Part shown: positions 1 to 64,000 of the stretch, piece after piece
Numbering within the stretch: position 1 is the stretch's first letter
Layout: every line of letters begins with the position of its first letter
Source of the DNA: Chitinophagaceae bacterium
GTDB lineage: Bacteria > Bacteroidota > Bacteroidia > Chitinophagales > Chitinophagaceae
Direction of reading: 5' to 3'
NCBI GenBank assembly: GCA_947447465.1
Contig: CANFKE010000010.1
Span: 31,093 to 95,092, forward strand
DNA: 64,000 bases
The notes under the pieces: model-generated
What the model was told of the DNA's origin: nothing
The model's input: the letters and a program-made list of their open reading frames with translations, nothing else
The model's database searches: none
Translations under genes and position numbers: made by a program

Positions 1-63
1 TAACAGTGATCGGATCAATTGTCTTGCCAACTGTTCATCGTCTATTAATATTACTTTATACAT
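1..63 (-). CDS. LytR/AlgR-type response regulator, N-terminal fragment (runs off the window start)
   Basis: Reverse strand from 63 reads MYKVILIDDEQLARQLIRSLL, a typical receiver N-terminus; its start overlaps the stop of the downstream-numbered histidine kinase gene. Confidence 0.75.
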   Translation of the reverse strand, partial: MYKVILIDDEQLARQLIRSLL

Positions 64-1096
64 GGTTTTGTGGTATTTTCAGAATTGTTGTAAAATTTTG
101 ACCGTCATTGCTTGTTTCTAACAGGTCGGTTCGTGCATAGAGCAAATATAACCGGCGCCCTACGCCCTTTAGTCCGAAGCCGGTACCTTTAGGAGGCATA
201 TAATTTATATCGTAAGGATTGGTAATAGTGAGCATCAGCGTATTGTCTTCTTCTTTTATATTAATGCTTATCTGCACCTTACCTGTCTTTCCGTACAAAC
301 CGAATTTTATGGCGTTTTCCAAAATAGGCTGAAACAGGAAAGGAGGTATCGTAGCTTTTTCGCTGTAATCTTTTTCAAAAGAAACACTAAGCCTGTCACC
401 AAAACGAACAGACTCAATAGCCAGATAAGATTCAATATAAACGATCTCCTCGTTTACAGAAATGATATCTTCTCCTTCTCTTTTTACTGATCCTCTCAGG
501 AAGTCAGATAATTTCCCGATCATTTCCTGAGCTTTATCGGGTGATATCATTACCAATGCATTGATAGAATTGAGGCTATTATATAAAAAGTGCGGTTGCA
601 ATTGCTGACGCAGTTTGAATAATTCAGCTTCCTTTAATAATTCAGCGGCATCATTATGTTGCAGAAATCGGCTGTTGAGCGCCTGCATATTTTTTCTTAA
701 CGCCGCATTTGTTGACATCCAGCTATAGAATATCCAGATGATTATGAACCTGATAGGCAATGTGCTGCGCAACCATATGAAATAGTTAGTGCTATTCGTA
801 TCCTTTTTTACGATCCAATTCAGTAATTGCACCTCGCTGAATGTAGATAGGAATGCAAAAGCGAAAGCTATGAGAATGGAATAGGAGTAAAGAGTTACTT
901 TGGTAGGGTAGGCTTTTATTAGTAACATGATACTCCATACAGATAGACTGATAACCAGTAGGTTGCATACAGCGTCATTAATGGCTATATTCCATGTGAA
1001 GTTAAAAAGATCATGTAAAATAAACACATGCTTTACTGCAGCAAGTAGTGCCAACAGTAATATGAAGAAGTGTATATTTTTATTGAAAAAGCGCAA
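56..1096 (-). CDS. LytS/YehU-type sensor histidine kinase (His_kinase domain, multi-TM N-terminus)
   Basis: LRQQLQPHFLYNSLNSINALV motif, HATPase-like PFLFQPILENAIKFGLYGK; overlaps response regulator start (translational coupling). Confidence 0.9.
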   Translation of the reverse strand: MRFFNKNIHFFILLLALLAAVKHVFILHDLFNFTWNIAINDAVCNLLVISLSVWSIMLLIKAYPTKVTLYSYSILIAFAFAFLSTFSEVQLLNWIVKKDTNSTNYFIWLRSTLPIRFIIIWIFYSWMSTNAALRKNMQALNSRFLQHNDAAELLKEAELFKLRQQLQPHFLYNSLNSINALVMISPDKAQEMIGKLSDFLRGSVKREGEDIISVNEEIVYIESYLAIESVRFGDRLSVSFEKDYSEKATIPPFLFQPILENAIKFGLYGKTGKVQISINIKEEDNTLMLTITNPYDINYMPPKGTGFGLKGVGRRLYLLYARTDLLETSNDGQNFTTILKIPQNHV

Positions 1097-1206
1097 TTTG
1101 TGTTATTGAAAAATTTAATTTGAAAGTATGGTAAGGACTTATTTTATTTCTTTTGCTACTACTTCCTGTATTATTTCAGAAAAGTAGCCTGACCCTTTTG
1201 GGTATC

Positions 1207-1251
1207 AGAAAGTAAAAACCAGGTGATAAGTATCACCGGTCTTTACTTTCT
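1207..1251. other. Long imperfect stem-loop (possible terminator of the DUF4288-like gene)
   Basis: AGAAAGTAAA..GGTGATA-AG-TATCACC..TTTACTTTCT inverted repeat. Confidence 0.5.
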
Positions 1252-1273
1252 ATCACTTTTTTTCCTGGTTCTA

Positions 1274-1570
1274 TTACGCTGTCCAAAGTGGAGCGGCTAC
1301 CATTTCCGGCTCGTGTACCATTGAAAACAGTAGTCCGCCGTTTTTGAGTTCAATAGGTTGTAAGTCTTTTACCGCAAGCATTCTCCAGCAAATAGTGCGG
1401 CCATGTCTGTCTATAAATGTTGCTTCTTCACCCATTCCTGCTTTTCTTGCTTCTGCCAGTGCTGTATCTCTGCTATCTGCATAGACCAATCTCCATTGTT
1501 CCTCATATTGATCTGTTGGCAGGCCTTCACATTCTATCCGGTAAATGATCTGTGCTGTAAATGATTGCAT
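1274..1570 (-). CDS. DUF4288-like small protein
   Basis: 98-aa ORF; sequence style of DUF4288 family (YRIECEG...EEQWRLVYADSRDTALAEAR). Confidence 0.6.
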   Translation of the reverse strand: MQSFTAQIIYRIECEGLPTDQYEEQWRLVYADSRDTALAEARKAGMGEEATFIDRHGRTICWRMLAVKDLQPIELKNGGLLFSMVHEPEMVAAPLWTA

Positions 1571-1605
1571 ATGTGTGTGTTTGAGTGGTTAATTATGTTT
1601 TCAGT

Positions 1606-2364
1606 TTAATAAGATTTCATTTCAATGTTGCCGAAGGCGCAAGATCCACGGAGAATCAGCGTCTTTTTTATCTCTGTATTTTGTGCAGTTTGTATGCTTC
1701 TTTCATCCTCTACATTGCCAAATGACGGGCTGATCTCGTTTTGTATGTGCCAGTGAGATGGAACGATGATCTCTACACCGCCAAATGATACTCTGAGGTC
1801 TAGGATAGCCGTTTCTTCTATGTCCGCTTGCATGAAGTTCAGTTCACAGCCACCAAAGGTCACAGATACGGTGCCACCTTTGAAATCTTTAGAAGTGACC
1901 ATCTCTTTTCTTCCTCCGAATGTAACATCAATGTTCAGGTTGCTATCTGTTGAAACCGAATTGTTGACCCTGAAGTTAGGTGCGCAGTTTTTTCTTTTCG
2001 GGCGAAGTGCTATGGCCAATCCGCCTATGATCAATGCTGCGGGCCAGATATAGTCGTTGTATTGAGGGTAATAGTCATCTATGAGGTTTGCACCACCTAT
2101 GATGCAGAGGATCCACCAGGCTGAATTACGAAATCCATTTTTTACACCTATAAGTAAACCAATGATGATCATGATAAATGGCCACTCGGTCATCCAGTCG
2201 AATGGAATATGCAGTGCAAGCTTCAGTATCCAGAGTAAGCCAAGTATAGCAACACCTATTCCGAAGAATGCTCTGCCTCTTTGCCTGCGTTCAAGATGCT
2301 CTTTCATTTGCTCTTGCCACTGAGGGTCATTCCAGTCTCTATTTCTAAAATTACGTTTGCGCAT
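1606..2364 (-). CDS. LiaF-like membrane protein (cell-wall-active antibiotics response family)
   Basis: N-terminal TM helices followed by repeated VTFGG/VSFGGVEIIVP beta-motifs typical of LiaF-type C-terminal domain. Confidence 0.75.
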   Translation of the reverse strand: MRKRNFRNRDWNDPQWQEQMKEHLERRQRGRAFFGIGVAILGLLWILKLALHIPFDWMTEWPFIMIIIGLLIGVKNGFRNSAWWILCIIGGANLIDDYYPQYNDYIWPAALIIGGLAIALRPKRKNCAPNFRVNNSVSTDSNLNIDVTFGGRKEMVTSKDFKGGTVSVTFGGCELNFMQADIEETAILDLRVSFGGVEIIVPSHWHIQNEISPSFGNVEDERSIQTAQNTEIKKTLILRGSCAFGNIEMKSY

Positions 2365-2596
2365 ATAGTTGTTATTGATGACCCAAAAGTAATTACAGCA
2401 AATTCCGTGCGAAAGTCTAATTAGGCGAGAAAAATATTAGTGTCGGTAAGTGGTGATTATCTGTCGGTAAGCACTATGACAGGCATATTAATTAATATTT
2501 ATTATGTAAAATATTATCGATTCTCCAGACAGATACTATCTAAGGGTGATAAGAAGAATTTAATTTAATATATACTTATCTGGTCTAGGTAATTCG

Positions 2597-2604
2597 TACT
2601 TTTG
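2597..2604 (+). promoter_or_regulatory. Bacteroidota -7 box TACTTTTG
   Basis: TAnnTTTG match ~33 nt upstream of ATG at 2637. Confidence 0.5.
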
Positions 2605-2636
2605 CACCGCCTTTGAAAGCGATCACAAATTCTTCT

Positions 2637-4685
2637 ATGCACCTGAAAAACCGACGTTGCTGGTTATTTCTACACCTATTCACTATATGTCTGCTACACA
2701 TCGTTGTACTTTCCTCTTGCAATTTTTCCAAAACAGCGTCTGATAATTCAAGATATTTTGATAGTGTACTACACATTGCCAATTCTAAATTTGACATTCA
2801 ACAATCAGACAGCATTTTCTCTTTTATAGATAAGTCATGGAGCGCCTTTCCTCATCCAGATGAAAGGGATATGTTCAAAAAGTACAAATTCAGATCCGAC
2901 GTTTATTTTGGGATAATGAATTACCATAAGGCACTTATCAATATAGACAGTGCTATTGGTTTCATAGCTGCAGATAAGGAGAAGTACAAAAATGAGTATT
3001 CGGACGCACTGTTTGTGAAGGGTAATCTGCTGCTCGATCTCAATGAATATGACAAATCGTTTCAGCAATTGTATATGGGTAAAGTATTTGTTCAGAAATA
3101 TCTGGATACTTGTGCCTATGCAAGGTATAGCCGTTGCCTGGCGTCTGTTTGTTTTATACAATATAAGTACAAAGAGTCGATCGTTTATCTGAAAGAGGAA
3201 TTTGAGCAGGCGGGGAGTTGTAAGGATGCTGACTTTCAATGGGCGTTTGTTGAAAGACAGGGTAGTCTTGATAATATAGGTATCTGTTTTGAAAATATCG
3301 GTCAATATGATAGTGCAATAGCGTACTACAATAAGGCATTGGCATTTATCTCTGAAAATGAAGGTCGGTATTCAGATAAAGCGGACGATATCAAAATCTG
3401 CAAGGCGGTAATCAATGGCAATTTGGGAGGCGTGTATATGAAAGTAGGCAACAATACTGCTGCCGAAAAGTTATTGAAGAACAATATAGAGATCAATACC
3501 AGTCATGGTCAAATGAACCAGGATGGACGTTTGACCACCATGAAGCTTTCAAGGATGTACATGAAGCAAGGACACTTTGATCAAGCTGAAAAAATAGTAC
3601 ATGATCTCAGAATGTTATTAGATACTATTCCTAATACAGAAGAGATGGCATGGTTGAAGCTGGCTACAGACTATTATGATACTATAGGAGATGCATCACA
3701 TGCTTATCATTACTTCAAGCAATATATCAAGCTCAGGGATTCCGGAGACGCTACAAGGAAGGAATTACCCGGGGCAGACTTCAATAAGACATTCGATCAT
3801 TTGAATCAGGCAGGTGAGATAGCTTCACTTAAAAAGGAAAAGACCTATGCTAACAGGTTCCTTTTTGTATCGGTGGTACTTTCTGTAATGGCTGTTATCA
3901 TTATTTACCTGGTATGGAATAATAATCGCCAGTCGAAACAAAATCTGGAACGTCAGAAAGAGCTGAATAAACAGATCAGCACACATAACATTACTATGCA
4001 GAAAACGCTGAATGCATTGGAGCAAAGTCAGCAAAACAATACCAGAATGATGCGCGTGGTGGCGCATGATCTGCATAACCCGGTAGCTGCAATGGTAAGT
4101 CTTATAGATCTGCTGCGGGATGGTGAATATGATGATGAACAGAAGGAAATGTTCGAGATGTTGGCCATTTCGGGTAATAATGCACTAAAGCTGATCGGGG
4201 ACATTCTGCATGCCAAGCCGGCAATGGACATGGAGCGACTGGAACTTGATGAACTTGTATCGTACAGTACAGGGTTAATGCAATATCGAGCTAATGAAAA
4301 GAAGCAAACATTGATCCTCAAAGTTGTTCCCGTAATTGTAATGGCCGACAGAGAGAAGATATGGCGGGTGATCAATAACCTGATCGTCAATGCTATTAAG
4401 TTTAGTCACACCGGAAAGAAGATCGAGATCGTTTTGCAAAAGAAAGATGGTCATGCCATATTGAGCGTCAAAGATGAAGGGGTAGGTATGTCGCCCATTT
4501 TGAGTGGTGAGATATTTCAACATTTTGCATTAGGTGGCAGGATCGGCACATCGGGTGAGGAATCTTTCGGCTTAGGGTTATCTATATCCAAGCAGATCAT
4601 AGATGCTCATGGTGGTAAGATATGGTTCGAATCGGAAGTAGGAAAAGGCACTACTTTTTATGTTGAATTGAAAAGCGTAGCATAG
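2637..4685 (+). CDS. TPR-containing sensor histidine kinase, probable lipoprotein or signal-anchored
   Basis: Tetratricopeptide-like N-terminus, one TM (FLFVSVVLSVMAVIIIYLVW), HisKA (VAHDLHNPVAAM) and HATPase_c (GVGMSP, GLGLSISKQIIDAHGG). ORF track starts at 2613 (TTG); ATG at 2637 gives a signal peptide ending LSSC. Confidence 0.9.
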   Translation: MHLKNRRCWLFLHLFTICLLHIVVLSSCNFSKTASDNSRYFDSVLHIANSKFDIQQSDSIFSFIDKSWSAFPHPDERDMFKKYKFRSDVYFGIMNYHKALINIDSAIGFIAADKEKYKNEYSDALFVKGNLLLDLNEYDKSFQQLYMGKVFVQKYLDTCAYARYSRCLASVCFIQYKYKESIVYLKEEFEQAGSCKDADFQWAFVERQGSLDNIGICFENIGQYDSAIAYYNKALAFISENEGRYSDKADDIKICKAVINGNLGGVYMKVGNNTAAEKLLKNNIEINTSHGQMNQDGRLTTMKLSRMYMKQGHFDQAEKIVHDLRMLLDTIPNTEEMAWLKLATDYYDTIGDASHAYHYFKQYIKLRDSGDATRKELPGADFNKTFDHLNQAGEIASLKKEKTYANRFLFVSVVLSVMAVIIIYLVWNNNRQSKQNLERQKELNKQISTHNITMQKTLNALEQSQQNNTRMMRVVAHDLHNPVAAMVSLIDLLRDGEYDDEQKEMFEMLAISGNNALKLIGDILHAKPAMDMERLELDELVSYSTGLMQYRANEKKQTLILKVVPVIVMADREKIWRVINNLIVNAIKFSHTGKKIEIVLQKKDGHAILSVKDEGVGMSPILSGEIFQHFALGGRIGTSGEESFGLGLSISKQIIDAHGGKIWFESEVGKGTTFYVELKSVA

Positions 4686-4959
4686 GCTAGTTGACTTTTC
4701 AAATGTTACTTTTCCTATTCAATTGTACACTTCAACCTATTGCTCATCACGAGCAATTAATTATCAGCAATTGAATTTTCTGCAATAAAACATATGAACG
4801 ATTAAAATAAAATAATAAAATTATATAAGAAACTTATGCATGAGTTATCCACATTCTGAAAAGGGTAGGTAATGCGAAAGAAGATTTTATCAAAAAAATG
4901 GTACTTTGCAGTATAAATTTACATTAACCACAAGGGCTAACCTTTTAAAATCAAACAAA

Positions 4960-5166
4960 ATGGACACAAGTAAAATGATCAAGGCATATTGCCTTAAGAC
5001 AAAAGAAAAAAATGTACCTATGCAAGATGCGGTTATCACAAAGACTGCTAAAGGTGGTTATATGGCTGGTGGACATGATGGTAAAGGAAACAAAATGGCT
5101 GCTATCATGAGCGAAGCTAAAGCGCTTCAGGCTATCAAGGATGGCGTGGCTACTAAAGGATTCTAA
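4960..5166 (+). CDS. Small conserved protein (DUF5679-like, lacking most zinc-ribbon cysteines)
   Basis: 68-aa product MDTSKMIKAYCLKTKEKNVPMQDAVITKTAKGGYMAGGHDGKGNKMAAIMS; ORF track start 4906, ATG at 4960 preferred. Confidence 0.65.
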   Translation: MDTSKMIKAYCLKTKEKNVPMQDAVITKTAKGGYMAGGHDGKGNKMAAIMSEAKALQAIKDGVATKGF

Positions 5167-5187
5167 TCTTAGCATTCTCAAAATATT

Positions 5188-5220
5188 GATCCCCGAACCT
5201 GCTTTGGTTCGGGGATCTTT
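5188..5220 (+). terminator. Rho-independent terminator
   Basis: GATCCCCGAACC-TGCTTT-GGTTCGGGGATC followed by TTTTATT. Confidence 0.85.
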
Positions 5221-5242
5221 TATTACGGCTATATCATAATTC

Positions 5243-5280
5243 AAAAGGGGTATTCTATTAAATAGAATACCCCTTTTACA
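5243..5280 (-). terminator. Terminator (glyA side, bidirectional)
   Basis: AAAAGGGGTATTCTA-TTAAA-TAGAATACCCCTTTT. Confidence 0.8.
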
Positions 5281-5298
5281 TGATATATATATAGTGCT

Positions 5299-6576
5299 TT
5301 ATAGTTCAGGATACAGCGGGAAGCTCTTCATGTATTCATTCACTTCACCTTTTACAGATGCAATGGTAGCCTCATTGTCAGCATCCATCAATACGCGGTC
5401 AATCCAGTTCACTATCTGCGGCATATCAGTTTCCTTCATGCCACGTGTAGTTACTGCAGGTACACCTACTCTTATGCCCGATGTGATGAATGGAGATTTG
5501 TCATCAAATGGGACCATGTTCTTATTGATAGTGATATCAGCCTTTACGAGTGTGTTTTCAGACTTCTTACCGCTGATACCCTTGTTGCGAAGGTCGATCA
5601 ATAACAGGTGGTTATCAGTTCCACCCGATACGATATCATATCCCTTGCTGTTGAAAGCAGTTGCCAATGCCTGAGCATTGCTGATCACCTGCTTGGCATA
5701 GGTTGTAAATCCTTCTGACAAGATCTCGTGGAACGCTACTGCTTTAGCTGCAATAACATGCTCCAGTGGTCCGCCCTGTGTGCCAGGGAACACAGCCAGA
5801 TCTATCATCTGACTCAATAAGCGGGTTTCGCCTTTTGGTCCCTTTACTCCCCATGTGTTCTCAAAATCATTCCTCATCATGATAAGACCACCACGAGGAC
5901 CACGCAATGTTTTATGTGTAGTTGTAGTTACGAAGTGACAATGATCAAAAGGGTCATTGAGTATGCCTTTGGCTATAAGTCCGGCAGGATGCGAAATGTC
6001 GGCCATAACCAACGCACCTACTTTATCTGCTATGGCACGAATGCGGGCATAATCCCAATCTCGGCTATAAGCAGATGCGCCGCAGATGATGAGCTTTGGC
6101 TTGTGCTCATTGGCCTGCTTTTCCATCATATCATAGTCAACGAGACCGGTTTCTTTATGAACGCCATAATGAACAGCCTTGTAGAGTTTACCTGAAAAAT
6201 TAACCGGTGAACCATGTGTAAGGTGTCCACCCATGCTCAGATCAAGACCCAGAATAGTATCTCCCGGCTGCAGTATCGCCAGCATTAACGCAGCATTGGC
6301 CTGCGCTCCGCTATGTGGTTGCACATTGGCATAGGTAGCACCAAATATTTCTTTAGCTCTGTCTATAGCCAGTTGTTCACTCTTATCTACCACTTCGCAA
6401 CCACCGTAGTATCTCTTACCAGGATAACCTTCAGCATACTTATTGGTCATAACACCTCCCATTGCCTGCATTACCTGCATGCTTGTGAAATTCTCAGAAG
6501 CTATCAGTTCCAGACCGTGGCGCTGGCGTTGCAGTTCTTCATTTATGAGGTCAAATATGGCCGTATCTCTTGTCAT
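5299..6576 (-). CDS. glyA: Serine hydroxymethyltransferase
   Basis: [29 protein letters not shown] motif [15 protein letters not shown]. Confidence 0.97.
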
Positions 6577-6592
6577 GGTGCTATTTTTTGCG

Positions 6593-6600
6593 CAAAGATA
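6593..6600 (-). promoter_or_regulatory. -7 box TATCTTTG for glyA
   Basis: CAAAGATA on + strand, 17 nt from glyA start. Confidence 0.5.
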
Positions 6601-6748
6601 ATTGTTTAATGGCTCAATTACTCAATGGCGAATGGCATAATGATCATCTTATCAGCGACCGGTAAGCAATAGGATGCTAAGCGCCTTACATGAACTGCAA
6701 GGATTGCCGAATTGTCAAATTGCTTCTTTAATTCTTACTTTGCACTCA

Positions 6749-8008
6749 ATGACAGCCACTACTAAAAATAATCGGTTTACATTATACATCATTATTGCTA
6801 TGGCGTTGGGTATCGCCATGGGGTTCATGCTCAATACTAACATAGAAAGTAAGGCTATTACTTCGCCCGATAAAGTTCTGGAGCCGTTTTCATTGGCAGC
6901 CGATGTGTTTTTACGGTTGATCAAGATGATCGTTTCTCCGTTGGTGTTTACAACCCTTGTTGTAGGAGTGGCGAAGCAAGGTAATATCAATGCGGTAGGC
7001 AGGATAGGGGGGAAGACCATGTTATGGTTTATTTGCGGTTCATTACTTAGTCTTGTGTTGGGCATGTTGCTGGTCAATTTTTTCAGACCCGGTGAAGGAA
7101 TGAATTTACCATTACCTACTGAACTACCCGGTACTATTGCGCATGCATCGCTCAATCTTAAAGACTTCGTATATCATATCTTCCCAACCAGCGTATTTGA
7201 TTCAATGGCCAAAAATGAGATACTACAGGTAGTCGTATTCTCTTTATTCTTTGGTGTAGCGGCGGCGGGGGTAGGTGAGAAGGCTGATATCGTTATTAAA
7301 ATGCTGGATTCTGCGGCACACATCATATTGAAGATGACCGGCTATATTATGAACCTTGCGCCTATTGCTGTATTTGGTGCAATGACCAATGTGATTGCCA
7401 AACAAGGACTTGGAATATTGGGTACATTTTCTAAGTTCATCGGCGAGTTCTATCTGGGTCTTATCATATTGGCCGTATTATTATTATCAGTGGCCTATCT
7501 TTTTATCAAACAGCGTGTTTTTACAATGCTGAAGCACATAAAAGAGCCGGCGCTCATCGCATTTTCCACCAGTAGCAGTGAGGCTGCTTTTCCTAAGCTG
7601 ATGATGGAATTGGAGCGTTTTGGTTGCGATGAAAAGATAGTCAGTTTTGTATTGCCGCTTGGTTATTCCTTTAATCTCGATGGATCAATGATGTATATGA
7701 CCTTCGCATCATTATTTATTGCGCAGACCTATGGCATTCATCTGGATACAGGCACACAGATTAGCATGTTGCTGGTGCTTATGTTGACCAGTAAAGGTAT
7801 AGCAGGCATACCTCGTGCATCTTTGGTGGTCATAGCCGGCACATTGGCTACTTTCAAGATACCGGAGGCAGGTCTGGCATTATTGCTGGGAATTGATCCG
7901 CTACTGGATATGGGCAGGTCTGCAATGAATGTGGTTGGCAACAGCATAGCTACAGTTGTTGTATCTAAAATGGAAGGGCAGCTGAAACATAATCGCACAA
8001 CGGCTTAG
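6749..8008 (+). CDS. Dicarboxylate/amino acid:cation symporter (DAACS family)
   Basis: AFSTSSSEAAFPKLMMELERFG, SFNLDGSMMYMTFASLFIAQ, DPLLDMGRSAMNVVGNSIAT; ORF track start 6674, ATG 6749 more likely. Confidence 0.92.
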   Translation: MTATTKNNRFTLYIIIAMALGIAMGFMLNTNIESKAITSPDKVLEPFSLAADVFLRLIKMIVSPLVFTTLVVGVAKQGNINAVGRIGGKTMLWFICGSLLSLVLGMLLVNFFRPGEGMNLPLPTELPGTIAHASLNLKDFVYHIFPTSVFDSMAKNEILQVVVFSLFFGVAAAGVGEKADIVIKMLDSAAHIILKMTGYIMNLAPIAVFGAMTNVIAKQGLGILGTFSKFIGEFYLGLIILAVLLLSVAYLFIKQRVFTMLKHIKEPALIAFSTSSSEAAFPKLMMELERFGCDEKIVSFVLPLGYSFNLDGSMMYMTFASLFIAQTYGIHLDTGTQISMLLVLMLTSKGIAGIPRASLVVIAGTLATFKIPEAGLALLLGIDPLLDMGRSAMNVVGNSIATVVVSKMEGQLKHNRTTA

Positions 8009-8103
8009 CTGAGATATGACTATTACAGGTTGCCATAAATAGATAATTGCAGGATCATTTAGGAAATAGCTCATCTATTGCGATAATTTTTTTAAATTAG
8101 CTA

Positions 8104-9885
8104 ATGATTCAGCGTCTATTTGATATAGTGGAACTGCGTAGTAGGCAGGCTCCTGATGCGGTAATGCTTTCAGCAAAAGAAAACGGTACTTGGCGCACTT
8201 ATAGTTGCAAGGAAGTATGGGATACCTCTGTGAGTCTATCCGCGGGTATCTTGGGGCTTGGCCTTACCAACCCTGTACTTGAAGCAGAACAACAACAAAA
8301 AATTGCCATAGTATCGCCCAATCGTCCGGAATGGGTGATCACTGATATAGGCGCACAGCTTACGGGTGGTGTACTAACGCCTATCTATCCAACGATCAGT
8401 CCTGATGAGATCACTTATGTACTCAATGAAGCAGAGGCTAAAATTGTATTTGTAGCCAACGCAGAGATATACGAAAGGTTCAAAGATGCTTTTGCTAATT
8501 TGCCCGCGCTGCAATATGTCTTTTCATTTGATGAGATACCCGGCGTGCGTAACTGGAAAGAATTGGTAAAGCCGGGTAGTACTATCGATACCAACATGCT
8601 GGATCGCATCAAGCCTGAAACACTGGCTACCATCATCTATACATCTGGCACTACAGGTAACCCTAAGGGTGTGATGCTCACGCACAGGAATATTGCCAGC
8701 AATGTGCAGGATTCTATGCCCGCATTTACATTCGCAGATAAAGGTAGTAAGGCATTGAGTTTTCTGCCGTTGAACCATATTTTTGAACGTATGGTCACCT
8801 ATATCTATTTGCAGGCAGGTGTTTCTATCTACTATGCCGAGAGTATGGATACAATTGGCCTGAACCTCAAAGAAGTTAAACCTTTAGTATTTACAACAGT
8901 TCCTCGTTTGTTGGAGAAGGTGTATGAGCGGATCATGAATACTGGCATGGAGTTGACAGGTATCAAGAAAGCTTTATTCTTTTGGGCGCTAGGTTTGGGC
9001 AAGCGATATGATAATCATGATAAAGGCAGTTTGTGGTATCAGTTGCAGTTGGCAATAGCCAATATGCTGGTGTTCAGCAAATGGAGGGAAGCATTGGGTG
9101 GTAATGTAAAGGCTATAGTTGTAGGTAGTGCCGCTACTCAGGAGCGCCTTGTACGTATATTCACCGCGGCTAAGATCATTATCATGGAAGGGTATGGGCT
9201 CACAGAGACATCACCGGTAGTATCTGTGAACAGATTTGAAAGTGAAGACAGAAGGATCGGCACCATAGGTCCGTTGATCAATAATGTGGAAGTGAAACTT
9301 GCAGAGGATGGTGAGATACTCACCAGAGGGGCGAATGTTACTACTGGTTACTACAAACATCCCGAATTGCAGGTAGGCATTTTTGAGGCAGATGGATGGT
9401 TCCATACCGGTGATATAGGTGCATGGGTAGATGGTCGTTTCCTGAAGATAACCGACCGCAAGAAGGAGATATTCAAAACATCAGGTGGTAAGTATGTAGC
9501 GCCTCAGGTAGTAGAGAATAAGATGAAAGAAAGCCCTTTCATAGAACAGATGATGGTTGTAGGTGATGGTAAGAAATTTGTAAGTGCCCTAATAGTGCCT
9601 TCTTTCGCCCAAATGAGGAAATTCCTCAGAGACACTTATCCTGATCTCATCATTCCTGAAAAGAATGAAGATTTGATAAAGATGAAAGAAGTGATGGCAC
9701 AGATGCAGAAGCAAATTGATAAATTCAATCCATCATTCAGTCATCCGGAGCAGGTAAAGAAGATAGCTTTATTGGCTAATGAATGGACGATCGATACAGG
9801 AGAATTGACTCCTTCCCTAAAAATAAAACGTAAGGTGATCATGCAGAAATTCGCTGCTCAGGTAGAAGCGCTATATGCGGAATGA
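8104..9885 (+). CDS. Long-chain fatty acid--CoA ligase (AMP-binding)
   Basis: TIIYTSGTTGNPKGVMLTH, EGYGLTETSPVVSV, DGWFHTGDIG, KITDRKKEIFKTSGGKY. Confidence 0.95.
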   Translation: MIQRLFDIVELRSRQAPDAVMLSAKENGTWRTYSCKEVWDTSVSLSAGILGLGLTNPVLEAEQQQKIAIVSPNRPEWVITDIGAQLTGGVLTPIYPTISPDEITYVLNEAEAKIVFVANAEIYERFKDAFANLPALQYVFSFDEIPGVRNWKELVKPGSTIDTNMLDRIKPETLATIIYTSGTTGNPKGVMLTHRNIASNVQDSMPAFTFADKGSKALSFLPLNHIFERMVTYIYLQAGVSIYYAESMDTIGLNLKEVKPLVFTTVPRLLEKVYERIMNTGMELTGIKKALFFWALGLGKRYDNHDKGSLWYQLQLAIANMLVFSKWREALGGNVKAIVVGSAATQERLVRIFTAAKIIIMEGYGLTETSPVVSVNRFESEDRRIGTIGPLINNVEVKLAEDGEILTRGANVTTGYYKHPELQVGIFEADGWFHTGDIGAWVDGRFLKITDRKKEIFKTSGGKYVAPQVVENKMKESPFIEQMMVVGDGKKFVSALIVPSFAQMRKFLRDTYPDLIIPEKNEDLIKMKEVMAQMQKQIDKFNPSFSHPEQVKKIALLANEWTIDTGELTPSLKIKRKVIMQKFAAQVEALYAE

Positions 9886-9909
9886 TCTTTACTGAAATAA
9901 TATTCTGCT

Positions 9910-9943
9910 ATGCGGTTGTAGTCTTATACAACCGCATTTTTTA
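9910..9943 (+). terminator. Rho-independent terminator
   Basis: ATGCGGTTGTA-GTCTTA-TACAACCGCAT-TTTTTA. Confidence 0.85.
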
Positions 9944-10009
9944 TTGTGTTGCAAGACCATTGATAGCACTCATATTTTCCATGTACTCATCATGGTCTGT
10001 GTGCATGTA

Positions 10010-10047
10010 AAAAAAGAAAAGGGGAGACCAACATTGTTGATCTCCCC
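10010..10047 (-). terminator. Terminator of HU gene
   Basis: Inverted repeat GGGGAGACCAAC..GTTGATCTCCCC with T-rich tract on the minus strand. Confidence 0.8.
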
Positions 10048-10068
10048 TGGTTCTATGATTGAGCAAAA

Positions 10069-10350
10069 TTACTTCTTGCTAGCGATCTTAGTTGAAAACT
10101 CCTTACCAGCTTTGAACTTAGGAACTTTACGAGCCTTGATCTTGATAACTGCACCAGTCTGAGGGTTGCGGCCATTACGTGCTGCACGCTCAGATACTGA
10201 GAATGTACCGAAACCAACCAATGTTACGCGATCTCCTTTTTTAAGAGTAGTAACAACTGCATTCATAAATGAATCCAGGGCGTCGTTAGCTTGCGTTTTA
10301 GTTACACCAGCGTCTTTCGAAATTTTGTCAATTAATTCAGCTTTGTTCAT
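10069..10350 (-). CDS. hup: HU family DNA-binding protein
   Basis: MNKAELIDKISKDAGVTKTQA...GFGTFSVSERAARNGRNPQTG. Confidence 0.95.
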   Translation of the reverse strand: MNKAELIDKISKDAGVTKTQANDALDSFMNAVVTTLKKGDRVTLVGFGTFSVSERAARNGRNPQTGAVIKIKARKVPKFKAGKEFSTKIASKK

Positions 10351-10642
10351 AACGTTTGCTTTTTAAGATAAAATGATTTTGTTTGAGTGTTATGACAAAA
10401 ATACTCACCTTTACAACACTACCAAATATTTAAGAAAATAAATTTTGCGCTAAACCCTTGCCTGTTGCCGCTTTGGGTTTGTTTTCGATCCTTCCTTTAT
10501 TTACTGCAAAAATTGGTAGAATCTCTGAAAGTCGCTCCAGTAAAGGGTTCTAGCTGATTTTGGCAACAAAGCATTTTATTTTTATTAATAATATTAACCA
10601 AAAGTTAGTTTTTATAGAGATTTCTCTTTAAAAAAATATTTT

Positions 10643-10945
10643 TCAGATCACCTCCATTACCGTGCGAAAGGCAACGAATTTTCCGCCAAACGCCTTGAAC
10701 GACCGCTCTCTCATGATGGTAGCATATTCATCAATATACCTGTTGTATTCGGTCATACTATTGCAGTAGTATTGTGCTACAAATGTAGCTCCGTCGCCTT
10801 CTTCCTGTTCCAATAATCTGCATAGTCTTGTATCTGTGAACAGTCCTGTTTGTAAGAGTTCAGGTATGTGTGTGCCCTTCATCCACTCCACCCAGCTATC
10901 GGCAATTTCATGCTCTACCTTTATGGTCACGTTATAAACTATCAT
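10643..10945 (-). CDS. DUF4286 family protein
   Basis: MIVYNVTIKVEHEIADSWVEWMKGTHIPELLQTGLFTDTRLCRLL. Confidence 0.8.
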   Translation of the reverse strand: MIVYNVTIKVEHEIADSWVEWMKGTHIPELLQTGLFTDTRLCRLLEQEEGDGATFVAQYYCNSMTEYNRYIDEYATIMRERSFKAFGGKFVAFRTVMEVI

Positions 10946-11001
10946 CGCTAATTAAGTATTTATGATTTTTAAAATTAAGGTCTTATTGGTGGTCTGTGCC
11001 A

Positions 11002-11955
11002 TTAGTACTTATCCTCAATACTATCCAGTATGCCTCTGTAACTAATGTATCTGTCATTAGATATCGTTCCTTCTTCTACAGCCTCAATTATGGCGCATCC
11101 GGGTTCGTTTACATGCAGACAATTATTGAATTTGCAGTCATTGATCTTTGTTCTCATTTCAGGGAAATAGTGTGATAATTCCTGCCTCTCAAAATCGATC
11201 AGACCAAATTCTTTTACTCCCGGCGTATCAATGATACGGCCTCCCCCAGGCAGGTCAAATATCTCTGCGAAGGTTGTTGTATGCTGCCCTTTACCGCTCC
11301 ATCCGGACACCTGTTGTGTTTTAATTGCTTTGCCGGGAATCAGCTGGTTGATCAGTGTACTTTTGCCAACGCCGGAATGGCCGCTGAATAGGGTGGTCCT
11401 ATCTTTCAGCCGGCTTTTCAGTGCGGCTAATGTTTCCGGCTGAGTAGCTATTACAGGGTAAATGTCATATCCCGCCCTTACATAGATATCCTTCCATTGA
11501 TCAAGGATAGCAACATGTTTTGGCTTCAGTATATCGGTCTTATTCACTGCTATGATAGCAGGTATGTGATAGGCTTCTGCAGTGATCAGGAAACGGTCTA
11601 TGAAACCTGTAGATGTACGCGGGTCATTGATGGTAACGACCAGCAATGCAAAGTCAAGGTTGGCAGCAATGATATGTTTCTGATTCTTATTGTGTGGAGA
11701 CACACGAACGATATAGTTGTTCCTGTCTTTGACCAGTTTTATCTGTGCTGTTCTCACATCTTCATCTTCAACATCAAATATCACTCTGTCTCCAACAGCA
11801 ATAGGATTGGTAGAGGAAATGTCTTCATCTATTTTCATCTTACCTTTTATTCTGGCATTCCAGAATAAGCCTTCATCATCTTGCACAATGTACCAACTAC
11901 CGGTAGATTTATATACCAGTCCTTCTTTTTCGGTCGCATTTATATCATTACTCAT
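11002..11955 (-). CDS. rsgA: Ribosome small subunit-dependent GTPase A
   Basis: Circularly permuted GTPase: NKTD, GHSGVGKSTLIN, DTPGVKEFG, Zn-knuckle C..HxxEPGC. Confidence 0.95.
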   Translation of the reverse strand: MSNDINATEKEGLVYKSTGSWYIVQDDEGLFWNARIKGKMKIDEDISSTNPIAVGDRVIFDVEDEDVRTAQIKLVKDRNNYIVRVSPHNKNQKHIIAANLDFALLVVTINDPRTSTGFIDRFLITAEAYHIPAIIAVNKTDILKPKHVAILDQWKDIYVRAGYDIYPVIATQPETLAALKSRLKDRTTLFSGHSGVGKSTLINQLIPGKAIKTQQVSGWSGKGQHTTTFAEIFDLPGGGRIIDTPGVKEFGLIDFERQELSHYFPEMRTKINDCKFNNCLHVNEPGCAIIEAVEEGTISNDRYISYRGILDSIEDKY

Positions 11956-11997
11956 TCAGTTATCTGCAGGTGTTTATGACCTCTGTTCTCAGGGGTA

Positions 11998-13242
11998 TTA
12001 TTCATATCTCAATGCAACGATCGGATCCAGTTTAGACGCTTTAATGGCGGGATAGATACCGGATATTACGCCAACAATAGCGCATAGCCCTACACCTAGC
12101 AATATCCATAACCACGGTACAACAAAGCCTACGTGGAAGATAATACCAACAATATTGCCCATCAATACGCCTACTATCACGCCGGCTGCACCACCCATCA
12201 GACTGATCAATACCGCTTCGGTTAGAAATTGTCCTCTTATATAAGATGATCTTGCCCCTAATGCTTTACTAACACCTATCTCTCTTGTGCGCTCAGATAC
12301 CGATTCCAGCATAATGTTCATCAATCCTATAATAGAGTTGAGCAGGGTGATGATACATATAACGATAGCCGCAACCTGTATATAGGTGGTATTCTCAATG
12401 ACCATATTCACCAGATCGCTGTTTTGCGATATGCTGAAATTATTAGCGGTATTCAATGGTAATCTGCGTATCACCCTGAATGTACCTTCTGCCTCCTCAG
12501 CGGCAAATGCCTTCATGCCCACCATTGGCACCGACACACTGATGAGGTAGGAATTCTCACCCCCGTAGATCTGCCTGGCAGTATTCAGCGGTATGATCAC
12601 ATTATTATCGCTGTTCATGAACATACTGGATCCTTTCGACTCCATGATGCCTATTACCTTGCATCTTATGCCGCCTATAGCCACTTCTTTGTCAATAGCA
12701 CTGGCTATCTTGTTCTTAAACAGTTTTTTGGCAACACCATCACCCAACATACATACATAGCTGCCGGATTGTATCTCGTTATTGGTGAAATTCCTTCCCG
12801 CAAATAGCTTGGTATCATTCACTGCCAGATAGGCCTCGTCAGCACCTGTCACATTTGTATTAGGGTTTGTTTTTTCACTGCCATATACTACTGTAGCTAT
12901 CTGACTGCCACTCATAGACAGTCCTACTGTAGCAGGGAATTTATATCTTTCCTTAAATAGTCGGGCTTCGGTATAAGTGATATTCTGCCCTTCCATATAA
13001 GATATGTTTACTCCTCCATTATGTCTTTTCTTTTTGATCACATCGCTGGTAAGCTGAAAGCTGTTTACACCCATGCTGCTGAAGCTGGAGCTGATGGCTA
13101 CTTTCATCACCTGTATGCCGGTAAGGATACCCACCAGCGCTGTAATACCAAGGCCAATTACCGCAATGGTAATACCTGAGCGCAGCTTATTGGTGCTGAT
13201 GGCTCTGAAGGCAAGGATGATGTTGAATATCAGGTTACGCAT
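11998..13242 (-). CDS. ABC transporter permease (MacB/FtsX-like)
   Basis: N-terminal TM plus MacB-PCD region, SERTREIGVSKALGARSSYIRGQFLTEAVLIS. Confidence 0.92.
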   Translation of the reverse strand: MRNLIFNIILAFRAISTNKLRSGITIAVIGLGITALVGILTGIQVMKVAISSSFSSMGVNSFQLTSDVIKKKRHNGGVNISYMEGQNITYTEARLFKERYKFPATVGLSMSGSQIATVVYGSEKTNPNTNVTGADEAYLAVNDTKLFAGRNFTNNEIQSGSYVCMLGDGVAKKLFKNKIASAIDKEVAIGGIRCKVIGIMESKGSSMFMNSDNNVIIPLNTARQIYGGENSYLISVSVPMVGMKAFAAEEAEGTFRVIRRLPLNTANNFSISQNSDLVNMVIENTTYIQVAAIVICIITLLNSIIGLMNIMLESVSERTREIGVSKALGARSSYIRGQFLTEAVLISLMGGAAGVIVGVLMGNIVGIIFHVGFVVPWLWILLGVGLCAIVGVISGIYPAIKASKLDPIVALRYE

Positions 13243-13276
13243 GTTGTGCCAAAGGTATATAATATTGAGTAGCTAA

Positions 13277-15208
13277 TTATTTGCCGGCTTTCTTTCTCAA
13301 TTTTTCCTCAAACTCGTTCTTCACATTATATCCCACACTTCTGGCCATTTCAACATATCTATAGGCTTTAGCTGCATTTCCTACAGAGTCGTAGGCCACA
13401 GACAGATTGTATGAGGCTGATTGTTGAATTTCTTTCGATGGCATCTTAACGGCTATCTCCCAATCCTGAATGGCATTTTTGATCTTATTTTTACTGAACT
13501 GTGCCACGCCTCGGTAAAAGTAATAGTACGGATTAGACGGACTGATCTTTAAAAGGACATTGTATTGTAGTATTGCCGCATCGTTTTGACCCGATTGAAC
13601 ACTTTTGAATGCGGTTGCTGCATAGGTCCTTTCTACACCGGTATTGTATCTCAATGCCGTTATATATTGTTTGAACGCATTAATGCTGTCTCCTGTTTTT
13701 GTGTAATTCAATGAGCTGTCAAGATGTACCTGAAATCTCGGATCTACTGGTCGGTTGGCTGCATTCAAGGGTATCAGACCACCGTTCAGGCCATTTTTCA
13801 ACTGGTTTATTTGCTCTATTTTGGCATTCACTCGTTTATCATTCACGTGCAGGGTCACCAATACATTATAATTCTCCATTGCCTTATCCAGTTCTCCTTT
13901 ATCAAAATAATAGTTGCCAAGCCACTTGTAAGACAACAGTGCCCTATAAGGATATTTGGCTATTGCATCAGACAACAGCGACTCTGCATCATGCCAGACA
14001 AAGGTTCGCTCATAGCAAAGAAAGGAGAGTGCCCCCGATGCCGCCACACATATGGCCAATACGGGTATTTTGAACTCCGGTACTCGTTCGATGAGCTCAT
14101 TCAGAAGATAGGCAGCCAGAAATAATAATCCGATATAGGCTACATAAGAATACCTGTCTGACATGATAGCCGCACCAACAGATATGAACTGAAGAACGAA
14201 CATCACATTGACCACAAAGAAGCCGATACCGAATGCTACTACCGGGAAGTAGGCTTTGTATTTCTTCAGGGTAAGTATTAAAGGAATAGTTACAAAACCT
14301 ATGGAAAGGAAGGGTGCCAGATAGAACAGGGTAGGCAGGTAGCCCGAAGTATATCTGTATGGATATGGATAGAAGGTAGAAAGGTAGGTTGGGTTGAACA
14401 GCTTAGATATATACATCACAAATCCGTAAGATGCATACATGAACCGCTCTTGAATGCTGAGCACGCTGAATGCAGCTACAGCACCGGTCTTGTTTTGGGT
14501 ATAAAATGCAAACCCTCCGCATATCAGTGAAATGGCGAAAAAGAGGATCTTTTCAATGATCAGTTTTTGAACTGATTTTCTCTTTGCCAATACATCTATG
14601 CAGATCAATGATAATGGAAATACGACTGCCATAGGCTTAGACAGGCACGAGGCAATGAATGCCAGCAGTGTGAGCCAGTACCATTTTTTATCGTTGTTAT
14701 TGATGAACTTCAGGTACGCCAACAGACCCAGAATGTAGAAAAAGCAATAGAGCACATCTTTTCTTTCTGCCATCCATGCTACAGATTCTACATGCATGGG
14801 ATGAATGCCAAACCATAGTGCGCCAAATGAAGCGATGAATAATTGACCATTTTCAGTGGCCTTCAATAATCTGCCCAAACCTAAGAACAGAAAGAAAACC
14901 AACACCACATTGGCTATATGTATGAATACATTGGTCAGGTAATAAGCCTCCGGGTTAAGGCCGGAAAAATAGTAATTGAATGCCAGTGAAAGCATACAGA
15001 GAGGGTGGTAGTTGTTCTTGGTAATGTCCTGAGTGAAGATCACTCTCAGATTATCCCATGTCAATGCCTTTATGTAAGGGTCATTCGTCACATAGAAATC
15101 ATCGTCCCAATTGGTAAACTGGTTATGCCGGGTATAGCTGAAACAGATAAAAGTTACAATGCACAGGATAGCAATGATGATCGCCTTCTTGTTGAACAAA
15201 GAATTCAT
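13277..15208 (-). CDS. TPR-containing O-mannosyltransferase-like membrane protein
   Basis: Multi-TM N-terminus with NWDDDFYVTNDPYI and HPLCMLS motifs, C-terminal TPRs; ORF track start 15289, M at 15208 likely. Confidence 0.75.
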   Translation of the reverse strand: MNSLFNKKAIIIAILCIVTFICFSYTRHNQFTNWDDDFYVTNDPYIKALTWDNLRVIFTQDITKNNYHPLCMLSLAFNYYFSGLNPEAYYLTNVFIHIANVVLVFFLFLGLGRLLKATENGQLFIASFGALWFGIHPMHVESVAWMAERKDVLYCFFYILGLLAYLKFINNNDKKWYWLTLLAFIASCLSKPMAVVFPLSLICIDVLAKRKSVQKLIIEKILFFAISLICGGFAFYTQNKTGAVAAFSVLSIQERFMYASYGFVMYISKLFNPTYLSTFYPYPYRYTSGYLPTLFYLAPFLSIGFVTIPLILTLKKYKAYFPVVAFGIGFFVVNVMFVLQFISVGAAIMSDRYSYVAYIGLLFLAAYLLNELIERVPEFKIPVLAICVAASGALSFLCYERTFVWHDAESLLSDAIAKYPYRALLSYKWLGNYYFDKGELDKAMENYNVLVTLHVNDKRVNAKIEQINQLKNGLNGGLIPLNAANRPVDPRFQVHLDSSLNYTKTGDSINAFKQYITALRYNTGVERTYAATAFKSVQSGQNDAAILQYNVLLKISPSNPYYYFYRGVAQFSKNKIKNAIQDWEIAVKMPSKEIQQSASYNLSVAYDSVGNAAKAYRYVEMARSVGYNVKNEFEEKLRKKAGK

Positions 15209-15274
15209 TGAGCTGGATTTATGCGCTGAAGTCAAATTTAATAACTTAAAACTACAAGTGTTGTGGCCTTCAAA

Positions 15275-15304
15275 AAAAGAGGTGAGCAATGCCCACCTCT
15301 TTTC
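15275..15304 (-). terminator. Terminator of the M16 operon (bidirectional)
   Basis: AAAAGAGGTG-AGCAATGCC-CACCTCTTTT. Confidence 0.75.
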
Positions 15305-15326
15305 ATACTATTTGCATTTTATACTA

Positions 15327-17420
15327 CTATTTGAACTCAGTAGCAGGTATGTTCTTGTTCACTTCTACAGATTTTACTGTAGCATCGAAATTCTGACCAC
15401 CTGCAGATTGGCTGATCTTATAAGCTACTTTGTAGCCGTTAGTACCGGGCACTTCTCTGTAATCGTCATATTCTACCATCTGCTGCTTTTCGCCTTCGCC
15501 CTCTATCTTTCTCAACAAAAGACCGGTAGTAGCATCATAATATTCAACAGATTTCTTTCCTTTCTTATCTACAATGTTCAATACATAAGCATCTTTACCC
15601 TTCACGTTTTCCATGCCTTTAAGGGTACGCTTGATGCCATACTTTTCATCATGCAGGTCAGCGGCAATGTCAGCACTCTGTTTTACATCTTCAAGATCTT
15701 CTCCTGTGATGTCTTTCTTTGGCTGGCCTTGTCCTTCAGCATATCCCTTAGTACCATCAAATACTTGCTTTTGTACCACCATGCTCTGTTCGCCCATGCT
15801 TATAGAGATCATTTGCTTGTACATGTTTGGTGCTTTCTTCACTTCAACTATGGTCAATGGAGTGCCCTGTATCTCAGATGTCATGGTCAACTTGATGTCC
15901 TTGATGCTGTTGATCGCTTTTTCGCCACCCACCGCAGCAATATACTTCTTGTAGATCTCACCTGCAGTGATGTTGGCAGGTGCTGCTTTTGACTCAGATG
16001 GTGTGATCGGTTTACCAACGTTGTCATAATAGTCGATCTTGCCATCTGCAGAGAAGCGAGCCAGCTTAGGTGCTACATCATCCTTGCTGCCGGCTACTAC
16101 TATGTTAGCGTGGTCAGGACGGATGTATTTCTTAGAAACAGCCATTACATCATCTGCAGTTACCGCGCTCAGGTTCTTCAGGTAGTTCTGATAGAAATCC
16201 TTTGGCATGTTGTAACGCTCAATATTGATAGCATACTGCGCTACGCGCTTAGGGTCTTCAAGACCAATAGCGAATCCGCCTGACAGGTAAGTAATTGAGT
16301 TCTGCAATGCAGTATCAGGAACGCGAACGGTCTGCATAGATTTCATTTCATCCAGCAAAGCTTCTACCGAACTGTCAGATACTACGTTACGGCATTTTAC
16401 GGTTGCAGAGAAAGTACCCATCAGGTTATCTTCCTGCAATGATGAATATGCACCATAGGTCCATGCATGTTTTTCGCGCAGGTCAAGGAATAAGCGACCC
16501 TGTGAGCCACCACCCAATATGGTATTAGCTACACGTGCCTTGATCGCATCTGCTGAACCTGGTTTCAGTTCTACAGGGTAAGTAACACTCACAACGCTCT
16601 GCACTGCTGCAGTACGAGGTGCAAATGATACTTTGGTCAATTTAGTTGTAGCTATCTCAGGTATAGAGTAAGTACCTACAGGTACATCTTTCTTTTCCCA
16701 TCCGCCGAAATACTTTTCGATGATCGGCTTGATCTCAGCAACGGTCACATCTCCAACGATCGCCATATAGGCAACATTAGGACGGAAGTAAGTCTGATAA
16801 TAACGGTTCACACGATCCAAAGAGATCTTGCTGATAGTAGCTTCATTGGCCACTTCTCCATAAGGATGGTTCTTACCAAAGTTCACTACAGCGCTCACAT
16901 TGTTCACCATAGCATCACCATCGTTCTTCTGTGTTTCCAGACCGGAAAGTGCTTTCTTCTTTTCTGCATCCAGTTCAGACTGAGGGATCTTGCCGTTCAT
17001 GGCAATATCAGCCATCAATTCAAATATCTTATCCTGATACTTCTTAAGACCGCTACCTGAGATACCTTCTGAATTGGCATTGATATTAGCCCCCATCTTG
17101 TCTATCTCTGCATTAAGCTGATCTTTTGTACGTGATTTGGTACCTGATAATAATAGTTCAGACATCATATCGCGGAAACCTGCCATGTCGCCTTCCAGTT
17201 CAGGCTTAATGTCTAACTGTATGCTGCAAGAGATGACCGGTAATTTATGATTTTCGACCACATACACCTTCATGCCATTAGGCAGGGTGAAGCTTTCTGT
17301 TTTTCCCAGCTTTATTTCTGGGGCCGGTCCCGGTTTGGGCTTTATGCTGCGATCCAGCTGCTGCGCCCATGTAGCACCGCAAAGTGCTATTGCCAGTATG
17401 CTAAAAGTTACTTTTTTCAT
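15327..17420 (-). CDS. M16B-family peptidase-like protein lacking HxxEH, with C-terminal LolA-like domain
   Basis: M16 fold (FTLPNGMKVYVVENHKLPVISCSIQLD; GGGSQGRLFLDLREKHAWTYGAYSS); C-terminal ~220 aa outer-membrane lipoprotein-sorting-like. Confidence 0.88.
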   Translation of the reverse strand: MKKVTFSILAIALCGATWAQQLDRSIKPKPGPAPEIKLGKTESFTLPNGMKVYVVENHKLPVISCSIQLDIKPELEGDMAGFRDMMSELLLSGTKSRTKDQLNAEIDKMGANINANSEGISGSGLKKYQDKIFELMADIAMNGKIPQSELDAEKKKALSGLETQKNDGDAMVNNVSAVVNFGKNHPYGEVANEATISKISLDRVNRYYQTYFRPNVAYMAIVGDVTVAEIKPIIEKYFGGWEKKDVPVGTYSIPEIATTKLTKVSFAPRTAAVQSVVSVTYPVELKPGSADAIKARVANTILGGGSQGRLFLDLREKHAWTYGAYSSLQEDNLMGTFSATVKCRNVVSDSSVEALLDEMKSMQTVRVPDTALQNSITYLSGGFAIGLEDPKRVAQYAINIERYNMPKDFYQNYLKNLSAVTADDVMAVSKKYIRPDHANIVVAGSKDDVAPKLARFSADGKIDYYDNVGKPITPSESKAAPANITAGEIYKKYIAAVGGEKAINSIKDIKLTMTSEIQGTPLTIVEVKKAPNMYKQMISISMGEQSMVVQKQVFDGTKGYAEGQGQPKKDITGEDLEDVKQSADIAADLHDEKYGIKRTLKGMENVKGKDAYVLNIVDKKGKKSVEYYDATTGLLLRKIEGEGEKQQMVEYDDYREVPGTNGYKVAYKISQSAGGQNFDATVKSVEVNKNIPATEFK

Positions 17421-17464
17421 TTCAAAATATGTTTGATTGCCCTAAGGCAGATTAATTATGGTTG

Positions 17465-18868
17465 TTATTTCTTCTTTGGAGTTGGCTTGGTGGCTTTTGG
17501 CTGTCCCTTATCACCCTTTGCTTCAGGAGCCTTACCCTTGTTCTCTTCAGATTTTGGCAAATAATAAACTACCAGACGGTTTTCCTTGGTCAGGTATTTA
17601 TTGGCCACTCTTTTGATGTCTTCCTTGGTCACTTTCTTATAACGGTCCAATTCTGTATTGATCAGATTGGCATCGCCCTGGAAAGTATAATAAGTAGCCA
17701 GGTTAGTAGCTACACCAATGTCTTTCTGGTTCTGATTGATGAAATCATTTTCAGCCTGATTCTGCAACTTGATATATTCTTCATCGCTGATACCTTCTTT
17801 CTTTACTTTTTCTATTTCCGCAAGCATAGACTGCTCCAGATCTGCCGCCTTGATACCTACATTAGCAATACCCAGCATAATGTTAAGTCCCGGTGCTTCA
17901 TTACCCAGGTCGAAAGCCGCTGCCTGAACAGCTTTCTGCTGCTTGTCAACGATCTCTTTTTCAAAACGTGAGCTCTTACCCTGAGACAACAACTGAGTCA
18001 GCAACTGAAGTGCATAATAGTCGTCAGTGCCCTGCTTAGGGGTGTGGTAAGCTACTATTACTGCAGGCAACTGCACATTGTCGTAGAAGTTAACACGTCT
18101 TTCAGCGGTCTGCTCCGGCTCTACTACTGTAGGGCGTGGAATGGCCATAGTACCCTTTGGTATATCACCATAGTACTTAGCGATAAGGCTCTTTGCCTGA
18201 TCTTCTGTGAAATCTCCTGATATGACCAATACCGCATTGTTAGGTACGTAGAACGTCTTGTAGAAATTCATGAACTCACCCAGTGTGGCCTGATCTATGT
18301 ATTGTTCCTTACCAATAGGACTCCATTTGTAAGGATAAGTAGTATAGGCATTTTCAAATATTACATTGATCAACTGGCCATAAGGACGGTTGTCATAGCT
18401 CTGCTTCTTTTCTTCCTTTACTACTTTACGCTGTGTTTCTACACCAATATCATCGATCTTAGCATGCAACATACGCTCTGATTCCATCCACAAAGCCATT
18501 TCCAACTGGTTAGAAGGCAATATTTCGAAATAGAAAGTACGGTCTTGAGTAGTATTGGCGTTCAATTGGCCTCCGGCTGCCTGAATGAATTTCATATATT
18601 CACCACGCTTGATGTTGTCACTACCTTCAAAAAGCAGGTGCTCAAAGAAGTGCGCGAAACCCGTACGCTGCGGATCTTCGTTTTTAGATCCTACATGGTA
18701 CATAACAGACACTGCTACTATAGGGGTAGAGTGGTCTTCCTGCAGGATCACGTGAAGCCCGTTGGGCAAATTGTATTCGGTAAATTTGATCGTGGCTTTA
18801 GCTTGCTGTGCACCCATGGTGAGCATAGAAGCTCCCAGCAGCAGGCCATAAAAAGCATTTCGCTTCAT
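17465..18868 (-). CDS. M16 family zinc metallopeptidase (catalytic subunit)
   Basis: HFFEHLLFEG (HxxEH), EVIKGRVVKEEKK-like downstream region, signal peptide. Confidence 0.92.
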   Translation of the reverse strand: MKRNAFYGLLLGASMLTMGAQQAKATIKFTEYNLPNGLHVILQEDHSTPIVAVSVMYHVGSKNEDPQRTGFAHFFEHLLFEGSDNIKRGEYMKFIQAAGGQLNANTTQDRTFYFEILPSNQLEMALWMESERMLHAKIDDIGVETQRKVVKEEKKQSYDNRPYGQLINVIFENAYTTYPYKWSPIGKEQYIDQATLGEFMNFYKTFYVPNNAVLVISGDFTEDQAKSLIAKYYGDIPKGTMAIPRPTVVEPEQTAERRVNFYDNVQLPAVIVAYHTPKQGTDDYYALQLLTQLLSQGKSSRFEKEIVDKQQKAVQAAAFDLGNEAPGLNIMLGIANVGIKAADLEQSMLAEIEKVKKEGISDEEYIKLQNQAENDFINQNQKDIGVATNLATYYTFQGDANLINTELDRYKKVTKEDIKRVANKYLTKENRLVVYYLPKSEENKGKAPEAKGDKGQPKATKPTPKKK

Positions 18869-19019
18869 AAATAGTTGAAATTTGCGTCAAAAATAGTCAT
18901 TGACGGCATATGTAGGTGGTATCCCCCTAAAAATTCCCCCTATTTATTCTACGCTTTTTTGTTGTTGCTGTTTTTATATTTGTCCTTAGTTACATGTATT
19001 TGATTCTCGTAGTTTTGGC

Positions 19020-19091
19020 TCTGCTCGCTGTAGTCTGTCAATGGACTTCGCTCAGCATATATTTTTTTGGGAACTCTACGGCGAGCGGGGG
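19020..19091. repeat. Palindromic intergenic repeat, copy 1 (5'-degenerate)
   Basis: TCTGCTCGCTGTAGTCTGTCAATGGACTTCGCTCAGCATATA..TTGGGAACTCTACGGCGAGCGGGGG; matches copies 2 and 3. Confidence 0.85.
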
Positions 19092-19229
19092 AATTAGCAG
19101 TAATTAGGAGATCAGGTGCAAAAATTGTAATGTATAGAAAAAAGAATAGTAGTGGAACTGACTTAATCAATAACTTTAAAGAGAATATCCAACAATATAT
19201 CTTTGAAAATTTTGTAACCCAATATTTTT

Positions 19230-19757
19230 ATGGTAATACTCAACCTCAATATAAGTCGCAGTAGTATAATTAGTATATATATAAGCTTGGCATTAATTTT
19301 CACAAGCTGTTTGACCAACAGACATAAAAGTCACTCATTTTCATCGAACAACAGAATAGTCTATCATGTTTTTGATTCATTAGAACAAATATTGTGTAAG
19401 AGTATTGAAGATATAAAAAGGCGGCATAATGGTAATTGTAGTTCAATCTGCGTTACAATATCACCCTCTGGTAACTACCTTAAGCCTTATAGTGATCAGG
19501 GCATTTATAAATATAGCATTAATGTATTTTATGCTTTGCCAATTTCAAGGAAGCCCATATTAGATGCAGCTGACAGGTATATACAAATTTGTGATAATGC
19601 GTATCCCGTTTATTTTTATAGTTTAGATGATATTTTTGGGTTGCCAGATTCAATGAAAAACTTAAAAAGTGATATACCTCATTTAAGTGACTACTCCTCT
19701 GATTTATATCTTGAAGTAAACATGTCAACAAAAAAAGTGTTACATAGGTCTCATTAA
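19230..19757 (+). CDS. Uncharacterised lipoprotein, family A, paralog 1
   Basis: Signal/lipobox-like LALIFTSC; paralogous to the next ORF. Confidence 0.7.
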   Translation: MVILNLNISRSSIISIYISLALIFTSCLTNRHKSHSFSSNNRIVYHVFDSLEQILCKSIEDIKRRHNGNCSSICVTISPSGNYLKPYSDQGIYKYSINVFYALPISRKPILDAADRYIQICDNAYPVYFYSLDDIFGLPDSMKNLKSDIPHLSDYSSDLYLEVNMSTKKVLHRSH

Positions 19758-19767
19758 AAATATCTAT

Positions 19768-20310
19768 ATGTTGTTTATTAATAATAGGTTAGTTAATGTC
19801 ATTATTCTAGTATTGTTAGCTGAACTTTCGTGCAATCTTGGGTGCATGAAAGTAGTAACTAAGAAAACTGGTTCTCAAGTCAATTCTAATTATACCATCT
19901 ACAATGTGTTTGATTCATTAGATTATTTACTCTGCACTAAAGTTGAGGATATAAAAGCATCTTTTCCTCAGAATAGAGATTCAATTTTCATAGTCATACA
20001 ACCATCAGGTAATTTTAACAGTCTAGAAGTTTATGAAAGTGGGGAAATGTATAAATACAAAATTGGCGTTTTTTGTAAGCAAACACAACAACAAAATTTA
20101 ATAATAAAGTCAGCCCGGAGAAAAATAAAGATATGTGGCAACCTGTATCCAATATACTTCAATTATATAGATAATATCTTTTGTTTGCCTGATTCACTAA
20201 AAAATAAAATGCTTCAAACCGATTATTTTGTCAATAATTTAAATATGTACAAAGATAAATACATAGAGGTTGATATGATTGGTAAAAAAATAATATGTGA
20301 TTGTAAATAA
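19768..20310 (+). CDS. Uncharacterised lipoprotein, family A, paralog 2
   Basis: Shares VFDSL..LLC..VEDIK, QPSGNF, YKYKIGVF, KICGNLYPIYF..IDNIFCLPDSLKN with the preceding ORF. Confidence 0.7.
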   Translation: MLFINNRLVNVIILVLLAELSCNLGCMKVVTKKTGSQVNSNYTIYNVFDSLDYLLCTKVEDIKASFPQNRDSIFIVIQPSGNFNSLEVYESGEMYKYKIGVFCKQTQQQNLIIKSARRKIKICGNLYPIYFNYIDNIFCLPDSLKNKMLQTDYFVNNLNMYKDKYIEVDMIGKKIICDCK

Positions 20311-20351
20311 TTGTATTGTAACATTCGTAAACAAATTGCTTTTTTAAAATC

Positions 20352-20453
20352 CATGCTGGGCGTAGTCTTCTCGACTACGCCCCTGCTCGCTGTAGTCTGT
20401 CAATAGACTTCGCTCAGCATACAGTTTTTTGGGAAGACTACTGCGAGCGGGGG
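20352..20453. repeat. Palindromic intergenic repeat, copy 2
   Basis: CATGCTGGGCGTAGTCTTCTCGACTACGCCCCTGCTCGCTGTAGTCTGTCAATAGACTTCGCTCAGCATACAGTTTTTTGGGAAGACTACTGCGAGCGGGGG. Confidence 0.95.
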
Positions 20454-20558
20454 TATGTCTAAACAAATTATGAAAAAAACTATTTAATTTACAAAAAGCC
20501 AGTATTTAAGCGAACGAAGTAATCAAATTGGTAGAATGAAAAAACGCAACGGCTTATT

Positions 20559-21038
20559 ATGAAAAAGTGTATTATATTTTTATTGGTATTCATTTCTTGG
20601 ATTAATTCAAATGGACAATCCAAATTTATTCCCTGGGAAGATGTAAAATGTAATTGTGATTCGATAATCAATGCTTGTTATAAGAATCCTTGTACCGGGC
20701 TTTCTCTATTGTCTGATTCTAGTTATTTCTTTTATAAAATGAATCCATATTGTTTTAACAGAGTATGCAATTACTATTATCAAGGCACTAAGATTAGCCA
20801 TGCGCAATATCTTGATTTTAATAATGTTGTAAACTATATAAACTTATCATTAGGGAAATCACTTTATAAAGTTGACTTATTGCTTTGGATGAAATATTAT
20901 GGATGTCTAGATACTCATAATTTAACTCAACGTATATATGGTGAGTTCGATAAATTTGAGCGACATGAGATTAGAAATTGGAATCACAATGGGTTGAAGG
21001 ATAAAGTTTTTGACTCAACAATTTTATGGCAGAAATAG
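20559..21038 (+). CDS. Uncharacterised Cys-rich secreted protein
   Basis: Signal peptide MKKCIIFLLVFISWINSNGQ; many Cys in mature part. Confidence 0.65.
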   Translation: MKKCIIFLLVFISWINSNGQSKFIPWEDVKCNCDSIINACYKNPCTGLSLLSDSSYFFYKMNPYCFNRVCNYYYQGTKISHAQYLDFNNVVNYINLSLGKSLYKVDLLLWMKYYGCLDTHNLTQRIYGEFDKFERHEIRNWNHNGLKDKVFDSTILWQK

Positions 21039-21131
21039 CAAGATTTTGAGTTATTTCTAATATGCAGTAGTTAACAATGAAAATTATCTTTAGTGCCTTT
21101 ATTCAGCTTGCCATAGTCTATATAAAATAAC

Positions 21132-21232
21132 CATGCTGGGTGTAGTCTTCTCGACTACGCCCCTGCTCGCTGTAGTCTGTCAATAGACTTCGCTCAGCAT
21201 ACATTTTTTGGGGAAGACTACGGCGAGCGGGG
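21132..21232. repeat. Palindromic intergenic repeat, copy 3
   Basis: Near-identical to copy 2. Confidence 0.95.
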
Positions 21233-21259
21233 TTATGTTCAGAAAAAATAGAATAAAAT

Positions 21260-21760
21260 ATGAAAAAAAACGCAATTGCTTTCCTTCTATTTTCAGCATC
21301 ATATTGTTCTGCGCAAAGGCTAATTCCATTTTATGACAGTGTGAATAAATTTCATATATCATATCCTGAAAGTTGGTCGACTGCATATAGATTAATAGAA
21401 AGTAGTGGACTTTCTTCTTTTAAAGATGAAATAGGAGAACACAAGAAGAAATCATTTGAAAGGGTTGAGGTTGTTAAGGATAATCAAATGAGTATGGCAT
21501 TACTCTTAGAGCTAGGGTTGGTAAATACATACTATTCAAATTCCAAGAGCAGGCCTAATAGGTCTAATTTAAAATACATTGTTAATAGTTATGAACACTT
21601 AATGGCTAACGGAAAAGACACTATCAATTTAGTTGATATTAAGGTTTATATCTGCCATAATACAGATATTTTTATTTTATTCAGTACCTGTCTTGCGAAA
21701 GATTTTGATAGATACCGCAAACTATATGTAGAAATTGCCAATTCAGTCTATTTTGATTAA
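21260..21760 (+). CDS. Uncharacterised secreted protein (FHISYPESW motif, PsbP/DcrB-like)
   Basis: Signal peptide MKKNAIAFLLFSASYCSAQ; FHISYPESWSTAY. Confidence 0.65.
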   Translation: MKKNAIAFLLFSASYCSAQRLIPFYDSVNKFHISYPESWSTAYRLIESSGLSSFKDEIGEHKKKSFERVEVVKDNQMSMALLLELGLVNTYYSNSKSRPNRSNLKYIVNSYEHLMANGKDTINLVDIKVYICHNTDIFILFSTCLAKDFDRYRKLYVEIANSVYFD

Positions 21761-21763
21761 CCC

Positions 21764-21826
21764 CATGCTGGGCGTAGTCTTCTCGACTACGCCCCACGCG
21801 GCTGGCGGTCTCTGACCGCCGTCATG
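21764..21826. repeat. Palindromic intergenic repeat, copy 4 (first hairpin conserved, second half replaced)
   Basis: CATGCTGGGCGTAGTCTTCTCGACTACGCCCC then GGCGGTCTCTGACCGCC hairpin. Confidence 0.85.
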
Positions 21827-22109
21827 GTCTGCATTTAAACCACACTCACCCACAAAAATAATTGCCCTCAAAAACAACTTTAAGTACAGCCGTACAACCC
21901 GTTGAACGTCCAAACTTTACAACAAGATGTACACATTTTTGTGAATATCTTTATTTGCCTGATCTGGAATACCACATTAATTTGCACCCGATTAGGCTAA
22001 CCACTTGGTCGTTCTTTGACTTATGAACCCTTATTAAACTTCACCAGATCGACTGTCATGGTGAGCAGCAATCCTGAGGCTCTCGAAGGGCGTACCACGA
22101 CAGCCACAC

Positions 22110-22935
22110 GGGACGTATTCGTTATGAGATAACCAATGTGTAAACCTATTTAGCGACAAGACACAGACAAAAAAGTGGAAGAAAAAGTAGCAGTATGTGG
22201 CAAAAAGTGGCAGAAAGTGGCAGTTTTCGGCAATTTGTTAAAACACCCTGAAACCTATACCCACAAAGCATTTCACCCAAAACACCCTTCACAAAATTGC
22301 CACTTTTATTAAAAACTGCCACTTTTCTGAATCACACGAAATATCCACCGAATGTCACGGTGAGTCCCTCGAACCGCGACATTCGCACGGGACGTATTCG
22401 TTTTGAGATAACCAATGTGTAAACCTATTTAGTGATGAGACAAACTGCCACTTTTCTGAATCGCACGAAATATCCACCCGTATGTCACGGTGAGGCCCTC
22501 GAACCGCGACATTAGCACGGGACGTATTCGTTTTGAAATAACAAATATGTAAACCTATTTAGCGACAAGACACAGACAAAAAGTGGAAGAAAAAGTAGCA
22601 GTATGTGGCAAAAAGTGGCAGAAAGTGGCAGTTTTCGGCAATTTGTTAAAACACCCTGAAACCTATACCCACAAAGCATTTCACCCAAAACACCCCTCAC
22701 AAAATTGCCACTTTTATTAAAAACTGCCACTTTTCTGAATCGCACAAAATATCCACCGAATGTCACGGTGAAGCCCTCGAACCGCGACATTCGCACGGGA
22801 CGTATTCGTTTTGAAATAACAAATATGTAAACCTATTTAGCGACAAGCAACTGCCACTTTTCTTAACAAAAGTGGCAATAACTGGCAGAAAGTGGAAGGA
22901 AAGTAGCAGAAAGTGGCAATTTGTTAAAATGCCCG
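22110..22935. repeat. Non-coding tandem repeat array (units of ~279, 130, 278 bp and a partial)
   Basis: GGGACGTATTCG recurs at 22110, 22389, 22519, 22797, each followed by near-identical sequence; unit 2 lacks ~149 bp. Confidence 0.9.
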
Positions 22936-23133
22936 TAACCCTTACCCGGAAAGAGATACAGCCCCAAAGTGCCCAAAAAAACCACTCAATTCGTGAAAAT
23001 CATCAAAAAGTGGAAGTTTTCACTCTTAGGTGGCACAAGTGAGTACCGACCTCTAGCTCCACCAATTTCCATCTGGCTCGTTCTATCCCATTGACCTGCA
23101 ACATTTAACTTTTACCATACCATCATAACCACC

Positions 23134-23141
23134 TACTTTTG
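23134..23141 (+). promoter_or_regulatory. -7 box TACTTTTG
   Basis: TAnnTTTG ending 7 nt before ATG at 23149. Confidence 0.5.
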
Positions 23142-23148
23142 CACCACA

Positions 23149-23802
23149 ATGATCACTACAGTTATATATGATATGGATGGCCTGTTATTAGATACAGAGC
23201 CACTTTGGGGAGAGAGCATGCTGCGCGTAGCAGGTAAGAACAACATTAATATTACCGGCAAACAGTTTAAAGAAACAACCGGGTTGCGCATATACGAGGT
23301 CACCGACCACTGGGCCATTCATTACCCCTGGGTAGGGAAGAGTGCTAAAGAGGTTGCCGACGAGATACTCGAAGACATAATAGAGTCCTCTAAAAAGCAT
23401 GGTATGGTGCTGAAGGGGGTAGAGCAGTCACTGCAACTATTAAGAAAGAACAATTATAAGATAGGCCTCGCATCATCGTCTGCCAAACGCATGATTGATG
23501 AGCTTATTGCCCATTTCGGTCTCACCCATTACTTCGACGAGATCACCTCTGCCGATGCAGTAGAACTAGGTAAACCTCATCCGGCAGTATTCCTGCATTG
23601 TGCACAATTGCTGGGGTCTAAACCACATGAATGTCTGGTATTGGAAGATTCGGTAAATGGTATGATAGCAGGTAAGGCGGCCCGCATGAAAGTGGTAGTC
23701 GTACCTGATGCTTTGCATTTCAATGATCCCCGCTTTGCTATAGCAGATGCCAAACTCAATAGTCTGGAAGAATTTGATCTGGACCTTGTTAGCCGTTTTT
23801 GA
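23149..23802 (+). CDS. hxpB: HAD-superfamily phosphatase, hexitol phosphatase HxpB-like
   Basis: YDMDGLLLDTEPLW, LASSSAKRMI, KPHPAVFL, LVLEDSVNGMIAGKAA. Confidence 0.85.
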   Translation: MITTVIYDMDGLLLDTEPLWGESMLRVAGKNNINITGKQFKETTGLRIYEVTDHWAIHYPWVGKSAKEVADEILEDIIESSKKHGMVLKGVEQSLQLLRKNNYKIGLASSSAKRMIDELIAHFGLTHYFDEITSADAVELGKPHPAVFLHCAQLLGSKPHECLVLEDSVNGMIAGKAARMKVVVVPDALHFNDPRFAIADAKLNSLEEFDLDLVSRF

Positions 23803-23859
23803 TAGTGATCAGTAATGTACATATAATACCAAATAGACATTGAATTTAGGCATTATAAC

Positions 23860-24008
23860 ATTTCATTGCGCCGTTAGGTGCAAAAGCTTTGTAGCCTTTA
23901 TTACCTACCTATTCTACAGCGCCCCATAGGGCCGCAACAATCGTAGATGTGCCTGTTTTTAATGTTTGATCGGTATAACTTGTAGAGACGCATAATGGCG
24001 TCTCTACA
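23860..24008. repeat. Structured intergenic element with terminal perfect hairpin
   Basis: GCGCCGTTAGGTGCAAAA...GCGCCCCATAGGGCCGC...TGTAGAGACGC-ATAAT-GGCGTCTCTACA (hairpin 23981-24008). Confidence 0.55.
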
Positions 24009-24021
24009 TATTTACAGTCAA

Positions 24022-27000
24022 TTATCTCAGTAATGTCAGATTCCCCTGGTGGTGTTCTTTCTGCCCATCTTTGAAAGTGGCATCTATAGAATATACGAAT
24101 ACGCCCTCTGGCTGAGGCTCATTGTTGTACTTACCATCCCATCCACGACCATCAACACTTGTTGTTTCGAATATCAGATTTCCCCATCGGTTGTAAATGG
24201 CCATCCTGAATTGCGTCAATCCTCTTGATAGCCATTCGCGTGGCAGGAAGTAATCATTGATACCATCACCATTAGGCGTGAATACATTCGGAATATTCAG
24301 GTAACAGTCATTGGCAACGACCACTTCATCCGATGATTCACAACCTCCAATGTTCACTGTAGCAGTGTAATTGCCGGGCTCAGCTATAGATATTTGTGGT
24401 GTGGTCTCGCCCGTATTCCATACCCAACGGGCATTAGGATTTGTGCCATTGCGGTAGTCATAAAGTACTACCGGTGCTGATGCTCCTATACAGATAGATG
24501 TATCCGGTCCAAGGTCTATCAGCGGGTAAGGTATCACATTGATTTTGATACTTGCGCTAGTGTCTGGGCAGGCTCTGTACAGTGCTTTGATAGTAACGGT
24601 GAATGTTCCCGCATTCTCATAAGAGTGTGTAACTGGGTTCACATCTCTGATACTATCCGTATTACTGAATGTCCACAATACACCTGTATTGCCCTGTGCA
24701 TCATACTGTCCTACAAATGTAATTGCGCCACCTTTACACAACACACTATCACTCGATGCCAATCCAACACCACTTATAGGATCGACCTGCAATACTTTGG
24801 TAGCCGTATCGAAACATGGTACGAAATTGGAAACCGCAAGGACAACATTGTAAGTACCCGGTGTGTTGTAGGTATGTACATTGTTCATAGCAGGTGAGGT
24901 GGTCCCGTCTCCGAATACCCAATTATAGGTCAGTAATGTACCTGCTGATGTGTTGGTGAACGTTACAGGTTTGCCAATACACAAGAAGCTGTCAGGGCTG
25001 GCAGTAAAGCCTGCATTGACCAGATTGTCCAAATTAATAGTATGTGTAACGCTGTCAAAACACCTTGTATTGGTGATCACCAGTTTTACGTCATATACCC
25101 CCGGTGCAGTGTACACATGCGTAGGGTTGGTAGCAGTGCTGGTGGTGCCATCTCCCCAATACCAGGTATAGGTAAGATCTGATGCCGGCCACGAAGTGTT
25201 GGTACATACTATGGTATCACCCGCACAATTTTTGGTCAAAACATAGGTGTATCCCGGTATGATAGGTGGTGCATCAAGTGTATCAGGTCCAAAAGTGTTA
25301 GATACGCAAGCCGCAGTAGTGTAAGCGATGATGTTGGAGTAGATACCTTCACACAGATTAGGTATGACTATAGTACTGTCTGATCCTACATTTACACTGA
25401 TGATCGGTTGCGGAACGCCATTCAATGAATATTTAATGGTATCCGTTTGCGATGGGTGCAATCCATAAAGTGTTATCGTTCCGTCGCAGAAACCACATTT
25501 GGTCGGGTTGGTATATTTGACATTACGTAAAGTAAACGGAGGGTTTACCAAAGTAAATGGCCCTACAGCAGTGGTAGCGCAGGTGCTGAAAACTGCTATT
25601 ATATTGCTATAAACTCCCTGATCCAAACCTGTCAGCACTACCTTGCCTGTTGCAGATACTACCAATACAATAGGTGGTTGCGGAACGCCGTTGAGTGAAT
25701 ACTTAATAGTATCCGCATCTCCGGGGTATAAATTACTGATGGTTATTGTTCCGTCGTGTGCGGCACAATAGGTAGGGGAGGTAAATGTAGCCGTTGGTAC
25801 CAATAGCGGCGGATTGGTCAATGTTATCGGGCCTAGCGGGCTGGTCACACAATTGGCATACGTAGCAGTGATATTGGTATATACGCCTGCTCCCAGTCCG
25901 GTAATCGTTACAGTTCCGGTTGCGGATACAACGAACGTTTGGAAAGGCTGTAAAATACCATTCTTATAAAATTTGATGGTATCCAGATCTCCCGGGTGCA
26001 GGTTGCTGATCGTTATTGACCCATCAAAATGGCCACAGTAACTAGGATTGGTAAATGTAGCCGATGTCGCTAGAATTGGCGGATTGACCAATGTATATGG
26101 TCCGATAGGGGAGGTAGCACATGGTCCGTATGTCGTAGTAATATTGGTATATACACCTGCTCCAAGTCCGGTCAAAGTAACAGATCCTGCGGCAGAGACT
26201 GTGATCACAATGTATGGCTGCAATACACCGTTGAAATAATATCTGATGGTATCCGCATCGCCCGGGTGAAGTCCGCTAATATTGATACTACCGTCGTTGT
26301 GACCACAATAGCTGGGGTTTACTATGGTAGCAGTGGGCACCGGAATTGGCGGATTGACTAATGTTACAGGGCCAATAGCTGGGGTGACACAAGGACCAAA
26401 GGTGGCAGTGATATTAGTGTAAACTCCCGCTCCCAGATTAGGTATCACTATACTGCCTGAAGCATTTACTGTTACAATAAGAACCGGTTGCAATACACCG
26501 TTCAGATAATACCTGATAGTATCCGCATCTCCCGCGTGAAGATTGCTTACTGTAATACTACCATCGTAATGGCCACAATAGCTTGGATTGGTAAATGTGA
26601 ACGTAGGTGTAGGTATAGGTGGTGTTACCAACGTAACAGGACCAACCGGGCTTGAAGCACAGATACCATAGGTAGCTGTTATATTACTGTAAGTGCCGGC
26701 ATACAGGTTGACGATCGAAACATTGCTATCTGCCGGAACCGTGAATACCTGTGATGGCTGAGGCACACCGTTAAAGCTGAATTTGATCGTGTCAATATAT
26801 CCGGGATGCAGATGATGGATCGTAATTGAACCATCATTATGACCACAATAGGTAGGGTTAGTGAATGTAACTGAAATAGGAGGTACGGCAGGATTGACCA
26901 GCGTAAATGGTCCTATTGCAGGAGATACACAATTACCATATGAGATAGTGATGTTGCTGTAAACACCGGCAAGTAAACCTGTTAATGTTACTGTTCCAGC

Positions 27001-28683
27001 AGCTGTAGCGGTTCTTGTAATTGCAGGTTGAAGTACACCATTAAGGGTATAACTGATACCAATAGTTGCACTGGCCGTAATGCCCGATAAAGTGATCGTT
27101 CCATCAGACAATCCGCAATAAGTAGGGTTGGTGAAAGTTCCGGTTATTGAAGGAGCAGGCGGTGCGTCTATATTTAATATTATAGAACTCATACAGCCAT
27201 TGGCGCCTGCGTTCTTGACTGTAATAGTATAAGTATTGGGCGCCAGGCTATCAGTAAGTCCACCGAACAATCCCGGGAATGTCTGGAATGTATCAGCAGG
27301 TGGCCTTGAAACATATACGGTCCATGGAGAACCTAATCCACTTGGAGTGATAGATACAAAAGCTTTTCTGAGGCAGGTTGCCGGAGATATTATTGTTGCA
27401 CTGACACTCGGAGCAGGTAATATTGTAATGGTATATGCCAATGTTTGTGTACTCGATAACGGGCAATTGTTATCCGAATAGGTCACATAAAAGATATAAG
27501 ATCCCGGAGCAATTGCAGTTGAAGTCCATGATATTGTGACTTGTGGTGCAGGTGTACCATTACCGATCACATTGTAGATCATACCCGAGGGTAGTCCCGA
27601 AGCTGTAACAGTAATATTGTTCAGTGGATTAGCTTCGGTAGGAAAGATATCAAGAGAGAATGGACCTGTATTCTGACAAACATGGAAGTGTGTAGAATCA
27701 TCTATTACACCATTAGTAGCATTGGTAAAGGCTCCCGTCGGCCCTGTATTAGTGCAGGTAAGTACTAAAAAGGTCATTTCTCTCTGGCTCGATCCTACAA
27801 ATACACCGTTTCGGTATTCTCTCACATTATAGACTACCAAAGAACGCTGAAGTGCATTGGGGAAAAAGGAGATCTGGCCGGTATGAGAATCAAATGAAAA
27901 GGAACTGGCTGCCAGTGGCGCTGTGGCAGTATAAGGAGCAATATAGGTTGGTGCTCCGGTACTGGCACATTGTGCAGGGTTAGAACCCGGGCCGGTTGGT
28001 GGTGGTCCACCTTTTCCCGGCACTAATGCAAATGACAAACTATCGCCATCACTATCAACAGCACCGGGATTATAGTTGTCACTATTATTCAGACAAAAGA
28101 AAGGTGTAGGTACTACAGTAAGTAATGGACTGGAGTTGTGAGTAACTGTATTATTGAGTGTATCTACCAATTCAATGACCGTACCTGAATTGATATTAGT
28201 GATGGCACTTGCACGACCTGCAGCGGCAATACTTCCACCACCCATATATCCATAATATACAAACCGCCATACACTTGATGTGTGTGGTACTGTGTAAGTA
28301 CCTGTATAGGTGAATTTTTTAATTCCCGGTATGGTAAATGATGTATTGGTACACTGGGTATTATTGATATCGGCCAGACAAACCGGAGTAATCTCCACTC
28401 CGGCAGTTGGTGGCTGAATGGTCAGGTTGATTGATGATACTGACGTATTCCCATCAAATATGCAAACTTTAGGTGATGCTATCGGAAGGCTGGAAAATGG
28501 GGAAGATGAGGCTGGACCGCAATCGCCATATGCTACCAATGTTATTTTGTAGGTGTTACCGCTTACCCATGTATAGGAAAAGTCCATTCCTACAAGGTGA
28601 GATGCGAAAACATTGCTGCTGATACATATCAATATCAATGCAAAAAACACATACCGTAAATAGCAAAATAGCTTGCGATGCAT
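24022..28683 (-). CDS. Giant T9SS type B surface protein with seven ~90-aa repeats, PKD domains and gliding-motility C-terminal domain
   Basis: N-term ASHLVGMDFSYTW; repeats YCGHxDGSITI..LHPGDADTIKY..NGVLQP; PKD YTWYWGDGTTSTATNPTHVY; C-term IPNVFTPNGDGINDYF..YNRWGNLIFETT. Confidence 0.92.
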   Translation of the reverse strand: MHRKLFCYLRYVFFALILICISSNVFASHLVGMDFSYTWVSGNTYKITLVAYGDCGPASSSPFSSLPIASPKVCIFDGNTSVSSINLTIQPPTAGVEITPVCLADINNTQCTNTSFTIPGIKKFTYTGTYTVPHTSSVWRFVYYGYMGGGSIAAAGRASAITNINSGTVIELVDTLNNTVTHNSSPLLTVVPTPFFCLNNSDNYNPGAVDSDGDSLSFALVPGKGGPPPTGPGSNPAQCASTGAPTYIAPYTATAPLAASSFSFDSHTGQISFFPNALQRSLVVYNVREYRNGVFVGSSQREMTFLVLTCTNTGPTGAFTNATNGVIDDSTHFHVCQNTGPFSLDIFPTEANPLNNITVTASGLPSGMIYNVIGNGTPAPQVTISWTSTAIAPGSYIFYVTYSDNNCPLSSTQTLAYTITILPAPSVSATIISPATCLRKAFVSITPSGLGSPWTVYVSRPPADTFQTFPGLFGGLTDSLAPNTYTITVKNAGANGCMSSIILNIDAPPAPSITGTFTNPTYCGLSDGTITLSGITASATIGISYTLNGVLQPAITRTATAAGTVTLTGLLAGVYSNITISYGNCVSPAIGPFTLVNPAVPPISVTFTNPTYCGHNDGSITIHHLHPGYIDTIKFSFNGVPQPSQVFTVPADSNVSIVNLYAGTYSNITATYGICASSPVGPVTLVTPPIPTPTFTFTNPSYCGHYDGSITVSNLHAGDADTIRYYLNGVLQPVLIVTVNASGSIVIPNLGAGVYTNITATFGPCVTPAIGPVTLVNPPIPVPTATIVNPSYCGHNDGSINISGLHPGDADTIRYYFNGVLQPYIVITVSAAGSVTLTGLGAGVYTNITTTYGPCATSPIGPYTLVNPPILATSATFTNPSYCGHFDGSITISNLHPGDLDTIKFYKNGILQPFQTFVVSATGTVTITGLGAGVYTNITATYANCVTSPLGPITLTNPPLLVPTATFTSPTYCAAHDGTITISNLYPGDADTIKYSLNGVPQPPIVLVVSATGKVVLTGLDQGVYSNIIAVFSTCATTAVGPFTLVNPPFTLRNVKYTNPTKCGFCDGTITLYGLHPSQTDTIKYSLNGVPQPIISVNVGSDSTIVIPNLCEGIYSNIIAYTTAACVSNTFGPDTLDAPPIIPGYTYVLTKNCAGDTIVCTNTSWPASDLTYTWYWGDGTTSTATNPTHVYTAPGVYDVKLVITNTRCFDSVTHTINLDNLVNAGFTASPDSFLCIGKPVTFTNTSAGTLLTYNWVFGDGTTSPAMNNVHTYNTPGTYNVVLAVSNFVPCFDTATKVLQVDPISGVGLASSDSVLCKGGAITFVGQYDAQGNTGVLWTFSNTDSIRDVNPVTHSYENAGTFTVTIKALYRACPDTSASIKINVIPYPLIDLGPDTSICIGASAPVVLYDYRNGTNPNARWVWNTGETTPQISIAEPGNYTATVNIGGCESSDEVVVANDCYLNIPNVFTPNGDGINDYFLPREWLSRGLTQFRMAIYNRWGNLIFETTSVDGRGWDGKYNNEPQPEGVFVYSIDATFKDGQKEHHQGNLTLLR
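25270..27165 (-). repeat. Seven in-frame ~270-bp coding repeats
   Basis: TNPSYCGHxDGSITISxLHPGDxDTIxYxxNGVxQP...GVYTNITATYxxCxxxxxGPxTLVNPP repeated seven times. Confidence 0.9.
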
Positions 28684-28814
28684 AGAGGAGTGTTATAACA
28701 GGGTAGTCAATGTTCTACTTTTACTATAATCAGAATGTAAATATATATTAACTACATGAATAAAGCCGTGGTTGAACGTCATTTAGTGGTAAAATATCTT
28801 TATTATTTGACCAT

Positions 28815-29321
28815 TTATGCTAAAATGAACTCATTTATATGCTCAAATGCATAATCGAGCATCTTTTTTTCAGTTGCCAGGTTCAGATCCGCATAGCGCT
28901 GGTCTATGATCTCAAATTCTTTAAATTCTTCATACAAGCGTGCAAATTCTTCAACGGTAGTTGTTCTGCCCAGCTGTTCCATATTGAGTACATATACTTT
29001 TAATACATCATCTAGTACGATGGCCATTTCAAAAGCGCCGACCATATTCAGTTGTTCTATGAGTGAAGGTAAAAGCCCTACATATCCGTTTTGTATCAAC
29101 TGTATGAAGCCTCCTTGACCCACTTGTGTACGCAAATAATCATAACCGAGCAGCAATTGTTGGCCACGTGAAAGGTCGTCCATAAAATCGAAAGTCTGAC
29201 GTTTATAGAGTTCTTCATGCAGTGGTTCTACCAGCATTTCATATACTTCATCATACATCGCATTTTTATATGCGACATTTATTTTGTCCTTATCTACAGC
29301 AGGTAGAAAATTGCTAACCAT
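28815..29321 (-). CDS. DMP19/DUF4375 family protein
   Basis: VGQGGFIQLIQNGYVGLLPSLIEQLNMVGA. Confidence 0.75.
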   Translation of the reverse strand: MVSNFLPAVDKDKINVAYKNAMYDEVYEMLVEPLHEELYKRQTFDFMDDLSRGQQLLLGYDYLRTQVGQGGFIQLIQNGYVGLLPSLIEQLNMVGAFEMAIVLDDVLKVYVLNMEQLGRTTTVEEFARLYEEFKEFEIIDQRYADLNLATEKKMLDYAFEHINEFILA

Positions 29322-29326
29322 AATAT

Positions 29327-29334
29327 TATCTTTG
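29327..29334 (+). promoter_or_regulatory. -7 box TATCTTTG
   Basis: 5 nt before ATG at 29340. Confidence 0.5.
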
Positions 29335-29339
29335 CGCCG

Positions 29340-30386
29340 ATGAAAAATACATTAATTGCAATACCTGACCAATACAGAAAGGTAATTTTTATCATTTTAT
29401 TGGCATTATGTGTTGTACTGCCATTGGATGCAGTACCAGGAATGCCGGTATATGTTAGTGCGCCTATTGCTCTTTTGTTGGGTCTGATGGTGGCTATTAT
29501 TATTGGTCATCCTTACATCAAGCAGAATAAAAAGGCAACTACCACCTTATTACAGATATCTGTTGTATTGCTTGGTTTTCATCTTGATCTGGAACATGCC
29601 ATGAAAGCCGGCAGCAAAGGTTTTGTATTTACTATCTCTACTATCATCCTTACTTTGATAGTCGGGTATTTTTTGGGTAAATGGTTGAAGATCGATAAAA
29701 AGACATCATTCCTTATATCAAACGGTACAGCCATTTGTGGTGGTAGTGCTATTGCTGCAGTAGCTCCCATTGTAGAAGCTAACGATCAGGAGATCAGCGT
29801 TTCACTGGGTACAGTATTTATTCTCAACTCTATCGCTTTATTGATATTTCCTTCTATCGGCCATTATCTCAATATGTCGGCCGAGCAGTTTGGAACCTGG
29901 TGTGCTATTGCCATTCACGATACCAGCTCTGTAGTAGGTGCTGCAAGCAATTATAAAGATACATTGGGCAATGAGGCGCTGACCATAGCCACCACCATAA
30001 AGCTGGAGCGTGCATTGTGGATCATTCCTATTGCACTCATCACAGCCTATTTTCAGAAGAATACAGGTAAAAAGCTAAAGCTGCCTTACTTTATTTTTTA
30101 CTTTATCATAGCTATCGTAGTATCTACCTATTTACCTGTTTATGTTCCCGCGCTGAACACCAAGATAGACCTTCACGGACCATTTGCAGCTCATTCTGAG
30201 ACCTTCTTCAATTATCTCTATCTGATAGGTAAGAAAGGATTGGTTGTGACCCTGTTCCTTATCGGTTCTGGTTTGTCGCTCACTACTATTCGTCAGGTAG
30301 GGTTCAAACCTATCCTCCAGGGCGTATTGTTATGGATATTAATAGGCAGTGTATCTCTATTTGTTATCACGCATACACTTAGCTGA
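29340..30386 (+). CDS. YeiH family putative sulfate exporter
   Basis: LLQISVVLLGFHLDL, SNGTAICGGSAIAAVAPIV, AIHDTSSVVGAA. Confidence 0.92.
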   Translation: MKNTLIAIPDQYRKVIFIILLALCVVLPLDAVPGMPVYVSAPIALLLGLMVAIIIGHPYIKQNKKATTTLLQISVVLLGFHLDLEHAMKAGSKGFVFTISTIILTLIVGYFLGKWLKIDKKTSFLISNGTAICGGSAIAAVAPIVEANDQEISVSLGTVFILNSIALLIFPSIGHYLNMSAEQFGTWCAIAIHDTSSVVGAASNYKDTLGNEALTIATTIKLERALWIIPIALITAYFQKNTGKKLKLPYFIFYFIIAIVVSTYLPVYVPALNTKIDLHGPFAAHSETFFNYLYLIGKKGLVVTLFLIGSGLSLTTIRQVGFKPILQGVLLWILIGSVSLFVITHTLS

Positions 30387-30406
30387 TACCAGAACTTCTG
30401 TTTCAA

Positions 30407-31603
30407 TTATTTACCCGGGTGTCGCTCGCTCTGTTTCTCGCAAAACATCTTGTAATATTTCTGGTTCTTTATGGCCATCATGCCGCTCAGGTCGAGTATG
30501 TCTCGTTGCCATTGCTGTTTGTCTGCAAACTTTACCAGATCGTCGGTAGAAGATGCAGTGTAATTACCGCTGCTTCTTAAATGGGCATAGGCAATAAGTG
30601 TGGCCATTTCTTTGGCTACTTCTATCAGTCTGTTGAAATCCTGATCAAAATAATCCAGAGACATCCTATCCGATGATGGCTGTAATTCTTTTACAACATA
30701 CCACTTGTCGGCCATTTTATGCGGAACAATAAATGCCGGTGGAGCGAATTGCATTAGTCCGCCAACCGTTATGATCCGTTCCGCCTCGTTTTTAAACTTT
30801 GGTTGTTTTATCGTTGTTGTGTCAAAGTAGCAAGATCGTCTTGTTTCTTTAACATCTATCAGATATTGTTTGCCTTTTGTTTTGGAGAAGAACAACATAC
30901 AGTATCTGTTTTGCCCCAAACTGCCGGTGCCTGCTATGCGTATGGCTGCATCTTCAAACACCATGTGGCTATACTTCTGGTTCTTGGTCAGCAGGGGAGT
31001 GATACTGTCGAACAATGCTATTTTCCTGTCTTTATCCATTGGCAGATAGCGCTTGCCATCAGTCTTTAATTTCAGCACTCCTTTTTCTTTGACCGTTCTT
31101 TTAGCAATAAACGCATCTCTGTTCAGGCTGCTCATTTGCCCGAAGTACTTTTTGAATTCGCCATAAGCTACTTCCGATTCCAGCATCATTGCCTTCCTTC
31201 TAGAGATGGCTGCTGTGTATCGATCCAGAATGTCGTGTATGGCTTTATGCACTTTTACATGTGCAACATTCATTTGCGTGGCGGCCACTATAATGCTGGT
31301 AATGAATCGGGTGAGCTCTGTTTCAGGGCTGCCCAGATATGCTTCATCAAAGTCATTGATGTCGAAATATACCTGCCGGTTGTCTCCCTTATAAGAACCG
31401 AAATTCTCGAAGTGCGCATCACCGCAAGTCCATGTTCTTATCTTTTGTTTGGGCTTGTAGAGTTTTGAAAGATCCTCAGCAAACAAATGGCAGGTACCTC
31501 TGTAAAAACGAAAAGGGCTTTCCTGCAATGCCTTCCATTTTATCTGGTGCAACTGCTCGGGAATCCCCATGTTATATCTGTCTAACCGTTTGATCAGAGA
31601 CAT
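30407..31603 (-). CDS. DUF2252 family protein
   Basis: FRFYRGTCHLFAEDL, GDAHFENFGSYKGD, VYFDINDFDEAYLGSPETELTRF. Confidence 0.9.
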   Translation of the reverse strand: MSLIKRLDRYNMGIPEQLHQIKWKALQESPFRFYRGTCHLFAEDLSKLYKPKQKIRTWTCGDAHFENFGSYKGDNRQVYFDINDFDEAYLGSPETELTRFITSIIVAATQMNVAHVKVHKAIHDILDRYTAAISRRKAMMLESEVAYGEFKKYFGQMSSLNRDAFIAKRTVKEKGVLKLKTDGKRYLPMDKDRKIALFDSITPLLTKNQKYSHMVFEDAAIRIAGTGSLGQNRYCMLFFSKTKGKQYLIDVKETRRSCYFDTTTIKQPKFKNEAERIITVGGLMQFAPPAFIVPHKMADKWYVVKELQPSSDRMSLDYFDQDFNRLIEVAKEMATLIAYAHLRSSGNYTASSTDDLVKFADKQQWQRDILDLSGMMAIKNQKYYKMFCEKQSERHPGK

Positions 31604-31781
31604 GTTTACGATCTTGTTTTAGCTTATAGTGGTCTGGTATCTGACAATCAGTAGATTAGATACGAATACCGAGAATCAGGCTATGAAGATACTCACTTTT
31701 ACGACCTCCTCATATTAGTAGTGTTATTTTTCGATTAAATAAGGTGATCATACTTGTTATACTCAGTACATAGCTATTGTT

Positions 31782-32440
31782 TTAACATCGGTAACGACCA
31801 TGGTAATGGTATTGATGCTTACTGTTAGTGATCCATATCAAAGACATCATAGGGCCATTAAAATCAGCGGCATTATTGCCGAATGCAGGTCCGTCATTAC
31901 TGAACAGAACATCATTGAACAGGAAATTATAAGATGCGGTCAGTGCAAAGTTCCTTTTATTATTGAAGCTGATTGCCGGTCTTACAAATCACATATCATT
32001 CGCTAATAATTCATGGAATTTACCGCAATGACAATCTGAGGTCGTATCCTTTGATCCGAATTCCAGCAGTTCTTCTCCAAACAGTACATGCGCCGTGAAA
32101 TCTATGTTATCACCCGAAAATAAACGAACACCAACATTCAGTCCCAGTGCATACTGTCTATATCCATATTTTACACCCGTCAGCGTATAACCGTAATTAT
32201 CAGCACTACTGCCGGAAAAAACGCTGGCATTGGCACCTGCCAGTAATATTCCTCTATATACATTTCCGGATATCAGCAATTCGCCTCCTCCTAAAACAGA
32301 CTTGCGGTTGCTATACTACCTAACCCGAAATAGTAATAACCACCCTCATCGTTGCCGTATGAACGGTAATTATTACCCTCAAATGCACCAGCTTGAAATG
32401 CCTTTAAAATCAGCGCTAGAGTAAATAACTTCCTGAGCAT
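31782..32440 (-). pseudogene. Outer-membrane beta-barrel protein, disrupted by a frameshift and an in-frame TGA
   Basis: MLRKLFTLALILKAFQAGAFEGNNYRSYGNDEGGYYYFGLG / (frameshift) / SNRKSVLGGGELLISGNVYRG...HELLANDM*FVRPAISFNNKRNFALTASYNFLFND...RYRC*. Confidence 0.75.
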
Positions 32441-32539
32441 AAGTGTGTGTTATATTACGCTCTTATACAATTGTTGTGCCAAATAATGAGTTATAAAAGC
32501 AATGATCTTTTTAAGATATTGTACATAAAAGCTAAAAAA

Positions 32540-32563
32540 AAGCCGCTCCATAGGGAGCGGCTT
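32540..32563 (-). terminator. lepA terminator
   Basis: AAGCCGCTCC-ATAG-GGAGCGGCTT with T-run on the minus strand. Confidence 0.85.
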
Positions 32564-32587
32564 AGCAAATATCAATTTAATAATTTG

Positions 32588-34384
32588 TTACTCATCCAGC
32601 TTCAACACTGCCAGGAATGCTTCCTGAGGTACATCTACGTTACCGAACTGGCGCATACGTTTCTTACCTTCTTTCTGCTTTTCCAATAGTTTGCGTTTAC
32701 GTGATATGTCACCACCATAACACTTAGCGGTAACGTCTTTACGCATAGCCGATATGGTCTCACGCGCTACTATCTTAGCACCTATTGCGGCCTGTATGGC
32801 TATTACGAACTGCTGCTTAGGCAACAGGTCCTTCAGTTTGGTACACAGCTTACGGCCAAAATCATTGGCACGACTGCGGTGTATCAATGCGCTCAGTGCG
32901 TCCAATGGCTCTCCGTTCAAGAGGATATCCATCTTGCAGATATCGCTTTCACGATAGTCGAGCGGGGTATAGTCGAAAGATGCATAACCACGGGTGCATG
33001 ACTTCAATCTGTCATAGAAATCGAACACGATCTCGGTCAGTGGCAGGTCAAATATCAATTCTACGCGGGTAGGGGTGAGGTAATTCTGGTTAATAAGGAT
33101 ACCACGCTTACCCAGACAAAGACTCATGATATTACCTATATAATCAGGCAATGTAATGATCTGTGCACGGATAAATGGTTCTTCAATACGTTCTATGCTG
33201 CTTGGGTCAGGCATTTCGGTAGGGTTATTCACCACTATTCGTTTCTGCTTGTCCTTCGTTTTGTAGGCATAAAAGCTAACGTTGGGAACGGTAGTAATTA
33301 CTGTCTGGTTAAACTCACGCTCCAGTCGCTCCTGTATGATCTCCATGTGGAGCATACCCAGGAAGCCGCAACGGAATCCGAAACCAAGTGCCTGAGATGT
33401 CTCTGGCTCATAAGTAAGCGAGGCATCATTGAGCTGCAGCTTTTCCATACAGTCACGCAGGTCCTCAAAGTCATCGGTCTCTACAGGGAAGATACCTGCG
33501 AATACCATTGGCTTTACTTCCTGGAAACCACGCACCGCATCGGTAGTAGGGTTGGCTATGGTAGTAATGGTATCACCCACTTTTACCTCGCGGGCATTCT
33601 TGATGCCGGTAATGATGTACCCCACATTTCCTACAGATACCTCTTGCTTTGGTGTCAGCGCCAGTTTCATTACGCCTATTTCATCAGCGGCATATTCTGC
33701 ATCTGTATGGATGAAGCGGATCTTATCATTTTTGCGGATAGTACCATTGAATACCCTGAAGTAGGCAATGATACCACGGAATGAATTGAAAACACTATCA
33801 AATATTACCGCTTGCAGGGGAGCGTTAGGGTCTCCCTTTGGTGCCGGCACTCTGGCTATCACCGCGGCAAGTATCTCTTCGATACCTATGCCCGATTTTC
33901 CGCTTGCCAGCAATATATCTTCAGGCTTGCAACCTATCAGTTCTACGATCTGGTCGGTAACCTCAGGGATCATAGCACCATCCATGTCTATCTTATTGAT
34001 CACCGGAATGATCTCCAGATCATTGTCCAGCGCCAGATAAAGGTTAGATATGGTTTGAGCCTGAATACCCTGTGATGCATCTACCAACAGCAGTGCGCCC
34101 TCACAGGCAGCCAATGCACGAGATACTTCATAAGAAAAGTCAACGTGTCCCGGAGTGTCAATTAAGTTAAGTACATATTTCTGACCATTGAGCTCATAAT
34201 CCATTTGTATGGCATGGCTCTTGATGGTAATACCTTTCTCACGTTCCAGATCCATATCATCAAGCACCTGCGCTTGCATATCTCTCGATGATATCGTTTT
34301 GGTAAATTCTAAAAGGCGATCGGCCAGGGTACTTTTACCATGGTCGATATGGGCTATGATACAGAAATTTCGAATGTTTTGCAT
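32588..34384 (-). CDS. lepA: Translation elongation factor 4
   Basis: [63 protein letters not shown]. Confidence 0.98.
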
Positions 34385-34401
34385 ATGTTTCTTAGAGGGC
34401 G

Positions 34402-34409
34402 CAAAGATA
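34402..34409 (-). promoter_or_regulatory. -7 box TATCTTTG for lepA
   Basis: CAAAGATA on + strand, 18 nt upstream of lepA start. Confidence 0.5.
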
Positions 34410-34618
34410 CTATATTAATGCCTTATTACCACATTGGTACATGTCGCCTCACTGTCATTATCTAGACTACTATTATTTGACTTTGTGGTGAGTTTGATGC
34501 GTATAACTCACTTCGTTATCTACATTTTACTATTTTTGAAATCCCCCTGTATTTTCCTGACTACTCAGGTCTATACAGATATAGATAAATTGACTACTCA
34601 AAATTAGATGTACCTACA

Positions 34619-34626
34619 TATATTTG
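34619..34626 (+). promoter_or_regulatory. -7 box TATATTTG
   Basis: 4 nt before ATG at 34631. Confidence 0.45.
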
Positions 34627-34630
34627 CGCC

Positions 34631-35086
34631 ATGAGATTGGAGGATGCTTTGAAAACAACAAAATTTGAAAATGAACAGCATAAAGCAACATTGAATTTGT
34701 TGTACACTTCCTATTGGTTGAAGTACCATATGAGTGCAGCCATGAAGGACAATGGCATTACTGCAGAGCAGTTCAATGTAATGCGGATACTCAAGGGAAC
34801 CTACCCGAAGGATATGTGTGTGAAAGATATTGGCAGCAGAATGATAGAAAAAAGTTCTAATGTACCCAGGATCATAGACAAATTATTGGTGAAAAAACTA
34901 GTAGAACGTCATCCTTCTGTTGAAGATAAACGTGAAACGATGATCTCGCTGACCGAAAAGGGTATAGAATTACTCAAAAGTGCCAATGAGCAATTGGCCA
35001 ATCACACAAAAGAAATGATAGGCCTGAATGAGGAAGAATCAATGCAGTTGAATGCATTGCTGGAAAAAATGCGCAGATCTGATTAG
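34631..35086 (+). CDS. MarR family transcriptional regulator
   Basis: ITAEQFNVMRILKG..MCVKDIGSRMIEKSSNVPRIIDKLLVKKLVERHPSVEDKRETMISLTEKG. Confidence 0.92.
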   Translation: MRLEDALKTTKFENEQHKATLNLLYTSYWLKYHMSAAMKDNGITAEQFNVMRILKGTYPKDMCVKDIGSRMIEKSSNVPRIIDKLLVKKLVERHPSVEDKRETMISLTEKGIELLKSANEQLANHTKEMIGLNEEESMQLNALLEKMRRSD

Positions 35087-35088
35087 TA

Positions 35089-36099
35089 TTACTTACCCAT
35101 AATGCGTTGCACAAATGCGGCAACTACATGCCTGTCCCAACCGCAGAACCTGCCTCTTTGTATGATCACATCGTTAGACAGTCGGGGTTGTAGATAATAA
35201 TAGAAAGAGAACCTGGGGTCGGGTTGCAGGCCTGCTGTCATTTCTCCGAATCTCAGATCATTAAATACAAGGGTGTCATTATATTTACTGGCGACATAAT
35301 AGCCCTGAGAGAATCTCTTCAGTTGCCCTATGGCGGTCGTATCCGCTATTCCATTCAGCAGTTCATGTTGCGCAGCAACTGATCGATAGTTGATCAATGG
35401 CTGCCTGTCCAGCACAGACCTGTAACCCACATAATAGCCCGAATCTGTCTGTGCCACTATATACCAGAGTATATTATTCAATGCTGTCGGGGTAGTAAAG
35501 TATCTTTCCACATGCAAGTGTTGTAGTTCAAAGCTTTTGGTTACTGCCCTGTCAATATATAATTTATGATAAACAGAGTTGACCATGTATAAGCCGCTCA
35601 TACCCAATGCTGCTACAATGATCTTGCTTCGTCCTGCATAGGTGGACTTCAGTATGCTCAGTGCTGCTAATGCCATTATAGGCCATAGGCTGAACAGCGG
35701 ATCCAGTACAAAAAACGTATTCAGCGATACCCGGTAATGACTGAACGGTTCGAACAACCCTGTTCCATAGACATTGAAAATGTCGAGAAACAAATGCATG
35801 AATATTTGAATGCCCCAGATAAAGGCCCATCCCAGCCGGTCGATACCAATTTTTGGGAACACCTTCTGACTGCACCAACCAAGTATGGGTGATATCAGCA
35901 GCAGGAACAAGATAGAATGGGTAAATCCGCGATGGGCAAGCAGGTCTGACGGTACTGTCATCCACCAAGAGGTAACAAAATCGGCATCGGGTATGCTTTG
36001 CGCCAGTGCACCTATCACCATAGCCTTTTTGCCTAGTCGCTTACCTGCAACCAATTCGCCTATACAGGCGCCAACAGCTATGTGGGTCAATGAATCCAT
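35089..36099 (-). CDS. Membrane-bound metal-dependent hydrolase (YdjM/DUF457-like)
   Basis: MDSLTHIAVGACIGELVAGKRLGKKAMVIGALAQSIPDADFV...HRGFTHSILFLL. Confidence 0.88.
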   Translation of the reverse strand: MDSLTHIAVGACIGELVAGKRLGKKAMVIGALAQSIPDADFVTSWWMTVPSDLLAHRGFTHSILFLLLISPILGWCSQKVFPKIGIDRLGWAFIWGIQIFMHLFLDIFNVYGTGLFEPFSHYRVSLNTFFVLDPLFSLWPIMALAALSILKSTYAGRSKIIVAALGMSGLYMVNSVYHKLYIDRAVTKSFELQHLHVERYFTTPTALNNILWYIVAQTDSGYYVGYRSVLDRQPLINYRSVAAQHELLNGIADTTAIGQLKRFSQGYYVASKYNDTLVFNDLRFGEMTAGLQPDPRFSFYYYLQPRLSNDVIIQRGRFCGWDRHVVAAFVQRIMGK

Positions 36100-36345
36100 T
36101 CTGGTTTTCGCCTGCTAAGAAACAACAGTTTTAGTGTATTTGGTCAGCCTGCATCATTTTTTAGGGTAAATAACAAAATGGCTGCTTACTAATTCATTCC
36201 GCCATCTTTACTATTTCTATTGTGTACTACCTGGGCTTCGGGTGAATTTTTGAGGTATTTATACCACAAAAGGTCAAATAGTTGCTCACCTTTACTATAT
36301 TGCTAGGCCTTGTTTTCAAAAAGGACTAAAATAACAGCCTCGTAA

Positions 36346-38856
36346 ATGAAAAAGTATGTCATTGCCTCGCTTTTTGTGTGTATAGCCGTCTCGGCCGTCG
36401 CTAAAAAGAAACAAAAAGGTGGTACTCCTCCGCCTGCCACAAAATCTGCCGATAGTACTGCCGCGGCCGCAGGGTCTAAAAAAGGACCTAAACCTTACGA
36501 CAAGGTCATTACAGACAAGGCAGTCACCAAAAAAGGATTGTTCAATGTGCATAAAGTAGAGGATAAGTGGTACTTCGAAATACCCGATTCTTTGCTGAAA
36601 AGAGAAATGATGGTCACCACCCGTTACTCCAAGACTGCCGGTGGCGGAGGTGTATATGCCGGTGAAATGGAAAATCAGCAAACCATATTATGGGAGCGTG
36701 GCCCCAATAAAAATATATTGTTGCGTGTAGTTACCGTTATTAGTGTAGCCGATTCTACCAACGATATTTATAAAGCGGTCAATAACTCAAATCTCAATCC
36801 TATTGCTGAGTCTTTCGAGATCAAGGCATTCGGTAAAGATTCTTCGGTGGTGATCGATGTCTCTGATTTCTTCAAGGGAGATAATCAGCCGGTAAGCCTT
36901 GGACCATATACTAAAAAGCGGTTCAATCTGGGTGGACAAATAGGCGATCGCTCTTATATTCAGAGCATCAATTCATATCCTATCAATACCGAGGTGAGGG
37001 TTGTGCGCACCTTCGGTTCTTCTCCGTCATTCGGCCCTGCCGCTCCGTCTCCCATTCCATCTACTACCTTGCCTGCAGCCTATGCTACAAGCGCGGTAAC
37101 ACTCGAAATGAATAATTCATTCATTCTGTTGCCAAAGGTACCTATGGCGCGCCGCACATTCGATCCCCGTGTTGGTTTCTTTGCCGACGACTTCGTGGAA
37201 TTCGGTGATAATCAGCAGAGAGCAGAGAACAATGTATTCATCTGCCGCTGGAGACTGGAAGCTAAAGAGGAAGATATGGCCAAATGGAAACGTGGTGAAT
37301 TGGTGGAACCCAAGAAGCCTATCGTTTACTACATCGATCCCGCTACGCCTAAGAAATGGAGACCTTACCTCATCGCAGGTATCAACGACTGGCAGAAAGC
37401 ATTCGAACAGGCCGGCTTTAAAAATGCTATTGTGGGTAAAGAGTGGGATCCGGGCGATTCCACCGCCAACCTCGAAGATGCCCGCTTCTCCGTTTTGCGC
37501 TACCTGCCCAGCGAAGTGGCCAATGCATACGGCCCCAATGTGCACGATCCGCGTTCGGGTGAGATCATTGAAAGCCATATCGGTTGGTACCACAATGTAA
37601 TGAAGCTGGTGCACGATTGGTATATGATACAGGCGGCGGCAGTAGATCCTAAGGCCCGTAAAATGGAATTTGATGATGAACTGATGGGGCAACTCATTCG
37701 TTTTGTATCATCGCACGAGGTAGGCCATACTCTTGGCTTACGTCATAATATGGGCAGTAGCAGCCGCACACCGGTAGAGAAGCTGCGCGATAAGGATTGG
37801 GTGACCCTTCATGGTCATACCGCTTCTATTATGGACTATGCTCGTTTTAACTATGTAGCGCAGCCCGAAGACAATATGCCAGAGACCAACATGTTCCCCC
37901 GCATCGGCGATTACGACAAATGGGCGATACAATGGGGATACAAAGCATCTTTTGCGGCAAATGAAAAAGAAGATCAGAAGATCACCAACAAGTGGATCAT
38001 TGATAGCCTGAAGGCTAATCCGAGATTGTGGTTCGGTACTGAGACCAATCCTTTCGACCCTCGCTCGCAGACCGAAGATCTGGGCGATAACAGCATGAAA
38101 GCCAGCGATTATGGTATTCGCAATCTTAAGCGCATCATCGTGCAATTGCCGGAATGGACCAAAGAAGAGGCCGATAGATACGACAACCTCAGAGATGTAT
38201 ATGGTGCACTGGTAGGGCAGTATGGCCGCTACATGGGGCATGTACTCAAGAACGTGGGTGGTGTGTATGAAACGCCTAAGAGCATAGAGCAGAAGAATGA
38301 AGAAGTGTACGAACCTACACCGGCCACTATTCAGAAAGATGCAATAACGTTCCTCAATAAGCAATTGTTCGAAACACCATCTTGGTTACTCAACAAAGAC
38401 ATACTCAATAAGATCAGCAACCCTGTAGCGTCAGAGTCTGTAGGCAATGTACAGGTAGCTATCCTCAATAGCCTTTTGTCTGTTGGTCGCCTCAACCGTA
38501 TGGCGGTCACCAGCGCGCGTTTTGGCGATAAAAAGACCTATACCGTAGATGTAATGATGGATGACCTGAAAAAAGGTGTGTGGAGCGAATTGACTTCACA
38601 TAAAGCTATAGATGGCTTCCGTCGCAACCTGCAAAAGGCCTATGTCGATGCCCTTATCGGTATCATCAATCCGCAACCTGGACAGTCTCCTGCTTTGGTG
38701 CGCAACAATGATGCGGTTTCTGTAGCAAGAGCACAACTGGTAGCCCTAAAGACCCAGACCGCCGCTGCTGCCAATGCTATGGGCGATAAAATGAGCAAAT
38801 ACCACCTTCAGGATATAGCTGCCCGCATCACAAAGGCACTTGACCCGAAAAGCTGA
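36346..38856 (+). CDS. Zinc-dependent metalloprotease (DUF5117/DUF5118-type)
   Basis: SSHEVGHTLGLRHNMGSSS, signal peptide, VYYIDPATPKKWRPYLIAGINDWQKAFEQAGFKNAI. Confidence 0.93.
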   Translation: MKKYVIASLFVCIAVSAVAKKKQKGGTPPPATKSADSTAAAAGSKKGPKPYDKVITDKAVTKKGLFNVHKVEDKWYFEIPDSLLKREMMVTTRYSKTAGGGGVYAGEMENQQTILWERGPNKNILLRVVTVISVADSTNDIYKAVNNSNLNPIAESFEIKAFGKDSSVVIDVSDFFKGDNQPVSLGPYTKKRFNLGGQIGDRSYIQSINSYPINTEVRVVRTFGSSPSFGPAAPSPIPSTTLPAAYATSAVTLEMNNSFILLPKVPMARRTFDPRVGFFADDFVEFGDNQQRAENNVFICRWRLEAKEEDMAKWKRGELVEPKKPIVYYIDPATPKKWRPYLIAGINDWQKAFEQAGFKNAIVGKEWDPGDSTANLEDARFSVLRYLPSEVANAYGPNVHDPRSGEIIESHIGWYHNVMKLVHDWYMIQAAAVDPKARKMEFDDELMGQLIRFVSSHEVGHTLGLRHNMGSSSRTPVEKLRDKDWVTLHGHTASIMDYARFNYVAQPEDNMPETNMFPRIGDYDKWAIQWGYKASFAANEKEDQKITNKWIIDSLKANPRLWFGTETNPFDPRSQTEDLGDNSMKASDYGIRNLKRIIVQLPEWTKEEADRYDNLRDVYGALVGQYGRYMGHVLKNVGGVYETPKSIEQKNEEVYEPTPATIQKDAITFLNKQLFETPSWLLNKDILNKISNPVASESVGNVQVAILNSLLSVGRLNRMAVTSARFGDKKTYTVDVMMDDLKKGVWSELTSHKAIDGFRRNLQKAYVDALIGIINPQPGQSPALVRNNDAVSVARAQLVALKTQTAAAANAMGDKMSKYHLQDIAARITKALDPKS

Positions 38857-38880
38857 TCATTTTCAACCATATTTTATAGC

Positions 38881-38912
38881 TATGCCCCCGCCGGTCGGGG
38901 GCATATTTTTTT
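38881..38912 (+). terminator. Rho-independent terminator
   Basis: TATGCCCCC-GCCGGTC-GGGGGCATA-TTTTTTTA. Confidence 0.85.
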
Positions 38913-39144
38913 ACTTCATGCTCAACAAACCTTCATGCCCGCTATCGAACTTCTTGGTTAGATAATTATATAGCTCCGTTGTTGGTCTTATCATTAGATA
39001 ACAGTTGCGCCGCTGTTGTGTCTTCAGACCAACAGCCATCAGAACACAAATTCGAGCAATCAGTGAGATCCAGCCATATCCGCGATCAGGCATCAAAACA
39101 CTTTGGCACGCAAATTGGATTATCCTTTATAAAATCTGAAAGTT

Positions 39145-39414
39145 ATGAAAACATCGATCGTATCCATCGTCTTAGTTACCATTTTAATGGTCATTGGTCA
39201 TCAATCTGCAAACGCACAATACAGGTATGGTCATCACAGAGCATACTATCGTGGCTATGAACGCTGCAGGCCTGTGGTCAGGTATTGTCCGCCACCTGTG
39301 CAGGTATATGCGCCACCCGTTGCCTACTATGGTGCTCCACAGTACTATGTGCCTGCGCCGCCACCACCTCCACGCTATTACAGAAGGCATTATTACAGGC
39401 ATTGTCGCTACTAG
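39145..39414 (+). CDS. Small secreted Tyr/Pro/His/Arg-rich protein
   Basis: Signal peptide MKTSIVSIVLVTILMVIGHQSANA then low-complexity YRYGHHRAYYRGYERC...PPPPPRYYRRHYYRHCRY. Confidence 0.7.
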   Translation: MKTSIVSIVLVTILMVIGHQSANAQYRYGHHRAYYRGYERCRPVVRYCPPPVQVYAPPVAYYGAPQYYVPAPPPPPRYYRRHYYRHCRY

Positions 39415-39439
39415 TTCTGCCGCTTTACATTCATTCCCA

Positions 39440-39471
39440 ATAGAGGAGTTGCACCATGCAACTCCTCTATT
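39440..39471 (+). terminator. Terminator-like stem-loop
   Basis: ATAGAGGAGTTGCA-CCA-TGCAACTCCTCTAT. Confidence 0.7.
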
Positions 39472-39605
39472 GTGTTACATATCAGTACCGTATTAAAAAT
39501 GACATTTTTGATAGAGAAAACTTATTATAATTATTTGTAAAAAATACTTATCTTCATTAGGATATTAAATGCACTTACTGCATATTTGTGTACTAATCCG
39601 TTTAT

Positions 39606-40457
39606 ATGTCTTACCTCATAGCTGATAGCGGCTCCACTAAAACTGACTGGTGTTTACTCAAGAAAAATAAGAAACCTGTGCACTTCCATACACAAGGTAT
39701 CAACCCTTTTTTGCAGACACCCGAATCAATTGCTGCAATGTTGCAGGAGGAGTTGCCCGCTACTCTGCTCAAAGACATTCCCGATGCCATATACTACTAT
39801 GGTGCGGGTGCGGCCAGTAAGCCAAAGCAGGTATTGATGCAGGGCATACTGAGAAAACATTTTGGCGTCAAAAAGGTGGAAGTGCAGAGCGATATGATGG
39901 CTGCTGCGCATGCGCTTTGCGGTGATGAAAAAGGAATAGTATGCATACTGGGCACAGGTAGTTCATCTTGCTATTATGATGGCGAAAAGATCAAAGACCG
40001 CCAGCCATCTCTGGGTTACATTGCCGGAGACGAGGGTAGTGGTAACCACATGGGAAAGAGGGTATTGCAATACTTTACCTACGGCACTTTTGATACTCAG
40101 TTGATGATGGATTTTGAGATGCGCTTTGGCGGCGATATCGCTGAGATCGTAGATCGCCTCTACCATCAGCCATACCCCAACCGCTATCTGGCATCATTCG
40201 TTCCATTGCTCAAAGAGAACAGAGGTCACTACATGGTAGAGAATATCATTGAAGACTGTCTCAACGACTTCTTCCAGACCACTATTCTCAAATACCGTCA
40301 AAGCTGGAAAAAACCGCTATATTTCTCAGGTTCGGTAGCATTCATGTTCAGCGATGTCATACAAAGCCTTTGCGATCAGTACGAGCTGGAAGCAGGTAAG
40401 ATCGTTCAAAGCCCTATGGATGGACTTATTGCATATTACAAAGCCAAGTTGAAATAA
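39606..40457 (+). CDS. BadF/BadG-type ATPase / N-acetylglucosamine kinase-like
   Basis: LIADSGSTKTDWCLL, CILGTGSSSCYYDG, GYIAGDEGSGNHMGKRVL. Confidence 0.88.
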   Translation: MSYLIADSGSTKTDWCLLKKNKKPVHFHTQGINPFLQTPESIAAMLQEELPATLLKDIPDAIYYYGAGAASKPKQVLMQGILRKHFGVKKVEVQSDMMAAAHALCGDEKGIVCILGTGSSSCYYDGEKIKDRQPSLGYIAGDEGSGNHMGKRVLQYFTYGTFDTQLMMDFEMRFGGDIAEIVDRLYHQPYPNRYLASFVPLLKENRGHYMVENIIEDCLNDFFQTTILKYRQSWKKPLYFSGSVAFMFSDVIQSLCDQYELEAGKIVQSPMDGLIAYYKAKLK

Positions 40458-40657
40458 CTAACCTATAGCTTCCTGCCTGCCACCAATAAGACCTCACCGG
40501 CTACTAACACCACACCGCCGGCATATGTTGGCTATTCCATATGGTTATACTCTTCTTTATCTAAATATCATACATCCGGAAGTAGCTTTACATCTGTACT
40601 GCATATAAATGTAGATACATGTAGTTTCCTTAATTTTGCACTGTATTCTAACTAAAA

Positions 40658-41233
40658 ATGAAAATGACAAAACAAGCAAATACCAATGGCCCGGTAATAG
40701 ACGTTATCCGCAATAGATGGAGCCCTCGCTCTTACTCATCAAGGCAGATAACCCCGGCAGATATGAACACTATTCTTGAGGCGGCAAGTTGGGCACCCAG
40801 TGCCAGCAATGAGCAACCCTGGGAATACTATTATGCATTTAACGGTACAGAGGGTTTTCAGAAACTCCATGATGGTTTGGTTCCCTTTAATCAGACATGG
40901 GCAAAGAACGCCGCTGTATTGGTGGCCGCTGTAGCGCGCAAGAACTTTGCTGCCAATGGCAATAGCAATAATTGGGCTCAGCATGATCTCGGTATGGCCA
41001 ATGCCACATTGTTCCTGCAGGCATCTGCTATGGATATTCATGCGCATGGCATGGGCGGTTTTGACAGCCACATCATCTCATTGGCTCTGGATCTGGGCGA
41101 AGACAAAGAATTGGTATGTATGATCGCTCTCGGCTATCTCGATGAAGCTGACAAGCTGGCTGAGCCATACAGAACACGTGAACTGGCTCCGAGAGAAAGA
41201 AAGCCTTTAGCTGACTTCGCTAAACAGATATAA
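40658..41233 (+). CDS. Nitroreductase family protein
   Basis: RNRWSPRSYSSRQITPADMNTILEAASWAPSASNEQPWEYY. Confidence 0.92.
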   Translation: MKMTKQANTNGPVIDVIRNRWSPRSYSSRQITPADMNTILEAASWAPSASNEQPWEYYYAFNGTEGFQKLHDGLVPFNQTWAKNAAVLVAAVARKNFAANGNSNNWAQHDLGMANATLFLQASAMDIHAHGMGGFDSHIISLALDLGEDKELVCMIALGYLDEADKLAEPYRTRELAPRERKPLADFAKQI

Positions 41234-41235
41234 TT

Positions 41236-41571
41236 ATGTTGCAGATATTGGTGGTCGCCAACAATGAGGAGGTGTTACAGAAAATGCTGGGCATTATAGC
41301 CACAGAAGAAGACTGGCATGCAGAGGGCGCCAACGATGATGAACGGGCAATAGAACTATTCCACAATCATCAGCACGATCTGGTAATTCTTTCTGGTATT
41401 GACCCTAAGGTTGAGACCAAATTAAAAGCGATAGTTACCCGTATATATCCGCAGGTAAATATCTTATTATATGCCGGTGGTGACGACTGGTTCCTAAAAG
41501 CACAGATCAATACTATAATGGGTATGAATGATGAGGATCTTCCAGTAATGGACAACCCTTTCAGACCGTAG
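41236..41571 (+). CDS. Receiver-like protein lacking canonical phosphoacceptor residues
   Basis: MLQILVVANNEEVLQKMLGIIATEEDWHAEGANDDERAIELFHNHQHDLVILSGI. Confidence 0.6.
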   Translation: MLQILVVANNEEVLQKMLGIIATEEDWHAEGANDDERAIELFHNHQHDLVILSGIDPKVETKLKAIVTRIYPQVNILLYAGGDDWFLKAQINTIMGMNDEDLPVMDNPFRP

Positions 41572-41590
41572 TTAAGTTATCATATACAAA

Positions 41591-41620
41591 TGCCCTGAGT
41601 ACAATAAAATACTCAGGGCA
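41591..41620. terminator. Bidirectional terminator
   Basis: TGCCCTGAGTA-CAATAAAA-TACTCAGGGCA between convergent genes. Confidence 0.8.
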
Positions 41621-41646
41621 TATTGATAACAACTTCAGGAATAATA

Positions 41647-42957
41647 TTATGCTACGACCTCACCTTCCAGATCATAGTCGAACGCTTTGGTAATGCGTAC
41701 ATTGACGAAATCACCAATAGGTAATGCCTTTTTACTTTCTATAACTACTTCATTATCTACTTCTACACTATCAAATTCTGTACGGGCAAGGTAGCGTCCG
41801 GCTTCTTTTTTATCAATGATCACCTTAAATACTTTACCTACTTTTTCCTGGTTCTTTTCCAAAGATATTTCCTGCTGTACCTCCATTATTTCCTGCGCAC
41901 GTTCTTCTTTTTCCTCTGCAGAAATATTATCTGTCAGGCCATATGCCGAGGTGTTTTCTTCATGCGAGTAGGTGAAGATACCAACACGGTCCAAACGCTC
42001 TTCTTCAAGGAAATTTTTTAGGTCTTCAACGTCATCTCGAGTTTCACCCGGGAATCCGGTAATAAGGGTAGTGCGGATACAAATGCCCGGAACACGATCG
42101 CGAACATTGGCCAGTAATTCAGTAATGTCCTTGCGGGTTATCTGGCGTTTCATTGCGGTAAGCATGTTGTCAGATATATGTTGCAAAGGCATATCCAGAT
42201 AGTTGCAAATGTTCTCTCTTTCACGCATCACATCTAAAACATCCAGCGGGAATTTATGAGGGTACGCATAGTGCAAACGGATCCACGTCAGGCCCGGTAC
42301 ATCGCTCAAGTGTTTCAGCAGTTCAGATAATGCACGTTTCTTGTAGATATCAAGGCCGTAATAAGTCAGCTCCTGTGCTATTAGCATGATCTCCTTTACG
42401 CCCATGCTCACCAATCTTTTTGCTTCGGCCACTACTTCTTCAATAGTTTTAGAAACGTGCCCGCCGCGCATAAGTGGAATGGCACAGAAAGAACAGGTAC
42501 GGTTGCAACCTTCAGATATCTTAAGATAAGCGTAATGTTTTGGCGTAGCCAGCATACGTTCACCAATAAGTTCCGCTTTGTAGTCGGCATTGAATTGTTT
42601 CATCATCAATGGTAATTCCATTGTTCCGAACCATGCATCTACCTCCGGTATTTCGTTCATCAGGTCGTTGCGGTAACGCTCGCTGAGGCATCCTGTAACA
42701 TAGACCTTATCCAGCTTACCACTGCGCTTCAGGTCCACTTGCTCCAGAATGGTGTTTACGCTTTCTTCTTTTGCCTTATCTATAAAGCCACAGGTATTCA
42801 CCACCACTATATTGTGGTCCAGTTTACGGTTCTCATGCACAGATTCAATGCCATTTGCCTTCAACTGTCCGCTAAACACCTCACTGTCCACCATGTTCTT
42901 AGAGCAGCCCAGTGTTATGATGTTTACCTTATCTTTTTTTAAAGTTCTTGCCTTCAT
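41647..42957 (-). CDS. rimO: Ribosomal protein S12 methylthiotransferase
   Basis: NIITLGCSKNMVDSEVF, SEGCNRTCSFCAIPLMRG, C-terminal TRAM. Confidence 0.97.
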   Translation of the reverse strand: MKARTLKKDKVNIITLGCSKNMVDSEVFSGQLKANGIESVHENRKLDHNIVVVNTCGFIDKAKEESVNTILEQVDLKRSGKLDKVYVTGCLSERYRNDLMNEIPEVDAWFGTMELPLMMKQFNADYKAELIGERMLATPKHYAYLKISEGCNRTCSFCAIPLMRGGHVSKTIEEVVAEAKRLVSMGVKEIMLIAQELTYYGLDIYKKRALSELLKHLSDVPGLTWIRLHYAYPHKFPLDVLDVMRERENICNYLDMPLQHISDNMLTAMKRQITRKDITELLANVRDRVPGICIRTTLITGFPGETRDDVEDLKNFLEEERLDRVGIFTYSHEENTSAYGLTDNISAEEKEERAQEIMEVQQEISLEKNQEKVGKVFKVIIDKKEAGRYLARTEFDSVEVDNEVVIESKKALPIGDFVNVRITKAFDYDLEGEVVA

Positions 42958-43079
42958 TATTAGGTCTTAAGTTGCAAGTATGTAGTTGCAGATATTACTA
43001 CATCATACTTACAGGTTAATATTTAACATTCTTTGCACCAGGTCATTCTGTCTGCTATGTACTAACACTATTCAACTGC

Positions 43080-44405
43080 TTATTTCTGTCTCATAAAGAT
43101 ACGAACCGGCACCCCGCTGAATTTGAAGTGGCTGCGTATCTTGTTCTCGAGGAAGTTTTCGTAAGGTTTTTTGATAGAATCCGGGTGGTTGCAATAGAAG
43201 GCAAATGATGGCACATGCGTAGGTACCTGCTGCACAAACTTGATCTTTACTGCATATCCGCGAGTCATTGGCGGCGGGAAATTCTCTATTTCCTTCAGCA
43301 TGATCTCATTCAGCACAGATGTAGCAACACGTCTTGTACGGTTCTCAAACACTTCCAATGCTTTTTCCATACCCTGGAATATACGCGTCTTTTCAGATGC
43401 GGATACAAAAACTACCGGGAAGTCTGTAAACGGAGCCATACGCTCCTTGAGCATTTTTTCGTAGTCGCGGGCTGTGTTGGTCTCTTTAGGAACAAGGTCC
43501 CATTTGTTGACCAGAACAACAACGCCTTTACCTTTTCTTGTAGCCAGACTGAATATACTTACATCTTGTGCAGTTACACCAACACTGGCATCTATCAGCA
43601 TCATACATACATCTGCTTCATCCATGGCACGTATTGCACGAATAACGGAGTAGAATTCCAGATCTTCATGTACATTCTTTTTCTTACGGATACCAGCAGT
43701 ATCAATGAGCATGAACTCTTTACCAAAAAGCTTGTAGTGGGTATGTATGGTGTCGCGGGTAGTTCCTGCAACATCAGACACTATAGTACGCTCCTGATTG
43801 ATGAGCGCATTGAGTAACGTAGATTTTCCTGCATTAGGCTGACCAATGATAGCGAACTTGGGCAATGGGTTGCCCTCTTCATCCAGCTTCTCGGTAGGCT
43901 CTTCATCTGTTTTTATATGAGATACTACTTCATCCAGCAATTCACCACTACCACTACCTGAAATAGAGGAGATCATAAACGTATTATCGAAGCCTAAAGA
44001 GTAGAATTCTGTAGCGTACAATGCTCTTTCGGGATTATCCACTTTATTTACGACCAGCAGTACCGGTTTTGTAGAGCGTCTGAGCAGATCAGCCATGTCC
44101 TGATCCTGCCCTGTGATACCTGTTGTTGTATCGCAGACGAATAATATCAGATCGGCCTCATCAACAGCAATATGTACTTGCTTGCGTATCTCACGTTCAA
44201 ATACATCGTCAGATTTGCTTACGAATCCTCCTGTGTCTATAACATTGAATACTTTTCCATTCCAGTCGGCAATACCGTACTGGCGATCGCGGGTTACACC
44301 GCTCACATCATCAACAATAGCCTTGCGCTGTTCTAACAAGCGATTGAATAAAGTTGACTTACCAACATTGGGCCTTCCTACTATTGCAACTGTAAAACCA
44401 GACAT
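43080..44405 (-). CDS. der: Ribosome biogenesis GTPase Der
   Basis: Two G domains: GRPNVGKSTLFNRL and GQPNAGKSTLLNAL; KH-like C-terminus. Confidence 0.97.
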   Translation of the reverse strand: MSGFTVAIVGRPNVGKSTLFNRLLEQRKAIVDDVSGVTRDRQYGIADWNGKVFNVIDTGGFVSKSDDVFEREIRKQVHIAVDEADLILFVCDTTTGITGQDQDMADLLRRSTKPVLLVVNKVDNPERALYATEFYSLGFDNTFMISSISGSGSGELLDEVVSHIKTDEEPTEKLDEEGNPLPKFAIIGQPNAGKSTLLNALINQERTIVSDVAGTTRDTIHTHYKLFGKEFMLIDTAGIRKKKNVHEDLEFYSVIRAIRAMDEADVCMMLIDASVGVTAQDVSIFSLATRKGKGVVVLVNKWDLVPKETNTARDYEKMLKERMAPFTDFPVVFVSASEKTRIFQGMEKALEVFENRTRRVATSVLNEIMLKEIENFPPPMTRGYAVKIKFVQQVPTHVPSFAFYCNHPDSIKKPYENFLENKIRSHFKFSGVPVRIFMRQK

Positions 44406-44430
44406 TTAATTAAAATTTAATTTAAGGGTG

Positions 44431-44438
44431 CAAAGGTA
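44431..44438 (-). promoter_or_regulatory. -7 box TACCTTTG for der
   Basis: CAAAGGTA on + strand upstream of der. Confidence 0.5.
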
Positions 44439-44640
44439 CGGCTAATAACTGGTATAAAAAGGCTTTAAGGTTTAATTGTGATAATGTGTATCTCTTACCA
44501 GAAATTGGTATAAACTAAATTCATTCGTGCTACAGATAAGTACATCAAATAATATTGATGAAAACATTGAATATCGGTATGGATCTTCATCTGTTTTAAT
44601 ACATTTAGTACTCTATCAATTATCTTGATATACACCTACC

Positions 44641-44953
44641 ATGAAGCTTAAATTTCTAATGATTGCCATTTTATTATTGCAGTTTCCGACATTGGCTTCA
44701 AAGACTCGGAGAATGAGAATGTTTACAATTCAGTAGAAAACTGTATAGAGATAAAGGTGTAAGTTTTCGCATCATATCCGATCATGATGGATTCTTGCTT
44801 GAAATCGATATTTGGTCTGAAAAGATTCGTAACACTTGTGTACATAATATAGTTGAAGGTATTACGAATCCTTTTGGGTTCTTCGGAATATGGCATCAGC
44901 TTTCAAAATTGACCTACTCATTCAGCCATTCTATCCTTTCAAGTAATTGCTGA
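44641..44953 (+). pseudogene. Fragmented small secreted protein gene
   Basis: MKLKFLMIAILLLQFPTLA (frame 1), GFKDSENENVYNSVE (frame 3), KLYRDKGVSFRIISDHDGFLLEIDIWSEKIRNTC...SSNC* (frame 2). Confidence 0.55.
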
Positions 44954-45222
44954 TAAGAAGTTTCGGAGGAGACACCATATCCGGTTACTAATACACCTTT
45001 TATACCTTCTCTTGATATCATTACATAAACAGCAGATTCTTCATCAGGGTCTGAATCACCCTCATACCTATATACATCTACAATCTTCAGTTCTTCCGGC
45101 ATATATATTCCACCGGTGTAACTGATACCATCCTCTTTAAAGCTGAAATGGTTAGTGTAACCTTGTCCCTTAAATACTTCCAGTGCTTCAGCAACCGGTC
45201 CGTAATGAACTTGTTTTTCCAT
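44914..45222 (-). CDS. Small conserved Bacteroidota protein (type sometimes labelled phosphoribosylpyrophosphate synthetase)
   Basis: 102 aa; VYRYEGDSDPDEESAVYVMISREGIKGVLVTGYGV. Confidence 0.65.
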   Translation of the reverse strand: MEKQVHYGPVAEALEVFKGQGYTNHFSFKEDGISYTGGIYMPEELKIVDVYRYEGDSDPDEESAVYVMISREGIKGVLVTGYGVSSETSYQQLLERIEWLNE

Positions 45223-45346
45223 GTTGGTACGTTTAGAGTAGGATACTAAAGTTACGGTATTTAAGAAAGGTTACAATTAAGGTCTGACACAATTTTTATA
45301 TAAAAAAAATATATGGCATTAACTCAATAAAATAAAGGGCATAAAA

Positions 45347-45368
45347 AAAGACGTGATAAACACGTCTT
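45347..45368 (-). terminator. csp terminator
   Basis: AAGACGTG-ATAAA-CACGTCTT with T-run on the minus strand. Confidence 0.8.
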
Positions 45369-45390
45369 ACAATGAGTAGTGAGCTGTAAA

Positions 45391-45582
45391 TTATAGTAAA
45401 GTGACGTTTACTGCATTTAAACCCTTCTTTCCATTCTGGACTTCGAAAGACACTCTGTCTTTCTCACGGATCTTATTAACTAGACCTGATACGTGCACAA
45501 AAATGTCCGGACCTCCGTTTGACGGTGTAATAAAACCAAATCCCTTAGTTTCATTAAAAAATTTTACTGTACCTTCTTGCAT
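45391..45582 (-). CDS. Cold-shock protein
   Basis: MQEGTVKFFNETKGFGFITPSNGGPDIFVHVSGL; ORF track start 45615, internal M at 45582 preferred. Confidence 0.95.
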   Translation of the reverse strand: MQEGTVKFFNETKGFGFITPSNGGPDIFVHVSGLVNKIREKDRVSFEVQNGKKGLNAVNVTLL

Positions 45583-45876
45583 TGTAATGTGGTATAAAAA
45601 ATTAGCAATAACCAAAGCTACAAACTTTTTGAAAAAAAAATAATTTTATACACTTTTTTTTTCGGTATATGGAAATGCCGGTTAACACACTATTTAGATT
45701 GTTCTGTACACTAATTATTGATCTATCAGTTTGTTATATATTTTGTTAATCAGAACATTTTATTTAATAAATAATTCATATATTTGTGGGTGTCTATTAC
45801 TCAAATTAAATGCTCCTTTTGCCTTTTCAAAATTGAGTCCATTTGTAATCTGTAGCTGTTTTAGTATTCTTTTACC

Positions 45877-46194
45877 ATGGAATTTTCAAAACTATCTACT
45901 TATGAAAAACAAGTGATCAATAAGATCATACCGTTATTTGATATACAAGCGGTGAGCATTCCTTTGCACATATGTATCATCAATATTATCTATAGTGACA
46001 ATAAAGAGTTACTGGATAATAAGGAACTATCTCATCGTTTGGTAGGTGATATTGTAGCCAATGTTACACAGAATATAATAGATTTTTTGAAAGAAAATGG
46101 CTTTATCAGTAAGCGCGCTGATGGCAGTTATGCTTTGCAGGAAGAAGGTGAATTACTTCTGGAGGCAGGAAGTCTTGAGAACTATTTTAGTTGA
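45877..46194 (+). CDS. Hypothetical protein (winged-helix-like)
   Basis: 105-aa ORF, ENGFISKRADGSYALQEEGELLLEAGSL. Confidence 0.55.
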   Translation: MEFSKLSTYEKQVINKIIPLFDIQAVSIPLHICIINIIYSDNKELLDNKELSHRLVGDIVANVTQNIIDFLKENGFISKRADGSYALQEEGELLLEAGSLENYFS

Positions 46195-46307
46195 TATTTA
46201 CTAAGTAACAACGCTTTAAATATACTTGCTTTGAGTGTATCTACAAGCTGATAAAAAATAGTAGCCTTAATATATCCAATACCCATACAGTTTACTAATT
46301 TAGGAGC

Positions 46308-47375
46308 ATGCCCAATAAAATAATTCGTTTACTATTCAGCTCCTTATTTGTTCTGATTTTCTCCGGTGCTCATGCGCAAATTCATGCCCGTTTTGCAGAT
46401 AGCCTGATGATACAATATGAAGTTCCCGAGTTGGCCTATGCGGTCATATCTTCAGACAGCGTGCTGGAAATGAGTGTTGGGGGTATCACTAAGATTCATA
46501 CAGACAGACACGCCTGTCTCAATGATCGATTCAGAATAGGGTCAAATACCAAAACGATAACTACATTCATAGCTGCTGAATTGGTGAAAAAGGGTCTTAT
46601 CAATTGGAATAGCAGATTGATAGATGTATGTCCGGATCTGAAACAGTACTGCAAGAGTGATTATGTTGATCTGACCTTATTACAGCTATTATCATTCCGG
46701 TCTAAATTGTTAAGTTGGACCTATACAAATGCAGCGCCACCTTCGATCTCCAACAATGTTCCTGAGGAGGAGCAACGCTATCAATTTATTCGCTGGGCAT
46801 TACAACAGCCACCTGCGGCCAACAACAAGGGATTTAGTTTCAGTAATCCTGGATACGTAGTAGCGGGTCTCATGTTGGAACGAGTATCAGGAAAGTTATA
46901 TAAAGACCTTGTTGCGGATCTTGGCAAAAGACTGGACATTAGTTTCGGATTCGGAGCACCTAATTTATCTGATTCATTACAGCCATGGGGGCATAATGCC
47001 GATCTTATTCCTGAACCTCCGACAGAAAATCCTAAGCTTAATTGGCTTTTGCCTGCAGGAAATGTAAATGTGTCATTACCAGACTATATAAAGTATATTC
47101 AATTACATCTTAAAGGACTAAGAGGGCAAAGTAATTTGCTGAGCCGGAAGGAATTTGAATTCCTGCATTATGGATTACCTGAGTTTGCCCTGGGATGGTT
47201 CTGGAATGAAACAAAAGGACATAAGTTATCTAACCATACCGGCAATCCCGGTACATTCTTATCGGAAGTAGTAATAGACAGCGATAATAACAGAGCCTAT
47301 ATATTATTTGCCAATGCACAAACCGAAAATACGATCGAGGCATTTGATGTATTATTGACCGCGCTGATGAAATAA
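46308..47375 (+). CDS. Serine hydrolase (beta-lactamase class C family)
   Basis: Signal peptide; FRIGSNTKTITTFIAAEL (SxxK), FSFSNPGYVVAGLMLE (YxN-like), HTGNPGTF. Confidence 0.9.
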   Translation: MPNKIIRLLFSSLFVLIFSGAHAQIHARFADSLMIQYEVPELAYAVISSDSVLEMSVGGITKIHTDRHACLNDRFRIGSNTKTITTFIAAELVKKGLINWNSRLIDVCPDLKQYCKSDYVDLTLLQLLSFRSKLLSWTYTNAAPPSISNNVPEEEQRYQFIRWALQQPPAANNKGFSFSNPGYVVAGLMLERVSGKLYKDLVADLGKRLDISFGFGAPNLSDSLQPWGHNADLIPEPPTENPKLNWLLPAGNVNVSLPDYIKYIQLHLKGLRGQSNLLSRKEFEFLHYGLPEFALGWFWNETKGHKLSNHTGNPGTFLSEVVIDSDNNRAYILFANAQTENTIEAFDVLLTALMK

Positions 47376-47504
47376 TGCTGCAATCCACAGCTTACAAATG
47401 CTCAACGAATAACAAACAAAAAGTTATACAGATTGGTGGATAAGTAGCATAATTATTGTTTCAGGGTATGCAATAATTTCACATAAACACATTTCTCTTA
47501 GTTT

Positions 47505-47960
47505 ATGAAAGTAATGATCATCATGGGGTCTCAGACCGACGACAATGTAATGCAGGAATGCAGCAAATGGCTAAACTGGTTTGGCATTGAAAACACAATG
47601 ATTGTAGCATCTGCGCATCGCAATCCTGACAAAGTAAGGGAATTGATGGTAACCGCGAAAGACAACGGATATGGCGCAATAGTAGCGGCAGCGGGTATGG
47701 CAGCAGCACTTCCGGGAGTTTGCGCTGCATACACTTCATTGCCTGTACTTGGTGTTCCGTTGGATGGTGGATTACCGGGTGGTATCGATGCACTTTACAG
47801 CATTGTACAAATGCCTGCAGGCTTGCCGGTAGGCACTCTGGCAGTTGGCAAAGCAGGTGCTCGCAATGCGGCTGTATTATGCGCCAGAATGTTTGCCCTA
47901 TCTGATGCTGCTATGGCTAATAAGTTGGAAGAGTTCAAAGCCAATGAATATCGTATCTAG
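47505..47960 (+). CDS. purE: AIR carboxylase (PurE) family protein
   Basis: MGSQTDDNVMQ, VASAHRNPDKV, LYSIVQMPAGLPVGTLAVGKAGARNAAVLCARM. Confidence 0.85.
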   Translation: MKVMIIMGSQTDDNVMQECSKWLNWFGIENTMIVASAHRNPDKVRELMVTAKDNGYGAIVAAAGMAAALPGVCAAYTSLPVLGVPLDGGLPGGIDALYSIVQMPAGLPVGTLAVGKAGARNAAVLCARMFALSDAAMANKLEEFKANEYRI

Positions 47961-48047
47961 TTGCTTTGTTAAAATGGTAACTAACAGATAATAATACCTG
48001 TTAGCGCACGTTTCGTATTTTTATTAACGAACTAAAATATCTGCACC

Positions 48048-49067
48048 TTGACTGAAGCCATCATTAACCTCGAGACAGTTAATCCCATTGAGTTTTTCGG
48101 GATCAACAACAGTAAGTTTGAAATACTGAAGCGCAAATTTCCTTTGCTTAAGCTCTTATCAAGAGGTACCCAGATCAAACTATCAGGGCAACCCGATGAG
48201 GTAAATGCTGCACAGGCTAAGATAGCGCAGGTAATTCAGTTCCTTGAACGAAACGGACACATGTCTGAGAACTACTTCTCCAAAATATTAGGCGATGACG
48301 AAAGTGACGGAGCTCCGGCAGAAGACGTGGTCGCTAATGATATATTGGTTTTCGGTCCTAATGGAAAAGTAGTAAGAGCCAAGACTGCTAATCAGAAAGC
48401 AATGGCTGCCGCCTGTGAAAAGAATGACATCATTTTCGCTATTGGACCAGCAGGTACAGGTAAGACTTACACAGCAGTAGCTTTAGCTGTAAGGGCTCTG
48501 AAAAACAAAACTGTACGTAAGATCATTCTTACCCGTCCGGCAGTAGAAGCAGGTGAAAACCTGGGCTTTTTGCCCGGTGATCTGAAGGAAAAGATCGATC
48601 CATATCTGCGACCGCTATATGATGCACTGGATGATATGATACCCAGCGATAAGCTGAATTATTATATGACCAATCGAATCATAGAGATTGCACCATTGGC
48701 ATATATGCGCGGACGAACGTTGGATAATGCATTCATCATTCTTGATGAAGCACAAAACACCACTGACCTGCAGATCAAGATGTTCCTCACACGTATTGGT
48801 CCTTCTGCAAAGGCAGTTATCACCGGTGATATGACCCAGGTAGATTTACCTAAGAACCAGAAGTCGGGCCTTATCAAAGCATCGAGAATACTACGTAATA
48901 TAGATGGTATCGCTTACATCCAGCTAGATGAAGCCGATGTGGTTCGTCACAGATTGGTTAAGGCGATCATACGTGCTTATGACAAGGACCAGGAGCGGGA
49001 AGATGAAGCAGAGGAAAAGAGAAAGAACCATAAGTTTGAGCCTACTCCGCAGCAGGATAAGCCATAA
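48048..49067 (+). CDS. phoH: PhoH family protein (ATPase); TTG start
   Basis: FAIGPAGTGKTYTAVALAV, LTRPAVEAGENLGFLPGDLKEKIDPYLRPLYD. Confidence 0.95.
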   Translation: MTEAIINLETVNPIEFFGINNSKFEILKRKFPLLKLLSRGTQIKLSGQPDEVNAAQAKIAQVIQFLERNGHMSENYFSKILGDDESDGAPAEDVVANDILVFGPNGKVVRAKTANQKAMAAACEKNDIIFAIGPAGTGKTYTAVALAVRALKNKTVRKIILTRPAVEAGENLGFLPGDLKEKIDPYLRPLYDALDDMIPSDKLNYYMTNRIIEIAPLAYMRGRTLDNAFIILDEAQNTTDLQIKMFLTRIGPSAKAVITGDMTQVDLPKNQKSGLIKASRILRNIDGIAYIQLDEADVVRHRLVKAIIRAYDKDQEREDEAEEKRKNHKFEPTPQQDKP

Positions 49068-49089
49068 CTGGTTAATGTTATTATAACAG

Positions 49090-49123
49090 AAACAGCCTCT
49101 TGATGATAGTCAGGAGGCTGTTT
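49090..49123 (+). terminator. phoH terminator
   Basis: AAACAGCCTCTTGA-TGATA-GTCAGGAGGCTGTTT. Confidence 0.8.
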
Positions 49124-49150
49124 CAATTTATGGTTGTCAACAAGATATAA

Positions 49151-49534
49151 TTATTTTTTAAACTTCTCGTCGTAGTAAGGACCGTAGTTGATGAAGATCT
49201 CTTCGCCCTTAGCTATAGGACGGAGTGCGGTAATGCTCAGTTCATTATTGAATTCAGACATGCCTTCATACTCTAGTAGTTCATATTTTGCATTAGGTAC
49301 AATGTTGTGGTTGTAAATAGAACCATATCCCAACGCAAGCATGGAGCTTCTGCCTGTATAGTCAAAGATGTAGTTCATCAACAGGGTCTTGCTGATATGA
49401 GCATCGTCTTTTTTGTCAAAAATCAGAATAGGGCAATTCTCGATCACCTCGTCTTGCTTAATGGCAGCAGAAGCAAATACTCCTCTGCCTGCTCCAGGTA
49501 ATCCTGATTGTCCAACGTAAATTTTTTTGCCCAT
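49151..49534 (-). CDS. SET domain-containing protein
   Basis: GRGVFASAAIKQDEVIENCPIL...SIYNHNIVPNAKYE...EIFINYGPYYD. Confidence 0.88.
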   Translation of the reverse strand: MGKKIYVGQSGLPGAGRGVFASAAIKQDEVIENCPILIFDKKDDAHISKTLLMNYIFDYTGRSSMLALGYGSIYNHNIVPNAKYELLEYEGMSEFNNELSITALRPIAKGEEIFINYGPYYDEKFKK

Positions 49535-49652
49535 ACTGGTTTCTATTGTTCGTTTTAATTTTCTGTTCGGCTTGACAGATATGCCAAACGGAGCGCAAGA
49601 TAAAATTTATTAATTTACATTAGCAATAAATTCCTGAAAAGGTATCCAGTAA

Positions 49653-50759
49653 ATGCAGGAGGGGGCAGATATCAGGCAACGCAAGATCATCCACATTGAT
49701 ATGGATGCCTTTTATGCATCAGTAGAGCAAAGAGATAATCCTGACCTGCGAGGTAAACCAATTGTGGTAGGAGGGTCTACTGAAGGGCGGGGTGGAGTAG
49801 TGGCTACCGCCAGTTACGAGGCTCGTAAATTCGGGATCCGTTCAGCTATGCCTTCTAAAAGAGCTTTACAGTTATGTCCGCATGTATTGTTCATCAGGCC
49901 TCGTTTTTCTGCATATAAAGAGGTCTCCAATGGTCTCAGAGAGATATTCAGCCGTTATACCGATCTTATAGAACCCCTATCTCTTGATGAGGCCTATCTT
50001 GATGTAACTGAGGATAAACAAAATATCGGGTCAGCAATTGAAATCGCAAGACGAATCAAACAGGCTATCAAAGATGAGTTATACCTGACAGCTTCAGCCG
50101 GCGTATCAATCAATAAGTTTGTAGCTAAAATAGCCTCTGACCTTAATAAGCCCGATGGACTAACTTTCATTAGTCCTGCTCAGATAGAAAAATTTATGGA
50201 GGATCTACCGGTTGAAAAGTTCTTTGGCGTAGGACAGGTAACTGCGGCCAAGATGAAGAACATGGGATTGTACACCGGCGCCGATCTGAAACGACTGACA
50301 GAACAGGAATTAACTCATCGGTTTGGCAAAGTAGGAGGTTTCTATTACAAGATAGTAAGGGGTATAGATAACAGGCAGGTGCAGCCGCACAGGGAGACAA
50401 AATCTATGGGGGCAGAAGATACCTTTCCATATGACCTTACTACCATCGACGAAATGAGCGCAGAGCTGCAGAAAATAGCAGGGAATGTAGCCAACAGTTT
50501 GTTGCGGCATCAGCTGAAAGGCAGGACCATAACCCTTAAAGTAAAGTACAGCGACTTCAAACAAATAACCCGGAGCATGTCCTTTGGCAGGCCTGTTGCT
50601 GATTACGAAACTTTGTTTGATACAGCAGTTGACTTGTTGGTAAAAAGCGACATCACTGATAAAAAAGTAAGACTACTGGGTATATCTGTGTCGAACTTTG
50701 GTGAGAGCAGACAACAAGCTTTAAAAGGGAATAGTGTGCAGCTGGAGTTGTTTCCATAA
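49653..50759 (+). CDS. dinB: DNA polymerase IV
   Basis: IIHIDMDAFYASVEQRDNPDLRGKPIVVGG, SLDEAYLDVTED, SAGVSINKFVAKIASDLNKPDGL. Confidence 0.96.
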   Translation: MQEGADIRQRKIIHIDMDAFYASVEQRDNPDLRGKPIVVGGSTEGRGGVVATASYEARKFGIRSAMPSKRALQLCPHVLFIRPRFSAYKEVSNGLREIFSRYTDLIEPLSLDEAYLDVTEDKQNIGSAIEIARRIKQAIKDELYLTASAGVSINKFVAKIASDLNKPDGLTFISPAQIEKFMEDLPVEKFFGVGQVTAAKMKNMGLYTGADLKRLTEQELTHRFGKVGGFYYKIVRGIDNRQVQPHRETKSMGAEDTFPYDLTTIDEMSAELQKIAGNVANSLLRHQLKGRTITLKVKYSDFKQITRSMSFGRPVADYETLFDTAVDLLVKSDITDKKVRLLGISVSNFGESRQQALKGNSVQLELFP

Positions 50760-50785
50760 GCAATAACAACCAATTGGGAACCTGT

Positions 50786-51853
50786 CTATTTTTTGCGTGG
50801 TTTCACTGCAGAGTATTGTGTGTAGGTCTTTTTCAGTTTATAGTGGTTGTTTTCAAAGTGATATTGTTTTGTAATGCGAAACCCAAAACTATCTGCCGTT
50901 GCTGTCCGGCGGTAAGCTTCATCAGGTACGTCTATCGCAGTATCATAAATACCATCTGTAAATACCTGCCTGCAAAAGTCCCCCTCTGTTATAGTTTTTA
51001 GGTCGCTGAAGGTAAGAGTGTCTTTTTGCCGCTTAATAGCTGTCCCCCATTCGTTGCATGGCATACTCATATACCTCGATGAAGGTGTGTTCAGTAGTTC
51101 CCTGAATTGCCCGTCTATCAGACCATATAATATCAGGTGCCCCCATCCCGGACCGCCCGGATTGTAGCACTCTGTTCGCACTTCAACACCGTAATTGTTA
51201 TTACCCAGTTTTATAGGGTCAATATCGTGTGGCAGGTGCTGGTATGTACCCAGGCAACCGGCAAATAGTGTAAAGTTGGTAAGCCTCCATTTGTTGTCAT
51301 AGAGTTTGAACAAGGCCAGACTCATATCTGCACCCTTACAATTACCCATATACATTTCATCAAGGGAGCTTATATCATTCGTTTGGAAAGCCACCAATAC
51401 ATTGCGCTGCCCGCTGTCATCTTTAAAATACTTTACCTTAAATACTTCCGTAAGATTTCCATTTTTGCGAGGGAAAGAATGAGGATAGTCATCATCGACT
51501 TTCTTAATAGTGCAATCTTTGCACCGCCAGATAGCTATGCCTTCACCTAAATATGGGTGTCGCTCATCATCATGCACGTCATAGTGATTGCCCGGAAAGA
51601 TCTTAAATAGTGCTTCCTCTTCATTAAAAGGATCCTTACACTCCAGTCCTGTTAGGCCAAATTTATCAGCTGTAGTACACGGAACAAAATAATTCGGAGA
51701 CATCCAGTTAGAATCCACAACGTCTGTATCATTGAAGCTTCGCCTGCTCGAATGGTCAAATTTGTAGGCTTTCTTTTTGTGTGTTTGTGCTGTCGTATCA
51801 GCTAAGAGCAGCAACAGGCTCGAAAAGATAAATGCACCTACAGGGTACTTCAT
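50786..51853 (-). CDS. Hypothetical secreted protein
   Basis: Signal peptide and 355-aa intact ORF, no family recognised. Confidence 0.65.
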   Translation of the reverse strand: MKYPVGAFIFSSLLLLLADTTAQTHKKKAYKFDHSSRRSFNDTDVVDSNWMSPNYFVPCTTADKFGLTGLECKDPFNEEEALFKIFPGNHYDVHDDERHPYLGEGIAIWRCKDCTIKKVDDDYPHSFPRKNGNLTEVFKVKYFKDDSGQRNVLVAFQTNDISSLDEMYMGNCKGADMSLALFKLYDNKWRLTNFTLFAGCLGTYQHLPHDIDPIKLGNNNYGVEVRTECYNPGGPGWGHLILYGLIDGQFRELLNTPSSRYMSMPCNEWGTAIKRQKDTLTFSDLKTITEGDFCRQVFTDGIYDTAIDVPDEAYRRTATADSFGFRITKQYHFENNHYKLKKTYTQYSAVKPRKK

Positions 51854-51948
51854 TGTTAATGTTATTCAACTAAAGTTAAGCAGTTTTTCTGCGGATACAC
51901 AAAGAATTACTCACATACTTACAATATTCTTGGACGATATGCTACTTA

Positions 51949-52410
51949 CTACAGTCCCCACACCTCTATGATCTGTTGCGCATGTTCCTTACTTTTTACC
52001 TTCTCTATCACATGTACTATTTTCCCTTTTTCATTGATGAGGAAGGTAGTGCGCAGTACGCCCATATACTTCCGTCCATACATCGACTTCTCCGCCCATA
52101 CTCCGTAGGACTCTATTATTTTTTTATCAGTATCTACCAGTAATGGGAATTGCAAGGTATGTTTCAATTCGAATTTCTTGTGGCTTTTAGCATCATCAGG
52201 ACTAATACCCAGCACTATAACACCCTTTTCTTGTAATGCAGCAAAATTATCTCTCAGATTGCATGCTTCAACCGTACAGGTAGGAGTGCTGTCCTGAGGA
52301 TAAAAGTAAAGTGCTACCTTTTGACCTTTATAATCTTTTAGTGACACTTTATTCCCATTCTGATCAGTTGTAGTAAATGCCGGTGCCGTTACTCCTGCTT
52401 GCAATACCAT
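51949..52410 (-). CDS. bcp: Thioredoxin-dependent thiol peroxidase (peroxiredoxin)
   Basis: YFYPQDSTPTCTVEACNLRDNFAAL. Confidence 0.95.
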   Translation of the reverse strand: MVLQAGVTAPAFTTTDQNGNKVSLKDYKGQKVALYFYPQDSTPTCTVEACNLRDNFAALQEKGVIVLGISPDDAKSHKKFELKHTLQFPLLVDTDKKIIESYGVWAEKSMYGRKYMGVLRTTFLINEKGKIVHVIEKVKSKEHAQQIIEVWGL

Positions 52411-52413
52411 ATG

Positions 52414-54138
52414 TTATCTTGTAAAGGTTAATTTAAATACTCTTTCGTTACCATTCTCGTCTTCGGCCTTGAATACCAGTTGGTGTTTCCCTTTGCCGCA
52501 ATGTTCATCAAATTTATAAAAGAATGAGCTGCCGTGTTGCTCAAAGCATACCCACTTATCATCTATATACCCATTGAATATTTTTACAGAAGTTGTTGCG
52601 TCTTTTACAGTAAATAATATCTGCTTTGCTTTACTCAAATTAGCGCCATTTTTATGTGCAGTGGTAATGACTGGAGCGGTGGTATCTATGGCCAGCCAAT
52701 AAGTACCAAAGTTTCTTACTCCGGCTTTATACCACCCGTTATCATCTGCTTTTGCAACTCTTCCATCTTCATCTTTTCCGTCAGTATATTTCAATATTAC
52801 CTTACTTCTCAGTGCAAACGGTATCAATTTATTGGGCTTGATAGCCAGATCGAAATTATGATGCAATGGCACATAAGGGTAGTGGATGGCAAACTTGTCT
52901 GATAGTCCGTCACCGGCCATACGAGCTAATACAAAATGAATATCATCATATAACTGCCTTTCATCGAGTGAGAAGGAGAGGTCATTGTCTTTATAGTTAT
53001 TAGTTTTGTTTGCTGAAAAAAGTATGCCGGTGGGGTTTGCAGACTTCACGGCACCTAATCTTGTTGTTCTTAAATAAAAAGGCACTCTTGTTTCATTGTT
53101 TCGATCATCTGTAAGTACGATCTCGATCTTATGTGCCTTTCCGTCGCTAATGTCCAGCATCCCTCTATTCGCATTAAGCCCTGAAAAGATGCCATCTAAT
53201 CGGTTGCTGGGTAATTGAAACAGGCACTGGATCCATTTCTTATTAAGTTCCTTTGTTTTATAGTCGGCATAGGCATTGATGTAACGGGTCTCATCGTAGC
53301 CAATATCATCAAGGGTTACCTGCACTTGTAGTTTACCATCCATATACAGTTGAGCTGTGTAGAAAGTGAGGCTATTATCGCTGCCGTTCATAAAGTCGTC
53401 AGCATTTATGCCGATTCCAATGATGCCGGGAATGTTGGCAATGGCAGTATCAAGAAATCCTTTTAACGGCTTTGCAGCAATGTTGTTATTTGTAATTTTT
53501 AAAAACAGTGGCACTGACTCATATATGTTGCCGGTATCAATTGCAATTTCTCTTATTACCGGCGGTAGGTTATCAACTATGGTCAATCCGAATAATTCCG
53601 GATTAAGCGGATGTTCAGTCTTAGTATTCCTTATCTCAAAATGCAAATGAGGCGCTGTTGAAGCACCGGTGTTGCCCGACCATGCGATCTGGTCGCCCTT
53701 CTTTACAGGGAATTGAGATGGTGTAAGCTGCAGGTCCACATCCCACCTTTGTTTTTCATACTGCTTCTCTTTTACGTACTTCTGTATGGCAGGGCTAAAG
53801 TTATTCAAATGAGCGTACAGGGTAGTGTAGCCATTTGGATGTGTAATGTAGAGTCCGTGACCAAACCCACCTTTTTCCATTTTTATACGAGATACATAAC
53901 CGTCACCGGCTGCGTGTACGGGTTCGTTTTCTTTACCTTTTGTTTTTATGTCTATTCCACTATGGAAGTGTCCCGGCCTGCATTCGCCAAAGTTGCCGGC
54001 AAGAAAGATGGGGATATCCAATGGGTTCCTGAAGTAGTCTTGAGGATAAGCTGGAGTATTCTGCGTTGTGCCTTTCTGCGCCATAGCAAAAGCAGGCAAT
54101 AACAATAAGAATGAAAAAAAACGCTGTTGTATGGTCAT
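52414..54138 (-). CDS. M23 family metallopeptidase
   Basis: RPGHFHSGIDIKTKGKENEPVHAAGDGYVSRIK...GASTAPHLHFEIR. Confidence 0.93.
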   Translation of the reverse strand: MTIQQRFFSFLLLLPAFAMAQKGTTQNTPAYPQDYFRNPLDIPIFLAGNFGECRPGHFHSGIDIKTKGKENEPVHAAGDGYVSRIKMEKGGFGHGLYITHPNGYTTLYAHLNNFSPAIQKYVKEKQYEKQRWDVDLQLTPSQFPVKKGDQIAWSGNTGASTAPHLHFEIRNTKTEHPLNPELFGLTIVDNLPPVIREIAIDTGNIYESVPLFLKITNNNIAAKPLKGFLDTAIANIPGIIGIGINADDFMNGSDNSLTFYTAQLYMDGKLQVQVTLDDIGYDETRYINAYADYKTKELNKKWIQCLFQLPSNRLDGIFSGLNANRGMLDISDGKAHKIEIVLTDDRNNETRVPFYLRTTRLGAVKSANPTGILFSANKTNNYKDNDLSFSLDERQLYDDIHFVLARMAGDGLSDKFAIHYPYVPLHHNFDLAIKPNKLIPFALRSKVILKYTDGKDEDGRVAKADDNGWYKAGVRNFGTYWLAIDTTAPVITTAHKNGANLSKAKQILFTVKDATTSVKIFNGYIDDKWVCFEQHGSSFFYKFDEHCGKGKHQLVFKAEDENGNERVFKLTFTR

Positions 54139-54170
54139 GTCAGTATGGTCAATGATGTAATAATGCAGTC

Positions 54171-54920
54171 CTATAGCAACTTTGCTTGTATGCTGTTGAA
54201 CCTATTGAGGAAATCTTCCCTTGCTCCCCGAGACAAAGGTATCTCTACTTTATTTGACATAATTATAATGCCCGGAGCTTCATAACGAGCCACACAATTC
54301 AGATTGATGATATACGATCTATGTACATTGCAAAATGGCAAGCCATCCATAAGGTAATTAAATTTACCTATGTTATTAGAGCTTAGTATCTCACCGCTCT
54401 TGGTAACCACCTTTGTGTAGTTGGTAACTGCTTCCAGGAAAATGATCTCGTTGTAATCGTAATAATTGACCCCTTTACCATTGGGTACACCGATCTTGGA
54501 ATTGGCCAATTGTACGGGTGCACTTATATTATGTTTGGCACTTTTCTTATTCTTAATTCGTTCTATGGCTTTATCAACAGCTATACTCAATTCCTTGTCT
54601 CCTATTGGTTTTACAATATAACCGGTAGCTGAGTATTTAAATGCCTCCAAAGCATATTCGGTATATGCAGTAACGAATATGATCTCCATTTCATTATTGG
54701 GCAATAGTTTAAGAATATCCATGCCATTCTTGCCGCCAATAGATATATCCAGAAAGAGTATGTCGGCCTTTATTACCCGAAGTGCGTCCAGCCCGTCTTT
54801 CCACGACGTGTATGTACCCACGATCTCAATATTGTTATAGAGCCCTTTAATGCTTTCGGTCAACAATCCGATCGCATATTCTTCATCGTCGATTATAATA
54901 CAAGAAAAGGTATTGAACAT
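54171..54920 (-). CDS. LytTR family response regulator
   Basis: REC: IIIDDEEYAIGLL, LFLDISIGGKNGMD; LytTR: FCNVHRSYIINLNCVARYEA. Confidence 0.95.
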   Translation of the reverse strand: MFNTFSCIIIDDEEYAIGLLTESIKGLYNNIEIVGTYTSWKDGLDALRVIKADILFLDISIGGKNGMDILKLLPNNEMEIIFVTAYTEYALEAFKYSATGYIVKPIGDKELSIAVDKAIERIKNKKSAKHNISAPVQLANSKIGVPNGKGVNYYDYNEIIFLEAVTNYTKVVTKSGEILSSNNIGKFNYLMDGLPFCNVHRSYIINLNCVARYEAPGIIIMSNKVEIPLSRGAREDFLNRFNSIQAKLL

Positions 54921-57883
54921 TAGGATAGTGCTTTTATTCTCAGTTTTACAATTGTTCCGGTCAATGGTGTTTGCTTATCAATATACTCAATTTCGATCTT
55001 CATTTTTTCATATTTATTAAATATATCAATCAGATCTTTAATGAGCTCACTACCATAAGATTCTTCCTTCAGATAGTGTTCGCTATTGATGTGTTTAGAT
55101 TGTTGTCTGCCAATTCCATCATCTTCAATAGTACAAAGCAAAACGCCATCTTCCGTAAGTAATTTGAATTCTATAAGTAGGTTTCCTTTTTCCGTTTTGT
55201 GAAGTAAACCATGTGTGATGGCATTTTCCACAATTGGCTGTATCAACAAAGATGGTATGTTGGTATCAGGACTTACCGAATTGTCAACTACTATCTGAAA
55301 ATCAAATTTATTCTTAAATCTGGCTTGTTGCAATTGTATATAATTGGTCAGATTCTTTAGTTCCTCACCAATGGTCACTAATCTGTTTCTGGATGATTTT
55401 ATATAGGACCGAAGAAGGTGTGAAAACTTATAGATGTGATCATAAGCATCTTCTAGTTTTCCGGTCTTGATAAGATATAATGCTGCTGTAAGTGAGTTGA
55501 ATATAAAGTGTGGGTTGATCTGTGAATAGACCGACTTGAGTTCCAATTCTAGTTTGAGGTTCTTTTGAGCCTGATTTTTAGTAACAATTCGCTTTGTTAC
55601 CAGCACAATTATATAGATGGCACCTATGAATAAAATAAAGCTGCCTATCCATATTATTCTCATGGCAATTGTCTCCTCATACCATTCGGGGGCAGCGTAA
55701 ATGATAATAGTATTAATGTCGCTTCGCCATTGCTTGTCATAGGCTATAAGTTTAAGTGTATAATATTTGCCCGGGGTCAACTTTGGTAAGATCAACTCAT
55801 CATTATCCAGTTCTTGCCATATTTGTTGCTCCCCAACAATATTGTATTTGTACTTAATATTGCCATATCCTGTAGGCTTTATAACATCAAATTGCAGCTT
55901 CCTGTATTTCCTCTGTAGGCTAAGTGTGTAATTGGATCTGAGCCTGAACATGTTGCCATTATTGGTCACCGTCAGTTTATAATCGAGGAAGTGCTTCTTC
56001 AGGTTATTTTCATAATTGTTAAATTGAGGGATCGGTATCTTGAAAATTCCTTTATCGGTTTTAAGCAATACCTGATTTCCCGACACTTGCATGTCATAAA
56101 CAAATTTGTATTGAAGTCCTTTAAGGTTGGGGTAAACCACAGGTGAAGAGAACTCTCCCGGGCCTTCAATTTTGCTGAACAATATACCAAAGGCATCACT
56201 TGCAATGAGTATATCATGATGCAGATTCACTTTGGCATTATTCAGAATATAGTTATCAAACAATGTTCGGTACGGTTTCAGCAGATCGGATAGGCATATC
56301 AATCGCTCATTTTCCTGTATGATAATGTTACCGTACTGATTATCGACTATGATCTTTTTGATATTGTTGATCGTACGTTTTTCAAGAGCATCCCTGTCTA
56401 TTACAAAAACTATGTGATCATTTTTGTATAATAATATTCGTCTGTTGTTATAGACAATATATTGTTGTCTGATAGAATCATACACTATTCCATCATATCT
56501 GTTCTGCTCTATTCTGTTACTTATAAGTTTTCCGTCTTGTATGATAGTTTTTGTAAACCCCTTAATGTTAGAGATGCCTAACATGATGTTGTTGTCATAA
56601 ATAATTGCATCTTTTCCACCACCTAATCCCAGCTCTTTGGTTTCTAAGGTGTTGTTGTCAAGCTGATATGTATGCAGATTATTGAGTAAAATGGAATACT
56701 TAGCATTATAAGGTATTATTCTATAAGCCTCAGTTACGTTGATGTCTTTCTGCTTGACTACATTTCCATTAACGATCTTGTATAGTGTTCCTATTCCTTT
56801 ATTGTACCAAAAACAAATGCTGTCTGATATTGCACCAATACTTTTTGAATCATCTATATCCGTAAGTTTCTTTGTAAAGAAGCTATCGCTATCCTTCAGA
56901 AAAACAACACCTAGTACATTGGTCGCAAAGATCCTGTTCCAAAAGCTGTCATTGATCTCAAATGTTATTTTGGTTCCGTTCAGCCGCTCTACTCCCGAAT
57001 CAATAGCAATTGTTTTTATTATATTGGCTGTACTGTCAAAATAGAAAATATGATGGTCTGTTATAGCCTTTATGTTATTTCGGTGACCACCTACAAGTTT
57101 AATGTTACCGGTACTATCAGGTATGATTTTTCTATATGATTGGTCGGCAGGGTCTAATATTTCAATATAGTTCTTATTATATTCATAAGACATAAAGCAA
57201 CGCCCAATAGTACCATATCGTACATTTTGCATTCTGGGTAACAATGTATTTTCCGGCTTGTCATAGTTTTTAACCTTCCCTATTTTAGTTGCCTTTAACC
57301 CTTTTTCATTTACATCCAGTGAATAAAAATTACCATCATTACCAAAGGTGATGAGTTGGTCGTTTTTATCGATTCGTATGAGTTCTCCATAATCCGTTAT
57401 TTTTTGAGTATAGACTATGCTGTCATTTCTAATAAAGCAAAAAAGAACGTCAGGTTGATTGGTAAATGAACTGATAAATGCCAGGCCATCCTTATAATCG
57501 TACATACAATGAGGATAGAATACCCCAAGGCCTGGTGGAACAACTACGTTATGAGCTACATTATTATAGATGTAAGTAAGATTGTCGCTGATAGAGAATA
57601 ACCACATGCGACCTTTTTTATCTTCATAGAGGTTCCACGTATCCTTATTTATAAAGCCTTTATTCAGGTCGAACCCGGTAAGGTTATATCCGTTATACTT
57701 CACAACTCCCTTGTCAGTGGCGATCCATAAATAGCCGAGATGATCTACGGTAAGGTTATATACACTATTTGACGGAAGATCATTATATATATTCAGATTG
57801 AAACGAGACAGTTCCTGTCCTCTACTAATAGTAAAAGATAATAGAATATAACAGAACAGTATAGATGAGAGTGCTCGGGTCAA
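54920..57883 (-). CDS. Two-component-propeller sensor histidine kinase (Reg_prop/Y_Y_Y/His_kinase)
   Basis: SVYNLTVDHLGYLWIATDKGVVKYNG, Y_Y_Y-like region, TM, LELKSVYSQINPHFIFNSLTAALYLI. Confidence 0.93.
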   Translation of the reverse strand: MTRALSSILFCYILLSFTISRGQELSRFNLNIYNDLPSNSVYNLTVDHLGYLWIATDKGVVKYNGYNLTGFDLNKGFINKDTWNLYEDKKGRMWLFSISDNLTYIYNNVAHNVVVPPGLGVFYPHCMYDYKDGLAFISSFTNQPDVLFCFIRNDSIVYTQKITDYGELIRIDKNDQLITFGNDGNFYSLDVNEKGLKATKIGKVKNYDKPENTLLPRMQNVRYGTIGRCFMSYEYNKNYIEILDPADQSYRKIIPDSTGNIKLVGGHRNNIKAITDHHIFYFDSTANIIKTIAIDSGVERLNGTKITFEINDSFWNRIFATNVLGVVFLKDSDSFFTKKLTDIDDSKSIGAISDSICFWYNKGIGTLYKIVNGNVVKQKDINVTEAYRIIPYNAKYSILLNNLHTYQLDNNTLETKELGLGGGKDAIIYDNNIMLGISNIKGFTKTIIQDGKLISNRIEQNRYDGIVYDSIRQQYIVYNNRRILLYKNDHIVFVIDRDALEKRTINNIKKIIVDNQYGNIIIQENERLICLSDLLKPYRTLFDNYILNNAKVNLHHDILIASDAFGILFSKIEGPGEFSSPVVYPNLKGLQYKFVYDMQVSGNQVLLKTDKGIFKIPIPQFNNYENNLKKHFLDYKLTVTNNGNMFRLRSNYTLSLQRKYRKLQFDVIKPTGYGNIKYKYNIVGEQQIWQELDNDELILPKLTPGKYYTLKLIAYDKQWRSDINTIIIYAAPEWYEETIAMRIIWIGSFILFIGAIYIIVLVTKRIVTKNQAQKNLKLELELKSVYSQINPHFIFNSLTAALYLIKTGKLEDAYDHIYKFSHLLRSYIKSSRNRLVTIGEELKNLTNYIQLQQARFKNKFDFQIVVDNSVSPDTNIPSLLIQPIVENAITHGLLHKTEKGNLLIEFKLLTEDGVLLCTIEDDGIGRQQSKHINSEHYLKEESYGSELIKDLIDIFNKYEKMKIEIEYIDKQTPLTGTIVKLRIKALS

Positions 57884-58116
57884 AAAAAGGGTGTTTGGAT
57901 ATGGGTAGATTCATTACAAATCTACCTATTTGGTATGGAATCAGATAGAAAATCATTAAAAAATTAACCACAATGATTGCACATTGATAAATCGTATCCT
58001 GTCTGTAACAAGTTAAGTTAGGGTTAAAAAAACAGGCAGTTCACTTTTTGAATGGGTAAATGCTTTTAACTTCGCCACGAAATCTTTTATTTTAATAAAA
58101 AACAAATATAACTACT

Positions 58117-58893
58117 GTGAGAAGATCGGGTCTGTGGATAGGTTTGTTTCTTATTGCTACATTTTCAGCAAATGTGGTAAAAGCCGGTGAAACCGGTGGA
58201 GTAAATGACGAGATAAGGATACAGGAATACTTTCATACTGTTTATGAGCACATAGACTTCACCAATTCCGCCAAATTATCTTACGAGGTCTTTGCTAATG
58301 CATATAAGGGGTATCTCAATCTTAAAAACTCAGGATTGCTCAATACGGCTAAGGAGATCATCACTGTATGCGATTTCAATTTGCCCTCAACCGAAAAACG
58401 CCTTTGGGTCATCGACATATTATCGGGTAAAGTTCTTTTCAATACTCTTGTGGCACATGGAATGGGATCGGGCGATGAATATGCACGATCATTCTCCAAT
58501 GAAGAAAATTCACATCAGAGCAGCCTTGGTTTTTATGTGACTGGAGATACTTATAATGGGGAACATGGCTTGTCTTTAAAGCTCAATGGAATGGATTATG
58601 GTTTCAATGATGCTGCCATGAGCAGAGGAATTGTTGTACACGGTGCAAATTATGTGAGCGAAACCTACATTGCCGGTAATGCCAAATTGGGCCGTAGCTG
58701 GGGATGTCCTGCTGTACCCGACAAATTGAAACAAGCCATCATAAAGGTGATACAGGGTGGCACCTGTCTGTTTATTGCTCATTCAGACAATATGTATCTG
58801 CGCAGTGCCTACTGGCTGAATAAAAAAATTGACCATTTACCGGAAAATGCAGCAATGGCCAATATCAATTTCATGGAAGTATTGAAGCCATAA
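58117..58893 (+). CDS. Murein L,D-transpeptidase catalytic domain family protein
   Basis: GIVVHGANYVSETYIAGNAKLGRSWGCPAVPDK. Confidence 0.9.
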   Translation: MRRSGLWIGLFLIATFSANVVKAGETGGVNDEIRIQEYFHTVYEHIDFTNSAKLSYEVFANAYKGYLNLKNSGLLNTAKEIITVCDFNLPSTEKRLWVIDILSGKVLFNTLVAHGMGSGDEYARSFSNEENSHQSSLGFYVTGDTYNGEHGLSLKLNGMDYGFNDAAMSRGIVVHGANYVSETYIAGNAKLGRSWGCPAVPDKLKQAIIKVIQGGTCLFIAHSDNMYLRSAYWLNKKIDHLPENAAMANINFMEVLKP

Positions 58894-58907
58894 ATCGTAG
58901 TACAGTC

Positions 58908-60833
58908 TTACTTGACCAAGGTCACATCTCCTTTCATATAGGCTTCTTTACCAAAGCGGTCTATATAACCTATTTGCCAGTAATAAGTGCCTATGTCGCA
59001 CTGTTTGCGCTCGAATGTGCCATCCCATCCATCAGTGATATTGTGACTGAAATATACCATCTGTCCCCATCTGTTGTAAATACGGAAGAAGCTGATAGAT
59101 CTGTAACCGATAGCAACTGGCCTGAAAACATCATTCTTTCCGTCTCCATTAGGACTGAATGCGGTAGGGAGGAAGAATGCTGCCTGGTTCACTACCCAAA
59201 CCTGCACGGTATCATATCCCTCACATCCATAAGCACTCACTACTTTCAATATGTAGTTGTAAACACCGGTGTCGTGGTACACACCTAATGGGTCGCTGAT
59301 AGTCGGATTATTCAGATAAACAGATGGCGACCATAGGTAATTATTGCCTCCGGTGGCATTGAATTGCACACTTTCGCCTTTTACAATGATCGTATCATTG
59401 CCCGCCGATGGTTTAAAATTCTCTATCAATACCTGTCTGACAAATGTATCGACACAATTTTTGATATTCTTTGATATCAGTGTCACATTATATGTACCAC
59501 CGGAGCCATAAATATGAACAGGATTCTGGTCGGTGGATAAAATACCATCTCCAAAATTCCATGACCAGTCAGTTACCGGTTTTATTGTGGTCTGCGATTT
59601 ATCTGTAAAGTAGATAGGTAGTCCAGGGCACTGTGTACCACTATCGATATATGAAGTATGAAATTTCGGAAAGACCTTCACAAAACGGGTGATACTATCC
59701 GGGCATGTGGAATTAGGATTCACCACAAGTTTCACTGTATAAATACCGGTATCGGGGTAGCTGTAGGTGGGTTGAGCAATATTTGAAGTGTCATCTGTCC
59801 GGGAAAGTACTCCGAAATCCCAGTGGTAAGAAAAACCACCTGTGCTGCAATTGATAAAATTCACATTAAAGCTATCGCACTCTACAATGTAGGTATTGAT
59901 ATCTGTAGAGAATTGGGGAATGCAGGCTACGACCACTTTAGAGCAGTCCGTCACAACAAACTGAAATTCTCTTTTGAGGGTATTGATCATTTTATGATTC
60001 CTCCACTCATGACAGCAAACGGTTACCAGATAACGCCCGATCCTGTTGGGTGTTCCTGTTATGATACCGGTGTTAGGGTCTATCTGCATGACCGGGAATC
60101 CTGTAAAAGGTACGTCGGGTGAGTAGGGTGGTGTCCTATAGGTAACATCAGCATATGGCGGTGCCACAGGGATGGGGCGCACAGAGTCTGAACTGGCACC
60201 TTCTACAGCAGAACAAAATTCATAACTCAGCGAATCGCCATCAATATCAAATGCAGAGTTGTCATAATATAACGGGTTATTGACACAGATGATCTGCGGA
60301 GGAAAATTTTTGAAAACAGCACTATTGTTGGTTGGCGCAAGGCTACGGGGTGGGATCGTACAGAAATAGGTAGCTCCTTTGCCTCCAGGATCCACAATAT
60401 TGGCTATCTGACCATTACGACAGCAGCGCTGATAAGCGATCACATAACCGCTGTCATTGAAGGGCAGCGTAAATACTTTTCTGAATGTTTTTCGTAGCAA
60501 GCACACCTGTGGTATGTTACTCACACATGCATTGGTGAAATTGGCAGGTACATTTATGGACGTATCAAAGAAAACATTTACATCCAGAGCTACCATTGCG
60601 CCGGTCTGCAGGCTGTATGCCGCCAATCTCGCCGGATTATCATCTGCTATCGCATCAGGCGAACCGTTCTGACAATCTTCATAAATGGCCAGTGTTATCT
60701 GGTATTGGTTGCCACCTGCTACTGCTCCTATGAACTTATAAGTTACCTCTCCTCCCACAATATGTGAGGCCATTGCGCGGGTGCCGGGCAATAACAATAA
60801 AAGGATTAATATCTTATAGATCCATCTTTTCAT
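58908..60833 (-). CDS. T9SS type B sorted PKD-domain surface protein
   Basis: ASHIVGGEVTYKF N-terminal module, PKD WDFG/WSWNFGDGILSTDQNPVHIY, C-term LPTAFSPNGDGKNDVFRP..YNRWGQMVY. Confidence 0.93.
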   Translation of the reverse strand: MKRWIYKILILLLLLPGTRAMASHIVGGEVTYKFIGAVAGGNQYQITLAIYEDCQNGSPDAIADDNPARLAAYSLQTGAMVALDVNVFFDTSINVPANFTNACVSNIPQVCLLRKTFRKVFTLPFNDSGYVIAYQRCCRNGQIANIVDPGGKGATYFCTIPPRSLAPTNNSAVFKNFPPQIICVNNPLYYDNSAFDIDGDSLSYEFCSAVEGASSDSVRPIPVAPPYADVTYRTPPYSPDVPFTGFPVMQIDPNTGIITGTPNRIGRYLVTVCCHEWRNHKMINTLKREFQFVVTDCSKVVVACIPQFSTDINTYIVECDSFNVNFINCSTGGFSYHWDFGVLSRTDDTSNIAQPTYSYPDTGIYTVKLVVNPNSTCPDSITRFVKVFPKFHTSYIDSGTQCPGLPIYFTDKSQTTIKPVTDWSWNFGDGILSTDQNPVHIYGSGGTYNVTLISKNIKNCVDTFVRQVLIENFKPSAGNDTIIVKGESVQFNATGGNNYLWSPSVYLNNPTISDPLGVYHDTGVYNYILKVVSAYGCEGYDTVQVWVVNQAAFFLPTAFSPNGDGKNDVFRPVAIGYRSISFFRIYNRWGQMVYFSHNITDGWDGTFERKQCDIGTYYWQIGYIDRFGKEAYMKGDVTLVK

Positions 60834-61634
60834 CTATGAGCTGTAGCAATATTCTAAAAATGTTTTAATGTCTTTTTGCAAGGTCAACGGGGTTTCTATC
60901 ATGGCCATATGTCCGCATTCTCTATAATAAGACGTAAAATTTACCTCGGTCATGTGGGTGAGCGGTAATATTTTTTTTACCGGTATCAATGCGTCCTTAG
61001 CGCCAATGATCCATTGTACAGGAAAAGTCGCATTCATTAATACATGTGTGCGTTCCTGCCGCTCCATCATTGCTCTGTAAAAGTTAACAACGGCCTGTTG
61101 GCTCATTATCAGTGCATTAGTTACTTGTTCCGCAACTGCAGCATTGTTTTGTTTTACATATTCTTCTGCAAAGAGTCCTGGCACCATTGTTCTCAAAAAC
61201 GCATCTTTGCCGCCCTTTTCCACTATATCAATGACTTTCTTTCTTGTTTCTTTCTTTTCCTCATCATCAGCAAATGGGGTAGAGTGCACTAACGTGAGTC
61301 CGGACACATATTGCGGGTAAAGATCTGCAAATGCAAAAGCTACATAGCCGCCCATCGAATGACCGATCAATACAGCTTTGTCAATGCCTTCAGTATCCAG
61401 TATAGATCTGATGCTTTCAGCCATTTGCGTTATACTCACAAAGCCATTCAGCTCACTTGCACCTGCACCCGGCAGATCGGGTATTATCAATGTGTAAGCA
61501 GTACTCAGATCATCCCACACATTTCGCCATAATGTGCCACTTTCCGGGAACCCATGCAACAACACTGCAACAGGACCGGAACCCATTTTACGATAAAAAA
61601 TGCGGGGAAAAAATGTTGTACTTACCTCAGACAT
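60834..61634 (-). CDS. Alpha/beta hydrolase
   Basis: VAVLLHGFPESGTLWRNVWDDL, IGHSMGGYVAFAFADLYP. Confidence 0.92.
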   Translation of the reverse strand: MSEVSTTFFPRIFYRKMGSGPVAVLLHGFPESGTLWRNVWDDLSTAYTLIIPDLPGAGASELNGFVSITQMAESIRSILDTEGIDKAVLIGHSMGGYVAFAFADLYPQYVSGLTLVHSTPFADDEEKKETRKKVIDIVEKGGKDAFLRTMVPGLFAEEYVKQNNAAVAEQVTNALIMSQQAVVNFYRAMMERQERTHVLMNATFPVQWIIGAKDALIPVKKILPLTHMTEVNFTSYYRECGHMAMIETPLTLQKDIKTFLEYCYSS

Positions 61635-62847
61635 CAGACGCTTCTGCTTTTATTTTACTTGTTCTGTAAATCGTACCATAAATGTACAGCAAAGCCAGCA
61701 ATAAAGGCATGAACTCTGTCATTATCAGCTGTTGTACACGGAAAATGTGGAGCAAAATGGTAGCAAATAGGAACATCATGGCTATCAATGCATATCTGCC
61801 CTTACCCTTAAGGTTGGCAAATGCAATAATAAGGTTAGTTGGCAAACACCATAAAATGTTGAAATTATTGCCGCATCCCTGATGGTTGGTAGCAAACCAC
61901 ATCACCAATATCAGGCAACCCAGCAAGCCGGTCACTAACAACAGGGTGGTGCTCATTATCTTACCCAGCACCCGTAATCTCTTTATGGTCAGTCCGCCGA
62001 TCGTAAGCAAAGCAATACTGCAGGTGAGTACCAATGGGCCACTCAGGTTATTAGGTTTCGCGGGCCCGCCGGGCAACATTACTACCGGAGCCGCGGCTAT
62101 ATTATTGCTATTGTCGGTTGCTCCTTCAATACCCTTCAGCAGATAATCGGGCAGGAACATAATATCCTTATCTGTCATTACTTTATCAATTCTGCTGCCT
62201 AGCAGTATATTGATCCCGAAGCGCTCCCACTTGGTAGCATAGAAGTATTGATTGATGATATCTCTGAACGTCATTTTGGTGTCTGCCGGTAATATCTTAC
62301 CAAACTTAAAGTCTTTTCCGATTGTCTCGGGAAACAGATCACGAATCCTTGTAGCACAGTTGTCATAAAAGAAATCGTATTTATATGATCTGTTTTCGGG
62401 TTCTGCATTCCAGTCGAGATAAGCAACAAAGGCCTTCTTCTGTGAATCTGTCATTTCCAGTACCTGCTCCGTAACACTTCTTCTCCGCTCAATATACTCA
62501 GGCAGAAAATCTTTAAAAGGATAGACAGACAGGTAATACAAAAGTTTACCCTGCATGAATTTTAATTCAAAATTCTTTTCAAACCCGTTGAAAGTACCAT
62601 AATTATACACCATGTCGGTATGAGCGGCACTATCTATTACCCTTATAGCCGTATGCCCGAATACTTCATATACTTCCTCATAGCCGGGGCCGCAGGTTAC
62701 AAGGCTCACTCTCATTCCCGGTTGGTTAGCCTCTGTTTTCCATTGTCCGAATTGACCCATATAAACAGAGTCGTTCTTTTGGGCGCTGGCAATAAATACT
62801 CCGATAGAAAAAACGGAGAGCAGCAGGCAGCATATCTTTTTGTTCAT
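61627..62847 (-). CDS. DUF4105/Lnb-type membrane protein
   Basis: VSLVTCGPGYEEVYEVFGHTAIRVID, YDFFYDNCATRIRDL; C-terminal TMs; ORF track start 62874, M at 62847 likely. Confidence 0.85.
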   Translation of the reverse strand: MNKKICCLLLSVFSIGVFIASAQKNDSVYMGQFGQWKTEANQPGMRVSLVTCGPGYEEVYEVFGHTAIRVIDSAAHTDMVYNYGTFNGFEKNFELKFMQGKLLYYLSVYPFKDFLPEYIERRRSVTEQVLEMTDSQKKAFVAYLDWNAEPENRSYKYDFFYDNCATRIRDLFPETIGKDFKFGKILPADTKMTFRDIINQYFYATKWERFGINILLGSRIDKVMTDKDIMFLPDYLLKGIEGATDNSNNIAAAPVVMLPGGPAKPNNLSGPLVLTCSIALLTIGGLTIKRLRVLGKIMSTTLLLVTGLLGCLILVMWFATNHQGCGNNFNILWCLPTNLIIAFANLKGKGRYALIAMMFLFATILLHIFRVQQLIMTEFMPLLLALLYIYGTIYRTSKIKAEASDV

Positions 62848-62860
62848 GTATGAAAAAGAA

Positions 62861-62887
62861 TTAAGGCTCCGCAAAACGGAGCCTTAA
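62861..62887 (-). terminator. sigma factor gene terminator
   Basis: TTAAGGCTCCG-CAAAA-CGGAGCCTTAA. Confidence 0.8.
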
Positions 62888-62910
62888 AAGTATGAAATGT
62901 TTGATTGTTA

Positions 62911-63768
62911 TTAGCCCAGATACACTTTCAGCGCATTGCTGTAACGTGCTTTCTGCAAACGCTTGATAGCACGCTCCTTGATCTGGCGGATACGCTCTTT
63001 GGTAAGGTCGTACTTTTCGCCTATCTCTTCAATGCTCGGACCATGATCGCCCTCAAGTCCAAAGTAAGCAGAAAGTATTTCAGCCTCCCTTACACTCAAT
63101 GACTTCAATATGCGGCGGATCTCATTACGCAATGAATCCTTCATTACGTCATCATCCGTATCGCTACTTCCTTCCAGCAGGTCGCCCATAGCCACATCTT
63201 CTGCTTCATGCACAGGTGCATCAAGCGATGTGTGACGGGTATTGCTGGTGAAGATATTGGTCACCTCAGTTTCACTCATATCAAGGATGCCTGCCAATTC
63301 TTCAGTTGAAGGTTCGCGCTCGTTCTCCTGTTCAAATGCTATAAATGCCTTATTGGCCTTATTATAAGTACCTATCTTATTCTGTGGCAAACGAACCAGA
63401 CGGCCCTGTTCAGCCAATGCCTGCAAGATAGACTGACGGATCCACCATACGGCATAAGAGATAAATTTAAAACCCTTGGTCTCATCAAAACGCTGTGCAG
63501 CTTTGATAAGGCCCAGGTTACCTTCATTGATAAGGTCACTCAACGACAACCCCTGATGCTGATACTGTTTGGCAACAGATACCACAAACCTCAGGTTCGA
63601 TTTAACTAACTTTTCCAGTGCTCTTTGGTCACCCATGTGAATTTTCTGGGCAAGTGTAGTCTCCTCTTCCGGTGTGATCATAGAGATCTTACTGATTTCC
63701 TGAAGATACTTTTCTACTGCTTGTGAATCCCTGTTGGTAATCTGGGTGGCAATTTTCAGCTGCCTCAT
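62911..63768 (-). CDS. rpoD: RNA polymerase sigma-70 factor (RpoD/SigA type)
   Basis: DLINEGNLGLIKAAQRFDETKGFKFISYAVWWIRQSILQALAEQGRLVRLP; region 4.2 LTKERIRQIKERAIKRLQ. Confidence 0.96.
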   Translation of the reverse strand: MRQLKIATQITNRDSQAVEKYLQEISKISMITPEEETTLAQKIHMGDQRALEKLVKSNLRFVVSVAKQYQHQGLSLSDLINEGNLGLIKAAQRFDETKGFKFISYAVWWIRQSILQALAEQGRLVRLPQNKIGTYNKANKAFIAFEQENEREPSTEELAGILDMSETEVTNIFTSNTRHTSLDAPVHEAEDVAMGDLLEGSSDTDDDVMKDSLRNEIRRILKSLSVREAEILSAYFGLEGDHGPSIEEIGEKYDLTKERIRQIKERAIKRLQKARYSNALKVYLG

Positions 63769-64000
63769 ATTAACTCCTTAGTTTTAGTATACAATATTAT
63801 TAACGTAGTTTGTCGTAAAAACGTTTGTTTTCTCACAAAATTACTTTCCACATTACACGCACAAAATACGTTCCACTATCCATAAATTATAGTCGTTAAA
63901 TTCTCCAAGTCGAAACAAAAGGGCGCTAAAGCAGTTTGGTATTGATTTAATACCGATTATAAATAATATTTATGCCCCTATAGTGTGAAAGTGTTGAATA

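Follow-up and report, generated by a model that had tools for sequence, protein, structure and literature searches.

Palindromic repeats matching the ends of RAYT elements alternate with small low-GC genes in a variable region of a Chitinophagaceae genome

The gene cluster between the M16 peptidase and HAD hydrolase genes

The window analyzed here is a stretch of 64,000 nucleotides from an uncultured Chitinophagaceae bacterium (contig C10, positions 31093-95092; the draft genome consists of 70 contigs totaling 3.89 Mb and is 92% complete). Within it, an M16 peptidase gene, whose nearest named relatives come from Chitinophagaceae and Bacteroidetes MAGs, and a HAD hydrolase gene are separated by 4.3 kb, and this gap is filled by a cluster of genes and palindromic repeats. 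The genes and the borders of the region are the following:

17465-18868, minus strand: M16 peptidase gene, left border of the variable region
18946-23103, no strand: variable region between the M16 peptidase and HAD hydrolase genes
19230-19757, plus strand: ORF1, 175 aa, predicted lipoprotein/exported protein, GC 31%, paralogue of ORF2
19768-20310, plus strand: ORF2, 180 aa, predicted exported protein, GC 28%
20559-21038, plus strand: ORF3, 159 aa, predicted signal peptide, GC 29%
21260-21760, plus strand: ORF4, 166 aa, predicted signal peptide, GC 31%
23149-23802, plus strand: HAD hydrolase gene, right border of the variable region

The four ORFs are co-directional and have a GC content of 28-31%, compared to 35-48% for nearly all the other ORFs of the window. 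Export signals were predicted in them by eye, and the codon-position substitution patterns obtained from the comparison with their homologues are those of real genes. None of the four matched a Pfam (gathering cut-off), NCBIfam, or PADLOC family, in agreement with the sequence-only reading, which had described them as genes lacking a recognized family. The same reading had considered them unrelated; ORF1 and ORF2 are tandem paralogues sharing 38% identity, and thus not all four genes are unrelated. The structural model of ORF2 (pLDDT 69) did not retrieve any fold match from the PDB, and that of ORF4 (pLDDT 50) was too poor for a structure search.

As for their phylogenetic distribution, ORF2 relatives were found in only five of 297 genomes of the family (G168, G091, G267, G173, and G237), and in an order-wide sample of 399 genomes the ORF1/ORF2 family was retrieved from the window genome only. 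ORF3 has homologues forming a tandem pair in G168:C1 (43% and 38% identity). Another family of palindromes, CCATTGTTGGCGTCCCCGCCAACAATC, flanks the ORF3-family tandem genes of G168 (L155:4600-8830). Furthermore, a short DTSKVLG/DASHVLG motif appears by eye to be common to P0001 and P0002, between which BLASTP did not detect any relationship, and no weight was therefore given to the motif. Outside the cluster, a gliding-motility-type surface protein gene (1553 aa) contains 270-bp tandem repeats at window positions 25406-26589.

Modules of the repeats and their relationship with RAYT elements

The sequence-only reading had depicted the cluster as four co-directional ORFs punctuated by four copies of one palindromic repeat of about 100 bp. 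The ORFs and the repeats do lie at those places; the repeats, in turn, do not represent a single family, since the four "copies" resolve into two modules, A (33 nt, CCATGCTGGGCGTAGTCTTCTCGACTACGCCCC) and B (about 71 nt, with the 3' end GGAAGACTACkGCGAGCGGGG). The module composition is B for rep1, A+B for rep2 and rep3, and A followed by a second hairpin, C, for rep4, which therefore has only the 33-nt A in common with the other copies:

19020-19091, plus strand: rep1, consisting of module B alone, a right-end type REP that shares 91-93% identity with the B of rep2 and rep3
20351-20383, plus strand: module A of rep2, left-end type hairpin
20384-20453, plus strand: module B of rep2, right-end type, sharing 82% identity over 61 nt with the right end of the G222 RAYT element
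21131-21163, plus strand: module A of rep3, left-end type
21164-21232, plus strand: module B of rep3, right-end type, aligned with RAYT right ends
21763-21823, plus strand: rep4, A+C hairpin doublet, left-end type, with the structure common to RAYT termini; it starts a dispersed repeat
21762-22953, plus strand: composite dispersed repeat, with copies on contigs C2 and C3

According to this composition, the array reads B-ORF1-ORF2-A / B-ORF3-A / B-ORF4-A, each gene unit having B always in front and A always behind. The near-identity of rep2 and rep3 was confirmed (96% over 101 nt), and the fourth copy, which had been placed 4 nt past a stop codon, begins with its module A 2 nt after the ORF4 stop. 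All the copies fold well as single strands (z from -3.6 to -6.1), and no shuffled sequence folded equally well. Moreover, rep4 forms the left border of a repeat of about 0.7-1.2 kb that is dispersed in the genome, with copies on C2 (94% identity over 682 bp) and C3 (85% over 567 bp). A separate dispersed repeat, made up of 101-nt and 266-nt units with GTGGCAGAAAGTGGCAG decamer-like runs, is clustered at window positions 22069-22953 and also occurs on contigs C2, C3, C25, C1, and C29. A likeness of the DNA just 3' of rep2 and rep3 (a vestigial ATGAAAAAAA) was set aside, being AT-rich and too weak to use.

The repeat family is palindromic, multi-copy, and extragenic, and it flanks genes for REP-associated tyrosine transposases (RAYTs), and these are two of the features by which REP/RAYT systems are recognized. 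In particular, the RAYT genes of the "STGYQI..." clade (scores of 86-107 bits, the NF047646 cut-off being 80), found in G222, G168, G297, G298, and on contig C54 of the window genome itself, carry inverted two-hairpin doublets on both flanks. A+C fits the same alignment as both flanks of these five genes; in the resulting consensus, 8 of the 17 pairs exhibit compensatory changes and 99.5% of the cells are paired; 0 of 500 shuffles did as well, and sliding the consensus by 1-3 columns as a control left 26-48% paired. In the sister species G222 and G301, the right end of the RAYT element has module B as its outer half, and B can be aligned over its length with the right ends of RAYT elements. 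As A is of the left-end type and B of the right-end type, rep2 and rep3 consist of a left and a right end without a transposase and, judging from these alignments, can be regarded as miniature REPIN/MITE-like elements with the two ends back to back. The GTAG of the REP foot motif GT[AG]G sits inside the stem of A (GGCGTAGTC) and not as a free foot; the Bacteroidetes TnpA-Y1 subclass 2.6 is described as lacking a canonical foot (PMC6006769).

Within the 92% complete draft, four NF047646 matches were retrieved, three of them above the cut-off; the RAYT on C54 belongs to the same clade and carries its own, different REP. The search of this genome for a RAYT cognate to B gave no result, and the cluster itself does not embed any RAYT gene. 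These data support the suggestion of the sequence-only reading that a MITE/REP family with a RAYT elsewhere in the genome might be involved.

Distribution of the repeats and rearrangements in related genomes

In the window genome, A+C is present at about 14 places (E<0.02), mostly in ordinary intergenic DNA, and leads a longer composite repeat at three of them. The full-length B occurs in three copies, all at the window cluster, plus one degenerate solo copy on C8. In a sample of 149 genomes of the family, no genome other than this one yielded a match to A+C or full B at E<1e-5. The REP of G222 is represented by 22 copies in G222 and by seven in the window genome, one of which is 98% identical over 59 nt. 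A scatter of the repeat over the genome, with no preference for this class of genes, together with independent inheritance of repeat and gene in relatives, had been named by the sequence-only reading as a refutation, and the outcome was mixed: A+C is scattered in this way, and almost all of the full B ends inspected, which are few, adjoin low-GC orphan genes. Likewise, the G222 REP copies that reach the outer right end lie beside low-GC orphan genes at three loci out of three (a small sample). In the window genome, a low-GC gene for an exported protein of 111 aa (L033:2208-2606) adjoins a RAYT, with A+C 5 nt past its stop.

An origin from plasmids or phages was rejected, as the repeat did not match any plasmid or phage, ORF2 and ORF4 did not match plasmids, and ORF4 did not match viral contigs. 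A known RNA was also discarded, Rfam having returned only a sub-threshold tpke11 match (21.9 against 43 bits).

The comparison with related species, which relies on draft genomes and few loci, revealed that the space between the M16 peptidase and HAD hydrolase genes is variable. In G222, with flanking proteins that share 92-95% identity with those of the window, the homology stops at 18945 and restarts at 23104; its spacer contains other repeats and a different secreted gene (145 aa) adjoining REP-type repeats. The spacer is nearly empty in two relatives, L065 and L066 (169 and 126 bp, respectively), is 905 bp long in L067, where it harbors a RAYT-like gene (58 bits, below the NF047646 cut-off of 80), and contains yet another gene set in G300. 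At L218 (G299:C159), the HAD gene is inverted, compared to the window, relative to the adjoining PKD-type surface protein gene.

The ORF4 homologue of G222 (ORF4', 56% identical) directly adjoins a RAYT, and in G168 a RAYT is flanked by an ORF4 homologue on one side and by a second, broken homologue on the other. The order is REP_L-RAYT-REP_R-ORF4'-REP_L in G222 and ORF4'-REP_L-RAYT-REP_R-other secreted gene (239 aa)-REP_L in G301. Between the two species, the RAYT block (843 bp, L154 4068-4910) is about 92-93% identical, as is the ORF4' block (5354-5691); the two blocks occur in swapped order, with the alignments ending at the REP outer ends. Moreover, the orthologous tRNA-Leu/DinB locus has the arrangement B-orphan gene-B in G222 and one degenerate solo B in the window genome. 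In the sister species, the palindromes thus adjoin small genes of other kinds and are found where blocks have been rearranged, which suggests that REPs may help to swap genes. Together with the different gene beside REPs in the G222 spacer, these cases lend indirect support to the cassette-like logic proposed by the sequence-only reading. REP and ORF4 are 28 nt apart upstream and 2 nt apart downstream in the window, compared to 170 and about 45 nt in G222; hence, the species do not share a fixed cassette end.

Possible explanations and significance

Direct observations are the identity of the repeats, the spacers that lack genes or carry different ones in relatives, and the sister-species blocks whose order is exchanged at REP ends. 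In our opinion, the palindromes are probably REP ends of RAYT elements, which punctuate a variable island of lineage-specific, low-GC genes for exported proteins and border blocks that are gained, lost, or reordered between species. REP ends would most probably be inserted by RAYT activity and would then serve as borders where small genes are added, lost, and reordered; we infer that the exchange, visible through its outcome alone, would occur mainly via homologous recombination between REP copies and/or through a RAYT acting in trans (by single-strand cleavage and joining). More tentatively, the genes might code for exported accessory or immunity-like proteins.

The closest known systems are REP/REPIN sequences with their RAYT (TnpA-REP), or REPtrons, and the Bacteroidetes-rich TnpA-Y1 subclasses 2.4/2.6 (PMC6006769), with which the locus shares short, dispersed intergenic palindromes, inverted around a Y1/HUH transposase gene and belonging to several families per genome. 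Unlike these systems, the repeats of the window alternate with small genes for exported proteins and have no transposase on site, and sister species display RAYT and gene blocks in swapped order. As in MITEs of IS200/IS605-type elements, rep2 and rep3 are both ends without a transposase, but these ends belong to a RAYT and not to an IS200/IS605 transposase. The class of repeat is therefore known, and its arrangement is unusual: our literature search did not retrieve any description of REPs as punctuation between exchangeable genes for exported proteins.

A quite plausible alternative, to which we assign a somewhat less than even chance, is that REP/REPIN elements just accumulate in a permissive low-GC island, with the genes arriving via ordinary horizontal transfer and the repeats having no part in their exchange. 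The scatter of A+C in ordinary intergenic DNA and the differing REP-to-gene distances in the window and G222 fit such an accumulation, as do published studies reporting neither RAYT gene mobility nor the transposition of REPtrons as units (PMC6006769, PMC8266576); on the other hand, the G222/G301 swap breaks where the REPs end, and the outer right ends in G222 adjoin low-GC orphan genes at all three loci of that small sample. From the alignments, the swap would be either at odds with the published immobility of RAYTs and REPtrons or a sign of REP-REP recombination.

A second possibility, doubtful on the present data, concerns the function of the genes and is compatible with REP ends acting as borders: they might be orphan immunity genes, as in the rAID arrays of Bacteroidales (PMC12247911). 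In such arrays, short low-GC genes point in one direction and are separated by conserved motifs, and the cluster resembles them in its repeat-separated, co-oriented genes of 159-180 codons; rAID arrays have two or more co-directional genes below 41% GC, and here all four are below this value (28-31%). In addition, relatives of ORF4 and ORF1/ORF2 in G091 and G168 lie directly downstream of large low-GC genes, as immunity genes do behind toxins. Candidate effectors of this kind, of no known family, are L156:5912-7378 (488 aa), L169:6953-8242 (429 aa, followed by tandem duplicated small genes), and L171:2447-3643. Nevertheless, these large genes did not match toxin families in Pfam, NCBIfam, PADLOC, or PDB sequences, the ORFs gave neither a family nor a solved structure that would connect them with immunity genes of known effectors, and ORF2 had no fold match. 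Unlike rAID arrays, the cluster lacks a tyrosine recombinase upstream (none was found on C10), and its intergenic repeat is a REP. With no toxin family recognized and the recombinase missing, the immunity role stays a lead.

A stronger version of gene exchange, which we deem improbable, would consider the RAYT elements of this clade as a gene-cassette system, whose HUH transposase cuts out, joins, and reorders REP-bounded small genes (orphan immunity genes or others for exported proteins) via single-stranded REP ends. Still less credible is that the repeats are kept as RNA hairpins behind genes; REPs have been hypothesized to act in transcription termination and mRNA stabilization (PMC3733652), and the hairpins fold strongly, but no T-run follows any repeat (0 terminator-like sites) and B stands before the genes, not after them. 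Lastly, the integron-type array with attC-like sites envisaged by the sequence-only reading can be dismissed almost entirely: co-oriented genes alternating with a structured repeat in constant orientation and with variable content do recall integron cassettes, but within the 92% complete assembly the four tyrosine recombinases are Xer-like or other (best TIGR02249 score of 128 against a cut-off of 265 bits), so that no IntI was detected, the attC core GTTRRRY is absent at every repeat, and the repeats are of a family linked to RAYT genes.

Returning to REP ends as borders of a variable island, RAYTs are seen as transposases that have been domesticated and that disseminate REP sequences, not genes. 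The alternation of RAYT-type ends with exchangeable genes, together with the swaps in sister species, turns gene shuffling by RAYT/REP into a directly testable question. If the genes were immunity factors, this would represent a second route, beside the rAID recombinase, to defence arrays in Bacteroidota.
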